Assembly (NCBI RefSeq): GCF_019924045.1 | Contig: NZ_JAHXBN010000007.1 | Span: 369,105 to 433,104 of the forward strand | Direction of reading: 5' to 3' | DNA: 64,000 bases | DNA from: Dyadobacter fermentans | GTDB taxonomy: Bacteria; Bacteroidota; Bacteroidia; Cytophagales; Spirosomataceae | Part shown: positions 1-64,000 of the stretch, in pieces | How positions within the stretch are numbered: the first letter of the stretch is position 1 | Layout of the letters: each line of letters begins with the position of its first letter | Translations under genes and position numbers: made by a program | Notes under the pieces: generated by a model | The model's database searches: none | Told to the model about the DNA's origin: nothing | What the model saw: the letters and a program-made list of their open reading frames with translations, nothing else

Positions 1-837
1 ATCGAACGGCCGGCCGCCGGTTTTCACAGGTACGACCTGGCTACCCAGCTTTTTACGGATTATGCGGAAAAACAGCGCTTGCTCCATTTACCGGAAGGGG
101 CGCGATTTTCCTTTGATCCATTCGGCAATGCCGTTTTTCCCGATAGTTCGATCCTGGTCAAGACATTCTTTTATTATCCTGACAAACGAAAGCCTGCCGC
201 CGGTAAGCAACTGATCGAAACCCGGATTCTGATAAAGGTCAAAGGGCAATGGAATGTGGGGACCTACCAATGGAATGCCGCCCAAACCGATGCATTTTTA
301 TTAGAAAACGGGGCGGACGAAACGGTGAGCTGGGTGAATGAGCAGGGTCTCCGGAAAACATTGCGTTACCACATTCCATCTAATGAAGAATGTTCCTCCT
401 GCCATCGTTCAGGCCGCTCCATTACGCCCATCGGCCCGAAAGCACGAAATCTGAACCTAACTCTGACGAACCATCCGAATCGCGAAAACCAGCTTCTGCA
501 TTTCCGGCGGTCCGGTCTGCTGACGTTACAACCCAACGATCTGCTCGCGCCTCTGCCCGGTTGGCAGGATTCTTCCGTTGCCCTGGATCAACGGGCACGT
601 GCATACCTGGACGTCAACTGTGCGCATTGCCACTCGTCCGTTGGTTTTGCCGAAAGTACCCGGTTATTTTTGGGCTATGAGGTTCCATTTTCAGCCACGC
701 GAATAGGAGCCCGAAAAGATCATATCCTACACCGGACACAGTCGACAAACGCCAACATCCGCATGCCGCAATTAGGCACAACCGTACCCGATTCTGCGGG
801 GGTAGCGTTGATCAAGGCCTATATTCAATCCTTATAA
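1..837 (+). CDS. SO2930-family diheme c-type cytochrome-like protein (5' end outside window)
   Basis: The reading frame is open from the first base, so the gene starts upstream; the visible part is 278 residues. It has two CxxCH heme-binding motifs, CSSCH and CAHCH, in its C-terminal half. The start of the visible part (YDLATQLFTDYAEKQR, then LPEG and VKTFFYYPD) resembles the conserved SO2930-type family of predicted exported diheme proteins (TIGR03806-like). By family the protein would be periplasmic or outer-membrane attached and redox active; its substrate is unknown. It converges with the DinB-like gene, with 4 bases between the stops. The family is assigned from remembered motif order, not from an alignment. 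Confidence 0.75.
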   Translation: MERPAAGFHRYDLATQLFTDYAEKQRLLHLPEGARFSFDPFGNAVFPDSSILVKTFFYYPDKRKPAAGKQLIETRILIKVKGQWNVGTYQWNAAQTDAFLLENGADETVSWVNEQGLRKTLRYHIPSNEECSSCHRSGRSITPIGPKARNLNLTLTNHPNRENQLLHFRRSGLLTLQPNDLLAPLPGWQDSSVALDQRARAYLDVNCAHCHSSVGFAESTRLFLGYEVPFSATRIGARKDHILHRTQSTNANIRMPQLGTTVPDSAGVALIKAYIQSL

Positions 838-841
838 GTGA

Positions 842-1303
842 TTAGCCGGGAATTTGCCTTGCAAAAAGGATAAAATCTGTTCCGGGTGGCGTCATACCCA
901 GCCCGCGTATCAGATTGACGATCTGTCCCCGGTGATAGGTGGAATGATTCACGATATGCGTGAGCACATCAGCGAGGTTATCGAGGTACGGATCCCCGGC
1001 CATGTTTTTGTAGGCCAGTTTGGTCTGACAGTCGTCGTCCTGCAATTCGCTCAGGTGCGAGAGCCAGAGCGCCCCGTTCTCCGCGAGCTGTGCGGCGATG
1101 GCCGGAGGTTGCAGCGGTGTCCAAAGCGGGACGTCGTTCTGCTGCCCTATCACCCTGAAATACCAGTTTCGTTGCGCGTGTGCGAGATGAGAGGCAATTC
1201 GCAATACCTGCTCGTCCTGTATGTCGTTGGCTGAAATGAAGTCGGCAATAACCTTGTTTGCCCAGTTGTTGAAGGTGAAGAAACGAGTGAAGAACGCTTT
1301 CAT
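842..1303 (-). CDS. DinB-like four-helix protein
   Basis: This 153-residue protein has the DinB/YfiT layout: a short N-terminal helix with FNNWAN, a histidine in SHLAHAQ (H42) and a C-terminal HxxxH (H120, H124) in IVNHSTYHRGQ. These three histidines form the usual metal site of the superfamily. Members include thiol-dependent S-transferases and many uncharacterised stress proteins, so the reaction cannot be named. The start is ATG at 1303 on the minus strand. The upstream 150 bp is shared with the divergent membrane protein/XRE pair and holds palindromic operators, so cross-regulation is possible but not shown. Confidence 0.85.
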   Translation of the reverse strand: MKAFFTRFFTFNNWANKVIADFISANDIQDEQVLRIASHLAHAQRNWYFRVIGQQNDVPLWTPLQPPAIAAQLAENGALWLSHLSELQDDDCQTKLAYKNMAGDPYLDNLADVLTHIVNHSTYHRGQIVNLIRGLGMTPPGTDFILFARQIPG

Positions 1304-1390
1304 TGCTGCTGGTTATTGAAGAAAGGAAACGCCGTAAGATACTGTACTTCCCTCGTTGCGACAATTTTTGAGGGTGTTGTGTATATTTTT

Positions 1391-1427
1391 GTAAAGTATA
1401 CTTTACTTTTAGTAAACTGTATATTAC
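1391..1427. promoter_or_regulatory. Tandem operator palindromes upstream of a membrane protein/XRE pair
   Basis: Bases 1391-1406 are a perfect 16-bp palindrome, GTAAAGTATACTTTAC. A second 16-bp box at 1412-1427, GTAAACTGTATATTAC, keeps the same outer GTAA/TTAC ends. The two boxes start exactly 21 bp apart, so they lie on the same DNA face. They are 27-63 bp upstream of the ATG at 1454. The XRE protein encoded two genes in is the obvious candidate ligand, which would make the pair autoregulated; that is inference. Confidence 0.6.
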
Positions 1428-1453
1428 ATTGCAGTCGACTAAACTTTTATAAT

Positions 1454-1924
1454 ATGGCACTATCACGTTCAGCGAGGTATCGGGCAGTCGGGGTTTTCCT
1501 GGCCATTACCGGGTTTTTGGGCTTATGGGTTGCGTCCTGGGAAGGGCTGATCAACGTTTATCGGATTATTTTGCCAGCCTACACACTGCCTGACGGCGCT
1601 TATCCGTATCCTGCCAATTTTTGGGACGTCAATGCGGTATTCGGAATGGTGTCGGCGTGCATGCTTACGATTGGGGCCGCCCTGGTGTTTCTGGCAAAGG
1701 AGCCGGACGAATATCTATACAAGATCCGGCTGGAATCCATTCAGTTTGCGGTAATGGCGCAGTTTCTGGTAGGACTGATCGCCTTTGCGTATTTCTATTT
1801 TACACCCGGTTATCAAATGGAAAATACATTTCAGGGCATTCTGGGGATTGCCAGTGGCACTTTCCTGGTGACTTACACGCTTCGTTATTACGCGAGTATC
1901 TATTTCAATGCGGAACAGGATTGA
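1454..1924 (+). CDS. Four-helix integral membrane protein paired with an XRE regulator
   Basis: The protein has 156 residues and four hydrophobic segments (around 10-30, 60-80, 95-115 and 130-150). No catalytic motif is visible and I do not recognise a named family beyond the small DUF-type membrane proteins that commonly precede XRE regulators. I chose the ATG at 1454. The open frame extends upstream to 1316, but that stretch would run through the palindromic operator region and adds no sensible signal. The XRE gene starts 11 bp after the stop, so the two are probably co-transcribed. The membrane protein may be a sensor or immunity-like partner of the regulator. Confidence 0.7.
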   Translation: MALSRSARYRAVGVFLAITGFLGLWVASWEGLINVYRIILPAYTLPDGAYPYPANFWDVNAVFGMVSACMLTIGAALVFLAKEPDEYLYKIRLESIQFAVMAQFLVGLIAFAYFYFTPGYQMENTFQGILGIASGTFLVTYTLRYYASIYFNAEQD

Positions 1925-1935
1925 GTGCCCGGGAT

Positions 1936-2163
1936 ATGAAACTGGAAAATACCTTGCGTGTAGAGCGTGCCGTTAGGCGTATGACGCAGGCCGAGCTGGC
2001 CGAGCGCGTGGATGTGTCGCGTCAGGCGATCAACGCGATCGAAACCGGGAAGTTCATCCCCTCCGCGGTGCTGGCGATCAAATTGGCGCGGGTTTTCGGC
2101 AAGCCTGTCGAAGAGATATTTATCCTGTCGGAAGAGCCAAGCCCGGTGGGAGTGGAGATTTAA
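1936..2163 (+). CDS. XRE-family helix-turn-helix regulator (75 aa)
   Basis: This small protein is almost entirely one XRE helix-turn-helix domain: TQAELAERVDVSRQAINAIE followed by GKFIPSAVLAIKLARVFGKPVEEIF. This is the classic five-helix arrangement of the YozG-like compact repressors. The start is ATG at 1936; a longer in-frame reading would overlap the preceding gene. It is 11 bp downstream of the membrane protein gene and probably forms an operon with it. The palindromes at 1391-1427 are its likely operator. Confidence 0.85.
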   Translation: MKLENTLRVERAVRRMTQAELAERVDVSRQAINAIETGKFIPSAVLAIKLARVFGKPVEEIFILSEEPSPVGVEI

Positions 2164-2189
2164 GCATACTTATTAATCATTTATCAGCC

Positions 2190-3614
2190 ATGAAAATATG
2201 CTTTGTATGGTGCCTTGTCGTGCTTTTTTCTGTGCACCTGGCCTCCGCCGGGCGTGTGGAGCTACGAGGGCACGCCCGCAATGCAGCGGAGGAAAACCTT
2301 CAATGTACGGTTGTATCAAACAACCTCGCCAGCAATCCGGTAAGGGTGGTCATCCCGATGAAGGGCGGGGATTTCAGTTATCAGTTTGATATAACGGAGT
2401 CTACATTTCTCAGTTTCAGCGACGGCACCAACTATTTTGGCGGGTTTGTCGAGCCAGGCGACAGTATTGTTGTCAACTACGACCGGCTGGATTTTGCGAA
2501 CAGCATTTCTTTTACGGGAAAAGGCAGGGAGAAATTCGCGATCGTGCATTCGATGATGGATTTCAAGCGCATGGCACGCACTATTGCAGCAGCCGCGAAG
2601 GGACGTAGGTATCCCGTGGATGATATGTTTGCCGCAATCGATAGTCTGAGGGAGGATATTCATCAGCGAATCGACCTCGCCGCTAAATCGATGAGTGCGG
2701 AAAGTTACAATCGATTGCTTGGGGCGCTGGCAGCTACGGAGCGACAAGCAAAGCAAAGTGGCCTGGTTGCGGTTTTCGGGGATTCTTACAGTAACATTAT
2801 GGCCAACCACCGGGAAAAGCTGAGTGACGCGTCCATAGTGCAAATGAAGAAGTTACTGGAGTACGACGAGGCATTTTATGATTCCAGGTTCTACGTCGAT
2901 GCAGTCAAGAGCCTCGCTTCTATGCATTTGGAAGATAACATTCGACCCATTACTAACAATTTCGAGGAGCGGAAGTATCAGCTACTGGTCGAAATGCTGC
3001 CTCAGAAGTTGCGTACGCCTGTTCTGTTCATGACCCTCAAATGGGATATCACGACGGCTCCGGGCGAATTGAATGCGCGCGTAGTGCAGCGCGCCGCTGA
3101 ACTACTTCCCGATAGTCAGTTGAAACGGCATATTCTGGATTTGTTGACCGCCAGGAACATGCTCAGGGCGGGGGACAAGGCGCCGGAGTTTTCGGTGCAG
3201 AATCTGTCGGGAGAAAAAATCGACCTTGCTTCTTTCCGAGGCAAGACTGTGTACCTCGATTTCTGGTTTGCCAGCTGTGGGCCGTGCCATGCGCTTTTTA
3301 AATCCATTGCGCCAGTCAAGAAACACTTTGAGCATGACGAGCGGGTGGTATTTTTAACCGTGTCGGTGGACAATGAAATGACCTGGAAGAGATCAATCTC
3401 GAAATTCGGGGTGAAGGGGTACCATGCTTTTACGGAAAATAAGTTGCGTGAGCACCCGATTATCCAATCGTATAATGTGACTGTCTATCCTACAACCTAT
3501 ATTATTGATCCTGCCGGCCGCATTCATGCGATTCAGGCCGCAAACAATCCGGATGTGCTCAGAAAGCAGATCGAAGAAGCCATCGCTGCTACTTCCTCAG
3601 GCCATAACCGATAA
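2190..3614 (+). CDS. TlpA-like thioredoxin-domain protein, exported
   Basis: The 474-residue protein begins with a signal peptide (ICFVWCLVVLFSVHLASAG). A long middle region follows that resembles the DUF4369-type N-terminal part of Bacteroidota TlpA proteins. The C-terminal thioredoxin fold runs from about residue 325. Its active site is C363-G-P-C366 in FASCGPCHALF, and a cis-proline segment (VTVYPTTYIID) lies near residue 435. The expected role is periplasmic thiol-disulfide exchange; the partner is unknown. Its 3' end overlaps the convergent lipoprotein gene by 26 bp. Confidence 0.85.
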   Translation: MKICFVWCLVVLFSVHLASAGRVELRGHARNAAEENLQCTVVSNNLASNPVRVVIPMKGGDFSYQFDITESTFLSFSDGTNYFGGFVEPGDSIVVNYDRLDFANSISFTGKGREKFAIVHSMMDFKRMARTIAAAAKGRRYPVDDMFAAIDSLREDIHQRIDLAAKSMSAESYNRLLGALAATERQAKQSGLVAVFGDSYSNIMANHREKLSDASIVQMKKLLEYDEAFYDSRFYVDAVKSLASMHLEDNIRPITNNFEERKYQLLVEMLPQKLRTPVLFMTLKWDITTAPGELNARVVQRAAELLPDSQLKRHILDLLTARNMLRAGDKAPEFSVQNLSGEKIDLASFRGKTVYLDFWFASCGPCHALFKSIAPVKKHFEHDERVVFLTVSVDNEMTWKRSISKFGVKGYHAFTENKLREHPIIQSYNVTVYPTTYIIDPAGRIHAIQAANNPDVLRKQIEEAIAATSSGHNR

Positions 3615-4335
3615 TCTTACGGATCCTGCGCACACCCTTGTCGATTACCCGGTAATCGACAAGTTCTCCGTTGTTTTGAAGGTAATCGTAATCGGTTTGT
3701 ACATCCATTACCAAACCCACGCCGTCGGCATAATACTTATATCCCAAACGATATAGCAATACCCCGGTCGTGTCCACACGCTCGGTGACTTTTAAGGTAG
3801 TTGAAAAATAAAGGGAATCCACTTGCACCGGCTGATCCAGGTTTTCATAATAAGACAAATGGCCATATCGCGGATCTTCATCATTGATGGAGAAATGCTG
3901 AAATGCATCCCATTTAGCAGCCGGGCTGTAAGGAAATACCAGGTAGGTAATCAATTCATTATCCTTATTCTGTAATACCTTATCGATAGAAACAAAGGCT
4001 TTGTATTCTTTTGTTTTTTGCCAGTAATCGGTTGGTTTTGTCCGGATTGAATACGAGATCTGGCATTCTGAAACACCGTTCGAATCCGTTTTGGAATAGG
4101 TTATTTCCTCTTTTTCAAACCAGCTGGCAGTTTTCGGTTCTTTGTTTCCGGTGGAATAAATGGCTTCGTCGACTGCGTAAATGCGGTAAGAGCCAGTGGT
4201 TATCGGGAAATAGGTTGGGACGGGTACGTACTCCTCCGACTTTTCGCAAGCGATGAGAAAGAGCATCATGATCCCGGCAATGTACCGGATGAATTGTGAA
4301 TGGCGGAAAGGAAATACCGTAGATTTAATGAACAC
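3589..4335 (-). CDS. Hypothetical lipoprotein
   Basis: The 248-residue protein has a lipoprotein-type N terminus: a basic stretch (RHSQFIRY), a hydrophobic core and the lipobox LIAC at about residue 30. The mature part is rich in beta-strand-like Tyr/Thr/Asp and has no recognised motif. The start is GTG at 4335; the first in-frame ATG (residue 23) would remove the basic part of the signal peptide. It converges with the upstream TlpA-like gene and overlaps it by 26 bp. I do not recognise the family. Confidence 0.7.
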   Translation of the reverse strand: MFIKSTVFPFRHSQFIRYIAGIMMLFLIACEKSEEYVPVPTYFPITTGSYRIYAVDEAIYSTGNKEPKTASWFEKEEITYSKTDSNGVSECQISYSIRTKPTDYWQKTKEYKAFVSIDKVLQNKDNELITYLVFPYSPAAKWDAFQHFSINDEDPRYGHLSYYENLDQPVQVDSLYFSTTLKVTERVDTTGVLLYRLGYKYYADGVGLVMDVQTDYDYLQNNGELVDYRVIDKGVRRIRKIIGYGLRK

Positions 4336-4446
4336 AGGCAGCGTGGTTTGAATTTAAAATGTAACGGTGAAATTTTGTTTTTGTTATGGAAATAAAATTA
4401 GATTGCGACCGGTATTTGTTATTTTAATTAAATAAAAACCAGACCC

Positions 4447-5937
4447 TTGAAACTGTTTTGGACGATTAGTACGCTGGTGTTATTGGGAATGGGGTCCTGT
4501 CGGGTCCGGTCTGATGTAACGTCCGTCGAAATTGAATGCAGTGAATGCATCGGCAAAACGGTTGAAATAACATCACCCGATTTATTGGAGCCGAAAAATA
4601 TCCAAATAGCAAAAGGCCGGTTCGATTCAAATGGAAAGGTTACGCTTCAATTTAATATTCCCAATGACCGTTATCTGGCGTTTGGAATTGACAGTGTCGA
4701 TCGTCGGGCCATGTATTTTTTTGCCGGTGAAAAAACCGAAATCGTCTATGCAGGTAAAATCCCTCGCTTCAAAGGTGCGAATAATCATTTTTATCAATAC
4801 CTGGCTGATTTTAAGCTGATTGTGGATAGTCTCTACGCCCTGAGAGAACAACGCATTACGAGTGGGCGCAGGATTCCGGAAGAAGAAAATGCAGCGTTTC
4901 GGGAAGAGGCCCGCCTGCCTGTCAGGCGCTATGAAAGCCGCGTGAAAGCAGATAACGACTTGACGCCTAAGCATAAGGAAGTGCTTGTTTTTGGCGCGCA
5001 AAATTTCAGCAAGTCGTTTGATGGATCGCTCGGAGTGGTTACCGACGACGCAACCTACGAGCATTGGCGAAGGAATGGGAATGAGGCCAATGGCTATGCC
5101 CCGGACTTTTTTAAAACGACACCCGTGGCCTCGCAAGGCGTTTTCGATGGCTATTTCTACTTCGATTTGGTCAATTCGGAACTCTTGCAAAACCTCTGGC
5201 GCCCAATTGAATTTCACCTGGACGAGTCCGGGGCTGACTATGACGATGGGACGATCGGACTACGCTGCGCAGAGGTAATCACCAGGTCCGGCTTTCCTGA
5301 ACCCTTTTCCGAGCTGCTTCTGGCGAAAAACTTGTACCACTGCCTGCGTCAGACGGCCGTTACGCCGTCCGTGGCTGAATTGTACGACCAGTTCACGAAG
5401 CATTTCCCGCGCTCTGCGTTCGCGCCAGCGCTGAAACGCCAGTTTGCCGAATCGAAATCGCTCAGCAGCGGAGAGCCTGCCAAGGAAATTTATGGTTTTA
5501 GAGAAGATGGCAGGCGGTTTCGATTGTCAGAATTGAAAGGGAAAGTCGTTTACGTTGATTTCTGGGCAACCTGGTGTGGGCCCTGCATCGAACAATTCCC
5601 TCATTCCAGGAAGCTGATCCAGCAGTTTACGAACGACGACGGGATTGTGTTCTTGTTTGTGTCCTTTGACAGGGATGCCCGGAAATGGAAGGAGTTTCTG
5701 AGATCGAAAAAAATGAAGGGCATTCATGTGATTGCGGACAGAAACAGCCCTTCCGTAGCAGATGCATACCGCGTTACGGCCATCCCGCATTACCTGTTAA
5801 TAGACCATCTCGGCAATATAAAGTCGGCATACGCCATGTCCCCTTCGCAGCCGGAAACGGGTGCAACTATCACCGGGATGTTGGCCGCCCGCCGTGCCGG
5901 CGCTCATTTGCCGGCAGCTAATTCAAGCGCTTTTTGA
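4447..5937 (+). CDS. TlpA-like thioredoxin-domain lipoprotein
   Basis: The 496-residue protein has the same plan as the TlpA-like gene at 2190: signal, long N-terminal region and C-terminal thioredoxin fold with C377-G-P-C380 in WATWCGPCIEQF and a cis-Pro segment VTAIPHYLLID. The signal ends in a lipobox (LGMGSC), so the protein is probably lipid-anchored facing the periplasm. The start is TTG at 4447: there is an in-frame stop at 4429-4431, no ATG between, and a later start would destroy the signal. Its last 34 bp overlap the convergent S41 peptidase gene. Two paralogous TlpA genes sit within 4 kb. Confidence 0.85.
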   Translation: MKLFWTISTLVLLGMGSCRVRSDVTSVEIECSECIGKTVEITSPDLLEPKNIQIAKGRFDSNGKVTLQFNIPNDRYLAFGIDSVDRRAMYFFAGEKTEIVYAGKIPRFKGANNHFYQYLADFKLIVDSLYALREQRITSGRRIPEEENAAFREEARLPVRRYESRVKADNDLTPKHKEVLVFGAQNFSKSFDGSLGVVTDDATYEHWRRNGNEANGYAPDFFKTTPVASQGVFDGYFYFDLVNSELLQNLWRPIEFHLDESGADYDDGTIGLRCAEVITRSGFPEPFSELLLAKNLYHCLRQTAVTPSVAELYDQFTKHFPRSAFAPALKRQFAESKSLSSGEPAKEIYGFREDGRRFRLSELKGKVVYVDFWATWCGPCIEQFPHSRKLIQQFTNDDGIVFLFVSFDRDARKWKEFLRSKKMKGIHVIADRNSPSVADAYRVTAIPHYLLIDHLGNIKSAYAMSPSQPETGATITGMLAARRAGAHLPAANSSAF

Positions 5938-7295
5938 AGCGGGGGATCTCTTTGCGCGAGGGCATCCGAAATGGACGGGACAACGGGATATTCGGGAAGA
6001 ATGCCGCGACCCGGCTCGCGGGCAGGTTTCACGGCGTTCGAATACCGGATAGTGGGTACCGCGACCTGCAAACCCGAATGCGGAAGACCGACCCTGACTG
6101 AACCACCCGAATTGTTACCCTCGTAACCCCCGCCGGTTTCTTCTCCGATGAAAACGGCTCTTGCATTGCTTTTGGCAATGGCGCAAAAGTCGGCGGCGGT
6201 GGAGAATGTCCTGCCGTCTGTCAGCACATACACATTCCCCTGAAAATGTAACCCGGCAGGTTGCTGCACGGCCAGGCCGGGGTGGTCGTCGGCCGTCATC
6301 ACCGGCTTGGACAGCGACCGCAAAGCCGAGAAATAGCGGAATGGCTCGCCGGTCAGATAAGCGTACAGCAATGCACCGTACACATCGTCACCGCCTCCGT
6401 TTCCACGCAAATCGATGATCAGGTTTTTTATCTGTTTCTGGCGCAACGCTCCGAATGTTGTTTCCAGAAAAGCGGGAAAATCCTGGCCCGCACTCATGAT
6501 TCGTTGCTTGCTGAATGTGCGGATCGTTAGCAAGGCCTTTGATTGGCCAGGGTAGGCGATGTCGAGCGGCCTGGTGTTGTTTCCGGTTTTGTATGCAGGG
6601 CACCCCGTGTTTTCAAAGCGTGCGGGTTCCAGGGTAATCCCGCGTGGCTGGCCTTCGGGCGTGACCAGCTGTATGTTATAGCTCGTTTTGGGGCCATAAA
6701 TGAAGTTGTAAAGGAAGAGGAATGCATCGTTGTTCAAGGTCGCATTCTTTTTAGTTTGGATTTTGCCGTCGGACGGGAGGTATTGCAAAAGTCTGCGGTG
6801 GATCTGAGCCAGGGATACTCCGTCTATCGACAAAATTTCGGCCCCGGCGGGCACATTTTCGTTCCTGCTGCAAAGCACAAATGCATGATCGCCGGAAAAC
6901 CAGACTTTCAGCGGGAACATTGGCACGGACGCGGCATACCTTTCCATGATTTCGCCAGGTAAGCTGCCGCTGGTATGCCCGCATTCCAGCGCGCTGACGG
7001 CAAACCGGACCAGATTTCCGAACCCAATCAGCGTCATCGGGGCATTGATGGCGGCCTCGCAGCTGTCGAGCAGCCGGTTGAGCGACCCGCGGGACCGGTA
7101 ACGGTACATATCCGGATGGTTTTCGGCGAGTATTTTCCGAAAGGCCTGAAAATCTTCCCGGAGCAGCGAGGCGTTCAAAGGCTGGTTGAAATCGGTTTGA
7201 GGCGTAACCTGGCCGCTCGTGGTGGTTATAATGCATAGCATGGTAAGGGCAATAAGGATCCCCTCCCAGCGAATGGGTATTTTTGGGAAATGCAT
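5904..7295 (-). CDS. S41-family (C-terminal processing type) peptidase
   Basis: The 463-residue protein has an N-terminal signal/anchor (ILIALTMLCIITTTSGQ). A degenerate PDZ-like region contains GAEILSIDGVSL, and a C-terminal tail-specific protease domain follows. The segments IDLRGNGGGDD and GRTFSTAADF match the S41 core; S365 in the latter is the expected nucleophile. The EETGGG loop follows. The protein should be periplasmic and degrade or process exported proteins. It converges on and slightly overlaps the TlpA-like gene. Confidence 0.85.
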   Translation of the reverse strand: MHFPKIPIRWEGILIALTMLCIITTTSGQVTPQTDFNQPLNASLLREDFQAFRKILAENHPDMYRYRSRGSLNRLLDSCEAAINAPMTLIGFGNLVRFAVSALECGHTSGSLPGEIMERYAASVPMFPLKVWFSGDHAFVLCSRNENVPAGAEILSIDGVSLAQIHRRLLQYLPSDGKIQTKKNATLNNDAFLFLYNFIYGPKTSYNIQLVTPEGQPRGITLEPARFENTGCPAYKTGNNTRPLDIAYPGQSKALLTIRTFSKQRIMSAGQDFPAFLETTFGALRQKQIKNLIIDLRGNGGGDDVYGALLYAYLTGEPFRYFSALRSLSKPVMTADDHPGLAVQQPAGLHFQGNVYVLTDGRTFSTAADFCAIAKSNARAVFIGEETGGGYEGNNSGGSVRVGLPHSGLQVAVPTIRYSNAVKPAREPGRGILPEYPVVPSISDALAQRDPPLQKALELAAGK

Positions 7296-7316
7296 AATAG
7301 GTTGATTTAGAATTTT

Positions 7317-7739
7317 CTAGTTGCTGTATTTTTTCAGGAAGAAATAATAGCCGGCAAAGCTGCCCGCAAGGCTAAGTGATAGTGCTGCAAGTGCCGCCCA
7401 AGGCACGAGATCCGTGAGTGCTATGATGGTAGAACCCACCGCTATACCCACAAAAATGGCTAGCCATTTGACGCAGGTTTGCAAGTTCTGACGGCGGTCC
7501 GGCTGCAACAGGAGGGTTGCAAGTTCTTCACTCGCACCCGATTCCAGTACTTTTTCTCGGAGCCGGTACCGAAAATACCGCCGGGCGAGTTCCAGCAGGA
7601 AAGCCAGTATTAATACCACCAGTAATACGGTTACACCCAATGCCACCTGGTCGCGATCGACGTAGGTATTTGTCATCGCCTGTGCGCTCGCGGGGGTGAA
7701 CAGGGAAGCGAGGGAAATGACTGATAATATCTTTTTCAT
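7317..7739 (-). CDS. Small membrane protein downstream of anti-sigma gene
   Basis: The 140-residue protein has a signal-like N terminus (KKILSVISLASLFTPASAQA) and three hydrophobic segments near residues 32-52, 90-110 and 115-135. I chose the ATG at 7739 because it places a clean signal at the start; the open frame extends 33 codons further into the upstream gene. It is the last gene of the sigma/anti-sigma run, 20 bp after the anti-sigma stop, so it may be a target or accessory of that system. No family recognised. Confidence 0.65.
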   Translation of the reverse strand: MKKILSVISLASLFTPASAQAMTNTYVDRDQVALGVTVLLVVLILAFLLELARRYFRYRLREKVLESGASEELATLLLQPDRRQNLQTCVKWLAIFVGIAVGSTIIALTDLVPWAALAALSLSLAGSFAGYYFFLKKYSN

Positions 7740-7759
7740 GTTTGATAGCCGTTTGTGGA

Positions 7760-8239
7760 TTAGACTGCCGCACCCGGGAAATGTTGCAAATTTTCCGGAA
7801 CATCGAGCCGACGAATTTTGGTGACGTACTCGCTCCATAGGTTGGTCAGCAGGAAAGCAAAAAGTAAGCAGCTGGCTGTGCCGTAGCTGAGGACATCGCT
7901 CTTCCCGAGCAGGTCATTCAGCAGCCTCGTATTCAGATAACAAAACAACCCAATCGCCGCGAGCACACCCACGAGCGACACGCACACGATGAATGCCCGC
8001 TCCGGAGCATGACTGCGCTTTCGCGCCGGAAGCTGCGCGAGCACGGCCTTTGTGAGGTCGAAATCAAACGCTTCCGCCGGTAATACGGACATGCCGTGGG
8101 CCATTTTTTGATAGAATGCGACCCGCCGCGCGCAATGCGGGCATTGTGCGATATGTGTTGCCGCAGCAAAGCCGGAGTTTCCCGCATCCAGCGCATGTTG
8201 CTGAATTTCAATGTCTGATAAATGATCTGCTGTGTTCAT
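7760..8239 (-). CDS. Putative anti-sigma factor with zinc-finger-like N terminus
   Basis: The 159-residue protein starts with a segment containing a histidine and CPHC (HIAQCPHCARRV), like the ZAS-type zinc anti-sigma domain. Two membrane segments follow near residues 84-104 and 122-142. Its ATG overlaps the sigma factor stop by 4 bp (ATGA), which is the usual translational coupling of such pairs. The expected role is to hold the sigma factor at the inner membrane until a signal arrives. The sequence is short and divergent, so the function rests on both context and motif. Confidence 0.7.
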   Translation of the reverse strand: MNTADHLSDIEIQQHALDAGNSGFAAATHIAQCPHCARRVAFYQKMAHGMSVLPAEAFDFDLTKAVLAQLPARKRSHAPERAFIVCVSLVGVLAAIGLFCYLNTRLLNDLLGKSDVLSYGTASCLLFAFLLTNLWSEYVTKIRRLDVPENLQHFPGAAV

Positions 8240-8853
8240 AAACCCTTGTTGTAAATCATTTGTATTCGCTCCCTTAATATTTTTCGTGCCCTGAACAGGT
8301 AACTCTTAACCGTGCCCTCGGGTAAGGCCACGATCTGCGCGATCTCCGAATAGCTCAGCTCCTGATGATGGTAGAGGGTGATCAGCAGCTTGTATAAGGC
8401 AGGGAGTTTTTCAATTTCCGATTCGAGCAGGCTGTTCAATTCGACGCCTATGAGATTTTCCTCTAAGTCGTGCGCATCGGGATAATCTTGCGGATATTCG
8501 CCTTCCCGGTTGGCTGGTGCGGGACGCTCGTTTCCAATGGGCGAGGCCTTATTTTTTTCCAGCTGGTTAATGCAGGTATTGTAAGCGATCCTTGCAATCC
8601 AGGTGGAGAGTTTGGATTGAAAACGGAAGCTATCCAGCTTTTGAAAGACTTTCAGGTAAATGTCCTGGGCAATATCCCGCCGCTGCTCCCGGTCGGGGAT
8701 CATCTTGAACACGATCTGCGCGACGAGCCCTTCGGTGTCCCTGATAATGGTTCCGAATGCCCTTGTGTTGCCACTGAGCACCCGTTCCACCAGAACGCGG
8801 TCGGTCGGCTTATGATGTTCTTTCTGATCCATTGCTACTGATTGGACAGCCAT
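8236..8853 (-). CDS. ECF-type RNA polymerase sigma factor
   Basis: The protein has 205 residues from the ATG at 8853 (another ATG lies at 8832). It has sigma region 2 (REQRRDIAQDIYLKVFQKL and STWIARIAYNTCINQ) and region 4 (LSYSEIAQIVALPEGTVKSY followed by LFRARKIL). It is coupled to the anti-sigma gene by a 4-bp overlap. Only 31 bp separates it from the stop of the SGNH gene of the acyl-transfer operon, so it may be read from that operon as well as from its own promoter. Confidence 0.9.
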   Translation of the reverse strand: MAVQSVAMDQKEHHKPTDRVLVERVLSGNTRAFGTIIRDTEGLVAQIVFKMIPDREQRRDIAQDIYLKVFQKLDSFRFQSKLSTWIARIAYNTCINQLEKNKASPIGNERPAPANREGEYPQDYPDAHDLEENLIGVELNSLLESEIEKLPALYKLLITLYHHQELSYSEIAQIVALPEGTVKSYLFRARKILRERIQMIYNKGL

Positions 8854-8884
8854 GGTCTTTAAAAGTTGCAAAATTGCCAGAGTT

Positions 8885-9844
8885 CTATCGCCTGGCGGAT
8901 TCTTTCTGCAAAAAATGAGTATATACCGCCGCCCCTTTCCGGTTCAGGTGGTGCGCGTCGAACAGGTTTTCGGGTTTGAAAAGCGCATCGAACAAGGGTT
9001 GTTCCGGCAGCCGGATCAGATTTTCCTCCGGCAGAAACGGCGCTACCTGCGATAATATCAGCTGCTCATCGCGGGTCATGTTATTGGGATAATAAAAAAT
9101 CACTTTCCTGCCTAGCTGTGCGGCGCGGGCGATCAGTTGGCTGATCCGGGAGATGTAATAGGTATTTCGTTGCGTTTGCGGGTGAACCGTCAGCATTTGC
9201 ACGGTAGCACTTTTGTTAGCCAAGACCCGGTCGCTCGTTTTGGAAAGAGCCGCCGTAACGGACTGGTAACCATTGGGCAGCAGGTTTGCGCCGCCTTCGA
9301 TCGGATCGGTGCCGGGATTGAGCGCCTTCTTGGCGGACAGTACTTGCGGGGCAATGGACACCATTTGGAATAATGTCGTATTGAGGCCCGCCAGGAAGCT
9401 GCTGGTTTTATCCTGCAAACCGATGTAGGGGCAGTCGGCCAGCACACGCGCCCGGAAAATGGCATCCTGAATCACCTGCTGCGGCGGCAACGCCACGGTG
9501 CTGTAATCGAGCGCGCTTAGTTCGATGTAGATTGTTTTGACGGCCGGATTCGACGAGAGCATATCCTCTGCGATTTGAATGGAACTGTACGGCGAGAGGC
9601 TGAATATGCCGAAATTATAACTCCGCGTTTTCTGCCGGTTCAATGCATCGAAAAGCGCCGGGTCGATTCCGTACTGGGTTCGGCTGGTACCGATGAAAAC
9701 GGTATTCGGCTTGAACGCGCGGCAAAGCTGCTCTCTTGCCGGGATGTCGCGCCGTGGGTCGGTGTAAAACTGCGCGACGATCAGCGTCACCACGACCTTG
9801 AAGGCGACAAGGAGCAGGAGCCATTTGGTGATTTTGACGATCAT
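8885..9844 (-). CDS. Membrane-anchored SGNH-like protein partnered with MBOAT
   Basis: The 319-residue protein has an N-terminal membrane anchor (residues 7-25) and a periplasmic domain with SGNH features. S54 sits in FIGTSRTQYG, a DxxH pair (D296, H299) in DAHHLNRKG near the C terminus, and a central YIELSALDY. AlgX/AlgJ and DltD proteins have this plan and sit beside MBOAT transferases that O-acylate surface polymers. I start it at the ATG at 9844; the frame opens upstream with TTG at 9874, which would overlap the MBOAT stop. It lies 26 bp after the MBOAT gene. Confidence 0.7.
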   Translation of the reverse strand: MIVKITKWLLLLVAFKVVVTLIVAQFYTDPRRDIPAREQLCRAFKPNTVFIGTSRTQYGIDPALFDALNRQKTRSYNFGIFSLSPYSSIQIAEDMLSSNPAVKTIYIELSALDYSTVALPPQQVIQDAIFRARVLADCPYIGLQDKTSSFLAGLNTTLFQMVSIAPQVLSAKKALNPGTDPIEGGANLLPNGYQSVTAALSKTSDRVLANKSATVQMLTVHPQTQRNTYYISRISQLIARAAQLGRKVIFYYPNNMTRDEQLILSQVAPFLPEENLIRLPEQPLFDALFKPENLFDAHHLNRKGAAVYTHFLQKESARR

Positions 9845-9870
9845 GATGCCGGGCGTCGGGTAATGGTTAA

Positions 9871-11280
9871 TCAAAACTGGATGTAGTAAAAATTGCCTAC
9901 CGACGGCCTTCCGAATATCAGCACGAGCTGAACGAGCAGGAGCACCGACAATGTCCGGTACAACGTGCTTTTCTTCAGCATATAGGAAGCAATATCCTCT
10001 TTCTCGCCCATTTTATAGTTGAAAAAATCCATCACGAGAAACAATGCGACGGTCAGCAACAAGCTGGATGTCAGCAATGAGGTGCTGCCGGACCGGAACC
10101 CGAACATGCTGCTGTACAGCTGCACGCCGCTGCTCAGTTCCGCGGCACGGAACCAACCCATGATGAGGGTGCCGGTGAGGAGCCTCACGATCACACGCCA
10201 TACGTAATAAGCCTGCGTGCCGGTAGGAAAGTGGAGTTTGGCATAGAACCGCTGCCAGAAACCTTTCGTACGCATTTCGAAATTGATATAGGCCCATTGC
10301 AGCGCGCCCCAGATCACGAACGACCAGCTTGGCCCGTGCCAGAGCCCGGTGATGATGAAGGTCAGCAGGCGGTTGAATTCGAGCCGTTTCTGGCTGGTGA
10401 CCCCTTTGCTGATGTTGAAAAAGATATAGTCGCGGAACCAGGACGTGACCGTGATGTTCCAGGCACTCCACGATTCCGTCCGCGACGGGGTGAAATAGTA
10501 GCGGTTCGAAAAGTTCTTGCTAAGCCGGATCCCCAGCAGCCTGGCCGAGCCGGTAGCGATGTCGCAGTAGCCCGAAAAATCGCAGTAGAGCTGCACGGAA
10601 AACAGCAGAATGGCCAGCGTGACGGAAATACCGGTATACGCATCCGGCCGGTCGAAAACAGGGCTCGTAATGTCGGCAAGCCTGGCGGCGAGGACGATTT
10701 TTTTAAATAAGCCCCAGATAATGAAGTAAATGCCGGCTTTGATGTTCTCCGCCTCATACGGTTTCGGGGCCCTGAGCTGCGGGACGAGCTGGCGCGTACG
10801 TTCCAGCGGGCCTGCCAGCAATGTGGGGAAAAAACCGAGGTAGATCATCAGATAACCGAGGTGGTTCTCCGGCTTGATGTACCGGCGGTAGACGTCGTAG
10901 AGGTATCCGATGATCAGGAATGTGTAATAGGAAATACCGATGGGCGCGATCCAGTTGAGCGCTACCAGCGACATCGAATTATGAACCGGTACCAGGTATT
11001 TGAAAAACAAAAGCGGCGAAAGGCAGATCACGATCGAGAGCGACAGCAACGCTTTCCGATGCTTTTTGGAATGGGCCTGGTTGGCCAGTGCCTTCCCGGA
11101 TGCATAGCAGATCAGGACGAGGACGAGCCACACAACCAGGTATTTTCCACTCCAGCTGAGATTGAATAACACGCTGGCGGCCAGCAGAAAAAACCATTTT
11201 TTGGCCTCCGGTACTTTATAATAGGCGGCAACAACGAGGGCTAGTAGAAGTAAATAGGAGAAATCCGTGAATTTGACCAT
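9871..11280 (-). CDS. MBOAT-family O-acyltransferase (AlgI/DltB-like)
   Basis: The 469-residue polytopic membrane protein carries the MBOAT signature. PIGISYYTF is near residue 113, QLYCDFSGYCDIATG near 230, and the invariant histidine H315 is in TGLWHGPSWSF. The family moves acyl groups from a carrier across the membrane onto a surface acceptor. AlgI acetylates alginate and DltB moves D-alanine from the carrier DltC. Here an acyl carrier protein and a P450 are encoded just upstream in the same operon (gap to P450 6 bp) and an SGNH protein downstream. The acyl group and acceptor are unknown. Confidence 0.9.
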   Translation of the reverse strand: MVKFTDFSYLLLLALVVAAYYKVPEAKKWFFLLAASVLFNLSWSGKYLVVWLVLVLICYASGKALANQAHSKKHRKALLSLSIVICLSPLLFFKYLVPVHNSMSLVALNWIAPIGISYYTFLIIGYLYDVYRRYIKPENHLGYLMIYLGFFPTLLAGPLERTRQLVPQLRAPKPYEAENIKAGIYFIIWGLFKKIVLAARLADITSPVFDRPDAYTGISVTLAILLFSVQLYCDFSGYCDIATGSARLLGIRLSKNFSNRYYFTPSRTESWSAWNITVTSWFRDYIFFNISKGVTSQKRLEFNRLLTFIITGLWHGPSWSFVIWGALQWAYINFEMRTKGFWQRFYAKLHFPTGTQAYYVWRVIVRLLTGTLIMGWFRAAELSSGVQLYSSMFGFRSGSTSLLTSSLLLTVALFLVMDFFNYKMGEKEDIASYMLKKSTLYRTLSVLLLVQLVLIFGRPSVGNFYYIQF

Positions 11281-11286
11281 GCCCCT

Positions 11287-12495
11287 TTATTTTAAGAGCA
11301 CGGGTAAACGCTTGTATCCTCTGAAAAAGATTTTGGAATCCCATTCAGGGCTTTTGGTCGGGTGCAAACGGATATCAGGGAACGCGGCCATGAAACGGGG
11401 AAGGAACTTCTGCATTTCGAACCTGGATAGCCGTGCACCGAGGCAATGATGCATCCCAAAGCCGAAACCGATATGCGGGTTAGGCTTGCGGGTGGGCATG
11501 AACGTATCCGGGTTTTGAAAAACGGACGGATCACGGTTGGCGGAAGCCAGGCCCAGCAGCACGGTTTGGCCTTTTCTGAGTTTCAATCCTTCAAATTCCA
11601 TACTGTGTGCCACCTGCCGCGGGATCCAGTTCACAGGGCTTACGTAGCGGATCAGTTCTTCCACGGCGATGGCGCATTCATTGTGGGCGTTCCAGTTGAT
11701 CACTTGGTCGCGGTTTTCGATCAAAGCGCCGATGCTTTTGGTCAGCAGCAGGGTAGTGGTTTCCGTGGCGGCATTGACCAGGAACTCCCAGGTGCCGATC
11801 AGCTGCGAGGCCCTGTCGCTCCCCATGACCTCTCGCATTTCGAGCAGCAGGCTGTTGGTGGCCTCGGCTTCCTGGCGGGTGAACGTCCCGGAAAGATATC
11901 CGTGAAACTCCCGCGACATCGCCGCACATTCCATCAACTCGGTGACGGACAGTGTTTTTTCGAAAATAAAGGTGATGACGTAGGAAAACTTCTGGATGAA
12001 ATCGTAATCCGCTTTTTCCAGATGGATAATCTTGCTGATGATCAGAAAGCTGAATTGGCGCGCCATTTCCACGATGTCTGCTTCTTCTTTTCCATCGAGC
12101 CCGGCGATAATCTCCCGGATCGCGTCGAGCGTGATCTTCTCGTAATCGGCCTGGTAAAACTTCTGGTTTACGAAACGGCGGTGCTCTGCATGCTTTTCGC
12201 CATTCATGAACAATAGCCAGTACCGGAGACTTTCGCCGAATTCCAGCAGGCCGGGGTCGTTGTTCGAGAGGGCTGACACGATTTTGAACCTTTCGGTAAA
12301 GTCGAAGTTCTTGAAGTTCTCCGAATCGGACAGGATTTTTTTCACGTTGGCGTAATCCATCGCCACCAGGTCGCCGAACATATTGAAATGAAGCGGGTCC
12401 GACTGGCGTATGTCGGCGATGAGCCCGGAATAGTTTTGATTGACCTCGGTTTTCGACGACCAGATCGACGTCGCAGACATGAGCGGGGTTTGCAT
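11287..12495 (-). CDS. Cytochrome P450
   Basis: The 402-residue soluble class-I-size P450 has the heme loop FGFGMHHCLGARL with ligand C351. The ExxR motif is in VEELIRYVSP, and a helix-I acid-threonine pair is in NAATETTTLL, near residue 240. There is no membrane anchor and no fused reductase, so it needs ferredoxin and reductase partners encoded elsewhere. It sits between an acyl carrier protein (15 bp upstream) and an MBOAT transferase (6 bp downstream). This suggests it oxidises an ACP-bound acyl chain, as BioI and some natural-product P450s do. That substrate is inference. Confidence 0.92.
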   Translation of the reverse strand: MQTPLMSATSIWSSKTEVNQNYSGLIADIRQSDPLHFNMFGDLVAMDYANVKKILSDSENFKNFDFTERFKIVSALSNNDPGLLEFGESLRYWLLFMNGEKHAEHRRFVNQKFYQADYEKITLDAIREIIAGLDGKEEADIVEMARQFSFLIISKIIHLEKADYDFIQKFSYVITFIFEKTLSVTELMECAAMSREFHGYLSGTFTRQEAEATNSLLLEMREVMGSDRASQLIGTWEFLVNAATETTTLLLTKSIGALIENRDQVINWNAHNECAIAVEELIRYVSPVNWIPRQVAHSMEFEGLKLRKGQTVLLGLASANRDPSVFQNPDTFMPTRKPNPHIGFGFGMHHCLGARLSRFEMQKFLPRFMAAFPDIRLHPTKSPEWDSKIFFRGYKRLPVLLK

Positions 12496-12510
12496 GACGG
12501 AAATGGGGTT

Positions 12511-12759
12511 TTATATTTCCTGGTTTTCTGCAATCCATTGGCTGGTGGCCGCGATGGTGCGCATCTCCCAAAAAATGGAAGGGCTTAATTCCATCCCGAT
12601 GTATTCTTCCAGCTCTGTTGTAATGTTGACGAGGATGAGGGAATCTAACCGAAAATTAACAATGTCGGTATCGAGTGCTGCTTCGGAAGGATCTATTTCC
12701 GCGTGTTTTGAAATGTTTGCGACGATCCACTCGGAGATTTCAGTAAAAGTCTTGGGCAT
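12511..12759 (-). CDS. Acyl carrier protein
   Basis: The 82-residue protein has a four-helix carrier pattern and the phosphopantetheine attachment serine S40 in FRLDSLILVNI, matching the (D/L)DSL consensus. I use the ATG at 12759; an in-frame TTG at 12783 would add eight residues. It is the first gene of the ACP-P450-MBOAT-SGNH operon. No adenylation or ketosynthase gene lies next to it, so loading would come from a housekeeping acyltransferase or an unlinked ligase. This is a dedicated carrier, not the fatty-acid AcpP, judging by its divergent sequence and context. Confidence 0.85.
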   Translation of the reverse strand: MPKTFTEISEWIVANISKHAEIDPSEAALDTDIVNFRLDSLILVNITTELEEYIGMELSPSIFWEMRTIAATSQWIAENQEI

Positions 12760-12924
12760 GAAGGCGTCAAGTAGGGTGTACAAATGGTAATAATTGAGTA
12801 ATGTACTATCAAAAATCGGGCAAAAAAAGCCGTGATGCCGGATATTGTAATTTTGACGCTAATAAAGTTAGTAACCGGTAAAAGACTTGTTTTCCCTGCT
12901 GTACGCACCTTTTTGAACCACCGT

Positions 12925-13680
12925 TTAATAATCCAGCCACGCTTTCAGCACATTTGCCTTTTCGCGGCTTACAAGAATTTCTACTTCCGGATGATTACGG
13001 ATATCGATTTTAAGTTTCCCGTTGAAATGATGGTGGATGCGGGCAATGGCATCGATGTGAATGATAAACTGGCGGTTGGCACGGAAAAACTCCTTCGGGT
13101 TGAGCTGCTGTTCAAGTTCTTCCATCGTCTGTACCAGCACTTCTTCGGAACCATCCGCTAGATAGGCGCGTGTGATCTTGAATTCGGAGTGAAAATAAAT
13201 CACGTCGCTCACGAGCACCGTTTTGTACCCGTCTTTGAAAGGCAGCAGAAACCGGCTCCGGAATTCCTTCGGCTGAACGAAGTTCAGCAGCCCTTCCAAC
13301 GAACTGAAGTCGAGCCGGCGGGTCAGTTTTTCGGCTTCGGCGAATGCATTTTCCAGTTCGTCCTGCTCTACGGGTTTCAGCAGGTAGTCGATGCTGTTGT
13401 ATTTGAATGCCCGCACGGCATATTCGTCGTAGGCAGTCGTGAAAATGACGGGGCATTCGATCCGTACCTTTTCAAAGATCTCGAAACTCAGGCCGTCGGA
13501 GAGCCGCACGTCGATCATCACGAGGTCCGGGTGCGGGTGTTGGCCGAGCCATTCTACGGTTTCGGTAATGCTTTCGAGCACGCCCACGATTTCGGCTTTG
13601 GGCCGGATGGCCTTGATCAACCTGCGCAGGCGGTCGGCATTGGGCTTTTCGTCCTCGACGATCAGAATGGTATCAATCAT
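12925..13680 (-). CDS. LytTR-family response regulator
   Basis: The 251-residue protein has a receiver domain with phospho-acceptor D57 in VMIDVRLSDG, acidic D10/E11, the conserved TTAYDEYAVRAF segment and the K of YLLKPV. Its C-terminal LytTR DNA-binding domain contains FRANRQFIIHIDAI. Its ATG overlaps the histidine kinase stop by 4 bp, so the two are a pair. LytTR proteins bind direct repeats about 21 bp apart. Three such boxes lie upstream of the divergent RND efflux operon (14963-15018), making that operon a good target candidate. Confidence 0.92.
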   Translation of the reverse strand: MIDTILIVEDEKPNADRLRRLIKAIRPKAEIVGVLESITETVEWLGQHPHPDLVMIDVRLSDGLSFEIFEKVRIECPVIFTTAYDEYAVRAFKYNSIDYLLKPVEQDELENAFAEAEKLTRRLDFSSLEGLLNFVQPKEFRSRFLLPFKDGYKTVLVSDVIYFHSEFKITRAYLADGSEEVLVQTMEELEQQLNPKEFFRANRQFIIHIDAIARIHHHFNGKLKIDIRNHPEVEILVSREKANVLKAWLDY

Positions 13681-14771
13681 ATTTTTATCAATGGGATAAT
13701 CACTTTGAATGTACGTTCGTCGGTTTCAATGACGGGCTGGCGATGGGAGAGGAGATTGAACCTTCTCACAATATTCGCTATTCCGATCCCCGACGACTGA
13801 ATTGGCTTTTCGAGCGGCAGCAGCGTGTTTTCGACGATCAGTTCCTTGTCCTCGTTGCTGAAAATCCGCACGACAAGGGGTTCTTTTTTGCTGGTGCGGT
13901 TGTGCTTCAATGCATTTTCCACGAGCAGTTGCAGCGTCAGCGGCGGCATCAGCAAATGGCGGTGTGCGGGGGCGACGTCGATTTCAAATAATACTCCTTC
14001 CCCGAAACGGTGTTCGATCAGGAACATGTACGAGTTGAGGAATTTCAGTTCGTCTTCCAGCGGGATCACATCTTTTTTGGAATTAACCAGCATATAGCGG
14101 TAAATGCGCGAGAAATTCTCGGCATACTCATAACCCAGCTGCTGGCCTTCGAGGATCAGTTCCGAAAGCACGCTGAGGTTGTTGAATACGAAATGCGGGT
14201 CGATCTGTAATTTGAGCGATTGCAATTCCGCTTCCATCGCGGCCTGGTTAAGCTGCGCCACCTGGATGGCCTCATTGCGCCAGTTCATGATCAGGTAGTT
14301 GCCGATGTTGATACCCATGATCATGATCGCGATGATGGTGCTCACCACCATCCACTGGATAATACCCCGCGTTTCTTCGATCGTTAGCCCCGATTCGAGG
14401 AGCAGCAGCTGTTTTTCATCGGAAAGGTAAATGAATGCGATGTTGATCAGCAGGTTGAGCAGCAGTACGGCAATCAGGTTGAAACAGGTTTCGAGGATGA
14501 GCCGCTTGCCGGGGTGTTCCTTCCAGGACATCAGCCTGTTGAGCCGCATACCGATGGCGATGTTGATCTCGGAGATCGAAAGGCAGTAGAGGAAAGAGAC
14601 CAGCCAGTCGCCGAGAATGACGAGTGGTTCGCGTTCGAAATAATGCTGCCAGTATGCCGCGAAAGGATCCAGGATGTAGGATACCAGGTACGACGCGAGG
14701 AATGCGAGCACCGCCACCAGGATGCGTATCCCTTTATTGTTCAAAAAATAGGCGTCTCTTCCGTTGGCCAT
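13677..14771 (-). CDS. LytS/YehU-type sensor histidine kinase
   Basis: The 364-residue protein has four predicted membrane segments (around 15-33, 50-72, 92-115 and 138-162). The His_kinase domain contains LKLQIDPHFVFNNLSVL, where H193 is the phosphorylated residue, and an ATPase domain ends with GIGIANIVRRFNLL. I chose the ATG at 14771; the frame opens at TTG 14819. There is no periplasmic ligand-binding domain, so sensing probably happens in the membrane. It is co-transcribed with the LytTR regulator and divergent from the RND operon. Confidence 0.9.
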   Translation of the reverse strand: MANGRDAYFLNNKGIRILVAVLAFLASYLVSYILDPFAAYWQHYFEREPLVILGDWLVSFLYCLSISEINIAIGMRLNRLMSWKEHPGKRLILETCFNLIAVLLLNLLINIAFIYLSDEKQLLLLESGLTIEETRGIIQWMVVSTIIAIMIMGINIGNYLIMNWRNEAIQVAQLNQAAMEAELQSLKLQIDPHFVFNNLSVLSELILEGQQLGYEYAENFSRIYRYMLVNSKKDVIPLEDELKFLNSYMFLIEHRFGEGVLFEIDVAPAHRHLLMPPLTLQLLVENALKHNRTSKKEPLVVRIFSNEDKELIVENTLLPLEKPIQSSGIGIANIVRRFNLLSHRQPVIETDERTFKVIIPLIKI

Positions 14772-14962
14772 TCCATGTGTCAGGTTTGCATTTGAAATGC
14801 GCTTCCAGCCTTTAACCAAGGGCAGCTTGCATTATTTCACTACAAAAATAAAACGCGCCGGCCGATACCTGCCGAAAATTGATCCAATGCGTGGAAATCG
14901 GGTACCGAACCGCACGAGCACGGGACTGAAACGGCGCCGGCCCGCGCCTCGGATATCCCGCC

Positions 14963-15018
14963 CGGATTCGGTAGGGCCATTCTTCGTTTCGGTCGCGAAA
15001 ATCAACGGTTCGGTCAGT
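14963..15018 (+). promoter_or_regulatory. Three phased TTCGGT direct repeats upstream of the RND operon
   Basis: TTCGGT occurs at 14967-14972, 14988-14993 and 15009-15014, spaced exactly 21 bp start to start. Flanks are partly shared: a CG two to three bases before the second and third boxes, and a C directly after them. LytTR regulators such as AgrA bind pairs of 9-bp direct repeats at about two helical turns. The 305-bp region between the kinase gene (start 14771) and the adaptor gene (start 15077) holds nothing else I can define. Assignment to the neighbouring LytTR protein is inference. Confidence 0.55.
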
Positions 15019-15076
15019 TTAAACCGGCCTCGGGCACGAAATCTCCATTTTTTTGCACCAAAATCAACTTCTAAAA

Positions 15077-16225
15077 ATGACACAGGGATTCATGTTAAGC
15101 CGTGAAAAAACAAGACAGGCTCTGCTCATCGGACTGGTCGCGTGGGTATCGTCCTGCGGACCGAAACAGGAGCAGCCGCCTATGCAGAATGCACCCGTGA
15201 GCGTCGATTTCCAGGAGATCCGGGAATCGGAGGCGCAGGTGGAAAAGAAATACCCGGGCTCGATCGAGGGTTCGGTGAATGTCGATATCAAAGCGCAGGT
15301 ATCGGGTTATCTCGATGAAATTTACGTGCGCGAAGGCGAATATGTGCAAAAAGGCAAGCCGCTGTTCCGCATCAAAGGCGATGTGTTCCAGGAACAGGTC
15401 AACAATGCCGACGCTGCGTTGAAAGCCGCGCTGGCCGCGGAAGAAAGTGCGCGGATCGAACTGGAAAAGATGAGGCCGCTCGTACAGGGCAAGGTCATGT
15501 CGCCGGTGCAGCTGCAAACGGTCGAGTCGAATTACGCATCCGCGAAAGCACAGGTAGCCCAGGCGAAAGCGGCATTGGGCTCGTCGCAGATCAATGCGGA
15601 TTTCAGCCTTATCAAAGCGCCGGTGAGCGGCTATATCGGCCGTATCCCGAACCGGATCGGTAACCTGGTGACGCCGGCAGACGCCGCCCCGCTGACCACG
15701 CTTTCGGAGATTAATAACGTGTTTGTTTATTTCTCGCTCAGCGAATCCGACTTCATAACCTTCATGAAAGACCGCCAGACCGACGAAGGCCTGAATACGG
15801 TGGAACTGATCATGGCCGACGGCACGACATATCCGCAAAAAGGCCGCGTCGAAATCGCCAGTGGTAATATCGAGCGTGCAACCGGCAGCATTCCGCTCAA
15901 AGCTGTTTTCTCTAACCCCGATAAAGTGCTGCGCTCGGGCGGAACCGGAAAGGTGGTTTTGAGAAAGACCCTAACCGACGCGCTTACCGTGCCGCTCGCC
16001 AGTGTGAAAGACATTCAGGACCGCTATTTTGTGTTTGCCCTCGGCGATAGCAACAAGGTGGCGATGAGGCCCATCGAAGTCAGCGGCCGGGCAAAGAACC
16101 ATTATATCATTAAAAGCGGATTGAAAGAAGGTGACCGGATCGCTTTGAACCGCATCGACGTCCTCACCGAAGGCATGCCGGTAGAACCGGGTAAGACGGG
16201 GGTAGCGGACGCGACAGGCAAGTAG
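15077..16225 (+). CDS. RND efflux periplasmic adaptor (membrane fusion) lipoprotein
   Basis: The protein has 382 residues from the ATG at 15077; an ATG at 15092 is equally workable. A signal with a lipobox (VAWVSSC) is followed by the barrel-sandwich part (VDIKAQVSGYLDEIYVREG). A helical hairpin rich in Ala/Glu follows, then the second lipoyl half (IKAPVSGYIGRIPNRIGNLV) and a C-terminal beta-barrel. This is the AcrA/MexA layout. It links the inner-membrane pump to the outer-membrane channel. It is first in a three-gene operon, 27 bp ahead of the pump, and downstream of the putative LytTR boxes. Confidence 0.92.
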   Translation: MTQGFMLSREKTRQALLIGLVAWVSSCGPKQEQPPMQNAPVSVDFQEIRESEAQVEKKYPGSIEGSVNVDIKAQVSGYLDEIYVREGEYVQKGKPLFRIKGDVFQEQVNNADAALKAALAAEESARIELEKMRPLVQGKVMSPVQLQTVESNYASAKAQVAQAKAALGSSQINADFSLIKAPVSGYIGRIPNRIGNLVTPADAAPLTTLSEINNVFVYFSLSESDFITFMKDRQTDEGLNTVELIMADGTTYPQKGRVEIASGNIERATGSIPLKAVFSNPDKVLRSGGTGKVVLRKTLTDALTVPLASVKDIQDRYFVFALGDSNKVAMRPIEVSGRAKNHYIIKSGLKEGDRIALNRIDVLTEGMPVEPGKTGVADATGK

Positions 16226-16252
16226 AGCATCATCAACAACTGAAATCAAGTC

Positions 16253-19200
16253 ATGTTAAAATCAATTATAGACCGGCCGGTACTGGCAACGGTGATCTCC
16301 GTCGTGTTTGTCATTCTGGGGGTTATCGGCCTTACCCGGCTTCCGATTACGCGTTTTCCCGATATTTCGCCGCCTACCGTGCTTGTGAGCGGCAGCTATC
16401 CTGGCGGTAACAGCGAGGCGGTGCTTCGTTCGGTGGTAACACCCCTCGAAGAGCAGATCAACGGTGTGGAGAACATGCAGTACATCTCATCCACGGCCAG
16501 CAACGACGGTACATTCTCCGTCCGTGTGATTTTCAAGCAGGGCGTTGACCCTGATCAGGCCGCGGTGAATGTGCAGAACCGCGTGCAGCAAGCCACGCCG
16601 ATCCTCCCGCAGGAGGTGATCCGGATGGGGCTCACGACTTCCAAGCAGCAGAACAGTATGATCATGATCTTCAACGTGTATGCGGAAGATAATGCCAAAT
16701 ACGACGAGCTGTTTTTGCAAAACTATGTGAATATCAACCTGATCCCGCAGATCAAGCGGGTGCCGGGCGTGGGGCAGGCGCAGGTGTTCGGATCGAAGGA
16801 CTACTCGATGCGGGTGTGGCTGAATCCGCAGAAAATGGCAGGTTACGGGCTGATACCTTCGGATGTGACATCGGCGATCGGCCGCCAGAGCCTCGAATCC
16901 GCGCCGGGCAAGCTGGGGGAGGAATCGGACGCGGCGCTGGAATTTGTGATCCGGTACAAAGGCAAGAAGAATTTGCCCGAGGAGTACGAGAATATCATCG
17001 TGAAAAGGAATGGTAGCGAGCTGGTGCGGCTGAAAGACGTGGCACGGGTCGAGTTCGGGTCGATCAGTTACAGCGGTAATAATAAGGACAACGGCCGCAA
17101 TGCAGTGTCCGTAGCGATCCTGCAAACTTCCGGTTCCAATGCGAACGAGATCGAGATTGGTGTGAAAGACGAGATCAAAAAAGCATCCCGCTCGTTTCCG
17201 CCGGGGATCAGTTACGCCACATTGATGAGCACCAAAGACCGGCTCGATGAAAGTACCAGTCAGGTGAAATCCACGCTGATCGAGGCATTTATACTGGTAT
17301 TTATCGTCGTGTTCCTGTTTTTGCAGGATTTCAGGTCAACGATCATCCCGGCCATCGCGGTGCCGGTCGCCATTGTCGGGACTTTTTTCTTCCTGCTCGC
17401 ATTTGGGTTTACGATCAACATCCTGACGCTCTTTGCATTGGTGCTCGCGATCGGGATCGTGGTCGATGACGCGATTGTGGTCGTGGAAGCGGTGCATAGT
17501 AAGATGGAGGGCTCACATATGAGCGGACGCGAGGCTACGCACAGCGCGATGGGAGAGATCACGGGCGCGGTAATTTCCATTACGCTCGTGATGTCGGCAG
17601 TGTTTATTCCGATCGGCTTCATGACCGGCTCCTCGGGGCTGTTCTACAAGCAGTTTGCTTACACGCTCGCCATCGCGATCATTATTTCGGCGATCAACGC
17701 ATTGACATTGACACCCGCGCTTTGCGCATTGCTTTTGAAAAACACCCATGCCGAAGGAGGCCACGGCAAGCCGATGAATTTCAGTCAACGGTTCTTTACG
17801 GCATTCAACTCGGGTTTCAACAGCATGACGGGCCGGTATGTCAAGGGCGTCCGCTTCCTGGCAGGGCAAAAATGGCTGGCAGCCGGAATTGTCGCGGCGA
17901 TCACCGGTTTCGCGGTTTACCTCATGACCACCACGCCCCGCAGCTTCGTGCCGATGGAGGACGACAACTTTATCGTGTACAGCCTCGGCATGCCTCCGGG
18001 TACCGCGCTCTCCCGCACGACCGAGGCCGCCAGCAAGATCGACGAGCTCCTGTCCGATGTGGAAGCGATTGAAAGCAACACGAGCATTACCGGATTCAAC
18101 ATCCTCGGAGGTAATGCGAGTGCCGCCTATGCCACAGGTTTTGTGAAGTTAAAAGAGCAGAAAGACCGCGGGAAGGTGCAGGACATCGATGAAATCCTCG
18201 GTATCATCTCCGGCAAGCTTGCCACCGTGAAAGAAGGTACGGCGATGGCATTCCGCTCCCCGCCTGTGGAAGGTTACGGGATCACCAGTGGTGCGGAAAT
18301 CGTGTTTCAGGACCGCATGGGCCGTGACCCCGCCGCGCTTAAAGCAATGGCCGACAGCGTAATGGGCCAGATTATGCAGCAGCCGGGTGTGCAATATGCC
18401 TACACCATGTTCCGCGCCGACTATCCGCAGCTGGAACTGGAAGTGGACGAGGAAAAGGCTACGCAAATGGGCGTGGACGTAGATGGTATGCTGGGGACGA
18501 TCCAGACCTATTTCGCTGGCGACCAGTCGCTGAATTTTACCCGTTTCGGAAAGTTCTACCGTGTGAATGTGAAAGCGGACGGTGTTTTTCGGACCGATCA
18601 GGAAGCGTTTAACGAGATATTCGTACGCAACGACCAGGGCGGAATGGTGCCGGTCAAATCGCTGGTAACGCTCAAAAAAGTGTACGGACCCGAGTCGGTG
18701 AGCCGGTATAACCTCTACAATTCATTGACGATCAACGTGGTGGCTGCGCCGGGCGCCAGCAGCGGGGCGATCATGGATAACCTCGAAACCAATGTGCTGA
18801 ACAAACTCCCGGGCGATTACAGCTACGAATGGACGGGGCTTAGTCTGGAAGAAAAATCCTCGGGGAACCAAACCATGCTGATTCTCGCGCTCAGCTTGCT
18901 CTTTGTGTACTTCCTGCTCGCTGCCCAATACGAAAGTTATCTGCTTCCGCTGGCCGTCCTGCTCTCGATCCCGACGGGTATCATCGGGGCGTTTCTGGGG
19001 ATTAAGTCCATCGGGCTCGACAACAATATATATGTACAGGTCGGGTTGATCATGCTCATCGGTTTGCTGGCCAAAAATGCGATCCTGATCGTGGAGTTCG
19101 CCGTGCAGCGCAGGCGCGCGGGGCTGTCGATCGTCGAATCGGCATTGGATGCGGCGCGAGCACGTTTGCGGCCTATTATCATGACCTCCCTGGCATTTAT

Positions 19201-19396
19201 CGTGGGAATGGTACCGCTGATGCTGGCTACCGGTGGCTCGGCTTCGGGTAACAAGTCGATCAGCACCGGTGCCGCCATGGGTATGCTCAGCGGCGTGGTG
19301 CTCGGGGTGATCGTGATCCCGCTGTTGTACATGCTTTTCCAGTATTTACAGGAAAAGGTGTCGGGTAAAAAGCCAGTTGAAATAGTAAACGGATAA
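16253..19396 (+). CDS. RND multidrug efflux pump (HAE1/AcrB-like)
   Basis: The 1047-residue protein has normal length for the family. It begins with IIDRPVLATVISVVFVILGV, has two large periplasmic loops and twelve membrane helices. The proton-relay aspartates are in IGIVVDDAIVVVE (TM4), and the partner lysine is in LLAKNAILIVEFA (TM10). It exports hydrophobic compounds using the proton gradient. The stop is 2 bp before the outer-membrane channel gene. Specificity cannot be told from the sequence. Confidence 0.95.
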   Translation: MLKSIIDRPVLATVISVVFVILGVIGLTRLPITRFPDISPPTVLVSGSYPGGNSEAVLRSVVTPLEEQINGVENMQYISSTASNDGTFSVRVIFKQGVDPDQAAVNVQNRVQQATPILPQEVIRMGLTTSKQQNSMIMIFNVYAEDNAKYDELFLQNYVNINLIPQIKRVPGVGQAQVFGSKDYSMRVWLNPQKMAGYGLIPSDVTSAIGRQSLESAPGKLGEESDAALEFVIRYKGKKNLPEEYENIIVKRNGSELVRLKDVARVEFGSISYSGNNKDNGRNAVSVAILQTSGSNANEIEIGVKDEIKKASRSFPPGISYATLMSTKDRLDESTSQVKSTLIEAFILVFIVVFLFLQDFRSTIIPAIAVPVAIVGTFFFLLAFGFTINILTLFALVLAIGIVVDDAIVVVEAVHSKMEGSHMSGREATHSAMGEITGAVISITLVMSAVFIPIGFMTGSSGLFYKQFAYTLAIAIIISAINALTLTPALCALLLKNTHAEGGHGKPMNFSQRFFTAFNSGFNSMTGRYVKGVRFLAGQKWLAAGIVAAITGFAVYLMTTTPRSFVPMEDDNFIVYSLGMPPGTALSRTTEAASKIDELLSDVEAIESNTSITGFNILGGNASAAYATGFVKLKEQKDRGKVQDIDEILGIISGKLATVKEGTAMAFRSPPVEGYGITSGAEIVFQDRMGRDPAALKAMADSVMGQIMQQPGVQYAYTMFRADYPQLELEVDEEKATQMGVDVDGMLGTIQTYFAGDQSLNFTRFGKFYRVNVKADGVFRTDQEAFNEIFVRNDQGGMVPVKSLVTLKKVYGPESVSRYNLYNSLTINVVAAPGASSGAIMDNLETNVLNKLPGDYSYEWTGLSLEEKSSGNQTMLILALSLLFVYFLLAAQYESYLLPLAVLLSIPTGIIGAFLGIKSIGLDNNIYVQVGLIMLIGLLAKNAILIVEFAVQRRRAGLSIVESALDAARARLRPIIMTSLAFIVGMVPLMLATGGSASGNKSISTGAAMGMLSGVVLGVIVIPLLYMLFQYLQEKVSGKKPVEIVNG

Positions 19397-19398
19397 CA

Positions 19399-20838
19399 AT
19401 GAGAACATTCAATCGATATATCATCACAGGCCTGGTGCTGGCACTGTCCCTTTCGGCTTGCCGGGTGGGGAAGGAGTACAGTCGGGCCGATCTGAACCTG
19501 CCTGATAAATACCGGCAATCCGGCGAGTTGCCGGTAGCACAGCCGATCGCCCTTACGGCCGACTCAGTGAAGCTTTCGTGGCGTGCATTTTTCAGGGATA
19601 CCACCCTTGCCGCGCTCATCGATAAGGCATTGATTCATAATAACGACATTGCCGTGGCGATGATGAACATGCAGCAACTCGACCTGACCTACCGGCAGGC
19701 CAAGCTGGGCCTGCTTCCTACCGCCGACCTCAGCGTGGGGGCCAATCGTACCTGGCTCTCCACGAACTCGCTGAACGGTTCCCTCAGCGACCAGTTCCTC
19801 GGTACGAGCTATATGGACGATTACAGCGCTACCATCCGCCTGAGCTGGGAGGCCGATATCTGGGGTAAAACCCGCATGCAGCGCGAAGGCGCATTGGCCA
19901 ATTACTTTGCCCAAAAGGAAAACCTTTCGGCATTGCGTACCCGCATTGTGGTGCAGGTAGCGCAGGCATATTATAACCTCGTAACGCTCGACGAACAGCT
20001 GAAAATCGCGCGGCGCAATGTGGAACTCGGCGATAGTACGTTGAATATGATCCGCTTGCAATACGAGTCGGCACAGGTTAACTCGCTGGCATTGGAGCAG
20101 GCTGTGGCACAAAAGAAAACCGCCGAGTTGCTCATACCGGCCGCATTGCAGGATATTGCGGTGCAGGAAAATGCATTGAGCATTCTTTGCGGCAGCTATC
20201 CCGACAGTGTTCAGCGCTCCGGGGCAGCTCTGGCGCTGGCTTCCGGCATGACCTTGCCCGGGGATGTTCCGGCACGCCTGCTGAGCCGCCGTCCGGATGT
20301 TAAGGCCGCGGAGTACGCTGTAATCGCGGCCAATTCGCAGACAGGCCTGGCAAAAGCAGCTATGTACCCGGCTATCAGTCTCACGCCGTCTATCGGTGCG
20401 AACTCTTTCAAGTTTAATACCTGGTTCGATTTGCCGGGCTCGATGGTGAAGGCCGTGGCGGTGAATATCGCACAACCGCTTTTCCAGAAAAAGCAATTAA
20501 AAACGGCCCACGAGATTGCGCAGATCGAGCAACAAAAGGCAGCGGTGCAGTTCCGGCAGTCGGTATTGACGGCCGTGGGAGAGGTTTCGGATGCCCTGGC
20601 CAAATCGGAGCACGTGGCCACGCGGCTTCGACTGGTGGGCGAAAAGAAGGAATCGCTGACGAAAGCCAACCAGGATGCTCTCGTGCTCTACCGGAGTGGA
20701 ATGGCAACCTACCTGGAAGTGATCACCGCTCAGAACAATGCATTGCAGAACGATCTCGAAGCCATCAATATCCGTCGAGAGCAATTCAATGCCGTTACGG
20801 ACCTATACCGGGCGCTCGGCGGCGGGGACGAGCAATAG
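19399..20838 (+). CDS. Outer-membrane efflux lipoprotein (OprM/NodT-type TolC family)
   Basis: The 479-residue protein has an N-terminal lipobox (LSLSAC). The repeated OEP halves contain SWEADIWGKTRMQREGAL and, later, RPDVKAAEYAVIAANSQ. It forms the trimeric channel for the RND pump encoded 2 bp upstream. A strong hairpin with a T tract follows the stop, closing the operon. Confidence 0.94.
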   Translation: MRTFNRYIITGLVLALSLSACRVGKEYSRADLNLPDKYRQSGELPVAQPIALTADSVKLSWRAFFRDTTLAALIDKALIHNNDIAVAMMNMQQLDLTYRQAKLGLLPTADLSVGANRTWLSTNSLNGSLSDQFLGTSYMDDYSATIRLSWEADIWGKTRMQREGALANYFAQKENLSALRTRIVVQVAQAYYNLVTLDEQLKIARRNVELGDSTLNMIRLQYESAQVNSLALEQAVAQKKTAELLIPAALQDIAVQENALSILCGSYPDSVQRSGAALALASGMTLPGDVPARLLSRRPDVKAAEYAVIAANSQTGLAKAAMYPAISLTPSIGANSFKFNTWFDLPGSMVKAVAVNIAQPLFQKKQLKTAHEIAQIEQQKAAVQFRQSVLTAVGEVSDALAKSEHVATRLRLVGEKKESLTKANQDALVLYRSGMATYLEVITAQNNALQNDLEAINIRREQFNAVTDLYRALGGGDEQ

Positions 20839-20842
20839 TAAT

Positions 20843-20877
20843 CAGGCGGCTGGCATTCGACCGGCCGCCTGTTTTTT
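20843..20877 (+). terminator. Rho-independent terminator of the RND operon
   Basis: An 11-bp stem (20843-20853 with 20861-20871, one G-U type mismatch) with a 7-base loop is followed directly by six T. It lies 5 bp after the stop of the outer-membrane channel gene and separates it from the convergent MFS gene. Confidence 0.9.
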
Positions 20878-20878
20878 G

Positions 20879-22462
20879 TCAGGTACCCCACATCCGGTTT
20901 TTCAAAATATCGAATGTCTGCCGCAAATGGCCGTTGAGCATCAGCAGCACCACGGCGGCCAGCAGCGCGTAGCCTACGCAGGTGAAAATTTCCATTTCAG
21001 CCAGCAGCGTCGTCTGAGTGGCGAGGCGCTGGCTAAGCTGGCGGAATGCGAGGCCCGTCGCCTGATCTTCGGAAAAGCCTTTTGCGACGAACCGGGCCGT
21101 TGAGCCGGCCAGCCAATGCTGCGTTTCGGCGTTTTCAGGGGTTAGCATCTGTTGTAGTTTACTGTAATGCTTTTGCTGCAAAACAATCAGCGCATTTTGC
21201 ATAATACAAAAACCCAATGTACTGCCCCAAAACCTGCCGGTAACACCAACCGTCCCCGAAAACGGGGCCAGATGTGAAGGCGTCGAGGACACGGTGAACA
21301 ATACCAGTGGCACGAATATCACGCCCACACCGACCCCTTGCAGAAGGTAGGGCACTGCAATGTCTGGCAGCGATACGTCCGGTACGAACAGGAACGTAAA
21401 CCACAGGTGGTGAATGGCCAGTATCGAAAAGCCCAGCATGAAAATGTACCGGGTAGCAACCGAACGCGACATGCAAGCCGCGGCGATGAGCATTCCGATA
21501 GCGTTACCGGCCACATTCAGATACTGGATGTGCGCGACCCTGACGGGCTCCCAGTTCCACACCTTTGTCATGGTCTGATGGCAGAGATTGAGTGTAGCCC
21601 TGGAAATATAGAAAACAATAAACAGGAGCAGCCCTGTACGAAGATTGGCATAGCGGAACACCGCGAAATCGAAACACGGGCGTTTTACAAGCTGCTGTCT
21701 CCAAATGAATAGGGCGGAGGTAATGGCCGCACCGGCACAGGCCGCAACAATGAGCGGCGATTCGAACCAGTATTTTTTCTCCCCGTACACGAGCACGAAC
21801 GCCCCACACAGAATGGCCGCATGTACCAGCACGAGGCTCGCCCAGTCGATCTGGAAGAGCGGTGTTTTGCGGTGGAAACGGTGCCCGTTGAAGATCAGCA
21901 ATACCAATGCGACGCACAAAAGCTGGAAAAATGCGGAGCCGTAGGCCATGTAGTCCCAGTCGTAATTTTCGAGCAGCCACACGGCGATGTTCATGATGAA
22001 CGGAGAGGCCATCAGCAGCATCCCGTAGGTGAAGGAAAATACGATGATGGTCGCATTCCTCGATTTGAAACGGGTAAGCAGCAGAATGCGCAGCGGTACC
22101 CACGGCAATGCCATCAGAACGCCTTCTGCCGCCCTCAGCATGAGGAACAGGAGAAAATCGTGCGTATAGGCGGAGGCAATGAATGTGAGCGCGGCAAGCC
22201 CGTAAATGGCGATAAAGTAATTCCGGGTCGGGAAATACCGGAAGATGCGGTTCTCGACGAGCAACGTCGCCAGGAAAGTGCCGTAGGTAACGCTCATCGC
22301 AAATTGCAAGTCCTCGGGTTCGACGTCCAGAAAGCTAGCCGAGTAGGTCATATTGCTGGTGTACAATCCAAGCAGCACCATCGTATGCAGCATACAGCAT
22401 ATCAGCACGCATTTGATGAGCCAATCGGGCACCCAGCTTTTGAAAACAGGTTGCTTGTTCAC
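20879..22462 (-). CDS. MFS exporter, EmrB/DHA2-like
   Basis: The 527-residue polytopic protein has about fourteen hydrophobic segments, the DHA2 size. It is last in a TolC-HlyD-MFS operon, 4 bp after the adaptor stop, so it should be the inner-membrane pump of an EmrAB-TolC-like tripartite exporter. The start appears to be GTG at 22462; the first in-frame ATG is at residue 24, inside the first membrane helix. Proline/glycine motifs of DHA2 (antiporter motif C) are diverged, so substrates cannot be guessed. Confidence 0.85.
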   Translation of the reverse strand: MNKQPVFKSWVPDWLIKCVLICCMLHTMVLLGLYTSNMTYSASFLDVEPEDLQFAMSVTYGTFLATLLVENRIFRYFPTRNYFIAIYGLAALTFIASAYTHDFLLFLMLRAAEGVLMALPWVPLRILLLTRFKSRNATIIVFSFTYGMLLMASPFIMNIAVWLLENYDWDYMAYGSAFFQLLCVALVLLIFNGHRFHRKTPLFQIDWASLVLVHAAILCGAFVLVYGEKKYWFESPLIVAACAGAAITSALFIWRQQLVKRPCFDFAVFRYANLRTGLLLFIVFYISRATLNLCHQTMTKVWNWEPVRVAHIQYLNVAGNAIGMLIAAACMSRSVATRYIFMLGFSILAIHHLWFTFLFVPDVSLPDIAVPYLLQGVGVGVIFVPLVLFTVSSTPSHLAPFSGTVGVTGRFWGSTLGFCIMQNALIVLQQKHYSKLQQMLTPENAETQHWLAGSTARFVAKGFSEDQATGLAFRQLSQRLATQTTLLAEMEIFTCVGYALLAAVVLLMLNGHLRQTFDILKNRMWGT

Positions 22463-22466
22463 GGGA

Positions 22467-23519
22467 TTAATGCTGGTGGGCTGCGGTAACGGTGACGTTC
22501 ATACCCGCCCGGAGAAAGGCCGTCTGCGAGCCGGGATCGGTAAGGGCAATGCGCACCGGAATGCGCTGTTCGATTTTAACGAAATTACCGGTGGAATTGT
22601 CGGGCGGGAGGATGGAGAACCGGGCGCCGCTTGCAGGCGAAAACGACTCGATCCGGCCATTGAAAGTACGGCCGTGGGAGGCATCGGCTTTGAAAGTAAC
22701 GGGTTGCCCCACCGTCATATCAGCGATCTGCGTTTCTTTGAAATTCGCCGTGATCCATTTTTCGCGGCTCACTACCGACACGAGCGTTTGGCCTTCCTTC
22801 ACGAGTTGCCCGGGCTGGATGGTTTTTCGGCCTACCCAGCCGTCGTAGGGCGCGGTAATGACCGTATAAGACAAATACAATGCCGCATTATCGGCTGCCG
22901 CATTCCTTACCTCCATCATCGACTCGGCCACAGGTACCTGCGCGAGCGCCTCCGAAGTCGCCAGTTCCGACGCCCGGATGTTCCTGTTCACTTCTTCATA
23001 ATGTGCCTGAGCGGATTCGTAATCGGCCCGTACTTTCTCGACCTGCTGCTCGGTAGCCGCTTCTTCGTGCAGCAGGGCTTCGTAGCGCTCGTATTCCAGT
23101 TTTGTTTTCCAAACGAGCGTCCGGGCTGCGTCCAGCTGCGCCTGGCCCACGGCTACATGGCTTTGGGTCGACGCGGCATTTTTGCGCGCCGCCGAAATGT
23201 GGTGCCGGGCATTGCTGATTTCGGCCGCAGCCATGCCCCAATGCGCCCGGTATTCGCGGTTGTCGATCACGATAAGGGTGTCGCCGCGATGTACAAACTG
23301 GTTTTCCTCATACCGTACCTGCTGTACATAGCCGGTAATGCGGGTGGCAACGGGTGTTACGTACTGGTCTACCTGCGCGTCATTCGTTTCTTCGTAGTTG
23401 CTGTAAATGACCAGGAACCACACGCCCAGTCCTGCGCCGGCCAATGCGATCACGCTGGCAATGACGGTAATGGCGGTATGGAATGGGCCGTGTTCGGCCG
23501 GGGTTTTGCGGATTTTCAT
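22467..23519 (-). CDS. HlyD/EmrA-family adaptor protein
   Basis: The 350-residue protein has one N-terminal membrane anchor (ITVIASVIALAGAGLGVWFL). A lipoyl half follows (VTPVATRITGYVQQVRYEEN, then DTLIVIDNREY), then a long coiled-coil hairpin rich in Ala/Gln/Glu. The second half is VITAPYDGWVGRKTIQPGQ, followed by a beta-barrel. This is the EmrA layout. It bridges the MFS pump (4 bp downstream) to the TolC channel (36 bp upstream). Confidence 0.93.
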   Translation of the reverse strand: MKIRKTPAEHGPFHTAITVIASVIALAGAGLGVWFLVIYSNYEETNDAQVDQYVTPVATRITGYVQQVRYEENQFVHRGDTLIVIDNREYRAHWGMAAAEISNARHHISAARKNAASTQSHVAVGQAQLDAARTLVWKTKLEYERYEALLHEEAATEQQVEKVRADYESAQAHYEEVNRNIRASELATSEALAQVPVAESMMEVRNAAADNAALYLSYTVITAPYDGWVGRKTIQPGQLVKEGQTLVSVVSREKWITANFKETQIADMTVGQPVTFKADASHGRTFNGRIESFSPASGARFSILPPDNSTGNFVKIEQRIPVRIALTDPGSQTAFLRAGMNVTVTAAHQH

Positions 23520-23555
23520 GAGAATGTGTTGGAATATGTTGGGGTTAAAAAGGCC

Positions 23556-24974
23556 TCAGGGCAGCTGACCGGACGCATACAGTAACCGCCGGTGTTTGAC
23601 AGTGGTATTAATGCGGGCAGTCAGTAGGTCGAAACGCGCTTGCAGGAGCGCATTGTCGGCGTCGAGCATTTCGGTGATCAATGCGAGCTGGTGGAGGTAT
23701 TTGAGTTTCACAATGCGGTAGTTTTCGGTCGCTTGGGTCACAGCCTTTTCTTTCACGGGAATGGTTTCGAGGAGGTCTTTCAGTTCGGTGTGGTGTTTGA
23801 ATACATGGTCCATTACCCGGTTTTTAACGATGCCTGTCTGCGCCTGCTGCGCTTCCGTACGCATGCGGGCGATGTGCGTGCGGGTCTTGTTTTTATACAA
23901 ATTGGAAAGGCTGTAAGTAGCTTCCAAACCCACGCGCCCTAATGTATAGAGGTACGGATCGGGCGGGAAAAACATGTAGTTGGGATAGTTGAACCCGTAG
24001 GAGGCAAACAGGTGAATGTCAGGCAGGTAGGCAGCCCGTGCGACCCGCTGTTCGGTTTCGGAAACGGCTTCCATCTTTTCAGAAATGCGCATTTCATCTT
24101 TGCTGAGCGCTGCGTGGAGATAGGAATGCAGGTTTTCAACCGGAAGGGCGCCGTCCAGCAGGCGGGCCGTGTCGAGTTCCAGGGCAACTTCTTCCGGCAT
24201 TTCCAGCAAAGTGTGCAGGTCGTGCAGCACGATTTCGATGTTGCTGCGATTGGTCGTGCGGGAGAGGCGCATATCGGAAAGTTGCAATTCGGCCCGCAGT
24301 ACTTCGTTCCGGGTGACGGTACCGTGTGCTTTGAACGACCGCACCTCGGCAAGCCGGTCCTCCTCTTCCCGGATATGTTCTTGCAGCAGCTTATCGAGCT
24401 CCATCAATTTGTAAGCGCTGAAAAACAGTTCCGTCGCTTCCATTTTTACGTCGTTTTCGGTTTTCATCACTGCCAGTGCGGCAATCTCTTCCTGCTGCTC
24501 CGCTTTCCGGATCGCATACCGGATCTTTCCGCCGGTGTAAAGCGGCATTTTCGCGGAGCCGGTGAGGTCGGCGATGACGGGGATCGTGTGCGTCACAACC
24601 TTGTCGCCCAGGCCGTGGCGGTACTCTGTCAGGTCGGTAATGCGGGCATAGGATGCGTGAAAGTCAATTTCAGGGAGACGGAGCTCCTTCTTTTCGTCGA
24701 CGTCCGCTTCGGTAACTGCCCTTTCGATCCTGGCGTGGCGGATGTCGCGGTTGTTGGCCACCACAATTTTTAATGCCTCGGGCAGCGACAGCCGCCGGGA
24801 AGTTTGCGCCTGTGTTGCGGAGGAGAGCAGCAATGCACCCGCAAACACTGCGCTAGCCGTTACCGGCCCGGGCTTGTAAGGGGTTGATAATGAGTGATGA
24901 TTTTTCGGAATTGGTTTTGTTCTGAATTGCACTTTGCTGAGTGTGAACTGCCAGAACGTGGCCACAGGTATCAT
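23556..24974 (-). CDS. TolC-family outer-membrane channel
   Basis: The 472-residue protein (ATG at 24974) has a signal peptide ending near ATQAQT and two OEP repeats with long helical hairpins; LSLPEALKIVVANNRDIRHAR is the standard N-terminal motif. The frame is open to an ATG at 25067, but that would overlap the promoter of the divergent AraC gene, so I use the inner start. A GTG shortly after (VQFRTKP) is another possibility. First gene of the TolC-HlyD-MFS exporter operon. Confidence 0.88.
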   Translation of the reverse strand: MIPVATFWQFTLSKVQFRTKPIPKNHHSLSTPYKPGPVTASAVFAGALLLSSATQAQTSRRLSLPEALKIVVANNRDIRHARIERAVTEADVDEKKELRLPEIDFHASYARITDLTEYRHGLGDKVVTHTIPVIADLTGSAKMPLYTGGKIRYAIRKAEQQEEIAALAVMKTENDVKMEATELFFSAYKLMELDKLLQEHIREEEDRLAEVRSFKAHGTVTRNEVLRAELQLSDMRLSRTTNRSNIEIVLHDLHTLLEMPEEVALELDTARLLDGALPVENLHSYLHAALSKDEMRISEKMEAVSETEQRVARAAYLPDIHLFASYGFNYPNYMFFPPDPYLYTLGRVGLEATYSLSNLYKNKTRTHIARMRTEAQQAQTGIVKNRVMDHVFKHHTELKDLLETIPVKEKAVTQATENYRIVKLKYLHQLALITEMLDADNALLQARFDLLTARINTTVKHRRLLYASGQLP

Positions 24975-25074
24975 TGAGATAGGACTTATGGGTGATTTAA
25001 ATTGTGAAGCAAAGGTGCGACGTTTTGGGCTGGCTTTATTATCTTGCAAAGTCAAATATTTATCCATTTACGCC

Positions 25075-25896
25075 ATGTCTAAAATCGACCGGATGTACTA
25101 CCTCACGGAGGTCGACAAGCAGCCCCGCAGTATCTATTGCATGCACGACCTGATGGGCGAAAACGACGTGGCCCCGCATACGCACCGCAAGGGCCAATTC
25201 CTTTACACGCAGGGTGGGATTGTGCATGTGGTGACACCGCAGAAGACCTATTTTCTGCCCGCCCGGCATTATATATGGATCCCGCCCGGGGTGGAGCACA
25301 GCATCCATCCGGGCTCGCCGGACGTAATCATGCGGAATTTGTATTTTCCAGTGGAGCCCGGTGACCAGCCGTTTTATTTTGAAACAGGTATTTATCCCGT
25401 GAACGACCTGCTTTTGCAAATGGTAATTTTCAGTAACCAATGGAGCGGGGATATCCACGAGGCCGACAAGAGCAGTTACCTGTTTGCGATGGCATTGAAA
25501 TACATTTTACCCGAAATCAGTATCTATAACCTGCCACTTGCATTGCCCTACGCCAAGGACAAGCGCCTCGATAAAGTGATACGCTTTATGGAGGACAACC
25601 TGCATGAGGCGATCGTCTTCCCCGAACTGGCCCGCCGGTTCGGTTTCAGCGAACGCAGCCTTTCGAGGTTGTTTCACAAAGACCTGGCGATGTCGTTCGT
25701 GCAGTACCTGACCATTCAGCGGATGATGCGGGCGTTGCGGTTTCTCCTTGAAGAGCGTATGCCGGTGAAGGAGGCGGCTGCATTGGTGGGTTACAACAGT
25801 GTCCCGACATTCAGCACCACCTTTTATAAAATCATCGGAATCCGCCCGTCCGACTATGTGAAAATGAATGATCTGTCGCACGAAAAGTTGTTTTAA
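25075..25896 (+). CDS. AraC-family regulator divergent from the MFS exporter operon
   Basis: The 273-residue protein has an N-terminal cupin (HTHRKGQFLY, then HYIWIPPGVEHSIHPG). A C-terminal double helix-turn-helix follows (VFPELARRFGFSERSLSRLF and PVKEAAALVGYNSVPTFSTT). The ATG at 25075 begins MSKIDRM; the longer open frame runs into the divergent gene. The spacing to the tolC-like start is about 100 bp, so this protein probably controls that exporter in response to a small molecule bound by the cupin. Confidence 0.9.
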   Translation: MSKIDRMYYLTEVDKQPRSIYCMHDLMGENDVAPHTHRKGQFLYTQGGIVHVVTPQKTYFLPARHYIWIPPGVEHSIHPGSPDVIMRNLYFPVEPGDQPFYFETGIYPVNDLLLQMVIFSNQWSGDIHEADKSSYLFAMALKYILPEISIYNLPLALPYAKDKRLDKVIRFMEDNLHEAIVFPELARRFGFSERSLSRLFHKDLAMSFVQYLTIQRMMRALRFLLEERMPVKEAAALVGYNSVPTFSTTFYKIIGIRPSDYVKMNDLSHEKLF

Positions 25897-26108
25897 GGGC
25901 TCTGTTGGCTAATTTGGCCGTTCACCTGAATACGGCATATGCAAGTCGTGCATTTTCCGGGGGGAAAGATTAGGATTAGGCAGTAACCTTCGCGGGTCAA
26001 TCAGAAGCAGTTGGAAAGGATTTTTTCGCTGGATGTGGTTTAGCAGGATTCCTCCAAAATTCGTTAAGTTAGCCAGTACTAACCGCGTTCCCGTTTTCAT
26101 CGTTGAAT

Positions 26109-27287
26109 ATGTTGAGTCTGATAGGACTGGCTATAACTTTCTTTCTGGCTGTTATTTTGTGGGGTAAGCGCCATAAAGCCAACGCCGATTATGTGTTGCT
26201 GATCTGGTTGCTGCTGATTGGGGTGCATTTGGGGTTCTACTATTCCGTCGCGAGCGGGAAGTACCTGCAATTTCCCTATTTACTGGGTGTCGAAATCCCG
26301 CTCCCGCTGGCTTACGGGCCGCTGCTGTACCTCTATACTTCCGAGCTTACCCGGCCAACGCACAGGCGGCGATACCGGTTGCTCCATTTCGTGCCCCTGG
26401 TGCTGGCTTATCTCTACATCATCCCGTTTTATGTGCTGACGCCCGCACGCAAGATTTGGGTTTACCAGCATGAAGGGGAGGGGTTTCGCGAGCGGCAGCT
26501 GCTCTTGCTCTGTGCGATTGTGCTTTCAGGGGTGTCGTATGCATTGGCTTCGTGGCTCCGGCTGCAAAGGCATCGAAAGCGGATCGATGCGCAGTTTTCC
26601 AATACCGAAAAAATCAACCTGGCCTGGCTGCGGTACCTTATCGCGGGGATATCGGTGATCTGGCTGACGATCTTTCTCGACAACGAAGCCTATATTTTCG
26701 GGGCGGTGGTGACGTTCGTATGTTTCATCGGCTATTTCGGAATCCGGCAAATGGGGATTTTTACCGATCAATCGCGGCTCGCATGGGAGGAGGGGAACGC
26801 CCCGACGCATGGCGCATCTGCCTCACTGACAGCAGAGGCGGCGGAGTCTGAGGAACCGGTTACCGCGGCAGGTAATGCAGCGCAGGATACCGCTGTGAAA
26901 TCCAAGTATGCGAGGTCGGGATTGAGCCAGGGGGTGGCTTTGCTGATTTATGAAAACCTGGAAACATTAATGATGCGCGAGCGGCTTTTCACCTATCCTG
27001 AGCTTACTCTGGTGCAGTTGTCGGAGAAGCTCGGTACCAATGCCAACCACCTCTCGCAGGTGATCAATATGGTCGGTAACAAGAGTTTCTACGACTACAT
27101 CAATGCGCTGAGGATCGCCGAATTTACCCGGATTGCCGGGTTGCCTGAGAACCAGAAGTATACTTTGCTGCATTTGGCCCTCGAATGCGGGTTTAACTCC
27201 AAAACTTCCTTCAATCGCAATTTCAGGAAGCATACCGGTCTGTCACCCAGTGAGTTTCTGGCCCAGCAGAACATCCATCTTCAATAG
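26109..27287 (+). CDS. Membrane-bound AraC-type regulator with seven helices
   Basis: The 392-residue protein has seven hydrophobic segments in the first 220 residues. After a linker rich in Ala/Glu comes an AraC helix-turn-helix domain (LTLVQLSEKLGTNANHLSQV and LHLALECGFNSKTSFNRNF). This membrane-HTH design is common in Bacteroidota. It could release or expose its DNA-binding part on a membrane signal. The start is ATG at 26109. The 212 bp upstream has no clear element. A short hairpin (27291-27305) follows the stop but lacks a T tract. Confidence 0.88.
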   Translation: MLSLIGLAITFFLAVILWGKRHKANADYVLLIWLLLIGVHLGFYYSVASGKYLQFPYLLGVEIPLPLAYGPLLYLYTSELTRPTHRRRYRLLHFVPLVLAYLYIIPFYVLTPARKIWVYQHEGEGFRERQLLLLCAIVLSGVSYALASWLRLQRHRKRIDAQFSNTEKINLAWLRYLIAGISVIWLTIFLDNEAYIFGAVVTFVCFIGYFGIRQMGIFTDQSRLAWEEGNAPTHGASASLTAEAAESEEPVTAAGNAAQDTAVKSKYARSGLSQGVALLIYENLETLMMRERLFTYPELTLVQLSEKLGTNANHLSQVINMVGNKSFYDYINALRIAEFTRIAGLPENQKYTLLHLALECGFNSKTSFNRNFRKHTGLSPSEFLAQQNIHLQ

Positions 27288-27390
27288 AAACCTGGCGGTG
27301 CCAGGCGCACAACTTCGTGCCATCCTACACGACGGGGCGATAGCTGGTCCCCCGGATTTCATCTTTGTCCCGAACATTTAATCGACAAAG

Positions 27391-28566
27391 ATGAAAAATC
27401 AGACTACCCGCCGGCAGGCCCGGCCCCGGTGCATCCGCACGGCATTGCACACCGCTTTCCTCATTCCCGTCCTGGCAGTTTGGATACTCTCCTGCACCAC
27501 CGATCACGTCCCGCCGGGAGATCATCCCGATGCGGAGAAGTACCAGCGCATCGTTACCCGGTTCATGGAGGCAGGTGCGTCGGGCGTGAGTGTGACCGTG
27601 CGCTCGCCGAAGGGTATCTGGCAAGGTGCAGGCGGCTATGCCGACAAAGGAAAAGGGATTACCATGAGTCCTGAAAATACCCTCCGTATCGGCAGCATGT
27701 CGAAGGTATTCACCGCCGTTACCATTCTCCGGTTGCACGAGGAAGGAAGGCTGTCCATTACCGACAAGATCAGCCAATACCTGCCGGCCGAAGTAACCAG
27801 CCGCATCGCCAACGCCGGCCAGGCGACCATCGAGCAATGCCTGAACCACACCTCGGGCGTGCGGGAATATCTCGGCGATGAGACGATCGAAGGCATTGCC
27901 AGCGGACGTATTGTGAAGTATTCGGCCGCGCAGAACCTCGCGCTCGTGTACGACAAGCCGGCGGATTTCCCGCTGGGCAAGGGCAATTATTGCAATACCA
28001 ACTACCTGCTGCTTTCGGAGATTATCCGGACTGTAACCGGGAAAAGTGCCTACCATGTTGTCCGCGAAAAGACGATAGGGCCGCTGGGGCTGCGCAATAC
28101 TTCCGCCAGCGTCGTATTGCCGGCATCGCTCACGCAATCTTACTTCGAAACCGACGGTGCAATGCAGGAAGTGACCTGGGTGGATAACAATGCAGTAGGC
28201 GGCGAGGGGCAGCTCGACGGCGGGATGATCTCCACCTCCGGCGATGTGGCCGCATTTCTGGAAGCATTACTCACCGGGAAAATCCTGTCGCCCGCTTCGC
28301 TTGCGCTTATGCAGACCTATCTGGACATCGACCCCGGCACATTGCCCGACGAATTAAAATATTACAAGCAATACGGCTTAGGGTTAATGAAAATCGAAAC
28401 GGACCATGGTACAGCCATTGGCCATGACGGGCACGTTTATGGGTTTGTGGGAAAAGTGTTCTATCTTCCGGAGCATCAGACGACTATCGCGATTTTGCTC
28501 AATGGCTGGTCCCCTTCCAGCGTGGCGGTACTCAATGCAAAAAGCACTTTTAACCTGTTATTTTGA
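27391..28566 (+). CDS. Serine hydrolase, class C beta-lactamase/DD-peptidase fold, lipoprotein
   Basis: The 391-residue protein has a lipobox (WILSC) and the active-site set of the AmpC/DD-carboxypeptidase family: S102-M-S-K105 in IGSMSKVF, Y200-C-N202, and H345-D-G347 in place of KTG. The HxG form is usual for esterase/peptidase-type relatives, so true beta-lactamase activity is not implied. It is periplasmic and lipid anchored. It is followed after 61 bp by the Gfo/Idh/MocA gene on the same strand. Confidence 0.88.
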   Translation: MKNQTTRRQARPRCIRTALHTAFLIPVLAVWILSCTTDHVPPGDHPDAEKYQRIVTRFMEAGASGVSVTVRSPKGIWQGAGGYADKGKGITMSPENTLRIGSMSKVFTAVTILRLHEEGRLSITDKISQYLPAEVTSRIANAGQATIEQCLNHTSGVREYLGDETIEGIASGRIVKYSAAQNLALVYDKPADFPLGKGNYCNTNYLLLSEIIRTVTGKSAYHVVREKTIGPLGLRNTSASVVLPASLTQSYFETDGAMQEVTWVDNNAVGGEGQLDGGMISTSGDVAAFLEALLTGKILSPASLALMQTYLDIDPGTLPDELKYYKQYGLGLMKIETDHGTAIGHDGHVYGFVGKVFYLPEHQTTIAILLNGWSPSSVAVLNAKSTFNLLF

Positions 28567-28627
28567 AAACAGCATCGTACACTCACTAATTTGTACATCA
28601 TTTCCTGAACTCAACCTAATAAGCATC

Positions 28628-30022
28628 ATGTCCAGCAACAATGACAACAACCGGAGGGGTTTTATCAAGAAGTTCACCGGCGGCGCCCTGCTGACCGCCG
28701 CATCCGGGCCCCTGTTTGCAGGCGAGCGCATCTTCTCGCGGGAGCTCCCGTGGGAGAAGCCCCGGTTCGCCGCTAATGACAATATCCAGATCGCCTGCAT
28801 CGGTACCGGTATAATGGGAATGGGCGACACCCGCACGGCCCTGAAAGTGCCCGGCGTGAAGCTCATGGCCGTAGCAGATTTGTACGACGGCCACCTCGTT
28901 CGTGCCAAAGAGCTGTTCGGCGACGATATTCAGACGACCCGCGACTACAACGAGATACTCAGCCGCAAGGACATCGATGCGATCATCCTCGCCACGCCCG
29001 ACCACCTGCATTCGCAGATCGGTATCCAGGCTTTGAAGGCCGGCAAGGCCGTTTATTGCGAAAAGCCGATGGTACACAAGATCGAGCAGGGGTATGATAT
29101 GATCAAGGCGGCGTCGGATTCGGGCAAGGTATTCCAGGTCGGCAGTCAGCGCGTGAGCTCTATTATTTATGCCAAAGCCAAAGAACTCTACCAGTCGGGT
29201 GCCATCGGTGAGCTGAATTTCGTGGAGGTGTATTATGACCGCCATTCTGCCCAGGGGGCCTGGCAATACTCCATCCCGCCCGACGCTTCACCGCAAACCG
29301 TGGACTGGAACCGCTTCCTGAGCGACAAGGCCCCCAAAATGGCCTATGATCCGCTGCGATTTTTCAGATGGCGCAATTACCAGGATTACGGCACGGGCGT
29401 GGCAGGCGATTTGTTCGTGCATTTGTTTTCGGGCATGCATTACATCCTCGATTCCAAAGGTCCGACGCGCATTATGACCAGCGGCGGCTTGCGCTACTGG
29501 AAAGACGGACGCGATGTGCCGGATGTTATGCTGGGCATTTACGATTATCCCAAAACCGCCTCACACCCGGCATTCAACCTCACTTTGCGGGTGAATTTTG
29601 CCGACGGTTCCGGCGGCGGATCGGGCTTCCGCTTCGTAGGTACCGACGGGCAGATCACGCTCTCGGGGAATACGGTAACGGTGAAGCGGAAAAAAATGGC
29701 TGCTGCACCGGGTTACACGATCGATACATTCCCGAAAGCATTGCAGGATAAGTTTTTGGTGGAATACAACAACAAGTACCCGGCGCGCCCTGAAATGTCC
29801 GAGCCCGATATGCAGGAATACAAGGCGCCGCAAGGCTATGACGACCGGCTGGATCACTTCGCCATATTCTTCGATGCTATGCGCAACAATAAGAAGGTGC
29901 TGGAAGACGCCGTCTTCGGTTTTCGTGCCGCGGGCCCGGCATTGCTTTCCAACAAGAGCTATTTCGAGAATACGGTAGTGAACTGGGATCCTGAAACGAT
30001 GAAACTCGGCAAAGTATCCTGA
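28628..30022 (+). CDS. Tat-exported Gfo/Idh/MocA-family oxidoreductase
   Basis: The 464-residue protein has a twin-arginine signal (NNRRGFIKKFTGGALL), followed by a Rossmann fold with IACIGTGIMG and the catalytic EKP motif in AVYCEKPMVHKIEQG. Large Tat-exported members of this family act on sugars in the periplasm of Bacteroidota with tightly bound NAD(P). The start is ATG at 28628. Its neighbour downstream, 40 bp away, is gamma-glutamyltransferase; no functional link is evident. Confidence 0.9.
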   Translation: MSSNNDNNRRGFIKKFTGGALLTAASGPLFAGERIFSRELPWEKPRFAANDNIQIACIGTGIMGMGDTRTALKVPGVKLMAVADLYDGHLVRAKELFGDDIQTTRDYNEILSRKDIDAIILATPDHLHSQIGIQALKAGKAVYCEKPMVHKIEQGYDMIKAASDSGKVFQVGSQRVSSIIYAKAKELYQSGAIGELNFVEVYYDRHSAQGAWQYSIPPDASPQTVDWNRFLSDKAPKMAYDPLRFFRWRNYQDYGTGVAGDLFVHLFSGMHYILDSKGPTRIMTSGGLRYWKDGRDVPDVMLGIYDYPKTASHPAFNLTLRVNFADGSGGGSGFRFVGTDGQITLSGNTVTVKRKKMAAAPGYTIDTFPKALQDKFLVEYNNKYPARPEMSEPDMQEYKAPQGYDDRLDHFAIFFDAMRNNKKVLEDAVFGFRAAGPALLSNKSYFENTVVNWDPETMKLGKVS

Positions 30023-30062
30023 CCATCCTTCCCGACACGTAATCGCCTCAATATTACTATCC

Positions 30063-31808
30063 ATGATGAGAATGAATTTCCGGATGATCGGGGCGCTGCT
30101 GGCGTCCCAGATCATCTTTTTAACAAGCACGTCGGCGCAGACGGGCAGGGGCGACCGCATCAGCGGGTCTAACTTCGAATCGCGCAGCCCGGTGCTGGCT
30201 ATGCATGGCATGGTGGCTTCGAGCCACCCGCTCGCCACCCAGACGGGGCTCGATATCCTCAAAAAAGGGGGCACGGCCATGGATGCGGCCATAGCGGTGA
30301 ATGCTGCCCTGGGCGTAACAGAACCTAACAATTGCGGCATCGGCGGCGATTTGTTCGCGATTGTGTGGTCGGCGAAAGACAAAAAACTCTACGGACTGAA
30401 TGCAAGCGGCCGCTCCGCGAAAGGGCTTACCTTCGAAGAACTGAAAGCTGTGCTGGGCGACAGGACGCAAATGCCGCTCTATGGGCCGGCGTCGGTTTCG
30501 GTGCCCGGGGCTGTGGACGGCTGGTTCGCATTGCACCAGCGCTTCGGCAGGCTGAACATGGCGGAAATACTCGCACCCGCTATCTCGCTCGCGCGGGAAG
30601 GTGCGCCCGTACCCGAGGTGATTGCCTATTCGTGGGATGCCGCTTACAAGCGCCTGAAAGAGCAGAAAGACATAACAGAATTTGAAAATTTTGGTAAAAC
30701 ATTCCTCATTAACGGTGCGGCGCCGCGTCACGGGCAGGTTTTCAAAAACCCGGACCTGGCCGTTACCTATGAAAAGATCGCGAAGCAGGGGAGGGATGTG
30801 TTTTACAAAGGCGAAATAGCCGACCGGATCGACGCCTATGCCCGGAAAACAGGCATGTTGATCCGAAAGGAAGACTTGGTGGCGACGAAAAGTACCTGGG
30901 TGGAACCGGTTTCGGTCAACTACCGGGGCTACGACGTGTACGAGTTGCCGCCGAACGGCCAGGGCATATCCGTGCTGCAAATGCTGAATATCCTGAAACG
31001 GTACGATCTCAAAAGGCTGGGGCATAACAGTGCCGAGTACCTGCATTTGCTGATCGAGGCCAAAAAACTGGCGTTCGAGGACCGCGCCCGCTATTACGCC
31101 GACCCGGATTTTGCCAAAATCCCGTTGCAGACCTTGCTATCCGACAAATATGCGGCCGAGCGCAGAGACCTGATCAATCCGGACAGGGCATCTGCGAAAA
31201 TCTACCCAAGCCAATCGGTGCTGAAAGACGGCGACACGGTGTACCTCACCGTGGCCGACACTGAGGGAAATATGGTGTCGCTTATCCAGAGCAATATGCT
31301 CGAATTCGGCAGCGGTATGGTGCCCGATGGGCTGGGATTCGTATTGCACAACCGGGGCAGCAGTTTCAGCCTCACGCCCGGCCACGCCAATGTGTACGCG
31401 CCCGGGAAGCGGCCATTCAATACCATCATTCCCGGTTTTGTACTCAAAGACGGCAAGCCGTTCCTCAGCTTCGGCGTGATGGGAGGGGCCATGCAGCCGC
31501 AGGGGCATTTGCAGATCCTGTGCAACATCCTGGATTTTGGTATGAATGTGCAGGAAGCCGGCGATGCGGCCCGTTTTGCGCATTCAGGCAGCAGTGAGCC
31601 GACCGGTGCCGTGATGTCGGATGGGGGGAAAGTGGCGCTCGAAAGCGGCATTCCGGCGCAGGTCCGTGAAGCATTGGTGCGCAAAGGCCACCAGCTGGCT
31701 GATAGGGATTTTTTCGGGGGGTACCAGGCTATCCTGGTCGATCAGGCCGAGAAAGTATACCACGGCGCGTCGGAAATGCGGAAGGACGGGCAGGTCGCAG
31801 GATATTGA
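30063..31808 (+). CDS. ggt: Gamma-glutamyltransferase
   Basis: The 581-residue protein has a signal peptide (ALLASQIIFLTSTSAQ). The family core includes GGTAMDAAIAVNAALGVTEP, GIGGDLFA and a segment around residues 390-400 (GDTVYLTVADTEGN) where T392 matches the auto-cleavage/nucleophile threonine. It is made as one chain and should cleave into two subunits before T392. It hydrolyses or transfers the gamma-glutamyl group of glutathione in the periplasm. A 12-bp hairpin follows the stop. Confidence 0.93.
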   Translation: MMRMNFRMIGALLASQIIFLTSTSAQTGRGDRISGSNFESRSPVLAMHGMVASSHPLATQTGLDILKKGGTAMDAAIAVNAALGVTEPNNCGIGGDLFAIVWSAKDKKLYGLNASGRSAKGLTFEELKAVLGDRTQMPLYGPASVSVPGAVDGWFALHQRFGRLNMAEILAPAISLAREGAPVPEVIAYSWDAAYKRLKEQKDITEFENFGKTFLINGAAPRHGQVFKNPDLAVTYEKIAKQGRDVFYKGEIADRIDAYARKTGMLIRKEDLVATKSTWVEPVSVNYRGYDVYELPPNGQGISVLQMLNILKRYDLKRLGHNSAEYLHLLIEAKKLAFEDRARYYADPDFAKIPLQTLLSDKYAAERRDLINPDRASAKIYPSQSVLKDGDTVYLTVADTEGNMVSLIQSNMLEFGSGMVPDGLGFVLHNRGSSFSLTPGHANVYAPGKRPFNTIIPGFVLKDGKPFLSFGVMGGAMQPQGHLQILCNILDFGMNVQEAGDAARFAHSGSSEPTGAVMSDGGKVALESGIPAQVREALVRKGHQLADRDFFGGYQAILVDQAEKVYHGASEMRKDGQVAGY

Positions 31809-31812
31809 TGTT

Positions 31813-31844
31813 ACGGGGAACGTTATGCTGTAAACGTTCCCCGT
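31813..31844. terminator. Hairpin between convergent genes
   Basis: A perfect 12-bp stem (31813-31824 with 31833-31844) with an 8-base loop lies between the ggt stop and the stop of the convergent small secreted protein. No T tract follows on either side, so it could be a bidirectional terminator or an mRNA 3' end stabiliser. Confidence 0.6.
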
Positions 31845-31856
31845 GATCAACCTCCA

Positions 31857-32231
31857 CTATTTCTTAGGTTCCCTCACAGCCTTGATCGGGAAATCGCCGT
31901 ATTGGGACGACACGATACCGCTTAATGTATCGCCTTTTTGCATGAAACTGTATTTGAAAACCCCTGCCTGGTTCTCGACGGTGAATGCTACTTTTTCCTG
32001 ATCCACAGTGAGTTCTTTCATCTCCTGCTTTTCGGTGTCGCCCACATATCCGGTAGTTTTGTTATCTTTTTGCTCAAAAGTGAAAAAGCCCGATTCGTAC
32101 TCCGGGGGAACGTCGCTGATGAGGTATTTCCAGGTACCGATAATATCCGCCGGCAATGCTGCATTTTTCGCGGCAATGGAAACAAATCCGATTGCGATAA
32201 CCATCAGGAGATAATAATACTTTGTTCTCAT
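31857..32231 (-). CDS. Small secreted protein of unknown function
   Basis: The 124-residue protein has a signal peptide (YYYLLMVIAIGFVSIAAK). The mature domain is beta-strand rich and begins ADIIGTWKYLISDVP, which resembles small lipocalin-like or DUF-type secreted domains with an IxGTW opening. It has no cysteines or catalytic motif. It is divergent from the thioredoxin-fold gene at 32310. Function unknown. Confidence 0.7.
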   Translation of the reverse strand: MRTKYYYLLMVIAIGFVSIAAKNAALPADIIGTWKYLISDVPPEYESGFFTFEQKDNKTTGYVGDTEKQEMKELTVDQEKVAFTVENQAGVFKYSFMQKGDTLSGIVSSQYGDFPIKAVREPKK

Positions 32232-32309
32232 TTTGAATCAGAAGTTTTGAAGTTTGAAAGACGTTCTAAAATAAAAAGAAATCCTGATTTTATTGTCTGA
32301 TATCTGCCT

Positions 32310-33494
32310 ATGAAAAAGATCCTCTGCTGTATACTCCTGCTTTTCGGTTCGTCTGTTTGCCGGGCCCAGGGCATCGACTTTGTCACTACTTCCTGGGAAG
32401 AGACCCTTCAAAATGCAGAGAAAAGCGGAAAACAGGTCTTTTTGTATGTCCGGGCGACTTCCTGCCGGTATTGCCGGCAAATGGAGAAGGAGGTTTTCGT
32501 CAATCAGGAAGTGATCGATTATTACAATGGGGATTTTATCAGCTATAAAATCGACGTCGAGGACGGAGGGGCCGGGGAGGCGCTGGCGAAGCAATACGGC
32601 ATCGAGGGGTTTCCTACCTACTTGTTTTTGAGTAAAAACGGGCAAAAACTTCACCAGAGCTCGGGTGCCAAGCCAGCCGCTGATTTCATACGGGATGGCC
32701 GGAATGCCTCCGACCCTAATACCGCATTGTTTCCTATGTTGGCCAGGTACGAACAAGGTGGAAGATCGCCGGAGTTGCTGTTCAACTTGAGTAATGCATT
32801 GTCGCGTTACATGGTGGATGCGAATCCGAGAGAGAAAGTGATAGAGGAATACCTGGCGACGCAATCGGCTGACGAACTGGGATCGGAGCGGAATTTGCGG
32901 TTCATTTTTGCAGCAGATCTCGGCTTTAAGTCGCCGGCGACGCTTTATCTCTTGCAAAATCAGCAGAAATTTGCGGACCTGTTTGGCAAGGCAGAAGCCG
33001 AAAGGGCGGCGCAAAGAATCATGACCCGCACCGCAAATATGGCCGGCCGGACCAACGACCTGGTATTGATGAGCGAACTGAGAAAGGTTGCCGTTGACCA
33101 TTTTGCCGACAGCATTAAGACGCTATCGCTCTTGCAAATTTACTTTTACGGCGGGCGCCGCGACTGGCTCAACTACGGCCGGTCGACATTGCAATACGGA
33201 AGTACCGTTGGGGCAACAGATTGGCAAACCCTGTACGAAACGGGTATTTACCTTAAAACCTTTGCGAAGGACCCGGAAGCATTGAAAACAGGTGTCGAGA
33301 TCATGGCCAGGGTTTTGGATATGAACAAAAACTATGAACATTTGTGTATATACGCCCAGCTTCAAAAGAAATTGGGAAACAAAGAGCCGGCTCTGAAAGC
33401 AGCCGGGGAAGCGTTGACAATTGCAACGGATCAAGGTAAGGATGGCAGTGATGCAAGGGAATTGATCAACGAATTGACGACTATCAGTAAATAA
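32310..33494 (+). CDS. Thioredoxin-fold protein with C-terminal helical region
   Basis: The 394-residue protein has a signal peptide (LCCILLLFGSSVCRAQG). A thioredoxin_7-type domain follows with C52-R-Y-C55 in ATSCRYCRQMEKE and the cis-Pro segment GIEGFPTYLFL. From about residue 150 it is helical, probably TPR-like repeats. It is expected to be periplasmic thiol redox or a DUF255-like sensor. Its stop is 4 bp from the convergent hydrolase stop. Confidence 0.8.
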   Translation: MKKILCCILLLFGSSVCRAQGIDFVTTSWEETLQNAEKSGKQVFLYVRATSCRYCRQMEKEVFVNQEVIDYYNGDFISYKIDVEDGGAGEALAKQYGIEGFPTYLFLSKNGQKLHQSSGAKPAADFIRDGRNASDPNTALFPMLARYEQGGRSPELLFNLSNALSRYMVDANPREKVIEEYLATQSADELGSERNLRFIFAADLGFKSPATLYLLQNQQKFADLFGKAEAERAAQRIMTRTANMAGRTNDLVLMSELRKVAVDHFADSIKTLSLLQIYFYGGRRDWLNYGRSTLQYGSTVGATDWQTLYETGIYLKTFAKDPEALKTGVEIMARVLDMNKNYEHLCIYAQLQKKLGNKEPALKAAGEALTIATDQGKDGSDARELINELTTISK

Positions 33495-33498
33495 GCAT

Positions 33499-34632
33499 TT
33501 ACATATTCCTTCCTCTGGTTTGAACGGTAAGCCAATCCGATATGATGGCTAATGCTTTGGGCGAAAAGGTTTCCTCAATACCTGCATATTCGCTGGGATG
33601 ACCTGTTTTACATTCCTGAAAAAGATGGTTCAGATTCGGTAATTCTTTTACCGTTCCATTTAAATTGCCCCCCTCCTTTAATGCTTTTGAAATTGCCGGC
33701 AGGTTTTGCTGCGTGTCTATCTGCAAATCTTTCGATCCATTTAAAGCCAGAACCGGACAAGTGACCTTTTGAAAAAAATGCGCAGGGTTAATATTATATA
33801 GATATTGATACCACGGCCCACACATTGAATTAATTTGATGTTTGAAAAATTGTTCCGCTTTGAGATCCGGCGGGAGCATTTGGCTTGGATAATTCTTCGC
33901 TTTCGGCAACATGTAAGCGTTCAGGTTGGCCCGCAATGCAATGGTATCCGGTGAATTCTTAAGTATTTCAAGCGCTTCGCTATTGATCTTTCTAATGAAT
34001 GCAATACCCTGCTCATCCACACCGCCCGCGCGTGCGATCAATTCCATTTGCAGCGCCATTACCTCGTGGGCGATCGCGCCCGGCCCGGCAAGCGAAACAA
34101 CAAAACTGACATCTCTGGATTGCGATGCGGCAATGGCCGCTACCAGCCCGCCTTCGCTATGTCCGATGAGCCCGATTTTATTGGGGCTAATTTCTTTTCT
34201 TGATTTCAAATAGGCGATCGCGCTTTCTACGTCCGTGGCGAAATCCATGGATGTGGCTGCGTCGAAATGGCCGGTTGATTTACCGGTTCCCCGGTCGTCG
34301 TAGCGTAAAACGGCGAAACCTTTTCGGGTAAGGTAATCCGCGATGATCAGGAATGGTTTATGGCCGAAAACCGTCTCATTCCTGTCCTGCGCCCCGCTGC
34401 CGGTGATCAATATCACGGCAGGGAAGTTGCCTTTTTTATCCGGCAATGTGAGGGTGCCAGACAACGAAACGCCCGCCCTGGTATTTTGAAACGTTACAAA
34501 TTCGTTGTAATAAGGGTAGGGCGGTACGGGTTCCTGCGATTTTTTTACAACAGCCTTTTCAGATAAAAGAATATAAGCAATACAGCCTGCTATCAGTGCG
34601 AGAAATGCAGCGAGGGTAATTTTTTTGTTCAT
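33499..34632 (-). CDS. Alpha/beta hydrolase, exported
   Basis: The 377-residue protein has an N-terminal anchor/signal (LAAFLALIAGCIAYILL). The serine-hydrolase fold shows the oxyanion strand PAVILITGSGAQDRNE, the nucleophile elbow IGHSEGGLVAA and a C-terminal His in ELPNLNHLFQ. This is the S9/YqkD-like group of Bacteroidota; the natural substrate is unknown. Confidence 0.85.
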   Translation of the reverse strand: MNKKITLAAFLALIAGCIAYILLSEKAVVKKSQEPVPPYPYYNEFVTFQNTRAGVSLSGTLTLPDKKGNFPAVILITGSGAQDRNETVFGHKPFLIIADYLTRKGFAVLRYDDRGTGKSTGHFDAATSMDFATDVESAIAYLKSRKEISPNKIGLIGHSEGGLVAAIAASQSRDVSFVVSLAGPGAIAHEVMALQMELIARAGGVDEQGIAFIRKINSEALEILKNSPDTIALRANLNAYMLPKAKNYPSQMLPPDLKAEQFFKHQINSMCGPWYQYLYNINPAHFFQKVTCPVLALNGSKDLQIDTQQNLPAISKALKEGGNLNGTVKELPNLNHLFQECKTGHPSEYAGIEETFSPKALAIISDWLTVQTRGRNM

Positions 34633-34861
34633 GCAGGATTGATTCTTGTTTTTGGAATTGCCCCTGTCAATTTAATGCTTTTTTTAGCGGTATGTGGAGC
34701 GCAGAGTTGCATTCGAAATATAAATTCGTTAAAAGATGTTAATTCGGATCCAATGCGTGATGTTTTGGGTAATGTGCTGAAATTGTATGACGTAAAGTGG
34801 AAATATCAGGGAAGATAATTTTATGGAATAGTGAGAAAACACTGTACACCTTAAGGAAAAT

Positions 34862-34903
34862 AAAAGATCCGGACAAGCATTCAGCAGCCTGTCCGGATCT
34901 TTT
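34862..34903 (-). terminator. Terminator of the SDR gene; contents of the 34633-34948 gap
   Basis: A perfect 14-bp stem (34862-34875 with 34890-34903) and 14-base loop lies 46 bp past the SDR stop on the minus strand. It has A/T runs on both sides, so it can stop transcription both ways. The rest of this 316-bp gene-free stretch must hold the hydrolase promoter; I see no further element. Confidence 0.85.
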
Positions 34904-34948
34904 TGGCACCCTTTGAAATGGTTCAATTCGGTGGTTGGCAATGTCGTT

Positions 34949-35746
34949 TTATAAATTTCTGATCGTTCCGCCATCCACGCGGATTACGGCGCCGCTTACA
35001 TAGTTGGCGAGTGGGCTGGTGAGGTACAGAACGGCTCCCGCGATTTCTTCGGGAAAGCCGAACCGCCCGGTGTCATTGGGGATCAGGTCCTGCACGGCCT
35101 TGTATTTGATTTCATCCAGCTCGGTGCCCCAGCCAAACCGGGGAGCCGCATTGACGAGCCACTCTTCCACCATCGGGTTCATGATCGCCCCGGGCGAAAC
35201 GACGTTGGAGGTGATACCGGTTTCTTTCAATTGCCGGGCCAGCGAAACCGACAAATTGTGCCGCGCGGCCAGCGTCGCATTGTAATGCGGTTGTTCCTTA
35301 ATCGGCTGGATCGCAAGCCCGCCGCCGATATGGATCACGCGCCCCCAGCCCAGTTCTTTCATCTGCGGTACGATGCGGCGGATCATCCGCACATAAGAAA
35401 CCACATTGGCATTGTATACCTCCATCCAGTCGTCCGGCATTGCATCCGACCAGTTTTTGTGGCTCACCACGCCCGCGTTGTTCACCAGGATATCGATGGC
35501 GCCGCCTTGCAACGCCGCCGCGGCTACCGCATCGGCGCCTTCGTCCGTCGCAAGGTCGCCGATTGCCACTTCTGCTTTTCCGCCTGCTTGGACGATGTTT
35601 TCAGCGACCTGGTTGGTGCGCTGTTCGTTTCGACCATGCACAACGACCGTTGCGCCTTCACCCGCGAGCATCCGGGCGATTGCCTCACCCAGGCCCGAGC
35701 TCGCCCCTGTCACCAGCGCGCGTTTTCCACTTAATTGAAAATCCAT
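34949..35746 (-). CDS. SDR-fold protein with degenerate catalytic residues
   Basis: The 265-residue protein has the classical SDR frame: TGASSGLG at residues 13-20, NNAG at 89-92, Y155, and the C-terminal PEEIAGAVLYLTSPLANYVS and VDGG segments. The catalytic set is broken: the serine position near 142 is glycine (HIGGG) and the lysine of YxxxK is leucine (Y155-N-A-T-L159). The start is ATG at 35746. It may be a binding or regulatory relative, or use another mechanism. I checked the codons (TAC AAT GCG ACG CTG), so this is not a misread frame. Confidence 0.85.
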   Translation of the reverse strand: MDFQLSGKRALVTGASSGLGEAIARMLAGEGATVVVHGRNEQRTNQVAENIVQAGGKAEVAIGDLATDEGADAVAAAALQGGAIDILVNNAGVVSHKNWSDAMPDDWMEVYNANVVSYVRMIRRIVPQMKELGWGRVIHIGGGLAIQPIKEQPHYNATLAARHNLSVSLARQLKETGITSNVVSPGAIMNPMVEEWLVNAAPRFGWGTELDEIKYKAVQDLIPNDTGRFGFPEEIAGAVLYLTSPLANYVSGAVIRVDGGTIRNL

Positions 35747-35860
35747 TTTTGCTTTTTTTGAATGAGTAACTGATTGCGAATACAAAATTCGCCGGTCAGC
35801 AGCTGCTTCGTTTTGCTGGGAAGTTCAATTTACTTTGTTGAAAAGCGCACGGAAACGGGC

Positions 35861-36859
35861 TCAGACAAGTACCGCTCCTGCCTGCTCCGGTTCCTGCCCG
35901 TGAAGAATGCGGTCGATGTTTTGTAAAGTAACCTGCGCGATTTCCGTCAGCGCTTCTTCGGTGAAAAATGCCTGATGGGCCGTTACAAGCACATTGGGAA
36001 AGCTCATCAGGCGCTGGATGGCGTCGTCCTCAATAATGCTTTCCGAAAGATCTTTGAAGAAAAGCTTTTCTTCCTGTTCGTAAACGTCTATTGCCAGGTT
36101 TGCCAAATGCTTGCTCTTGAGGGCTTCTATGGCATGGGCGGTGTTGATCAGCCCGCCGCGGCTCGTGTTGATGAGCGTCACACCCGGTTTCATGATCGCC
36201 AGGGTGCTTTCGTTGATCAGGTAATGCGTGGCGGGGTTGAGCGGGCAGTGCAGCGAAATGACGTCGGCCGAGCGGAGTACCTCTTCCAATGGCCGGTACT
36301 CGATTCCCGCCAGTTGAAGCTCGCGGTTCGGGTACAGGTCGTAGGCCAGGACTTTGCAGCCGAAACCTTTCATGATCCTGCAAAATGCGCCGCCTATTTT
36401 GCCCGTTCCAATCACCCCGATTGTCTTGCCGTGCAAATTGAAACCGAGCAGCCCGTTCAATGAAAAGTTTTGTTCCCGCACGCGGTTGTAGGCCTTGTGC
36501 GTCTTGCGGATGAGGGTGAGCAGCATAGCTACCGTATGCTCCGCCACGGCCTCGGGCGAGTACTCGGGGACGCGGCACACACGTATCCCGTGCAGGCGCG
36601 CGGCTTCCAGGTCCACATTGTTGAACCCGGCACATCGCAACGCAATGACTTTCACGCCCTTTCCGGCCAATATGGCAATGACTTCCGCATTCACTTTGTC
36701 ATTGACGAACACGCAAACCGCGTCCTGACCATCCACGGCATTGACGATATGCGGTCCCAAATGCGTTTCGAGGTATTCGATTTCGAAACCGTGGGGTCGG
36801 TTATATACATCAAAAAACTGCTTGTCGTATGGCTTGGCGGAGAAGAACAGGATTTTCAT
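35861..36859 (-). CDS. ldhA: Fermentative D-lactate dehydrogenase
   Basis: The 332-residue protein closely follows E. coli LdhA in motif order. It has ALRCAGFNNVDLEAAR, EAVAEHTVAMLLTL, the NAD site VIGTGKIGGAFCRI, INTSRGGLI with the substrate arginine, DVYEQEE with the glutamate and VTAHQAFFTEEAL with the catalytic histidine. It reduces pyruvate to D-lactate with NADH in the cytoplasm. The gene lies 20 bp upstream, in minus orientation, of nothing obviously linked; its 5' neighbour encodes an outer-membrane protein. Confidence 0.93.
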   Translation of the reverse strand: MKILFFSAKPYDKQFFDVYNRPHGFEIEYLETHLGPHIVNAVDGQDAVCVFVNDKVNAEVIAILAGKGVKVIALRCAGFNNVDLEAARLHGIRVCRVPEYSPEAVAEHTVAMLLTLIRKTHKAYNRVREQNFSLNGLLGFNLHGKTIGVIGTGKIGGAFCRIMKGFGCKVLAYDLYPNRELQLAGIEYRPLEEVLRSADVISLHCPLNPATHYLINESTLAIMKPGVTLINTSRGGLINTAHAIEALKSKHLANLAIDVYEQEEKLFFKDLSESIIEDDAIQRLMSFPNVLVTAHQAFFTEEALTEIAQVTLQNIDRILHGQEPEQAGAVLV

Positions 36860-36879
36860 GTCGTAAAAATAGAAGATAT

Positions 36880-39327
36880 TTAGTTTTTAACACGCTGCTC
36901 TTCGCTTCCCGAACCGCCGACGTTCCGTTTCCGCTTACCTGAAGTGCCTTTGGCGAAGTTGTACGTGAACGACGCTACCAGCACCCGCGTGTCGGCATTA
37001 TTGTAATAGTTGGCCCGGGCGTTGGGAATGTTGAGAATGCGGCCGTTTGGTTCGAGCGAACTGAAAACGTCGCGGAGTGAGAGTTTGACGATGCCTTTGT
37101 CTTTCATCACCTTTTTTTGCACGGCCGCGTTGACAAGGAACAGATCGTCTTTATCAAACTGTGCGCTCTGGCTTCGGGTAATGTAAAACCCGCTCAGCTC
37201 GGCGCTCCAACCGTTTTTGAACAAAAATTGGTTGTTCGGACTGATGTAACCGTAGGTAGAGCCGGTTGTGCGATCGGGGTCGCCGGGCATGCCGCGGAAG
37301 TTGTTACTGATGAGTTCGGCGTAAAAATTGCAGGTCCACCAGTTACCTGCTTTGAGCCGGGCTGTCAATGTGATACCGCCCCAGATGAGCCTGCTGATAT
37401 TGCCCGTTCGACTGATGAAAACATTTCCTGCCTGCTCGATGACCTCGCCCTGCATATTCCGGGTGTAGTTGTAGAGGAGCGACAAATTGAACCGGCTTTT
37501 ATAGTTGAATGAAAGCTGGAATCTGTTGCCGAACTCCGGTTTGAGGTAAGGGTTACCAGCGAAGTAGGAGAACTTGTCGAGCAAAAAGACGAAAGGGTTC
37601 AGGTCCTGGTAGTAGGGGCGGCCGATCCTGCGGCCGTACGAGAAATTCAGGTGCGTCTGGTTGGTGTCGAGCTTGTAGCTGACGAAAACCGTCGGGAAAA
37701 TGCTCGTGTAATGCACGGTAAACGACGAATCCGGTTTTGCCGCATTGCCCAGCTGATGTCCGTAACCGTTCGTATTTTCCGCACGCAAGCCGGTTTGGAG
37801 CGAAAACCTTTTGAAATCCCTGTTGAAATTCAGGTATGCCGCATTGATGTTTTCCGAGTAACGAAAGCGGTTGGTTTTATCGTAATCGACCGAAATGGTT
37901 TCGCCCTGATGCAGAAAGTAGTTGGCCGCATTGTCGGTGCGGACGAGGCTGGTTTTAAAGCCCGCTCCAAACCGCGCCTTTTTCAGCGGATGTTCGTAGT
38001 CGGTTTTGGCTGAGTAAATGGCAATGGATGAGGGGAGGTCGGTGGTGATCTTTTCTTGTCTTTTGAAAGCGGCGGCAGCATCGAAGAAATCGTTGATAAA
38101 GGTCTGCCGGGCGCGGATGCGGTAGTTAATGTAATCCAGGTCGAAGGTCAGCAGTTTCCCGGTGCTATCGTATTGATGGCTGAAATTGAGGTTGATACCG
38201 TGCTGCCGGAAGCGGTTCCGGTCGCTGTTGTCGGCCCGGATGAGGGAATCGATCGCGCCGGCGGCATTCCTGACCACGCTGCTCACTGGCCTCTGCTCGC
38301 GCGACTGTGTGTATGCGCCCGTGTACACGAAGCCCCAGGTGGTCTTTTCATCGGCATAAAAATCAATTCCGGTTTTCAGGTTGGTAGTCCGGCTTTTGGG
38401 GTAAAAAAGGGTGGTTTGGTCGAACGACGACTGTAATGCATCGTTTTCGCCGTAATACTTCCGCCCGATATCTAGCCGGCGCCACTGGTCGGTGCTGTTG
38501 AAACTGGCGTTGGTGAAGAAATTGAAGCGGTTGCTGCGGTAGTTAAGATTCAGGTTCTCGTTATGCCGCCAGTATTTCGACCTTGCCGGGCTGAGCGTAA
38601 TGCTGCCGTTCAGCCCGCGGACTTTGTTTTTACGCATTCGGATATGAATAATTCCCGCGCTCCCGGCCGCATCGTAGCGCGCCGGAGGGTTGGTGACCAG
38701 CTCGATCTTTTCGACGGAATTAGCAGGTAACGACCGCAGGTAGGCTGCCAATGCGGCCTGCGAAAGGTAGGTAGGGCGGTTGTCGATGAGCACCAGCACA
38801 CCCGGCTGGCCTTTGAGGCTGATAGTACCGCTCTGATCGACCATCACGCCCGGCGCTTTTTCCAGTACTTCCAGCACATTGGCACCGGCATTCGAAATCA
38901 GCGCATCGACGTTCAGAATCGTTCGGTCGATCCGGTATTCCACGAAGTTCTTTTGTCCCGTAATTTTGATTTCGTCGAGCTTGATGTCGTTGGGTTTCAA
39001 TGTGATGGTCCCCACGTCAATAGCTGGTTTTTCATTGGAAATGTCAAAACGGCTTCCGGTAAAGCTTTGAAAGCCCATCATCGAGAAGGAAGCGAAATAA
39101 CGCCCGCTTTGAATACCGGTGATTGAAAATGTCCCGCCCTTCGCGGTAAGCACCGTTTTCACCAGACTCGAATCCGCTGCATTAAGTACCGAAACGGCTG
39201 CGCCTTCTAGTGGCATGTTGTCGGTACCGACCACTTTCCCCTTCATTTGGGCAAATGCATTCACCGATACCGCCAGCAGGGCAACGGCAATCCACAGGGT
39301 GGTTCTCACCCGGCCAATGGTTTTCAT
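36880..39327 (-). CDS. Outer-membrane beta-barrel protein with carboxypeptidase-like N-terminal domain
   Basis: The 815-residue protein has a signal peptide. It then has a CnaB/carboxypeptidase-regulatory-like domain (MKGKVVGTDNMPLEGAAVSV), a TonB-receptor-like plug (IDNRPTYLSQAALAAYLRSL) and a C-terminal barrel of the OMP_b-brl_3 kind. It has no SusD partner, so it is not a SusC. The substrate is unknown. It lies 94 bp downstream of a BlaI-M56 pair in the same orientation with no clear terminator between, so it may be their target. Confidence 0.87.
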   Translation of the reverse strand: MKTIGRVRTTLWIAVALLAVSVNAFAQMKGKVVGTDNMPLEGAAVSVLNAADSSLVKTVLTAKGGTFSITGIQSGRYFASFSMMGFQSFTGSRFDISNEKPAIDVGTITLKPNDIKLDEIKITGQKNFVEYRIDRTILNVDALISNAGANVLEVLEKAPGVMVDQSGTISLKGQPGVLVLIDNRPTYLSQAALAAYLRSLPANSVEKIELVTNPPARYDAAGSAGIIHIRMRKNKVRGLNGSITLSPARSKYWRHNENLNLNYRSNRFNFFTNASFNSTDQWRRLDIGRKYYGENDALQSSFDQTTLFYPKSRTTNLKTGIDFYADEKTTWGFVYTGAYTQSREQRPVSSVVRNAAGAIDSLIRADNSDRNRFRQHGINLNFSHQYDSTGKLLTFDLDYINYRIRARQTFINDFFDAAAAFKRQEKITTDLPSSIAIYSAKTDYEHPLKKARFGAGFKTSLVRTDNAANYFLHQGETISVDYDKTNRFRYSENINAAYLNFNRDFKRFSLQTGLRAENTNGYGHQLGNAAKPDSSFTVHYTSIFPTVFVSYKLDTNQTHLNFSYGRRIGRPYYQDLNPFVFLLDKFSYFAGNPYLKPEFGNRFQLSFNYKSRFNLSLLYNYTRNMQGEVIEQAGNVFISRTGNISRLIWGGITLTARLKAGNWWTCNFYAELISNNFRGMPGDPDRTTGSTYGYISPNNQFLFKNGWSAELSGFYITRSQSAQFDKDDLFLVNAAVQKKVMKDKGIVKLSLRDVFSSLEPNGRILNIPNARANYYNNADTRVLVASFTYNFAKGTSGKRKRNVGGSGSEEQRVKN

Positions 39328-39421
39328 GATATGATGTTAAGGTTGTGTTTCGTGACTGACAGGCATAGTTCGCCTGCCTTACCTGGGGTAAGTTTTTGGA
39401 ATACGTTTGTAGGGATCCGGA

Positions 39422-41068
39422 TTAGTGGTGGCTTCCGTAGGTGAAGTCGATCACGTCGTCAGGTTTAGGAAGCACTGCGTCCAGCACGCTTTTGAGAACG
39501 GATTCAGGCTGTTTTACGCCGTTGACGATCAATTCATGGTTGGTAATCCTGAAATCGATATTGTTACGGGAGATCTCGATGCCTTGCCGCTCGATAGCGT
39601 CCATGATCTTTTCGTTGATCGCCTGGCGCTTGATGCGCACCGGATTGGGCCGGTATTCGTGCCGGTAAGTTTGCAGGGGTTGCGGTTTATACGTTTGCAC
39701 ATAAGGCTGCCATTGTACAGGTGCCAGGCGCGCATGGGCGGAAGAATCGATCGCTAACGGGGCAGACAGCTGGTTAAGCGGCCCCATTGTTTTTTGCAAA
39801 GGTTGAAGCGTGTCAGGCGGCGTCAGATTAGGATAGTTCGCAACTCCCGCAGGATTTTGAATGGACTGTTTTGATTGGGTATTTGGCCTGTTATTGATTT
39901 GATTATTAATAACATTCGACTTGTTTGGGGTTTGATGCCGGAAGGCCTCGTTCTTTGGCGCCGCCGCCTGGTTTTGTGTACGGCCGGCGCGCCGGCTATG
40001 CTTAGCATTGGTTTTTTGAGGACTCGTTTGCGGGCCGGCAGACTGGGCGAAAAGCACCGAAAATGTAACAAATGCCAGCATCGCCACCAGTAGCACGGTC
40101 TTTTCGGCTGCTCCTAATGTCGAATTCGTGCGCGAGGCAATGCGTTTGGCACGTTGTACCAATCCACCTTTTCCAGAAAACGCTAGTTGATATACGTCTT
40201 CGTTCAGCTGGTACTCGCGGAATGACAGTAAGGCCCGGATGTAGACTGACTGGTTCCCGGAATGCCTCAGGGCCATATCGTCGCAGCAATTTTCGCGCTC
40301 TTCGTGAATGAGGCTGGAAATCCAGAGAATGCCGGGGTTGAAGAAAAAGAGGAGCTCGGTAAGCCGTTGCAGGAAATTGACGAAAAAATCGAGGCGACGG
40401 ATGTGCGCGAGCTCATGGAGCAGCACCATTTCGATCTGATCCGCCGGAATGGACGTGATCACACCCAGCGGAACAAGTATTACGGGTTTGAAATGGCCCA
40501 GTACCGTCGGGACTTTCACCAGGCCGGATTGAAATATCTTCACTTGCTGAGCAATGCCCAGGGTTCGGGCAAATTCACCCACACGTTGCTCCCAATAGCT
40601 GCCGATGCTGTAAATCTGCTGCGTTTTGAGCTGATGCAGGCGGTAAAGCCCGAGCACCAGTCCGGATATTTTGGCTATTACCACAACAAGCCAAAGCCAC
40701 GTAATCGCATAAATGTTTTGCACAAGAAAGTCCGTGGCGATGCCAATGAGGCTCTGCGGGCGGGATATGGAGGGACTCGAACCCGCGGCCCCGTTAGCCA
40801 GGAGGATTGCAGATGCATTGCGGACCTGCGTTTCCGCGGAAACGTCGGAACCCGACTGCACAAATGCAACAGCGGTAGCCGTGACGAAGAGCAAAAGCAG
40901 GCCTGTCAGCAAGTTATAGCGGATCTCCGGCCTGCGGCGGCGGGTGCATACCACCACGGCGGCCGCCAGCAACGCGGCAGCAGCACCGATCCAGAGCGAA
41001 TGACCCAGCGCCACCCCGATCTGCCGGATCAGGGCGTAGGTGGTTTCCGAAGTGAGCAGATTTTTCAT
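39422..41068 (-). CDS. M56 (BlaR1-like) membrane metallopeptidase
   Basis: The 548-residue protein has three to four membrane helices in the first 340 residues and the zinc motif H218-E-L-A-H222 in LLHELAHIRRLDFF, with a later E in HEERENCCDDMAL. The C-terminal half is periplasmic, rich in Asn/Gln/Pro (about residues 350-450), and ends with a domain holding NHELIVNGVKQPESVLK, seen in Bacteroidota M56 proteins. There is no penicillin-binding sensor domain. It is paired with the BlaI gene 12 bp upstream and is expected to cleave that repressor on a signal. Confidence 0.87.
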   Translation of the reverse strand: MKNLLTSETTYALIRQIGVALGHSLWIGAAAALLAAAVVVCTRRRRPEIRYNLLTGLLLLFVTATAVAFVQSGSDVSAETQVRNASAILLANGAAGSSPSISRPQSLIGIATDFLVQNIYAITWLWLVVVIAKISGLVLGLYRLHQLKTQQIYSIGSYWEQRVGEFARTLGIAQQVKIFQSGLVKVPTVLGHFKPVILVPLGVITSIPADQIEMVLLHELAHIRRLDFFVNFLQRLTELLFFFNPGILWISSLIHEERENCCDDMALRHSGNQSVYIRALLSFREYQLNEDVYQLAFSGKGGLVQRAKRIASRTNSTLGAAEKTVLLVAMLAFVTFSVLFAQSAGPQTSPQKTNAKHSRRAGRTQNQAAAPKNEAFRHQTPNKSNVINNQINNRPNTQSKQSIQNPAGVANYPNLTPPDTLQPLQKTMGPLNQLSAPLAIDSSAHARLAPVQWQPYVQTYKPQPLQTYRHEYRPNPVRIKRQAINEKIMDAIERQGIEISRNNIDFRITNHELIVNGVKQPESVLKSVLDAVLPKPDDVIDFTYGSHH

Positions 41069-41080
41069 GGCTGATTTGAT

Positions 41081-41467
41081 TTAGGAATTTCCTTTTTCCA
41101 ATTGATCCAAAACTGCCCGGATTTCATCCAGCTCTGCTTTGGAAGCTTTCTTGTTATCCAGCAGCTGCATCACCAGGTTGCTGGCCGAGCCGCCGTATAA
41201 ATGGTCGACAAAGCGGTCGAGGAGGAGGCCTTTCGTTTTCTGCTCCTCTTCAACCGCCTCGTAAACATGCTTCATGCTGCGTTCGTCGCGCGAGAGCATG
41301 CCTTTTTCGGCCATCAATTGCATTTGTTTGAGGGTGGTGGTGTAGTTCACCTCCTTAAATGTATTCAGCTGGTCGTGCACAAAGCGCACGGTGGACGGCC
41401 CGTTCTTCCAGAGAATGGTCAGAATGTCGAGCTCAGCTTTCGTGGGTTCAGCTTTTTCGGAACTCAT
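41081..41467 (-). CDS. BlaI/MecI-family repressor (pair 1)
   Basis: The 128-residue winged-helix repressor has AELDILTILWKNGPSTVRFV, then NYTTTLKQMQLMAEKGMLSRDE and a C-terminal dimerisation part. It is followed at 12 bp by the M56 peptidase. Two overlapping palindromes lie 15-45 bp upstream of its ATG and are likely operators. Confidence 0.93.
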   Translation of the reverse strand: MSSEKAEPTKAELDILTILWKNGPSTVRFVHDQLNTFKEVNYTTTLKQMQLMAEKGMLSRDERSMKHVYEAVEEEQKTKGLLLDRFVDHLYGGSASNLVMQLLDNKKASKAELDEIRAVLDQLEKGNS

Positions 41468-41481
41468 GGCTATGAAATTAA

Positions 41482-41512
41482 GTACCTTTCAAAGGTACGA
41501 TTAAAATCGTAC
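41482..41512. promoter_or_regulatory. Overlapping palindromes, likely BlaI operator (pair 1)
   Basis: Two dyads share bases: GTACCTTT-C-AAAGGTAC at 41482-41498 and GTACGAT-TAAA-ATCGTAC at 41495-41512. Both are perfect in their arms. They sit just upstream of the BlaI ATG at 41467 (minus strand), where an autoregulatory operator is expected. The overlap means two dimers could not both bind in full. Confidence 0.6.
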
Positions 41513-41577
41513 GATGCAAATGGTAAGGTGAATTAATTTCAAAAGCCTTGAATGAATGCCTGGTAAAGGCCGGAAAA

Positions 41578-43056
41578 CTATGGTTTTTGGACTACAAATT
41601 CGATATCCACGTATTGGCTTGCATTGGCAGACGTTTTGGAAACGGGGTAGGGGTTAATCATCACGCTGTCGGGATTAACGAAACCGCTTTTTGCGACTTT
41701 CTCTTGGGAGGAAATGAGGAGGGAGCGGTTAAACAGCTGGCTGTTCTTTACATCCACGAACGGCCGCACATGCTTCGAGAGGGTGTTTCCGCCGCCTTTT
41801 TCGGTGATGATCACATTCCTGATCCAGGCTTGCTCCTGTTCGGAAACCTTGATGGTAATTTCTACCTTTTCGCCGACAGGTTTTTCATTGACCTCTGTGT
41901 AAAAGAAAAGATAGCCGTCATTCATGTAGAGGCTCAGGACCGAGTTGTTCTGCGTGCCGCGAGAAAGCATTTCCTCGAACATCTTGCGATCGTACCTATC
42001 ACCCACCTTCACTCCGAGCAGGGCGTCGAGCTCGGCGCTGGAATGCACTTTGTTGCCCGTCCAGGTTATTTTTGAAATAACCGGACCCGAATTTGACCCG
42101 GCTACGACGCTCTGAGGGTTTCCGGGAACGTTCCGGTCCGCATCGACACAGGCTGAAAGGAAGATCGCGGCAGCGCAAGCGGGCACAAGCAAAAAGAGTT
42201 TTACACTTTCCATGGCATTTGTTTTGGGTTTGTTTAACATAACTATCCGGCGGTAGAATTGAGAATCTGAAAAGGAATGACCAACGCGGTTGCCGGGTGT
42301 TCCGGTAGCCATAGCCACCAGGAGTTCCTGGTATTCAGTGATGTGGGGGTGCTCACCAGCGGCCGATAGGTCGGCCAGAAATTCGTGGACATCCCTCAAA
42401 TGCCGAGCTAACTTTCGCACAAAAGGGTTAAACCAGAAAACGGCTGAAACGACTTCGAAGAAAATGTTATCAACGCTGTGTTTTTGCAGGACATGAGCCT
42501 CCTCGTGACGCTGCACGCTCGCCAGTTGCCCTGGTGACAGTGAAAGTGCATGTGTGCTCAGGAAAATGTTCCTGCCGAAAGAAAATGTGGGCAGCTGGTT
42601 TTGCACCCACACATTGGCGATGGAACCGCTGCTTAGCAACCGGGCCCCGGACCTGAGCTTTTTTAGTTGCGCCACTGCTCGCCATGAACGGGCGGCCATC
42701 AGTGCCACACCTGCCCCGTACAGAAGCGTTGCCCACAGCCATATCGAATTCAGTCGCTCCGTCGGGGTCGCAGCAGTCTCGACAGACTGATTCACATCGG
42801 TCTGCAATACGTGCAATGAGGACAGGGTTAACGGGAAATTCGGGACGACGCTTTCGGAGGGAAACAGCGTGCCCGTGATGTAGGGGGACAACAGGGGGAC
42901 CGATAGGCAAAGGCAGGTACCACCGATGAGAATCCAGCGATTGAGTGCAAAAAACGTCCATTGCCGGAAGAAACAGGTGAATACAACCCACAATATTACC
43001 AGGGAAAGCGAAGCTGCGAGCAGCCACGAAAAAAAGGCAGGGTTATGGAGCGTCAT
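41578..43056 (-). CDS. M56 metallopeptidase fused to two POTRA-like repeats
   Basis: The 492-residue protein has membrane helices in the first 310 residues and the zinc motif H184-E-E-A-H188. A last hydrophobic segment with LSAC is near residue 305. From residue 327 to the end it reads like two BamA-type POTRA repeats. The first is ISKITWTGNKVHSSAELDAL, VGDRYDRKMFEEML, then MNDGYLFFYTEVNEKP and KVEITIKVSE. The second is WIRNVIITEKGGGNTLSKHV, QLFNRSLLISSQEKV and VDIEFVVQKP. The periplasmic sensor domain of BlaR1 is thus replaced. It overlaps its BlaI gene by 14 bp. Confidence 0.85.
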   Translation of the reverse strand: MTLHNPAFFSWLLAASLSLVILWVVFTCFFRQWTFFALNRWILIGGTCLCLSVPLLSPYITGTLFPSESVVPNFPLTLSSLHVLQTDVNQSVETAATPTERLNSIWLWATLLYGAGVALMAARSWRAVAQLKKLRSGARLLSSGSIANVWVQNQLPTFSFGRNIFLSTHALSLSPGQLASVQRHEEAHVLQKHSVDNIFFEVVSAVFWFNPFVRKLARHLRDVHEFLADLSAAGEHPHITEYQELLVAMATGTPGNRVGHSFSDSQFYRRIVMLNKPKTNAMESVKLFLLVPACAAAIFLSACVDADRNVPGNPQSVVAGSNSGPVISKITWTGNKVHSSAELDALLGVKVGDRYDRKMFEEMLSRGTQNNSVLSLYMNDGYLFFYTEVNEKPVGEKVEITIKVSEQEQAWIRNVIITEKGGGNTLSKHVRPFVDVKNSQLFNRSLLISSQEKVAKSGFVNPDSVMINPYPVSKTSANASQYVDIEFVVQKP

Positions 43057-43417
43057 CGGTATTGGTCTTTTTTATTTCCCTGATTGCCTTTTCAATTTCT
43101 TCGGGTGAAAGGTCCTGCTCTTCCAGCATGAACGAAAGCACATTGCCCGACGCCCCATCAAAGTAGTTGGCAACAAAATTTCTGAATGTAAAGCTACGGT
43201 AGGCCAACTTGGAAATCAGCGGGAAGTACTCATGGGTTTTGCCATACGCCTTATAACCCACGAAACCCTTTTTTTCGAGAATGCGGATTAACGACGACAC
43301 CGTGTTGTAGGGGGGAGCGGGCTCGCCCAGTCGGTCTATCACGTCCTTGACAAACCCCCGTTTCAAATCCCAGATGACCTGCATGATTTTCTCTTCCGTC
43401 TTCGTTAGTGTTTCCAT
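43043..43417 (-). CDS. BlaI/MecI-family repressor (pair 2)
   Basis: The 124-residue winged-helix repressor has TEEKIMQVIWDLKRGFVKDV, then YNTVSSLIRILEKKGFVGYK and an acidic tail. Its stop overlaps the start of the POTRA-bearing M56 gene by 14 bp, so the two are translated together. An AT-rich dyad lies 27-56 bp upstream of its ATG. Confidence 0.92.
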   Translation of the reverse strand: METLTKTEEKIMQVIWDLKRGFVKDVIDRLGEPAPPYNTVSSLIRILEKKGFVGYKAYGKTHEYFPLISKLAYRSFTFRNFVANYFDGASGNVLSFMLEEQDLSPEEIEKAIREIKKTNTDDAP

Positions 43418-43443
43418 AGCCCAAACATAAAACGGATATTTCA

Positions 43444-43473
43444 GTTTTACAACTAAATTATAAGTTATAAAAC
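43444..43473. promoter_or_regulatory. AT-rich dyad, likely BlaI operator (pair 2)
   Basis: GTTTTACAACT at 43444-43454 faces AGTTATAAAAC at 43463-43473 across an 8-base spacer, with one mismatch. It lies between BlaI pair 2 (start 43417) and the end of the GlxA-type regulator gene, in the place of an autoregulatory operator. Confidence 0.5.
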
Positions 43474-43485
43474 TTATTTTTCAGT

Positions 43486-44481
43486 TTATCGGAGAAGCGT
43501 CTCGGTATTGTACCGGTTGCGGTACTCGATAGGCGTGAGGCCGGTGATCCGTTTGAAGATAGTCCGGAAAGTTTTCAAATCGTTGTATCCCACGTCGTAA
43601 GTAACATAGGCAATGTTCGATTCGCCGGCTTCGAGGGATTTTTTGGCAGCTTCGATCTTGACTCGCTGAATGTATTCGATCGGGTTGAGAGCTGTGGCGC
43701 TTTTGAAACGGCGGATGAAATTCCGCTTGCTCATGTTTACCTCGCCGGCAATCAGGTCCACCGAAATGTCGGCCCTGAACTCGCTTTCAATGTAGGTTTG
43801 CGCCCGGTGAATATCCTGGTCGTTATGGCCGCGATGGCCGGAGAATATCGTAAAAATGCTTTGCGAAGTGCGGCCGTAATCGAGGGCATAGTACTTGCTC
43901 AACGTAATGGCGGTTTCTTTCCCGCAGGTCTTTTCGATGAAATACAGGATAGCGCTCAATGCAGAAAAACCACCGCCGCCCGTAATAATGGTTTCCGACT
44001 GGGTTACGACCCGTTCGGGCCTGAAATTGACGAGGGGATACCTTTTCCGCATGTCGTCCATCGCACCCCAGTGAGATGTCGCCGGCATGCCATTCAGCAG
44101 GCCGCATTCCGCCACAAAATAGGCACCTGTGCAGAGGCTGATGATCTGCGCTTTCCGATGGTACTTCTCTGCGAGCCAGTGGGTAAGCTTGGCGTATTTA
44201 AGCAGCAGCTGATCCATATCGGCGCCCTCCGCATTCATTGGCGGTATCACGATCACATCCGTTTCAAAATCGTCGGCCAGCGTTTTCCCGCAATGAAACT
44301 GAACGGGGAGATCGAGCTGCACATCGTGAACGTGTACGCTCACCAGGTCTATGTCAAACGGCGCTGTTCCGCCGCTCCTCACCACCGCATCCCTTGCGCC
44401 GGTCAACAATGCGACAGTGCTCGACAGGGCCGTCAAAAGCACATCTTCATACACGATTACGGAAATGTGTCTGGTATGCAT
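43486..44481 (-). CDS. GlxA-type regulator (DJ-1/PfpI domain plus AraC HTH)
   Basis: The 331-residue protein has an N-terminal DJ-1/PfpI-like domain with the elbow cysteine in ISLCTGAYFVAECGLL. A C-terminal AraC domain follows (ISVDLIAGEVNMSKRNFIRR and IAYVTYDVGYNDLKTFRTIF). Proteins of this build sense small metabolites and are usually activators. It starts at the ATG at 44481 and is divergent from the DUF1569 gene. Confidence 0.92.
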   Translation of the reverse strand: MHTRHISVIVYEDVLLTALSSTVALLTGARDAVVRSGGTAPFDIDLVSVHVHDVQLDLPVQFHCGKTLADDFETDVIVIPPMNAEGADMDQLLLKYAKLTHWLAEKYHRKAQIISLCTGAYFVAECGLLNGMPATSHWGAMDDMRKRYPLVNFRPERVVTQSETIITGGGGFSALSAILYFIEKTCGKETAITLSKYYALDYGRTSQSIFTIFSGHRGHNDQDIHRAQTYIESEFRADISVDLIAGEVNMSKRNFIRRFKSATALNPIEYIQRVKIEAAKKSLEAGESNIAYVTYDVGYNDLKTFRTIFKRITGLTPIEYRNRYNTETLLR

Positions 44482-44575
44482 GGGTTAGCTGGTTTATTCA
44501 AAGCTATGACAAAGATGGCACAAAATACACCTGTGATTGTCATTTTTACACGCGGGTCAACTTTTCGGGCCCCGC

Positions 44576-44583
44576 TAGTTTTG
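44576..44583 (+). promoter_or_regulatory. Possible Bacteroidota -7 element for the DUF1569 gene
   Basis: TAGTTTTG at 44576-44583 fits the TAnnTTTG -7 consensus, 26 bp before the ATG at 44609. No convincing -33 TTTG partner is visible, so this is tentative. Confidence 0.35.
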
Positions 44584-44608
44584 CATCATCACAAAACAGA
44601 AACAAACT

Positions 44609-45115
44609 ATGAAAACGATCTTTGATGCAGCCACGCGGGACGAATTGATCAGGAGGATTCAGTCGCTCGATAAAAGCAATGCGGCACAATGGGGCAAAAT
44701 GAATGTATACCAAATGACGAAGCATTGCACCATCTGGGACGAGTGGGTATTAGGCGTCCACCAACCGAAGTACAAACAGCAATTAATCGGGTGGATTTTT
44801 GGTAGAATAGCCCTGAAAACCTTCGTGAAAGACGATCGCCCAATTCAGGAGAATGCCCCGACGGGCCGGTACTTTATCGTCAAAGAGCCGGATGGCGACC
44901 TGGAACAGCAAAAGCAAAACTGGATCCGGTGTATCGCCGCGTATGAGCACTTTTCCAATCCGGATTTCATTCATGATTTTTTCGGCAAGATGACGCGGGA
45001 GCAAATCGGGATATTCGCCTACAAGCATTCGGATCATCATTTACGGCAGTTTGGCGCCGTCGATCCCTTCGCAGTGGCCGATCAGCGGGGGGATTCCCGG
45101 TTAGTTTCTCCGTGA
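44609..45115 (+). CDS. DUF1569-domain (DinB-like) protein
   Basis: The 168-residue protein matches the DUF1569 pattern: GKMNVYQMTKHCTIWDE, PTGRYFIVKEPDGDLEQQKQ and a C-terminal HxxxH-like KHSDHHLRQFGAV. It is related to the DinB fold; metal-dependent thiol chemistry is possible but unproven. It is divergent from the GlxA-type regulator, which may control it. It converges with susD across a large hairpin. Confidence 0.85.
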   Translation: MKTIFDAATRDELIRRIQSLDKSNAAQWGKMNVYQMTKHCTIWDEWVLGVHQPKYKQQLIGWIFGRIALKTFVKDDRPIQENAPTGRYFIVKEPDGDLEQQKQNWIRCIAAYEHFSNPDFIHDFFGKMTREQIGIFAYKHSDHHLRQFGAVDPFAVADQRGDSRLVSP

Positions 45116-45150
45116 CGGATAGTGTTCGTGGGTAGTATCTGGAAAAATAG

Positions 45151-45232
45151 AAGAGGTTGTATCAAGTGTGTATACGCTGTCAGCCTTCGACTCCGCTCAG
45201 GCTGACAACGAAAGTGTGTCATACAACCTCTT
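45151..45232. repeat. REP-like nested hairpin between convergent genes
   Basis: An outer perfect 12-bp stem (45151-45162 with 45221-45232) encloses an inner 8-bp stem (45179-45186 with 45199-45206) whose loop holds TCGACTCCGCTC. The outer stem ends in T-rich DNA on the plus strand. The inner part resembles the short intergenic palindromes repeated in many bacterial genomes. It can serve as a terminator for both convergent genes. Only one copy is in this window. Confidence 0.6.
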
Positions 45233-45246
45233 TTCAATCGTACCGG

Positions 45247-46842
45247 CTAGTTCCAGCCGTTTGCTATGTCTTTGGCCACGTTGGGATTGTAGTTTTTCTC
45301 TACATCGGGGATCGGCAGAAGGACATTCTTGTCCTGGAAAGGCTGCTTGCCGTCACCCGGCTCGGCGGCACGTTGGGAGTTGATCGTCTGCTTGGCAATT
45401 CCCCAGCGGATCAGGTCGAAATACCGGCTTTGCTCGCCGCAAAGTTCAACCTGGCGCTCGCGCATGATGAGCTTCATCGCGTCGGCCTGCGCGCCCAGGG
45501 ACGTGTACGCAACGGCGCCCGAGCGCTTGCGTACCTGGTTGATCAGCGCCAGCGGCTCGGCGCCGGTTTTCCCCTGCTGAATTTGCGCCTCGGCCAGCAT
45601 CAGCAACACATCGGCAAAACGGATTACCTGCCCGTTGATGGAGCTTTGCGGCCCGCCGTAGGAGGCTACTTCATTGTAATACTGGTATTTTTTCCAAACA
45701 TAATATCCCTGAGGGTCGTCCGCCTTGAACGGAAAATCGATCGCACCACCTGCGCATTTCTGGCAATATTGGGTGTCGCCGCCGCTCTCCTTGCTGCCAT
45801 AGAACGTAAACTTCGCACGCGGATCCACGTAGTTGGCACTGGTGGTCGGGTGGGGGTATTGGAATGATTTGACGGTCGTGGTAGGCACATAGACATTGAA
45901 CCAGTCCTTGAAACCATATTCCTGCGCACGGTCGGAGTGGGTGGCCTTGCCGCCCCACGTTTCCTGTCCGCCGAACACGTAGTATTGGTTACCAATGCCC
46001 CAGTCGGTCCATTTGGCATTCATGATCTGGAAAATGTTTTCCGGGCTGCTCTGGTTCGTCGAGCTGAACAGGTTCTCATACGACGGATCGAGCGAGTAGG
46101 TGAATGGAGCGGCCGTCAGCTGCGCCAATGTGGTTTCGGCCTGTGCCCATTTTTTCTGGTACAAATAGGATTTGCCCAGTAATGCTACGGCTGCTCCTTT
46201 GGTTGCCCTGCCGAGACCGGTGGCGGCATCATAAGTCACCGGCAAATCGGCCGCGGCCAGTTTCAGGTCGTTTTCGATCGTCGCCCAGATCGCCTCCGTA
46301 GAAGACCGGGAAGGGTAGTTGTTGGCCACGGTGCTGTCGTAAGCGGTGATCAACGGCGCCTTACCCCACAAGTTCACAATGTTGAAATAGGCGTACGACC
46401 GCAGGAACCGTGCTTCTGCGATGTATTGCTTCGCAGCCTGCTGGTCGGCGGGGGTGGCGGGGTTCCACACACCCGCCCGGTCGATTACCACATTCGACCG
46501 TAGGATCAGCCGGTAAAGGCTATTCCAAAGCTGGCTGATCTGCGCCTGGCTCGTGCCGAACGAATAGTCGGCGAGCTGGGCCATGTCGCCTTGCAGGTTG
46601 GTCGTTTTCTTGGCTTCGTATCCGAGCAAATCGAAAATGAAGTAGTACTCCCGCGCCCAGAGGCCATTGTGTAACAATGTCGCGTAGGTGGCGATAACCG
46701 CCTGGTTGAGCCCTTCGGAAGAGGTAAAATAGGTCTTGTAATCGTAGGCACTCTGACTTTCCAGATCCAGTTTGGATTCATCACATCCGGCCAGCTGGAA
46801 AGCGGCAATCAGTCCTGTCAGAAAATATATGATCTTTTTCAT
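45247..46842 (-). CDS. SusD/RagB-family outer-membrane lipoprotein
   Basis: The 531-residue protein has a lipobox (FQLAGC) and the SusD helical repeats; the C-terminal signature runs from ADVLLMLAEAQIQQGKTG to MKLIMRERQVELCGEQSRYF and LPIPDVEKNYN. I use the ATG at 46842; an in-frame GTG is two codons upstream. It caps its SusC transporter at the cell surface and binds the nutrient first. It is the last gene of the FecI-FecR-SusC-SusD unit, 30 bp after susC; no degrading enzyme follows. Confidence 0.94.
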   Translation of the reverse strand: MKKIIYFLTGLIAAFQLAGCDESKLDLESQSAYDYKTYFTSSEGLNQAVIATYATLLHNGLWAREYYFIFDLLGYEAKKTTNLQGDMAQLADYSFGTSQAQISQLWNSLYRLILRSNVVIDRAGVWNPATPADQQAAKQYIAEARFLRSYAYFNIVNLWGKAPLITAYDSTVANNYPSRSSTEAIWATIENDLKLAAADLPVTYDAATGLGRATKGAAVALLGKSYLYQKKWAQAETTLAQLTAAPFTYSLDPSYENLFSSTNQSSPENIFQIMNAKWTDWGIGNQYYVFGGQETWGGKATHSDRAQEYGFKDWFNVYVPTTTVKSFQYPHPTTSANYVDPRAKFTFYGSKESGGDTQYCQKCAGGAIDFPFKADDPQGYYVWKKYQYYNEVASYGGPQSSINGQVIRFADVLLMLAEAQIQQGKTGAEPLALINQVRKRSGAVAYTSLGAQADAMKLIMRERQVELCGEQSRYFDLIRWGIAKQTINSQRAAEPGDGKQPFQDKNVLLPIPDVEKNYNPNVAKDIANGWN

Positions 46843-46872
46843 GTTCACTTCAAGTAAGTTTTCTTCTAACCA

Positions 46873-49800
46873 TTAAAACCCAAGCTGCAAGCCGCAAAGC
46901 AATGTTCTCGGCTGCGGCAACTGCTGGCGGTCGTCGATACCGCGGGAGAAGATGTAGCTGCCGCCGTTCTGGGTGCTTACCTCGGGATCATACCCTTTGT
47001 ATTTGGTGAAGGTCAGAAGGTTTTGCGCCGCCGCATACACACGGATGCTCTTGAACACCTTGCCGCCGCCAATACCTTCGATCACGCCCTGGGGTAGGGT
47101 ATAGCCGAGCGTCACGTTGCGCAGGCGCAGATAGGAGCCGTTTTCGAGCCACCAGTCGGAGGGCCGCAGGTTGCCGTCGCCCGTTGCGCTCTGTCCCGCA
47201 CGCGGGAGCTCGGCTACGTCGCCCGGTTTGCGCCATCTTTTCAGGATTTCGGTAGAAGCATTGTGGCCGGTAGATTCATTTTCCGTCACGAACTTGAATG
47301 CATTCACAATTTTCAAACCGGAAACACCCGAGATGACCACATTCAGGTCGAAACCTTTGTAATTCACTCCGGCGTTGAAACCGTACACGATTTTAGGGAT
47401 AGGGTTACCCAGGATTTTCTGGTCGGTGGAAGTTACCTTTCCGTCGCCGTCGAGGTCTTTGAAAATAAAGTCTCCGGGCAGCAGACCCGCCTGATACTTG
47501 GTGGTGGCGTCGCCGGCCTGTTCGGCCGCTTTGGCATTCAACGCGTCGATTTCCGCCTGGTCTTTGGCTACGTGAGAGACTTCATAACCAAAAAACGACC
47601 CAATCGCCGAGCCCGCAGCCGTGTAGGTGAATGTAGGGAGGTTACTGAATGCCCCCGCCTGGATAGGCGCGGCAAACTCGCTTCCAAGAGAGTTGACGAT
47701 GTTTTTATTGTATGCCAGGTTCGCGCTCACATTGTACTGGAACCCGCCCCGGGCCTGATCGCGGTAGCCGACCGAAAACTCCACGCCTTTGTTTTGCGCA
47801 CTTGCGGCATTGGCATATTTGCTGGGTTGCCCGCCGCTGTTGGATGCGCCGGTACTTCCGGAAACCGGCACGCTCACAAGCAATCCGGAGCTTTTGCGGT
47901 TGTACCAGTCGACGGTAACGCTCAAACGGTTGCTGAGGAATCCGAGGTCGAGGCCGATGTCGGTCTGGTCGGTCGATTCCCAGCGGATGTTCGGGTTGGA
48001 CAGCGTGTTGATGGTCGTACCAGGGTAAAATCCTTCATTCGTACCCAGTGAATACACCAGGTTACCATTTGGGGCGCCGCTGTAAGTGAGTACGGATGTG
48101 ACGCCGGTGGTCGGGATGGTGTTGTTGCCCGTTCTGCCCAATCCGAATCGCACCTTGCCATCGCTCAGGAAGTTGAGGCTGTTCTTGACAAAGTCTTCAT
48201 CCACAAAGCGCCAGGCAGCGCCGAGCCCGTAGAAATTCCCGAAGCGGTTGTTAGCGCCGAAGTTCGAAGCGCCGTCGCGGCGGAAGCTACCCGTAAGAAT
48301 GTACTTGTCGTCAAAAGTATAGCCCAGGCGCGCAAAGTAAGAGATCACCGACGAGCGCGCATAACCATAGTTGGAGCCGGTAACGGCCTGTGACTGTGCT
48401 ACGCTGATGTTCTGAATCGCGTCGTTCGGGATTTTTGTGCCGGTCGCATTCAGGCCGGAAGCAATTCCGGGATCGAGGTAGCTGTTACCGAGCGTTGCCG
48501 AAACACTGTGTTTTCCAAATACCTTATTATAGGAAAAGTAGTTTTCGAGCGAGTAAAAGGAATAGTTACTAAAACCCAGCGTGGCCTGTTGCGGATTGGT
48601 CAGGTTGTTACCCCCGGTGTAGCCGTATTGATAGCTCCGGTTCTTGCCGCCGCCGATCTCGGCCGAAAGCTGCGTGCGGAAACGCAAACCGGCAAGGATA
48701 TCCACTTCGGCGAAAACCTGAGGAAAGAACACAAACCCGGTATTAACAGGGTGGTTCAGGTTAATAGCTGCAAGCGGGTTGTTACCATTGCTGAAATCGT
48801 CGACGTTGGTGGTATTGGAATAACCGCCCGGGATAGTTGGATCAAAAATAGGCTTGTAGGGCGCGTAGTAAACCGCGTCGGAAATACTGGCTAGTTGGCC
48901 GTCGTCCTTCGTGTAGCGGATATTCAGGCTTTGCCCCAAATGGAAGCGTCCCAGGGTTTCGTCCAATGCAAAACGGGCATTCAGCCTGCTGTTGGAGAAG
49001 TTCCTGACAATGGCCTGTTGTTTGATATAACCCAACGAGAAATTATAAGCCACTTTTTCGCTGCCGCCGCTGATATTCAAATCATTTTGCGATACGAGCC
49101 CTGATCTGAATATCTCTTTTTGCCAGTCGGTACGGTCGGTAGTTACTTCCGAAGTACTGAACTTCGCGGGCAGGGCCGAATTGGTCGTAGCCGCGAAATC
49201 TTTCAAAAGGTCGATGTACTGCGAGGCATTGAGCAAATCCAGGGTTTTCCAGGCTTTGGCAACGCCCCATTGTGTATTGAAATTGATGCGCGGCGCGCCC
49301 GATTTGCCTCTTTTGGTAGTGATAATGACTACACCATTGGCGGCAGCGGAACCGTAAATGGCTGTGGAAGAGGCATCTTTCAGGATCGTGATGTTTTCAA
49401 TGTCCTGTGTTGCCAGCGTATTGAACATCGTTTTGCTGCCCTGGATTCCGTCGATTACATACAAAGGATCAACACCGGTGAAAGACCCGGTACCGCGGAT
49501 GAGGATCTGGGCGTCGGAGCCGGGCGTTCCATTCGATTGCAGCACCTGCACACCCGCCGACTTTCCGATCAGGAGCTGCGAAGGGTTGGTAGTAGTAGTG
49601 GCACCGGCGTCTTTCGAAGCAACGATATCCACCGAACCTACCACGTCCTGCTTGCGCGAGCTTCCGTAACCGATCACGACCACCTCGTTCAGCGACTTAT
49701 CGTCCGGGACCATCGATACGTTGATCACCGCCTTGTCGCCCGCCGCGACTTCCTGCGTTTTATAACCTACAAAACTGAATATCAGTACGGCATCCTGGTC

Positions 49801-50358
49801 GCCGACCTCGAATTCGAAGTTGCCGGAAGCGTCGGTCAGTGTTCCGAGCTGAGTACCTTTCAGGCGCACGCTTACACCCGGTAGACCTCCGCCGTTTTCG
49901 TCGCTCACCTTACCTTTCAGCACATGCGCCAGCATATCCCGCACCTGCTCGGAGGGGTGCCCGGTATTTTTGGTTTGCAGTTCCTTGTTGGCTTTCAGGA
50001 GGATACGTCCCGACGGGGTCACCTGGTAGGATATCTGAAGAGGTACGAGCAAGGTCTGCAATGCAGCCGCCAGTTTCTGGTTTACGACATGGATCGCGAC
50101 CTGACGCCCGGCGCGGATAGCCTTATTGCTGTACACAAATTTTACATTCGCTTTCTGCTCCAACTGGTCGAGCACCGTTGCCAGTTCCGCCTTGTCGGCG
50201 TGAAGCGTGACGTTCCGTTCCAATACTTCCTGCGCCTTGCTGACGTGCGCGGCGTACGTGAGACCGGAAAAGACGATTGAAAAGATAAGCTGGGCCAAAG
50301 AAATTCTCATGAGCAAGCAAAGCGATGCCCGGTTTTTTCGGTATCGGTTTTTTTTCAT
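46873..50358 (-). CDS. SusC/RagA-family TonB-dependent receptor with STN domain
   Basis: The 1161-residue protein has a signal/anchor, then an STN (secretin/TonB short) domain (NVTLHADKAELATVLDQLEQ, VKFVYSNKAI). A CnaB-like domain follows (KVSDENGGGLPGVSVRLKGT), then the plug starting at SLNEVVVIGYGSSRKQDVVG and a 22-strand-size barrel. The STN domain is the one that signals to a FecR anti-sigma factor, and FecR and FecI genes lie just upstream. It imports oligosaccharide- or peptide-size ligands together with SusD. Confidence 0.95.
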   Translation of the reverse strand: MKKNRYRKNRASLCLLMRISLAQLIFSIVFSGLTYAAHVSKAQEVLERNVTLHADKAELATVLDQLEQKANVKFVYSNKAIRAGRQVAIHVVNQKLAAALQTLLVPLQISYQVTPSGRILLKANKELQTKNTGHPSEQVRDMLAHVLKGKVSDENGGGLPGVSVRLKGTQLGTLTDASGNFEFEVGDQDAVLIFSFVGYKTQEVAAGDKAVINVSMVPDDKSLNEVVVIGYGSSRKQDVVGSVDIVASKDAGATTTTNPSQLLIGKSAGVQVLQSNGTPGSDAQILIRGTGSFTGVDPLYVIDGIQGSKTMFNTLATQDIENITILKDASSTAIYGSAAANGVVIITTKRGKSGAPRINFNTQWGVAKAWKTLDLLNASQYIDLLKDFAATTNSALPAKFSTSEVTTDRTDWQKEIFRSGLVSQNDLNISGGSEKVAYNFSLGYIKQQAIVRNFSNSRLNARFALDETLGRFHLGQSLNIRYTKDDGQLASISDAVYYAPYKPIFDPTIPGGYSNTTNVDDFSNGNNPLAAINLNHPVNTGFVFFPQVFAEVDILAGLRFRTQLSAEIGGGKNRSYQYGYTGGNNLTNPQQATLGFSNYSFYSLENYFSYNKVFGKHSVSATLGNSYLDPGIASGLNATGTKIPNDAIQNISVAQSQAVTGSNYGYARSSVISYFARLGYTFDDKYILTGSFRRDGASNFGANNRFGNFYGLGAAWRFVDEDFVKNSLNFLSDGKVRFGLGRTGNNTIPTTGVTSVLTYSGAPNGNLVYSLGTNEGFYPGTTINTLSNPNIRWESTDQTDIGLDLGFLSNRLSVTVDWYNRKSSGLLVSVPVSGSTGASNSGGQPSKYANAASAQNKGVEFSVGYRDQARGGFQYNVSANLAYNKNIVNSLGSEFAAPIQAGAFSNLPTFTYTAAGSAIGSFFGYEVSHVAKDQAEIDALNAKAAEQAGDATTKYQAGLLPGDFIFKDLDGDGKVTSTDQKILGNPIPKIVYGFNAGVNYKGFDLNVVISGVSGLKIVNAFKFVTENESTGHNASTEILKRWRKPGDVAELPRAGQSATGDGNLRPSDWWLENGSYLRLRNVTLGYTLPQGVIEGIGGGKVFKSIRVYAAAQNLLTFTKYKGYDPEVSTQNGGSYIFSRGIDDRQQLPQPRTLLCGLQLGF

Positions 50359-50394
50359 AGTTTAGAAAGGTTTTTTATAACTAATGAATACCCT

Positions 50395-50460
50395 GCTGCC
50401 GCATCTTGGCGGATTTCCGGCAGCGGGACAGTACTGACCGGCAGGGTAGCTTTCTGCCGG
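50395..50460 (-). promoter_or_regulatory. Mutually exclusive hairpins in the fecR-susC gap
   Basis: Four short arms, GCTGCCG (50395-50401), CCGGCAGC (50417-50424), CCGGCAG (50438-50444) and CTGCCGG (50454-50460), can pair as two adjacent stems or cross-pair, because the middle arms are near copies. They lie in the 163-bp gap between the FecR stop and the SusC start. In the minus-strand transcript there is no T tract, so it is not a plain terminator. Confidence 0.45.
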
Positions 50461-50521
50461 TTTCTTTTTTGGGCTTTTTGGACTGGTTTAATGCATAGGC
50501 GGTATTTAGGTGAAACAAAAA

Positions 50522-51529
50522 TTACTTGCAGCCGGGAGCCGAAACGAGAATGCGCGTTCCCTGAATCTGGTAAGAGCCGTCGTTGGACTGGCAAATCAGG
50601 TCCAGCTGGTCAAATAGCGACATATTGGTGAGATCACCGGTAAATCTGCATTCGCTCACGGCCTCGCCCGACACCACGATATCTACACCGTAAGCATCTT
50701 CCAGCCACTGAATAACTTCGGGTAATACCATGTTCTTGAAAATCGCCGGGGGCAGCTCCCCGTGGGTGGAAAGTAGCGCCGGCTTGTCGACGAGGCTCGT
50801 CGTCAAATGTCCGCTCTCTTCAAAGTAAGTCACGCGCTGGTTAGGGGTCAGGATGACTCCTTTGCGTAACGGGTGCTTCATTTGGGAGGCGGGTTCTCTG
50901 GTGCCGATGTTTTCGTTTTCGAATACGGAGACCTTTCCGGACACCACTTCAACCTGCATTTGGCGCTCCTTTTTCCCTTCTTTTACTGAGAAACTGGTTC
51001 CGAGCACGCGCGTCACGAGCTTTCCGCTGTACACAAAAAACGGGCGGAGGCTGTCTTTGGTAATATTGAAAAAAGCGTCGCCTTTGAGCTGAACTTCGCG
51101 CTTCGAGGCTGAAAACTGACGGGCGTAAGTGATCCCTGCTCCGGGAGCGAGGGTTACCTCACTGCTATCGCCGAGTTTGACAAGCATCGGCCGGGTGGTG
51201 TTATTAGTGGTGGAAACAGGACCTTCCCGATTTGCTTCGAGCAGCCACAGCGAGACGATTAATACCGCCGCAACCGACGCAAACATGCGCACCACGACGG
51301 GCGACAGGCGCGGCAAGAATGCCCTGATCCCTCCGGCCGTTTTTCTTTCGTGCTGAATGGCCCTCCACATCCGCGCTTTCAGGACCGATTTTTCGCTATC
51401 CGAGAGTTCGGGTTGCGGTGCGCCGCTTTGTACCTGGTCGTACCAGGCATGGATGCGTTCTCTTTCCGCGGGAGTGCATTTACCCTCGCGGTACTTTAAA
51501 AGCAAGTTTTCAATTTCGTCGTAGCTCAT
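50522..51529 (-). CDS. FecR-family anti-sigma factor
   Basis: The 335-residue protein has a cytoplasmic N terminus (YDEIENLLLKYREGKCTPAE), one membrane helix near residues 95-112 and a periplasmic FecR domain (LGDSSEVTLAPGAGITYARQ, VKLKGDAFFNI-like). A C-terminal DUF4974 part holds EVIQWLEDAYGVDIVV. I use the ATG at 51529; the frame opens with a TTG 16 codons earlier. It passes the occupancy of the SusC STN domain to the FecI-type sigma factor. Confidence 0.93.
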   Translation of the reverse strand: MSYDEIENLLLKYREGKCTPAERERIHAWYDQVQSGAPQPELSDSEKSVLKARMWRAIQHERKTAGGIRAFLPRLSPVVVRMFASVAAVLIVSLWLLEANREGPVSTTNNTTRPMLVKLGDSSEVTLAPGAGITYARQFSASKREVQLKGDAFFNITKDSLRPFFVYSGKLVTRVLGTSFSVKEGKKERQMQVEVVSGKVSVFENENIGTREPASQMKHPLRKGVILTPNQRVTYFEESGHLTTSLVDKPALLSTHGELPPAIFKNMVLPEVIQWLEDAYGVDIVVSGEAVSECRFTGDLTNMSLFDQLDLICQSNDGSYQIQGTRILVSAPGCK

Positions 51530-51701
51530 AGGTTCAGGGGTGGGTGGGGGACTCAGGATGCTTTTTGTCTGATCCAACCACTAAACCGTATTGATCACGG
51601 ATAGTCCCTGAATGTTTTTAAAATAACTTGGAAAGTTTATGTAAAATGACGGCGCAGGGTCCAAACTTCCTTTAAAAATGCAACACCATGGGGAATGGAA
51701 G

Positions 51702-52280
51702 TCAGGAGAAAATGCTGACGAGGAGGAGGAGCAGGGTTTCGCTGAGGTACTCGCGGACCGCCTTGGAAGCCTTTCCGAGATGGTACTCGACCGTCTTTTC
51801 CGATAAGTTCATGAATTCCGCGATTTGGGCGACGGTCCAACTTTCGACCCGGCTCAATTTGAACATTTCGCGGGTTTGGGCGGGGAACGGTTTGAGGCCT
51901 TCGTCGATGCTGCGAAGCAACTCGTTGTAGGCGACCTCGTCTTCTGTATAATGTTCATGCTGGCTTGCAAATGCCTGATAATAGGCGGCGTACCGGCTTC
52001 TCGGCCCGGCTTTCCGGATGTGGTCTATAACCTCGAACCGCACGGCGGAAAAAAGATAGTAGTTAAGTGTGGTGGTCCGAAGGTTGGCGCGCTCGTTCCA
52101 GAGACGCGTAAAAATGTCCTGCACGATCTCCTCCGCCACGTGTCGCTGCCCGATTTTGTGAAAGGCGACCTTGTACATTGGATACCAGTACTCGTCATAA
52201 ACAGCGGTAAACGCCCATTCCTGACCGGCGCATAAAGCTTCCAGCAATTGCTGGTCACGAACCCGTTCGTTATCCGACAT
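51702..52280 (-). CDS. FecI-type ECF sigma factor
   Basis: The 192-residue protein has region 2 (VAEEIVQDIFTRLWNERANL and NYYLFSAVRFEVIDHIRK) and region 4 (AQIAEFMNLSEKTVEYHLGK followed by ASKAVREYL). It is in the Bacteroidota sigma-70 (ECF10-like) group that controls SusCD genes. It starts at the ATG at 52280 and heads the FecI-FecR-SusC-SusD set. The 172 bp between it and FecR could hold the regulated promoter. Confidence 0.93.
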   Translation of the reverse strand: MSDNERVRDQQLLEALCAGQEWAFTAVYDEYWYPMYKVAFHKIGQRHVAEEIVQDIFTRLWNERANLRTTTLNYYLFSAVRFEVIDHIRKAGPRSRYAAYYQAFASQHEHYTEDEVAYNELLRSIDEGLKPFPAQTREMFKLSRVESWTVAQIAEFMNLSEKTVEYHLGKASKAVREYLSETLLLLLVSIFS

Positions 52281-52313
52281 TTCAGTGAAGAGGTGTCAAG
52301 TTTACATTTTTGA

Positions 52314-52321
52314 CAAAGTTA
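52314..52321 (-). promoter_or_regulatory. Possible -7 element for the FecI-type sigma gene
   Basis: On the minus strand bases 52321-52314 read TAACTTTG, an exact match to the TAnnTTTG -7 consensus, 34 bp before the ATG. No clear -33 TTTG box is seen. Confidence 0.4.
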
Positions 52322-52366
52322 TATTTTTTGGTTTGATATTCACATTTTATCTCTCCCAGGTAGCTA

Positions 52367-52846
52367 TCATCCCAGGTACGGGCCTCCCGGCACGCCCCAT
52401 CCCCATTTAGGCATTGGTTCGTCCGGGTTCATTTGCAGGTCGTCACTGTTGGAGTTAATGACTGCGATTCGTGTGCCCCATTCGATGTAGGCGACGAATG
52501 CAGAACGGAACTCGGGATCGTCGGGCAACTTGATTTCATCGGCTGTCTCCAAGAGCAGCGAAACCCAGCGCTGCCGGTGTTGTTCGGTAAGATGTTTGGC
52601 CAAATGCTTTTGGATCATTTTGAAATGACTGCCCTCCGAGGTGCTATACCACTCCGGCCCACCCAGTACTTCGGCGAGGAAATGCGCAACGTGTATCTGA
52701 TGGTCGGGTGACATATGTTTGAAGACCGGCTCCAGAACAGGGTCTTTCAGGACTTTTTGATAGAATAGGCGAGTCAGTTTTTCGAAAACAGGCATTCCGC
52801 CGGCCCAGTCGAATAAGGTGGGGATTGATGAGGTATTCTGAGTCAT
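52367..52846 (-). CDS. Truncated hemoglobin (group II-like)
   Basis: The 159-residue protein follows the trHbO-type pattern: GGMPVFEKLTRLFYQKVLKD, PVFKHMSPDHQIHVAHFLAE, VLGGPEWYS, HFKMIQKHLAKHLTEQHRQR, and DPEFRSAFVAYIEWGTR. It binds heme and probably oxygen or nitric oxide in the cytoplasm. A proline/tryptophan-rich tail of about 20 residues is extra. It lies 28 bp downstream of a GNAT gene in a run of stress-type genes. Confidence 0.9.
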   Translation of the reverse strand: MTQNTSSIPTLFDWAGGMPVFEKLTRLFYQKVLKDPVLEPVFKHMSPDHQIHVAHFLAEVLGGPEWYSTSEGSHFKMIQKHLAKHLTEQHRQRWVSLLLETADEIKLPDDPEFRSAFVAYIEWGTRIAVINSNSDDLQMNPDEPMPKWGWGVPGGPYLG

Positions 52847-52874
52847 GGCAAATGATTGGGAAGTATTGTTTTAC

Positions 52875-53351
52875 TTATATAGGAACTACCGGAGGTGTCA
52901 GGATCATATCATAGCGATCGAGGCCGGGTGCGTAGAAATCTTTGGTGATTTGGGTAACGCGAAACCCCAGCTTTTCAAAGAAGGGAAAACTCAGTTGCGT
53001 AGTATCGAGGATGACGGATGCACCCGGGCGAAGCTCCTGGATTTTGTTCAGACGAAAGGTTAGCAGCTGCTTTCCGATGCCCTTCCGGTGAAATTCCCGA
53101 GCCACCATACCCCACACAAGCCCGGCCGTGGCAGGTTGGTTGTCGGGAAAGTAAAATCCCGCGCATGCCGCGATTTGATCCTCTGTTTCAACCACATAAT
53201 AGAAAACAGGCTCGTTATTTGACTCTGAGAGGCTGCTGAGTAAATCCTGAAACTCAGCCTTTTCATGATCGGCAAAAAACTCGGGATGATTGCCTTCGAA
53301 AGCCCGGATACACCCGGAAAAATCGGAAGCCTGGTAAGGACGGATGGTCAT
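52875..53351 (-). CDS. GNAT-family N-acetyltransferase
   Basis: The 158-residue protein begins TIRPYQASDFSGCIRAFEG and has the acetyl-CoA loop in WGMVAREFHRKGIGKQLLTF, plus the C-terminal FFEKLGFRVTQI segment. The start is ATG at 53351; a GTG 13 codons earlier is open. The acceptor substrate is unknown. It is between the MarR gene and the globin gene on the same strand. Confidence 0.87.
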   Translation of the reverse strand: MTIRPYQASDFSGCIRAFEGNHPEFFADHEKAEFQDLLSSLSESNNEPVFYYVVETEDQIAACAGFYFPDNQPATAGLVWGMVAREFHRKGIGKQLLTFRLNKIQELRPGASVILDTTQLSFPFFEKLGFRVTQITKDFYAPGLDRYDMILTPPVVPI

Positions 53352-53428
53352 TTCGGCGGTAATGGAATATTTTGCTTCCAAATGTATCACTTTTCCGTTC
53401 CGTAGCGGCAGATCCTCCGTAACACAAA

Positions 53429-53851
53429 TTACTTTAAAATTTGCAGGATTTTCGTCATCGATCCCATCAGCGCTTCTAACTCCGGCTGATCCAAACGGGC
53501 GGTGATCTTTTCAATTTGTCGGTTGGAGGCGGAATCCAGCTGGTTAAAAACCTTAATTCCTGACTGACTGAGCGATAGCAACGAGGCGCGTTTGTCGTTT
53601 TCGGATGCTTTCCGCTCGATCAGTCCTTCTTTTTCGAACTTTTTCAGGATGCGGCTCAGATAGCCTTTGTCGATGCTCAGCGTTTCGATGATGTCCGACG
53701 CCCGGCACGCGCCGTGTGAAGCGATTTCAAACAATATCCGACCTTCTGCGAGCGAATAGGGGCTATCCAGCAGGTGACTGTCGAGTAACCCAAGCAAATC
53801 GGTATAAAACCTGTTGAAACTTCTGATTTCCAGAATCTGCTGGTTTGTCAT
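53429..53851 (-). CDS. MarR-family regulator
   Basis: The 140-residue protein has the winged helix (CRASDIIETLSIDKGYLSRI, then LKKFEKEGLIERKASENDKR) with dimerisation helices at both ends. It is 4 bp downstream of a GNAT gene, an arrangement often seen as a MarR-GNAT fusion. The 25-bp palindrome at 54454-54478, between this operon and the flavin reductase gene, is its likely binding site. Confidence 0.93.
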   Translation of the reverse strand: MTNQQILEIRSFNRFYTDLLGLLDSHLLDSPYSLAEGRILFEIASHGACRASDIIETLSIDKGYLSRILKKFEKEGLIERKASENDKRASLLSLSQSGIKVFNQLDSASNRQIEKITARLDQPELEALMGSMTKILQILK

Positions 53852-53855
53852 CGCG

Positions 53856-54374
53856 CTATTGGTTTACTGTTAATTCGTATTTCCGCTCGGTCAATACCTT
53901 GTCGAATGCATTGGATGTCCTCTCCTCGGAAAGCACAAAACCATATCGCTCATACAAAGCTACGGCCGATTGCTGCTCCTCCGTGGTCCAAAGGTAGGCG
54001 TGCTTGCAGCCCGCGGACGTCATAAAATCCATAAATTCTCCCATCAATCTTTTCCCCAGGCCGATACCCCGGTATCCGGGTAAAAAAATGAAATATCGGA
54101 GCTGAATAGCGTCTGTCCTGTGCTGCGCAACCAGGCAACCCACGAAGCGGTCCTCGTGCTCGCAAATCCAGAGTTTGTCTTTTACAGGGTCAAATTGCTG
54201 CGCAAATTCACCCAGGCCTTTCAAAACATAAGCCTCGAAATTCAAACCATAACCGCATTCTTTGGCGTAGATATCACCATGAATGGAAGCGATCAGCCCG
54301 AGATCGCCTGGTCTGAGCGTGTTTCTGATTGCAATATCCGACAGAAGCGGATTTGTTGAATGGGTTGTATTCAT
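53856..54374 (-). CDS. GNAT-family N-acetyltransferase, MarR-linked
   Basis: The 172-residue protein resembles the GNAT half of MarR-GNAT proteins: IHGDIYAKECGYGLNFEAYV, CLVAQHRTDAIQLRYFIFLP and the acetyl-CoA loop GYRGIGLGKRLMGEFMDF, ending VALYERYGFVLSEER. I use the ATG at 54374; the longer open frame would cross the operator. It is the first gene of the GNAT-MarR-GNAT-globin run. Confidence 0.9.
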   Translation of the reverse strand: MNTTHSTNPLLSDIAIRNTLRPGDLGLIASIHGDIYAKECGYGLNFEAYVLKGLGEFAQQFDPVKDKLWICEHEDRFVGCLVAQHRTDAIQLRYFIFLPGYRGIGLGKRLMGEFMDFMTSAGCKHAYLWTTEEQQSAVALYERYGFVLSEERTSNAFDKVLTERKYELTVNQ

Positions 54375-54453
54375 TGGATTGATTATGAGTGAACTGTATC
54401 GGAGATTGGCGGATGACCAAATGAAAATTGCCCCCGCCACACAAAGGATAAAA

Positions 54454-54478
54454 ATATAGTTGACAAAGTCAACTATAT
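54454..54478. promoter_or_regulatory. Perfect 25-bp palindrome, likely MarR operator
   Basis: Arms ATATAGTTGAC (54454-54464) and GTCAACTATAT (54468-54478) flank a 3-base centre. It sits in the divergent region between the GNAT-MarR operon (start 54374) and the flavin reductase gene (start 54557). The size and the inner TTGAC/GTCAA fit sites bound by MarR dimers. Confidence 0.75.
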
Positions 54479-54556
54479 GGAAATATAATTGCCGCAAGAA
54501 ACGGGTTTGCAGGTGATAAAATTTTGGCCTGTTTTGAAGAAAAAACAAACCAGAAA

Positions 54557-55234
54557 ATGCATCACATCAGCAACCAGTCCATTCTGTATTTTGGTACGCC
54601 CGTCGTATTGGTAGGAACGACCAACGACGACGATACCTTTAACCTTGCACCCATTTCATCGGCATTCTGGCTTGGCTACCGGTGTATGATTGGCATTGCG
54701 GCCCATTCGAAAACAACGGAAAACATCCTGCGGACGAAGGAATGCGTACTCAACCTTCCGTCGGTGGATCAGGTAGGGGCGGTCGACAGGCTCGCGCTCG
54801 TGACGGGAAGCAACCCCGTGCCCGCGGGAAAAGTGTTGAAGGGCTACGAGCATGAAGCGGATAAGTTCGGCAGGGCCGGTTTGACTCCCGTCGCATCCAC
54901 GATCGTGAAGGCCCCGCGGGTTTTGGAATGCCCCGTGCATTTGGAAGCCACGTTCGTCGCGATTCATCCTTTTGCGGCCGAAACGGGTATCGGGAACATC
55001 CGTAGCGTGACACTGGAATTGAAAATTCTCCGGGTTCATTTGGACGACTCCATCGTTTCTGACCAAAATCCCAATCATGTTGATCCCGACAAATGGCGGC
55101 CGCTTATCATGAGCTTTCAGCAGTTTTACGGTCTGGGCGCGCAGGTGCACCCCTCCAAGCTGGCGTCCGTTCCGGAGCAGCTGTATCGGACCAATGATAC
55201 GGAATCGGCTTTGGTGCAAGGAGTGATGAGCTAA
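54557..55234 (+). CDS. Flavin reductase-like FMN-binding protein
   Basis: The 225-residue protein of the split-barrel flavin reductase family has TPVVLVGTTNDDDTFNLAPI, SKTTENILRTKECVLNLPS and the later CPVHLEATFVAIHPF. It binds FMN and probably uses NAD(P)H. The start is ATG at 54557, 79 bp after the palindrome. It is followed after 73 bp by an azoreductase-like gene. Confidence 0.88.
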   Translation: MHHISNQSILYFGTPVVLVGTTNDDDTFNLAPISSAFWLGYRCMIGIAAHSKTTENILRTKECVLNLPSVDQVGAVDRLALVTGSNPVPAGKVLKGYEHEADKFGRAGLTPVASTIVKAPRVLECPVHLEATFVAIHPFAAETGIGNIRSVTLELKILRVHLDDSIVSDQNPNHVDPDKWRPLIMSFQQFYGLGAQVHPSKLASVPEQLYRTNDTESALVQGVMS

Positions 55235-55307
55235 CTGGTGTTTCCGTCTGCTCTTTTGTCCCCGTTTCGAAATGCGGGTCGTCATGGGGATAAAAAGTCA
55301 TTGCAAA

Positions 55308-55901
55308 ATGAAAAGGGCATTACACATTACTTCCAGTGCGCGGGGCGCGCAGTCGTACAGCCGGGGCCTGAGCGCGGCAATCATCAAAAAACTAACCGAC
55401 AGAAAGGAGGTCGGCATGGTCACAGAACGGGACCTGACCCGAATGCCCCCGCCGTTTCTGGACGAAAAGCTCATCTGGGAATTCTACAAGCCTGCGGATG
55501 CGGTATCGGAAGAAGGGAGGCATTTGCTGCGTTATGCCGACGCCATTTTCAGCGAAATCGATGAGGCGGATATCATTGTCATCAGCACGCCGATGCATAA
55601 CCTGGGCGTTTCCGCGCCCTTGAAAGCCTGGCTCGATCAGCTGGTGCGGGTGGGGCTTACCTACCGGTTCAACGAAGATGGTTCAAGAACAGGCTGCTTT
55701 CAGAATAAGAAGGTATACCTGGCGATAGCGTCGGGCGGAAGGCAGGTATTCTGGCCGGAGGGACACGAGTTTATAGAATCCTATGTGAAAGCGGTGCTTG
55801 GTGCTTACACCGGCATTACCGACGTTTCGACTTACCGGGTGGAAGGTACCGCAACAGGCACGCCCGAAATCGATTATGGGGTGATTTTGCAAAATCTTTA
55901 A
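55308..55901 (+). CDS. FMN-dependent NADH-azoreductase-like flavodoxin-fold protein
   Basis: The 197-residue protein begins ALHITSSARGAQSYSRGLSA. It has the flavin loop ISTPMHNLGVSAPLKAWLDQ and the second loop ASGGRQVFWPEGHEF. This is the AzoR family, which reduces quinones, azo and nitro compounds with NADH. It is probably co-regulated with the flavin reductase by the MarR protein. A terminator lies 43 bp after the stop. Confidence 0.9.
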   Translation: MKRALHITSSARGAQSYSRGLSAAIIKKLTDRKEVGMVTERDLTRMPPPFLDEKLIWEFYKPADAVSEEGRHLLRYADAIFSEIDEADIIVISTPMHNLGVSAPLKAWLDQLVRVGLTYRFNEDGSRTGCFQNKKVYLAIASGGRQVFWPEGHEFIESYVKAVLGAYTGITDVSTYRVEGTATGTPEIDYGVILQNL

Positions 55902-55943
55902 GCTCATACAAGGCATAGAGTTGATAATCAGATCGGTAGTCAG

Positions 55944-55986
55944 AAGGCCGGCAGCTTCCCCGCGGTGGGATAGCAGCCGGCCTTTT
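55944..55986 (+). terminator. Rho-independent terminator after the azoreductase gene
   Basis: A 9-bp GC-rich stem (55944-55952 with 55976-55984) with a 23-base loop ends in TTTT. It closes the flavin reductase/azoreductase unit. Confidence 0.75.
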
Positions 55987-56168
55987 GATTTGCCTGCCGA
56001 AATGAATTTTTTCTACAATTTTTCAGTACGAATTGTGTAGATTTTTGCTGACTTTTCGCTCATGATCTGTCCGTCAACTTACTGGAAAACAGGGGTAAAT
56101 TGTACAAAACGCATTGTGCTTTTGTATCTCCCGGTATCATTGTAAAAAGAGAAACCTATCTGAGAGCG

Positions 56169-58241
56169 ATGAACAACCCATGTAGCCTGCTGTTACCCTA
56201 TTTACAGTGTAGGATTATTCTGATTTTTATTGTTTTGACCGCAGGCTTCACAGGGTGCCGGAAGTCGGAGAAAAATGGGCATGACGTTCAGTTGAAAGCC
56301 TGGATCGACAGTCTCGACCGCACCTCACGGATAACCGGCAGCCGGGAAGCGATCGCTAGTCTCGATTCGTTCATGGCCGCGCTCCCCGAAAAGAACATTC
56401 ACGACAGTATTCTCTACTTCAAATTCATGAAGGTGCTGAGCCACCGCGATTCCACAATGGATGCTGCCGCGCTCGCCTATACCGACAGCCTGCTCGGGCT
56501 TTTCGCGTCTACGCGCGTCCGCGAGCAAAATCCGATCGACTATTCGAAGGCCTTACTGTTAAAAGGAGATGATTTGCTGAAACAGAAGGAGTATTATCAA
56601 GCCTACCGCAACTATTACAAAGGCAAGTCATTTCTGTTGTCGAAGGGAGAAGTATGCGAATGTGCGCGGTATAGCAGCAGGATCGCCAATATTTCGTTCA
56701 AGGAGGAGAACTACTATCAGGCCATTGAATACTGGAAGCACGAATTGGAGGAACTGGCGCAATGCAGGGAACCTGAGAATTTTCAGTTAGAATTTATTGA
56801 AAAACAGGGCAGTATGCGGAATATCGGCATCGCGTATATGCTGATTAACGAACCGGTGAAGGCGCTCCAATACTTCAACCAGGCCGACCGGTTTATTACC
56901 CGGAATGCCGCGCGGTTTCCAAAGGAGCAGAATTTTATCCGGTTTGCAAGGATCGTCATTTTGAGGAACAAGGCAGAAGCGTATGCATTGAAAGGCGATA
57001 ACCGTACCGCGGAGCGATTGATTAAAAAATGCCTCGAACACGATCCTAACATCGACTGGTCTATCGACGTCGAGCGGGAGTCACGCCAGATATTGGCACA
57101 AATTTACATCGATTCGAAAGCGTATGACAAGGCGCAGGCCCAGCTCGATTCGCTGAGGCGGTTACCCGGTGCTGCCGGCAATCCGGCCGCGAACAGTTTG
57201 TACCGGACTATGCAGGCCTCCATTTCGTATGGCCGCGGCGATTTTCAAGAAGCGGGGAGGCTATTTCTCGTCAATGTAGAAGCGGAACGCAACGGGAAGC
57301 TGAAAAGAAATGCGCAGAGCAAAAATAACGTCGGGCATTTGCTGCAACAGGTTCAGCGTGAGCATGAGATAGAACTGGCTGCTCAAAAGGATGAACGGGA
57401 AGATTTGATCCTCCAATTTTCAGTACTGCTCACTTTTGCGATGGCCGTTATTGTGTACCTGATCTGGCGGAATACCCGAAAGACCATTGTCAATCTGCGT
57501 GCGGTAACCAAACTGAATGGGGTGATCACACAAAGCAATATTGCATTGCAGGACACCGTCAATGCATTGGAAGAGTCGGAGGTGGAAAAAGAAAAAATGC
57601 TGCGGATCGTCGCGCACGATTTGCGGAACCCCATCGCCGCGATGATTTCCGGCGCGGATGTGCTCTTCTGGGACCAATCCCCGTCCGAAGAGCAGGCCAT
57701 GCTCGTGAATGCGATCCAGCAGTCGGGGCAACTGGCATTCGGGCTGATCGGGCAGATATTGCAATCGGGCCCGGATAAGAAGCGGATCAGCAAAAGCGAG
57801 GAAGATCTGGCGGAAATTGTGCAATCCTGTATTGACATGCTGAGCTATAAGGGAAAGGAAAAACGGCAGACGATCCACTATGATTACGAGAAAGCCATGG
57901 TGCCTGTCGACCGGGAAAAGATATGGCGCGTATTTTCCAATCTGCTGAGCAACGCCGTTAAATTTTCGCCGCAGGAAAGTGCCATTAATGTGAATTTGAA
58001 AAAGAGTTCGAACCTGACGTTGCTCAGTGTTCAGGATCACGGCATCGGGATTCCGGATGATCTCAAAGGGCACATTTTTCTTTCGACCAATGATGCCAGG
58101 CGGGTGGGGACGGCTGGCGAGCAGTCCTTCGGGATCGGGCTTTCCATTTGCAAGCAAATCGTGGAAGCGCATGGCGGCAAGATCTGGTTCGAATCCGTAA
58201 GCGGCATTGGAACCACCTTTTTCGTGGAATTGCCGGATTGA
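56169..58241 (+). CDS. TPR-containing sensor histidine kinase with lipobox-like N terminus
   Basis: The 690-residue protein has an N-terminal hydrophobic stretch ending TAGFTGC, like a lipobox. About 370 residues of TPR-type helical repeats follow (for example QAIEYWKHELEELAQC and ALQYFNQADRF), then a membrane helix near residue 420. The HisKA domain has H483 in IVAHDLRNPIAAM. An HATPase domain follows with N, G1 (DHGIGIPDD) and G2 (FGIGLSICKQIVEAHGG) boxes. No receiver domain or regulator gene is adjacent. It lies 210 bp upstream of the LodA-like operon. Confidence 0.88.
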   Translation: MNNPCSLLLPYLQCRIILIFIVLTAGFTGCRKSEKNGHDVQLKAWIDSLDRTSRITGSREAIASLDSFMAALPEKNIHDSILYFKFMKVLSHRDSTMDAAALAYTDSLLGLFASTRVREQNPIDYSKALLLKGDDLLKQKEYYQAYRNYYKGKSFLLSKGEVCECARYSSRIANISFKEENYYQAIEYWKHELEELAQCREPENFQLEFIEKQGSMRNIGIAYMLINEPVKALQYFNQADRFITRNAARFPKEQNFIRFARIVILRNKAEAYALKGDNRTAERLIKKCLEHDPNIDWSIDVERESRQILAQIYIDSKAYDKAQAQLDSLRRLPGAAGNPAANSLYRTMQASISYGRGDFQEAGRLFLVNVEAERNGKLKRNAQSKNNVGHLLQQVQREHEIELAAQKDEREDLILQFSVLLTFAMAVIVYLIWRNTRKTIVNLRAVTKLNGVITQSNIALQDTVNALEESEVEKEKMLRIVAHDLRNPIAAMISGADVLFWDQSPSEEQAMLVNAIQQSGQLAFGLIGQILQSGPDKKRISKSEEDLAEIVQSCIDMLSYKGKEKRQTIHYDYEKAMVPVDREKIWRVFSNLLSNAVKFSPQESAINVNLKKSSNLTLLSVQDHGIGIPDDLKGHIFLSTNDARRVGTAGEQSFGIGLSICKQIVEAHGGKIWFESVSGIGTTFFVELPD

Positions 58242-58451
58242 CCGCTTAATAATCCTTTTCCCATTCTTTAAAAAATAATAGTCTTTCAAGGGTAGGTTAT
58301 GTAACTATTTGCTTTTTGTATATAGAATTACTTCGAAGTAGCTTTTTTTAGCGCCCCACTAAATTCCTTTCAGATTGCCTTTTTCAGTGAACCGTTACAT
58401 CGGCAACGGTTTGGAAATGTATTGCCTACCTGTTTCACAAAATTTATCATC

Positions 58452-59930
58452 ATGGACGAAAAACAACTCAGAAAATCTTTCATGGATCCGATCCTGGAAT
58501 GGGCCAGGGCCAATCAGAAACCCAAAGAACCACGCCTCAAAGGGCTGACCGACAGTGCGGCGACTGATGCCGTCGCCGAGCCTGAGGAAATGCCGTTTGT
58601 AGTGCCCCGGCAGTTTACAGGAAAAGACTATATCACCATGCTCCTGCACGTCGATGCGGAGATCGAACACGGGCTGATGCTGCAATACCTGTATTCGGCT
58701 TACAGCATTGGCGGGCCGCAGATCCCCGAAACATACCGCGAGCGGGTACATAACTGGAAGAATATTGTGCTGGGCATCGCCAAGGAAGAAATGGGACATT
58801 TTATATCCGTCCAGAACGTATTGAAGATCATCGGGGCGCCGCTGAACTTCGGTCGCGAGAGCTATCCCTGGGATGTACCCTTTTATCCGTTCCCCTTCAC
58901 ATTGGAAAAATTCACGCTCCGGTCGCTGGCCAAGTACGTATATGCCGAGGCGCCAGCGGAATGGCTGAGCAGCGACGATCCCGTAGCGAAGGAAATCAAT
59001 GAGACCGTGCACGCGCAAGCTTCGGACCCGCATACGGTGGGCGCGCTTTTCAAGGTTTTGCTGCAACTGATCCAGGACCCGGACGTGATCTCTGACGATG
59101 CGTTTCAGCCGGGGACTTATCCATACCAGGCCAAATTCGACGAATGGGGCCGGGGCTATGCCGGTGGCGAGAGAGGAAGCGTGAAAGACCGGTTCACCAG
59201 GAGCCCCGACGTGCTGGTGGCGCCGCTGCTCTCACGCGATGATGCCTATAATGCCCTCGAACAGATCGCCGAGCAGGGCGAGGGCGACGAGCTCGACTCC
59301 GATACTCCTTCGCATTTCGAGCGCTTTTTATTCATTTACAATGATTTCAAAGCCATTCTGAAGGAGACGGACGGCAGATTCGATCCCGCTTACAATGTTG
59401 CGACCAACCCGTTCGCGGGTGACCCCGATCACGCGGGCACCGCTTCCAACGAACCCGCCGATGAAATGGAGCAGAACGAGATCACCAGCGAGGAAGGTAT
59501 TTTGTGGGCCAATCTGTTCGACACCCGGTACAGGCTGCTGCTCAACTTTCTTGCCCACAGTTTTCTACTCGATAATGGCAACAACAATGTCGGGTCATTC
59601 ACGCCGCGCGGCCTGATCATCAACTCCACTTTCGGAGAAATGTACAATTTGCGGAGCCTCGCCACCATCCTGGTGCAAACACCGCTCTCCAAGAAAAGCA
59701 GGCTGATGGCCGGGCCGCCGTTCACATCGCCTTACAGCTTCGACCTGCCTTTCGGGGAGCATAACCGCTGGCGCCTGCACCGCGATCTGCTCGTTGCATC
59801 GGGCAATCTCATCGAAAGCCTGAAAGCACTGAAAACACAGCCGCACAGCCAGTATTTGAATGCTTTGCAGGAGATTGACCGCAAGCTGCTGGAAGCGATC
59901 GCTCAATTGATGCAGGCCGAGCTTGCCTGA
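58452..59930 (+). CDS. VioB-type ferritin-like protein
   Basis: The 492-residue protein has a ferritin-like region of the kind found in the iminophenyl-pyruvate dimer synthase VioB (PF12902-like). It has MLLHVDAEIEHGLMLQYLYS with E70xxH73 and IAKEEMGHFISVQNV with E113xxH116, both usable as diiron or other metal ligands. VioB is about twice as long, so only that half is present. It is the first gene of the LodA-like operon, 38 bp before the oxidase. The start is ATG at 58452; no signal peptide, so cytoplasmic. Family by motif memory. Confidence 0.8.
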   Translation: MDEKQLRKSFMDPILEWARANQKPKEPRLKGLTDSAATDAVAEPEEMPFVVPRQFTGKDYITMLLHVDAEIEHGLMLQYLYSAYSIGGPQIPETYRERVHNWKNIVLGIAKEEMGHFISVQNVLKIIGAPLNFGRESYPWDVPFYPFPFTLEKFTLRSLAKYVYAEAPAEWLSSDDPVAKEINETVHAQASDPHTVGALFKVLLQLIQDPDVISDDAFQPGTYPYQAKFDEWGRGYAGGERGSVKDRFTRSPDVLVAPLLSRDDAYNALEQIAEQGEGDELDSDTPSHFERFLFIYNDFKAILKETDGRFDPAYNVATNPFAGDPDHAGTASNEPADEMEQNEITSEEGILWANLFDTRYRLLLNFLAHSFLLDNGNNNVGSFTPRGLIINSTFGEMYNLRSLATILVQTPLSKKSRLMAGPPFTSPYSFDLPFGEHNRWRLHRDLLVASGNLIESLKALKTQPHSQYLNALQEIDRKLLEAIAQLMQAELA

Positions 59931-59968
59931 GTTTCTCAACATATTAAAGCCAAAAACCATTGCCGGAT

Positions 59969-62209
59969 ATGAAAATTCTAGCATTAAGAATACTTCCTCC
60001 CATTGCACTCGGGCGTCTGGGCGAATCAGACAAGCCGATGGCCGCATATGACCTTACGTTATCCAAAAACAAACCCCTGGATTTCAGAAAAATCGTGCCG
60101 GAACAGTCCTTCCAGGTGCACCCCTCTACCGGGGAAATAACGGCCTTCCAGCCCGAACGCGTCGCATTCAAAGATGCCGAAAACCTGGAAGACAAAACCG
60201 GGAAAGCGCACCCGGTGGCCCCGTTCCTCGAAGTGTTCGCCGTTACCGACGAGCAGCCGGGCCGGTTGGTACCACTCACGGTCGATTTACTGAAAAAAGC
60301 CGGCCACGAGCTGGAAGATGTTTCCTGGGATGTGCAGGTGGGTAACATCAAGATATTCAGAAGGACCAATGATGAAAATGACAAGATGTACGCGAAGATC
60401 GGCGACATCCGGTCGCACGAACTGAAACCTTTGCTGGCGCAATGCGCGAATTTTATCGAGGGTAAAACGCTGCCGCTGGGGTTTGTTCAGTTTATAAAGC
60501 CTACACCCGATTTTCCGGAAATCAGGTTCCGGTTTACGCCGGCAGCAGGGAAGGTTTACGGTTCGAGCCTGGTCAGGTTCAATAACGGAAAGGAGCAGGT
60601 GGACCCGGTGTTTGCCGGCCGCCGCGACGATCCTATTTTATATGATATCAACAAAGGTAAATGGCGCGGCTACTCGGAAACCAGCACGCCTAATCCGCTC
60701 TATACCAACCCGGCGCAGATATTTGCCGGATACTCCGATGCGAATGGCAACCAGGTGAGCTGGGGGTATCTGGATGACGAATGTGACGGGTTTGTTACCG
60801 TGAAGCTCACCGGTCGGGACGGCAAACCACTGTATGCAAAGGCGCATATCAGCGCAGGCCCTCCTGCGTACGCGCCCGACACGTTGCCTATCCGCGTGGT
60901 GTCCGACGAACTGGAACAAATTCTGAAAGGCACCGACGTAGATGGGGAAGTGACGATCGAGGAAGCCGAGGAAATCGTACGCCGCGCATTTGAAACGATC
61001 CGGCTGATGAACACGGCCATTATGAACGGCAATGCCTATGAAGGCAAGCTGAATGTGGCGAGTACGATGGTACGGCAGAATACCAACGACTTCGGGCGCC
61101 TCTACGAGCCGATTATGGCCACTTCGCTGGTAGACAATATGGCGTTGCAGGTGCTGCACGAACGTGTTTTTGCAGGCCTGAGTACCGGTGCTTCGCCCTG
61201 GTTTGAAGACCTGCTGAGGAAACCCGAAGAAATCGGAGACCTGTCGGCCAAGGCCCTTCGCAAAATGCCCGCATTGATGCGCGGCGCCGATGGCCGTTCG
61301 CTCACATTTACCAAACGGCAGATCAATATGGTTATAAAAGCGGCCGCCAGATCGCTGATGCCGGATGTGGATGCCGCGGAAGTTTCCGGCGACGATCCCC
61401 TGATACCTTCGAACCTCACTGCGCAGCTGCATTACCGCGGCAAGGGAAACCCCGTGAGCGTGTTGCCCCGTACTGCCATCTCCAACTGTTTCCCGGGCCT
61501 GGAATTCGACTTTAGAAACCTGTGGCGCCGCGCGTTTCAGGGAATTGTACTGATCGAGAACAACAACTATGTGATCGACGCCGACAAGTCGCTCGCGCAT
61601 TTGATACATCACCGCCTGGTAGCCATTGATGGTAAGCCTACCATGGTGGCCACTTCCGGGCCCGTATTTCCCGACGGCGATAGCGTGCCCCTCCGCACGG
61701 AAGCCAACCCGAACGGGGTGTCGTTCATGGAATGGTCCAATTCGATGGTGAACGTGTTGCAAAAGCAAGGGCAGCAGGTTGCATGCTATTTCACCGCTGA
61801 GCAAAGCACGCACGAGGTGGTCGTAGATTTGGATAAATTGGAAGATCCGACTTTGTATACGAAGGTTATGCTCACCGTCAACAAGGTTTTTGAAGGCGAT
61901 AGCGCCACACTTTCCGAACAGATTATTAAGCCCGGCGAACTCACCCAGGGACTTTGTGCCCCGTGGCAGAACGACTACCGCGAATGTGCCTGCTACTACT
62001 GGGCCGCCAGCCGCCCCGATTACGTGAATGTGGTGCCCGACGAGAAGGGACTCAGCACCGGCGATAGCTGGATGGCCAGGAAACGTACCGGCAAATACAT
62101 TCCCGACGATCGCGTCAATACCCGATTACTATCCTATGACGACCTGTTTATCAACTGGCAGGGCGAGCTCAACTTTATCGTGGAAGGAAAAGATGCACTT
62201 AACAGCTGA
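59969..62209 (+). CDS. LodA/GoxA-like CTQ quinoprotein oxidase
   Basis: The 746-residue protein is near the 726 residues of LodA, the lysine epsilon-oxidase. It opens ILALRILPPIALGRLGESDK, like the LodA N terminus, and has ISNCFPGLEFDFRNLWRR near residue 507. The C-terminal segment is C663-A-P-W666-Q-N-D669 followed by C673, C675 and W678 in a YYWAASRPD motif, then W730 in INWQGELNF. LodA crosslinks a Cys and a Trp into cysteine tryptophylquinone, with an Asp four residues before the Cys; D669/C673/W730 are my best matches. It would oxidise an amine or amino acid and release hydrogen peroxide. No signal peptide. The stop overlaps the radical SAM gene by 17 bp. Confidence 0.85.
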   Translation: MKILALRILPPIALGRLGESDKPMAAYDLTLSKNKPLDFRKIVPEQSFQVHPSTGEITAFQPERVAFKDAENLEDKTGKAHPVAPFLEVFAVTDEQPGRLVPLTVDLLKKAGHELEDVSWDVQVGNIKIFRRTNDENDKMYAKIGDIRSHELKPLLAQCANFIEGKTLPLGFVQFIKPTPDFPEIRFRFTPAAGKVYGSSLVRFNNGKEQVDPVFAGRRDDPILYDINKGKWRGYSETSTPNPLYTNPAQIFAGYSDANGNQVSWGYLDDECDGFVTVKLTGRDGKPLYAKAHISAGPPAYAPDTLPIRVVSDELEQILKGTDVDGEVTIEEAEEIVRRAFETIRLMNTAIMNGNAYEGKLNVASTMVRQNTNDFGRLYEPIMATSLVDNMALQVLHERVFAGLSTGASPWFEDLLRKPEEIGDLSAKALRKMPALMRGADGRSLTFTKRQINMVIKAAARSLMPDVDAAEVSGDDPLIPSNLTAQLHYRGKGNPVSVLPRTAISNCFPGLEFDFRNLWRRAFQGIVLIENNNYVIDADKSLAHLIHHRLVAIDGKPTMVATSGPVFPDGDSVPLRTEANPNGVSFMEWSNSMVNVLQKQGQQVACYFTAEQSTHEVVVDLDKLEDPTLYTKVMLTVNKVFEGDSATLSEQIIKPGELTQGLCAPWQNDYRECACYYWAASRPDYVNVVPDEKGLSTGDSWMARKRTGKYIPDDRVNTRLLSYDDLFINWQGELNFIVEGKDALNS

Positions 62210-63560
62210 AACCGAACCGGCCGTGGCGCTTGCGCGCCTGGCTGGGGCAATCGCCGCACAATCGCGGCCGAAATCGCCGTCGGCCCACCTGATCAGGGGC
62301 AGGCAGTCGCAGCTTTTCATTCCGAATGGCAGCAGGTTGTATGCGGTAGCGGGCGACGTGGAGCAAAGGATCGCGCGTGCCCTCGATGCAGGCGACGAAA
62401 TGGAGTTGCAGGATTTGCTGGTCAGATGTGGCTTGTCCGCACCCGATTATGTCGATAATACGCCCCTGGAAAGTCCCAGGCTCTACGCACTTTCGCTCGC
62501 TATTGCACAGAAATGCAATATGGGCTGTACCTATTGCTATGCCGATCAGGGTAGTTTCGGCGGGCAGGCCAAAAGTATGTCGCTGGACACGGCGCTGCGG
62601 GCAATAGACCTACTGATGGACCAATGTCCCGAAGGTGAAAAAGTGCAGCTGACATTCCTCGGCGGAGAACCACTGGCCAACCGGAAAGCGCTCAGGGAAG
62701 CGACGGCATATGCGGTGGCCAAAGCCGAAAAAAAGGGAATTAAGGTGGGCTTTTCGATTACAACCAACGGAACGATGGTCACCGAAACCGATGCCCGCTT
62801 TTTCGAGGAATATGGCTTTGCCGTCACGATCAGCCTGGACGGCATTGGCAAAAGCCACGACGCGCTGAGGCCGATGAAAGGCGGCAAAGGCAGTTTCGGG
62901 CTGATCATGCGAAACCTGGGGCCGTTGCTGGCCATGCAGGGCAAAATGCAGGTTTCAGCCCGCGTTACGGTCACCCCGCGCAACCTCGACCTGCCGGTTG
63001 TGCTGGATGAGTTTATCCAAATGGGTTTTCATAGCGTCGGTTTTTCGCCATTGCTGCGGTCGATGAACGGCCGTGACGAAATGGGGCAGGAAGAGCTTTC
63101 GGTATTACTCGAAAACATGATCGCATGCGGGCTCAATTTTGAAAAGAATGTGCTGGCAGGTAAAAGGTACCCGTTTTTGAATATGGTGAATGCATTGAAG
63201 GAAATCGACAAAGGTACGCATCGGCCGTATCCCTGTGGGGCAGGAGCTGGTTATATGGGCGTATCGGCCGACGAAGAGCTATTTGCCTGTCATCGGTTTG
63301 TGAATGAAGAGGAGGGTAAAATGGGTAACCTGAGCACGGGCATTGATGCCAGCTTGCAAAATGGCTGGCTATCATCCCGGCATGTGAGCAACCAGAGTCC
63401 ATGTACGCAATGCTGGGCCCGGTACCTGTGCGGGGGCGGATGCCACCACGAAGTAATTGCAAAAGGCCGCACCGCTTGCGACTACATCCGCTCGTGGTTG
63501 CATTATACGATACAGGCACATGAGCGGCTGGCTCGCCTGAAACCGGGGTGGAACAGATAA
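62193..63560 (+). CDS. Radical SAM/SPASM maturase, QhpD-like
   Basis: The 455-residue protein has the radical SAM cluster motif C108-N-M-G-C112-T-Y-C115 and LTFLGGEPL. Its SPASM set is C348, C366, C404-x2-C407-x5-C413-x3-C417 and C429, enough for two auxiliary [4Fe-4S] clusters. The start MHLTAETEP is at the ATG at 62193, inside the end of the oxidase gene. The opening CYADQGSFGG resembles QhpD, which makes Cys thioether links in quinohemoprotein amine dehydrogenase. It probably modifies the oxidase or another peptide in this operon. Confidence 0.92.
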   Translation: MHLTAETEPAVALARLAGAIAAQSRPKSPSAHLIRGRQSQLFIPNGSRLYAVAGDVEQRIARALDAGDEMELQDLLVRCGLSAPDYVDNTPLESPRLYALSLAIAQKCNMGCTYCYADQGSFGGQAKSMSLDTALRAIDLLMDQCPEGEKVQLTFLGGEPLANRKALREATAYAVAKAEKKGIKVGFSITTNGTMVTETDARFFEEYGFAVTISLDGIGKSHDALRPMKGGKGSFGLIMRNLGPLLAMQGKMQVSARVTVTPRNLDLPVVLDEFIQMGFHSVGFSPLLRSMNGRDEMGQEELSVLLENMIACGLNFEKNVLAGKRYPFLNMVNALKEIDKGTHRPYPCGAGAGYMGVSADEELFACHRFVNEEEGKMGNLSTGIDASLQNGWLSSRHVSNQSPCTQCWARYLCGGGCHHEVIAKGRTACDYIRSWLHYTIQAHERLARLKPGWNR

Positions 63561-64000
63561 TGGAGCAAAGTTTTGAAATAGTAGTCATCGGTGCGGGGCC
63601 AGCGGGACTCACAGCAGCCATCCGCTTACTGGAAATGGGCCATTCGGTGGCGCTGGTCGAACAGGAGGCATTTCCGCGTCCGCAGATCGGGGAGTCGCTT
63701 TCGCCCGGGGTGCGCCCTATTTTCGCCTACCTCGGAGCCGGGGCGCTGTTGGAAGATCCCTGTTACCTGCCCGATATTCCGGCCAGGGTGGCATGGAGCG
63801 AACGGGAGCCTTTGCTCGTAGAACCGGCGCAGCGCGGAGGCGGGTTAATGGTCGACAGGGCACACCTGGATGCACAGCTGCTGGCCCTGGCCGTCCGCAA
63901 AGGACTCCATGTGTTCCAACCGGCCCGGATGGTCGCATCAACATTTCAAAACGACCGGTACCAATTGAAATTACAATCCGCGGCTGGTGATTTCCGGATC
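63560..64000 (+). CDS. FAD-dependent oxidoreductase, LodB/QhpG-like (3' end outside window)
   Basis: 147 codons are visible. The start ATG shares one base with the radical SAM stop (TAATG). The N terminus has the FAD dinucleotide motif IVVIGAGPAGLTAAIRLLEM and the halogenase/monooxygenase-like PRPQIGESLSPGV, then MVDRAHLDAQLLALAVRKG. LodB (for LodA) and QhpG (for the Qhp enzyme) are flavoproteins of this class that hydroxylate the Trp on the way to CTQ. That role is inferred from context. Truncated only by the window edge. Confidence 0.9.
   Translation, partial: MEQSFEIVVIGAGPAGLTAAIRLLEMGHSVALVEQEAFPRPQIGESLSPGVRPIFAYLGAGALLEDPCYLPDIPARVAWSEREPLLVEPAQRGGGLMVDRAHLDAQLLALAVRKGLHVFQPARMVASTFQNDRYQLKLQSAAGDFRI

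Follow-up and report, generated by a model that had tools for sequence, protein, structure and literature searches.

Two routes to CTQ have been described so far, one combining LodA/GoxA with a flavoprotein and one combining quinohemoprotein amine dehydrogenase (QHNDH) with a radical SAM protein and a flavoprotein. The window, a stretch of 64,000 nucleotides from Dyadobacter fermentans, ends in a block of four genes that looks like a link between these two cofactor-making systems, and the question is what such a block makes. The first-pass annotation had seen a LodA-type catalytic protein together with a Qhp-type maturation pair, suggesting either extra crosslinks in the oxidase or a new peptide-derived cofactor. 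From gene content, fold, residue conservation, motif register and co-occurrence, all computed here, the probable answer is a CTQ-dependent amine or amino-acid oxidase with the LodA/GoxA fold, its cofactor loop built as in the QHNDH gamma subunit. Among the matches listed, no title or abstract of the open-licence literature described a LodA-like protein accompanied by one resembling QhpD.

Locus layout and distribution

The tight packing of the four genes was confirmed, with spacings of 38, -17 and -1 bp and all genes on the forward strand within 58452..64000 (Table 1). The remainder of the flavoprotein was located at G000:C106:162483-163652, and the fragment in the window is 87% identical to the intact copy at locus L007.

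Table 1. Genes and residues of the four-gene block. OX residue numbering starts from the Asp codon at 59966, which makes Met residue 2.
Feature	Positions	Strand	Assignment
FER	58452..59930	+	Ferritin-like protein, 492 aa
OX	59969..62209	+	LodA/GoxA-fold quinoprotein, 746 aa
Radical SAM/SPASM protein	62193..63560	+	QhpD-like, from TIGR03906 match, cysteines and tree
Flavoprotein monooxygenase, N-terminal part	63560..64000	+	QhpG-like; runs into contig end
C508...E513 in NCFPGLEFD	61487..61504	+	Possible third bridge, uncertain, as QhpC C7-E16 in C..PGWEVD
C664	61955..61957	+	Predicted thioether donor to D670, as QhpC C27-D33
D670	61973..61975	+	Predicted acceptor of C664; aligned with GoxA D678 and QhpC D33
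C674	61985..61987	+	Predicted CTQ cysteine; aligned with LodA C516, GoxA C682 and QhpC C37
C676	61991..61993	+	Predicted thioether donor to D685, as QhpC C41-D49
W679	62000..62002	+	Predicted CTQ tryptophan; aligned with QhpC W43
D685	62018..62020	+	Predicted acceptor of C676; register from QhpC alignment

Related loci were found with the patterns WQNDYRE and AISNCFPG; 136 were confirmed and 80 kept. The radical SAM gene was present in 79 of the 80, the remaining locus being truncated by its contig end, and all four genes occurred together in 76. In plasmid records, found without the motif filter, the QhpD-like gene adjoined OX or lay between pieces of OX in 20 of 20. The radical SAM gene is conserved beside the oxidase, which supports the proposed pairing of a LodA-type protein with Qhp-type maturases. 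Within the genus, OX was found in 9 of 48 genomes, each of which also had the radical SAM gene next to it; a close QhpD-like gene (E <= 1e-40) was never seen where OX was absent. The OX profile detected the family in only one of 296 genomes evenly sampled from the phylum, the one studied here, so that the block is rare and patchy. A second phylum hit (G121, E 5.6e-4) was a canonical LodA-like locus.

No fifth conserved gene that would name the substrate was found among 658 flanking ORFs, where no family was present in more than 16 of the 80 loci. The widest of these families resemble, by eye, a TonB-receptor/FecR/sigma set in Bacteroidota.

Fold and family of OX

The overall fold of OX is that of LodA and GoxA (L-lysine 6-oxidase and glycine oxidase, both CTQ enzymes working with LodB and GoxB), which bears out the earlier LodA-type call over a non-LodA family. 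Also shared are PGxE, PWQ.D...C with the CTQ Cys, W[PA]A..P with the CTQ Trp, and a flavoprotein in the operon; in OX the two CTQ motifs supply C674 and W679. LodA_C (PF18417) scored 23.1 against OX as a protein and 25.3 in a six-frame search (cut-off 25), while the LodA and GoxA equivalogs NF038172 and NF038173 gave 20.7 and 21.8 bits, far under their cut-offs of 600 and 750. Against the favoured reading count low global Foldseek TM-scores with GoxA and LodA (0.29-0.41) and a pLDDT below 50 at residues 670-681, that is, in the cofactor loop. With E <= 0.001, 1307 OX-like proteins were found; among the best 120 of them, those named by NCBI are called 'hypothetical protein'.

Cofactor loop

In the residue alignment, C664, D670, C674, C676, W679 and D685 were present in 79 of 79 readable rows (the window protein and 78 of the 80 loci), two of the 81 rows (L077 and L079) having no readable C-terminal part, and the same six residues were found in seven of eight plasmid loci. 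Conservation at residues 667-673 (W667, D670) and 504-511 (C508) is partly by choice of the search patterns; C664, C674, C676, W679 and D685 lie outside them. The profile alignment placed the six residues, in order, on QhpC C27, D33, C37, C41, W43 and D49, and none of 200 column shuffles aligned equally well. Counting against the favoured reading, the hhalign probability was only 26% (P 7e-4, short motif), and the spacings differ from those of QhpC, with 9 against 8 for C676-D685 and 5 against 6 for C674-W679.

With respect to LodA-like proteins, W679 also aligns with the Trp of the [FW]W[PA]A..P motif in these and in GoxA, and D670 with the Asp four residues before LodA C516. The latter is position 536 of 2ymw_A, the Cys of PWQADFFNC, and the 2ymw_A chain carries 20 residues more than 3weu_A. 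The aligned Asp is D512 of LodA, and C682 and W697 are the CTQ residues of GoxA; where they fall in the motifs comes from the present alignments.

The region of C508 matched the profile of the third QhpC bridge, with 0 of 200 shuffles equally good. Six of the 79 rows have Ala at residue 508, which weakens this candidate, and several canonical LodA-like proteins also carry a Cys shortly upstream of PGIE; two of the three bridges are clear, and a counterpart of the third is not firm. For the same Ala replacements, and since the CTQ Trp motif W[PA]A..P falls on W679, a first reading of C508 and W667 as the CTQ pair was dropped; LodA C516 aligns with C674 instead.

A canonical LodA-like set had a LodB-like gene in 16 of 16 cases and a QhpD-like gene in none. 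A radical SAM gene near the canonical LodA of L147, the lone such hit, was rejected as QhpD-like because it is MoaA-like (PF06463). The set includes several near-copies (L136/L137; L138-L140, L142), some stretches extend little to one side (that of L145, for one, begins where its contig does), and 14 of the 16 were readable at the motif; all 14 had Ala or Gly at the position of C664 and no Cys two residues past the CTQ Cys. The Cys-to-Trp spacing was 15-35 in 13 canonical proteins, compared with 5 in OX and 6 in QhpC. LodA of M. mediterranea has a Cys offset by a single column, two residues ahead of the PWQ Trp, which counts against the favoured reading. The OX block differs from LodA/GoxA in its radical SAM gene, two extra invariant Cys, a ferritin-like gene, a spacing of 5 rather than at least 15, and a longer, QhpG-like flavoprotein.

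The block resembles QHNDH (QhpC, QhpD, QhpG) in its compact loop, which carries the CTQ Cys and Trp as well as Cys...Asp pairs that keep register with those of QhpC, and in its QhpD-like and QhpG-like maturases. The quinone segment lies inside a large LodA-fold protein, unlike the 79-residue subunit QhpC. Of the two outcomes envisaged in the first-pass annotation, extra crosslinks are favoured, as the extra invariant Cys sit at QhpC thioether-bridge positions; a new kind of cofactor is unnecessary because all residues of a normal CTQ are there.

FER

Pfam gathering score and predicted fold both place FER in the PF12902 ferritin-like family. The model consists of two helical bundles, the first PF12902-like and the second, at residues ~343-492, bacterioferritin-like; the protein contains no cysteines. 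Among known systems, the ferritin-like part of VioB and Caulobacter CC_0557 (3hl1) come closest. FER and OX as a split VioB was rejected, the N-terminal part of three VioB proteins having no match to OX. In some relatives the ferritin-like partner is fused to the quinone domain. FER probably works together with OX, for example by acting on the imine or H2O2 that OX would form, or in oxygen chemistry.

Maturation proteins

The radical SAM protein has C109, C113 and C116 (CxxxCxxC) and C-terminal SPASM-type cysteines. Its best match among 75 families was the QhpD equivalog TIGR03906 (E 2.9e-88; 296.6 bits against a cut-off of 453), and the PapB/freyrasin and SCIFF models matched as well (NF047865, E 3.8e-79; TIGR03974, E 2.1e-61). 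TIGR03906 matched weakly, never above cut-off, in 12 of 14 control genomes, so only strong matches carry meaning. A tree built from 32 sequences of the window and loci and 7 of plasmids placed the radical SAM protein beside, not within, the clade of four annotated QhpD. Both this placement and the TIGR03906 score below cut-off count against the favoured reading.

The genome has a single TIGR03906 match and no match to QhpC (PF08992), a model that does match two known qhp records. As no QhpC is detectable and FER lacks Cys, OX is the only evident substrate. The QhpA di-heme alpha subunit (PF09099) gave no match in the genome, nor in any positive control. According to PMC7876137, QhpD requires the 28-residue leader of QhpC. 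The alignment of OX to GoxA begins at residue 5, leaving no space for such a leader, which counts against the favoured reading.

The flavoprotein had been called LodB/QhpG-like. The second half of this name holds, the intact L007 copy scoring 290-302 bits against the QhpG equivalog NF049967 (cut-off 240). The first does not: NF038171 and NF038174 (LodB/GoxB) gave 124-135 and 105-117 bits under a cut-off of 400, a strict one since the first LodB-like control also fell under it (231). All 24 scanned flavoproteins matched QhpG (best E 1.6e-100, against 7.6e-56 for LodB), and six LodB-like controls showed the reverse order. The tree (24 rows and 4 from plasmids) had no backbone resolution, so that the label 'QhpG-like' derives from model scores and sequence length instead.

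These results bear on one alternative, a plain LodA-type oxidase in which the flavoprotein alone forms CTQ from C674 and W679 and the radical SAM protein modifies another target or assists loop folding. LodA and GoxA form CTQ with LodB and GoxB, no radical SAM protein being mentioned in the available part of PMC7876137, and by cut-off the radical SAM protein here is not a QhpD orthologue. This alternative is nevertheless unlikely: no other substrate is evident, the packed operon leaving no space for a further gene, the two extra Cys are invariant alongside the radical SAM gene and absent from the 14 readable canonical proteins, and the flavoprotein resembles QhpG, for which that source describes an already crosslinked substrate.

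Proposed maturation of OX

For the favoured CTQ oxidase, we infer the chemical steps from those of QhpD and QhpG, as described in PMC7876137 and PMC8172795. The QhpD-like protein would first form two Cys-S to Asp-C thioethers in the OX loop (LCAPWQNDYRECACYYWAASRPD), one between C664 and D670 and the other between C676 and D685. W679 would then be hydroxylated by the QhpG-like flavoprotein and C674 joined to W679 to give CTQ, whereupon mature OX would oxidise an amine or amino acid.

The CAC-YY-W loop might instead be joined otherwise, for example through C676, Y677/Y678 or W667, into a cofactor other than CTQ. Y678 is likewise invariant in the readable rows, as is W667, which falls inside a search pattern. 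Only two positions separate C674 from C676, and the loop spacing is one off that of QhpC; the full CTQ residue set in register with LodA, GoxA and QhpC makes this alternative quite improbable. That C664, C674 and C676 with nearby Asp, three invariant Cys clustered with acidic residues, are ligands of a metal or Fe-S cluster without thioether bridges is very improbable, the QhpC bridges accounting for the same positions and Cys-Asp/Glu thioethers being the products of PapB and other radical SAM proteins in the QhpD group (PMC8172795; PMC11002830).

PapB and the SCIFF ranthipeptide maturases belong to the same radical SAM/SPASM group and form non-alpha thioethers from Cys to Asp/Glu. Their substrates are small precursor peptides, whereas the only evident one here is an enzyme of ~83 kDa (estimated from 746 aa) or, in the split forms of relatives, a stand-alone quinone protein about 290 residues long.

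Implications

A broader reading, about as likely as not, takes the OX family for a surviving intermediate that bridges the LodA/GoxA oxidases and the gamma subunit of QHNDH, with one homologous quinone module (PGxE ... D...C ... W[PA]A..P) common to all. Such a module would occur without a thioether cage in canonical LodA, with the cage inside the LodA fold in OX, as its own polypeptide or a ferritin fusion in relatives, and as a stripped-down subunit in QhpC. A radical SAM protein would then crosslink an ~83 kDa enzyme around the enzyme's own cofactor.

If the favoured reading of OX as a CTQ oxidase is true, radical SAM crosslinking would be shown on a large enzyme, not a peptide. A LodA fold with a QHNDH-type route would permit a direct test of the purpose of the thioether cage, the fold existing with and without it, and the large group of OX-like proteins would gain a testable function.

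Layout and gene families

The window forms the terminal part of a contig in a genome of 8.0 Mb, the closest named relatives among the matches listed being Dyadobacter. The gaps or overlaps of 38, -17 and -1 bp given in the first-pass annotation were borne out by the coordinates of the four genes. A separate contig of this genome contains the remaining part of the flavoprotein gene, with no internal stop. The intact flavoprotein of a relative locus, L007, was used in place of the cut copy; its OX (the LodA/GoxA-fold quinoprotein) is 96% identical to that of the window, and the flavoprotein pieces are 86–87% identical.

Features of the block and of related loci (L numbers denote fetched relative loci)
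Feature	Location	Remarks
FER (ferritin-like protein)	58452-59930	head to tail with the other three genes
OX	59969-62209	head to tail, second gene
Radical SAM	62193-63560	head to tail, third gene
Flavoprotein	63560 to contig end	head to tail, fourth gene, cut by contig end
OX split into two genes	L038, L044, L053, L062, L064-L069, L071-L077, L079, L080	OX region
Fusion of quinone and ferritin-like parts	L117:10885-12774; L118:8961-10757
Short radical SAM gene, then IS3 transposase gene	L134:9455-11468	Azospirillum plasmid
PF12902 ferritin-like gene	L144:3930-5153	directly upstream of canonical LodA-like gene
Protein of ~511 residues	L063:4839-6374	no Pfam match

FER matched PF12902 (E 1.1e-28). 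The LodA_C match of OX was weak, and OX scored far under the cut-offs of the LodA and GoxA equivalog models; among the matches listed, its NCBI name is 'hypothetical protein'. Of 75 NCBIfam families, TIGR03906 (QhpD) fitted the radical SAM protein best; its score of 296.6 bits falls short of the cut-off of 453. The L007 flavoprotein passed the QhpG cut-off of 240 with 290 bits, against 124 for LodB and 105 for GoxB, and its match covered positions 1–421 of the QhpG model (1–423); that of L154, a LodB-like control of 364 residues, covered 1–337. All 24 scanned block flavoproteins matched both QhpG (best E 1.6e-100) and LodB (best E 7.6e-56), and the order of these best values was reversed in six LodB-like controls taken from the 16 canonical LodA-like loci (LodB 1.4e-82, QhpG 8.5e-53). 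Of the earlier description as LodB/QhpG-like, the second half thus stands and the first is dropped.

Phylogeny of the maturases

In the radical SAM tree (46 rows) the four annotated QhpD proteins formed one clade (support 100/100), and the block proteins were placed beside it in two groups of 35 and 4 rows, their relative order being without resolution. Block proteins and QhpD were together split (99/95) from a nif11 maturase, an archaeal protein and an unannotated clostridial protein, for which the label SCIFF is a guess; the branches are long and the tree program gave a warning. The flavoprotein tree included a LodB-like clade (97/96) and a clade (100/99) of four flavoproteins encoded next to annotated qhp genes and taken as QhpG, with the backbone around the block flavoproteins lacking resolution.

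The genome has one TIGR03906 match, and a search of it with the model of QhpC, the quinone-bearing gamma subunit of quinohemoprotein amine dehydrogenase (QHNDH), gave no match, the same model matching in two known records. OX is therefore the only evident radical SAM substrate. FER contains no Cys.

Conservation of the block

Among 80 relatives obtained from genome contigs by motif pattern, FER was present in 79, OX in 80, the radical SAM gene in 79, the flavoprotein gene in 77 and all four in 76; the loci with missing genes (L038, L051, L070, L082) all lie at contig ends. All four genes follow the same order on one strand in 74 of the 80 by script, and in 75 when L057 is counted, which was flagged for an over-long OX reading frame yet matches in order. 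In L049 the flavoprotein gene is upstream instead. Named organisms, classed by eye, assign 38 relatives to Bacteroidota, and other named hosts include Alpha-, Beta-, Gamma- and Deltaproteobacteria, Verrucomicrobiota, Acidobacteriota, Planctomycetota and one actinomycete (Kitasatospora).

A search of plasmids, run with no motif filter, found OX in 20 records (H1–H19, H57), the radical SAM gene adjoining it or lying between its pieces in every one; the matches from H20 onward mostly carry a QhpD (peaB) annotation, at about 30–35% identity. Within Dyadobacter, OX occurs in 9 of 48 genomes, and the radical SAM gene (E <= 1e-40) in the same nine, adjoining OX. The proposed pairing of a LodA-type catalytic protein with a radical SAM gene was thereby upheld.

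Six loci (L045, L046, L049, L057, L059, L061) have related large genes downstream of the block; that of L045 encodes SAM, adenylate cyclase, AAA and TPR domains and overlaps the last block gene by 4 bp. The protein of ~511 residues is encoded upstream of FER in eight loci; in two others its gene lies on the downstream side of the block.

Split and fused OX variants

By script, OX is split in 20 of the 80 loci, including L054 (Chitinophaga pinensis YS-16), where OX, radical SAM and flavoprotein genes are all in pieces, which may be a sequence error. Where measured (L064, L073, L119), the separate quinone part has about 290 residues, and in these split loci, as in QHNDH, it is a polypeptide of its own. 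L119 has two genes by NCBI annotation, with the junction near OX residue 460–470, where the predicted OX model has a low-confidence linker (468–476). L117 (Streptomyces) and L118 (Nostoc) have first the N-terminal part of OX, then the radical SAM protein, and last the fused quinone and ferritin-like parts; L132 and L133 show a similar order by annotation. Such fusions suggest contact between FER and the OX quinone domain. A Mesorhizobium plasmid locus, L135, has both OX parts, radical SAM and flavoprotein genes and no annotated FER, its neighbours being a multicopper oxidase, tyrosinases, a cytochrome P460 gene and octopine/nopaline-dehydrogenase-family genes.

Predicted CTQ residues and thioether bridges

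PMC4417212 gives C516 and W581 as the CTQ residues of LodA, and by counting in the PDB sequence C516 is the Cys of PWQADFFNC; D678 of GoxA lies within the same PWQ motif. As the aligned motif of OX is PWQNDYREC, the CTQ cysteine is predicted to be C674, and D670 corresponds to the conserved Asp. For the Trp, the motif is [FW]W[PA]A..P in most canonical LodA-like proteins, SWWAANLP in GoxA, CWWPAQVPD in QhpC and YYWAASRPD in OX, which makes W679 the predicted CTQ tryptophan. The Cys-to-Trp distance of 5 in OX is close to that of QhpC (6) and differs from that of LodA (65); it is 15–35 in 13 canonical loci.

According to PMC8172795 and PMC7876137, QhpC has the bridges C7-E16, C27-D33 and C41-D49 and the CTQ C37-W43. 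When the OX C-terminal profile was aligned by hhalign with a set of 120 QhpC sequences, C664/D670/C674/C676/W679/D685 fell on C27/D33/C37/C41/W43/D49 (probability 26%, P 7e-4), and none of 200 column-shuffled QhpC profiles scored as high (26.7 against a shuffle maximum of 23.9). All six residues are kept in 79 of 79 readable rows, D670 partly by choice as it lies within the selection pattern WQNDYRE, and in seven of eight fetched plasmid loci, with OX identity down to ~27–29%. The remaining plasmid locus, L134, has its block cut short by a transposase gene, and no OX quinone part was found there.

Among the 14 readable canonical LodA-like proteins, the C664 column holds Ala or Gly, and a Cys at the second position past the CTQ Cys is absent from all of them; in LodA itself a Cys occurs one column past the C664 column. 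A possible third bridge, C508-E513 (NCFPGLEFD against C..PGWEVD of QhpC C7-E16; 0 of 200 shuffles as good), was not counted because 6 of 79 rows have Ala in the C508 column and several canonical proteins have a Cys shortly before PGIE.

Canonical LodA-like loci

Sixteen canonical loci, fetched mostly with ~5–6 kb per side, comprised eight from block-bearing genomes and eight from seven genomes of a 296-genome phylum sample. All 16 have a LodB-like gene, and no QhpD-like gene was found in their fetched surroundings, the single radical SAM match being rejected as MoaA-like. A PF12902 gene adjoins one of them, L144, in a Tahibacter genome that also holds the block locus L075. The C-terminal parts of canonical LodA-like proteins matched the QhpC profile (68.6%, 0 of 200 shuffles as good), and this similarity suggests that the two CTQ modules share an origin.

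Interpretation

In violacein chemistry the oxidase VioA makes an imine, which the ferritin-like protein VioB processes. FER is homologous to the C-terminal part of VioB, and our guess by analogy is that FER and OX might form such a pair, with OX making the imine. A ferritin-like neighbour of LodA-like genes is reported for fungi in PMC4417212.

CTQ enzymes, QhpD and QhpG are each already known. Their combination in one block appears to be new, a LodA-like with a QhpD-like protein being described in no title or abstract among the open-licence literature matches listed. The residues of a CTQ and two candidate pairs for Qhp-type bridges co-occur with Qhp-type maturases in the block family, in contrast to the canonical LodA-like proteins examined. 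OX probably carries a CTQ at C674-W679 that is caged by two thioethers made by the radical SAM protein.
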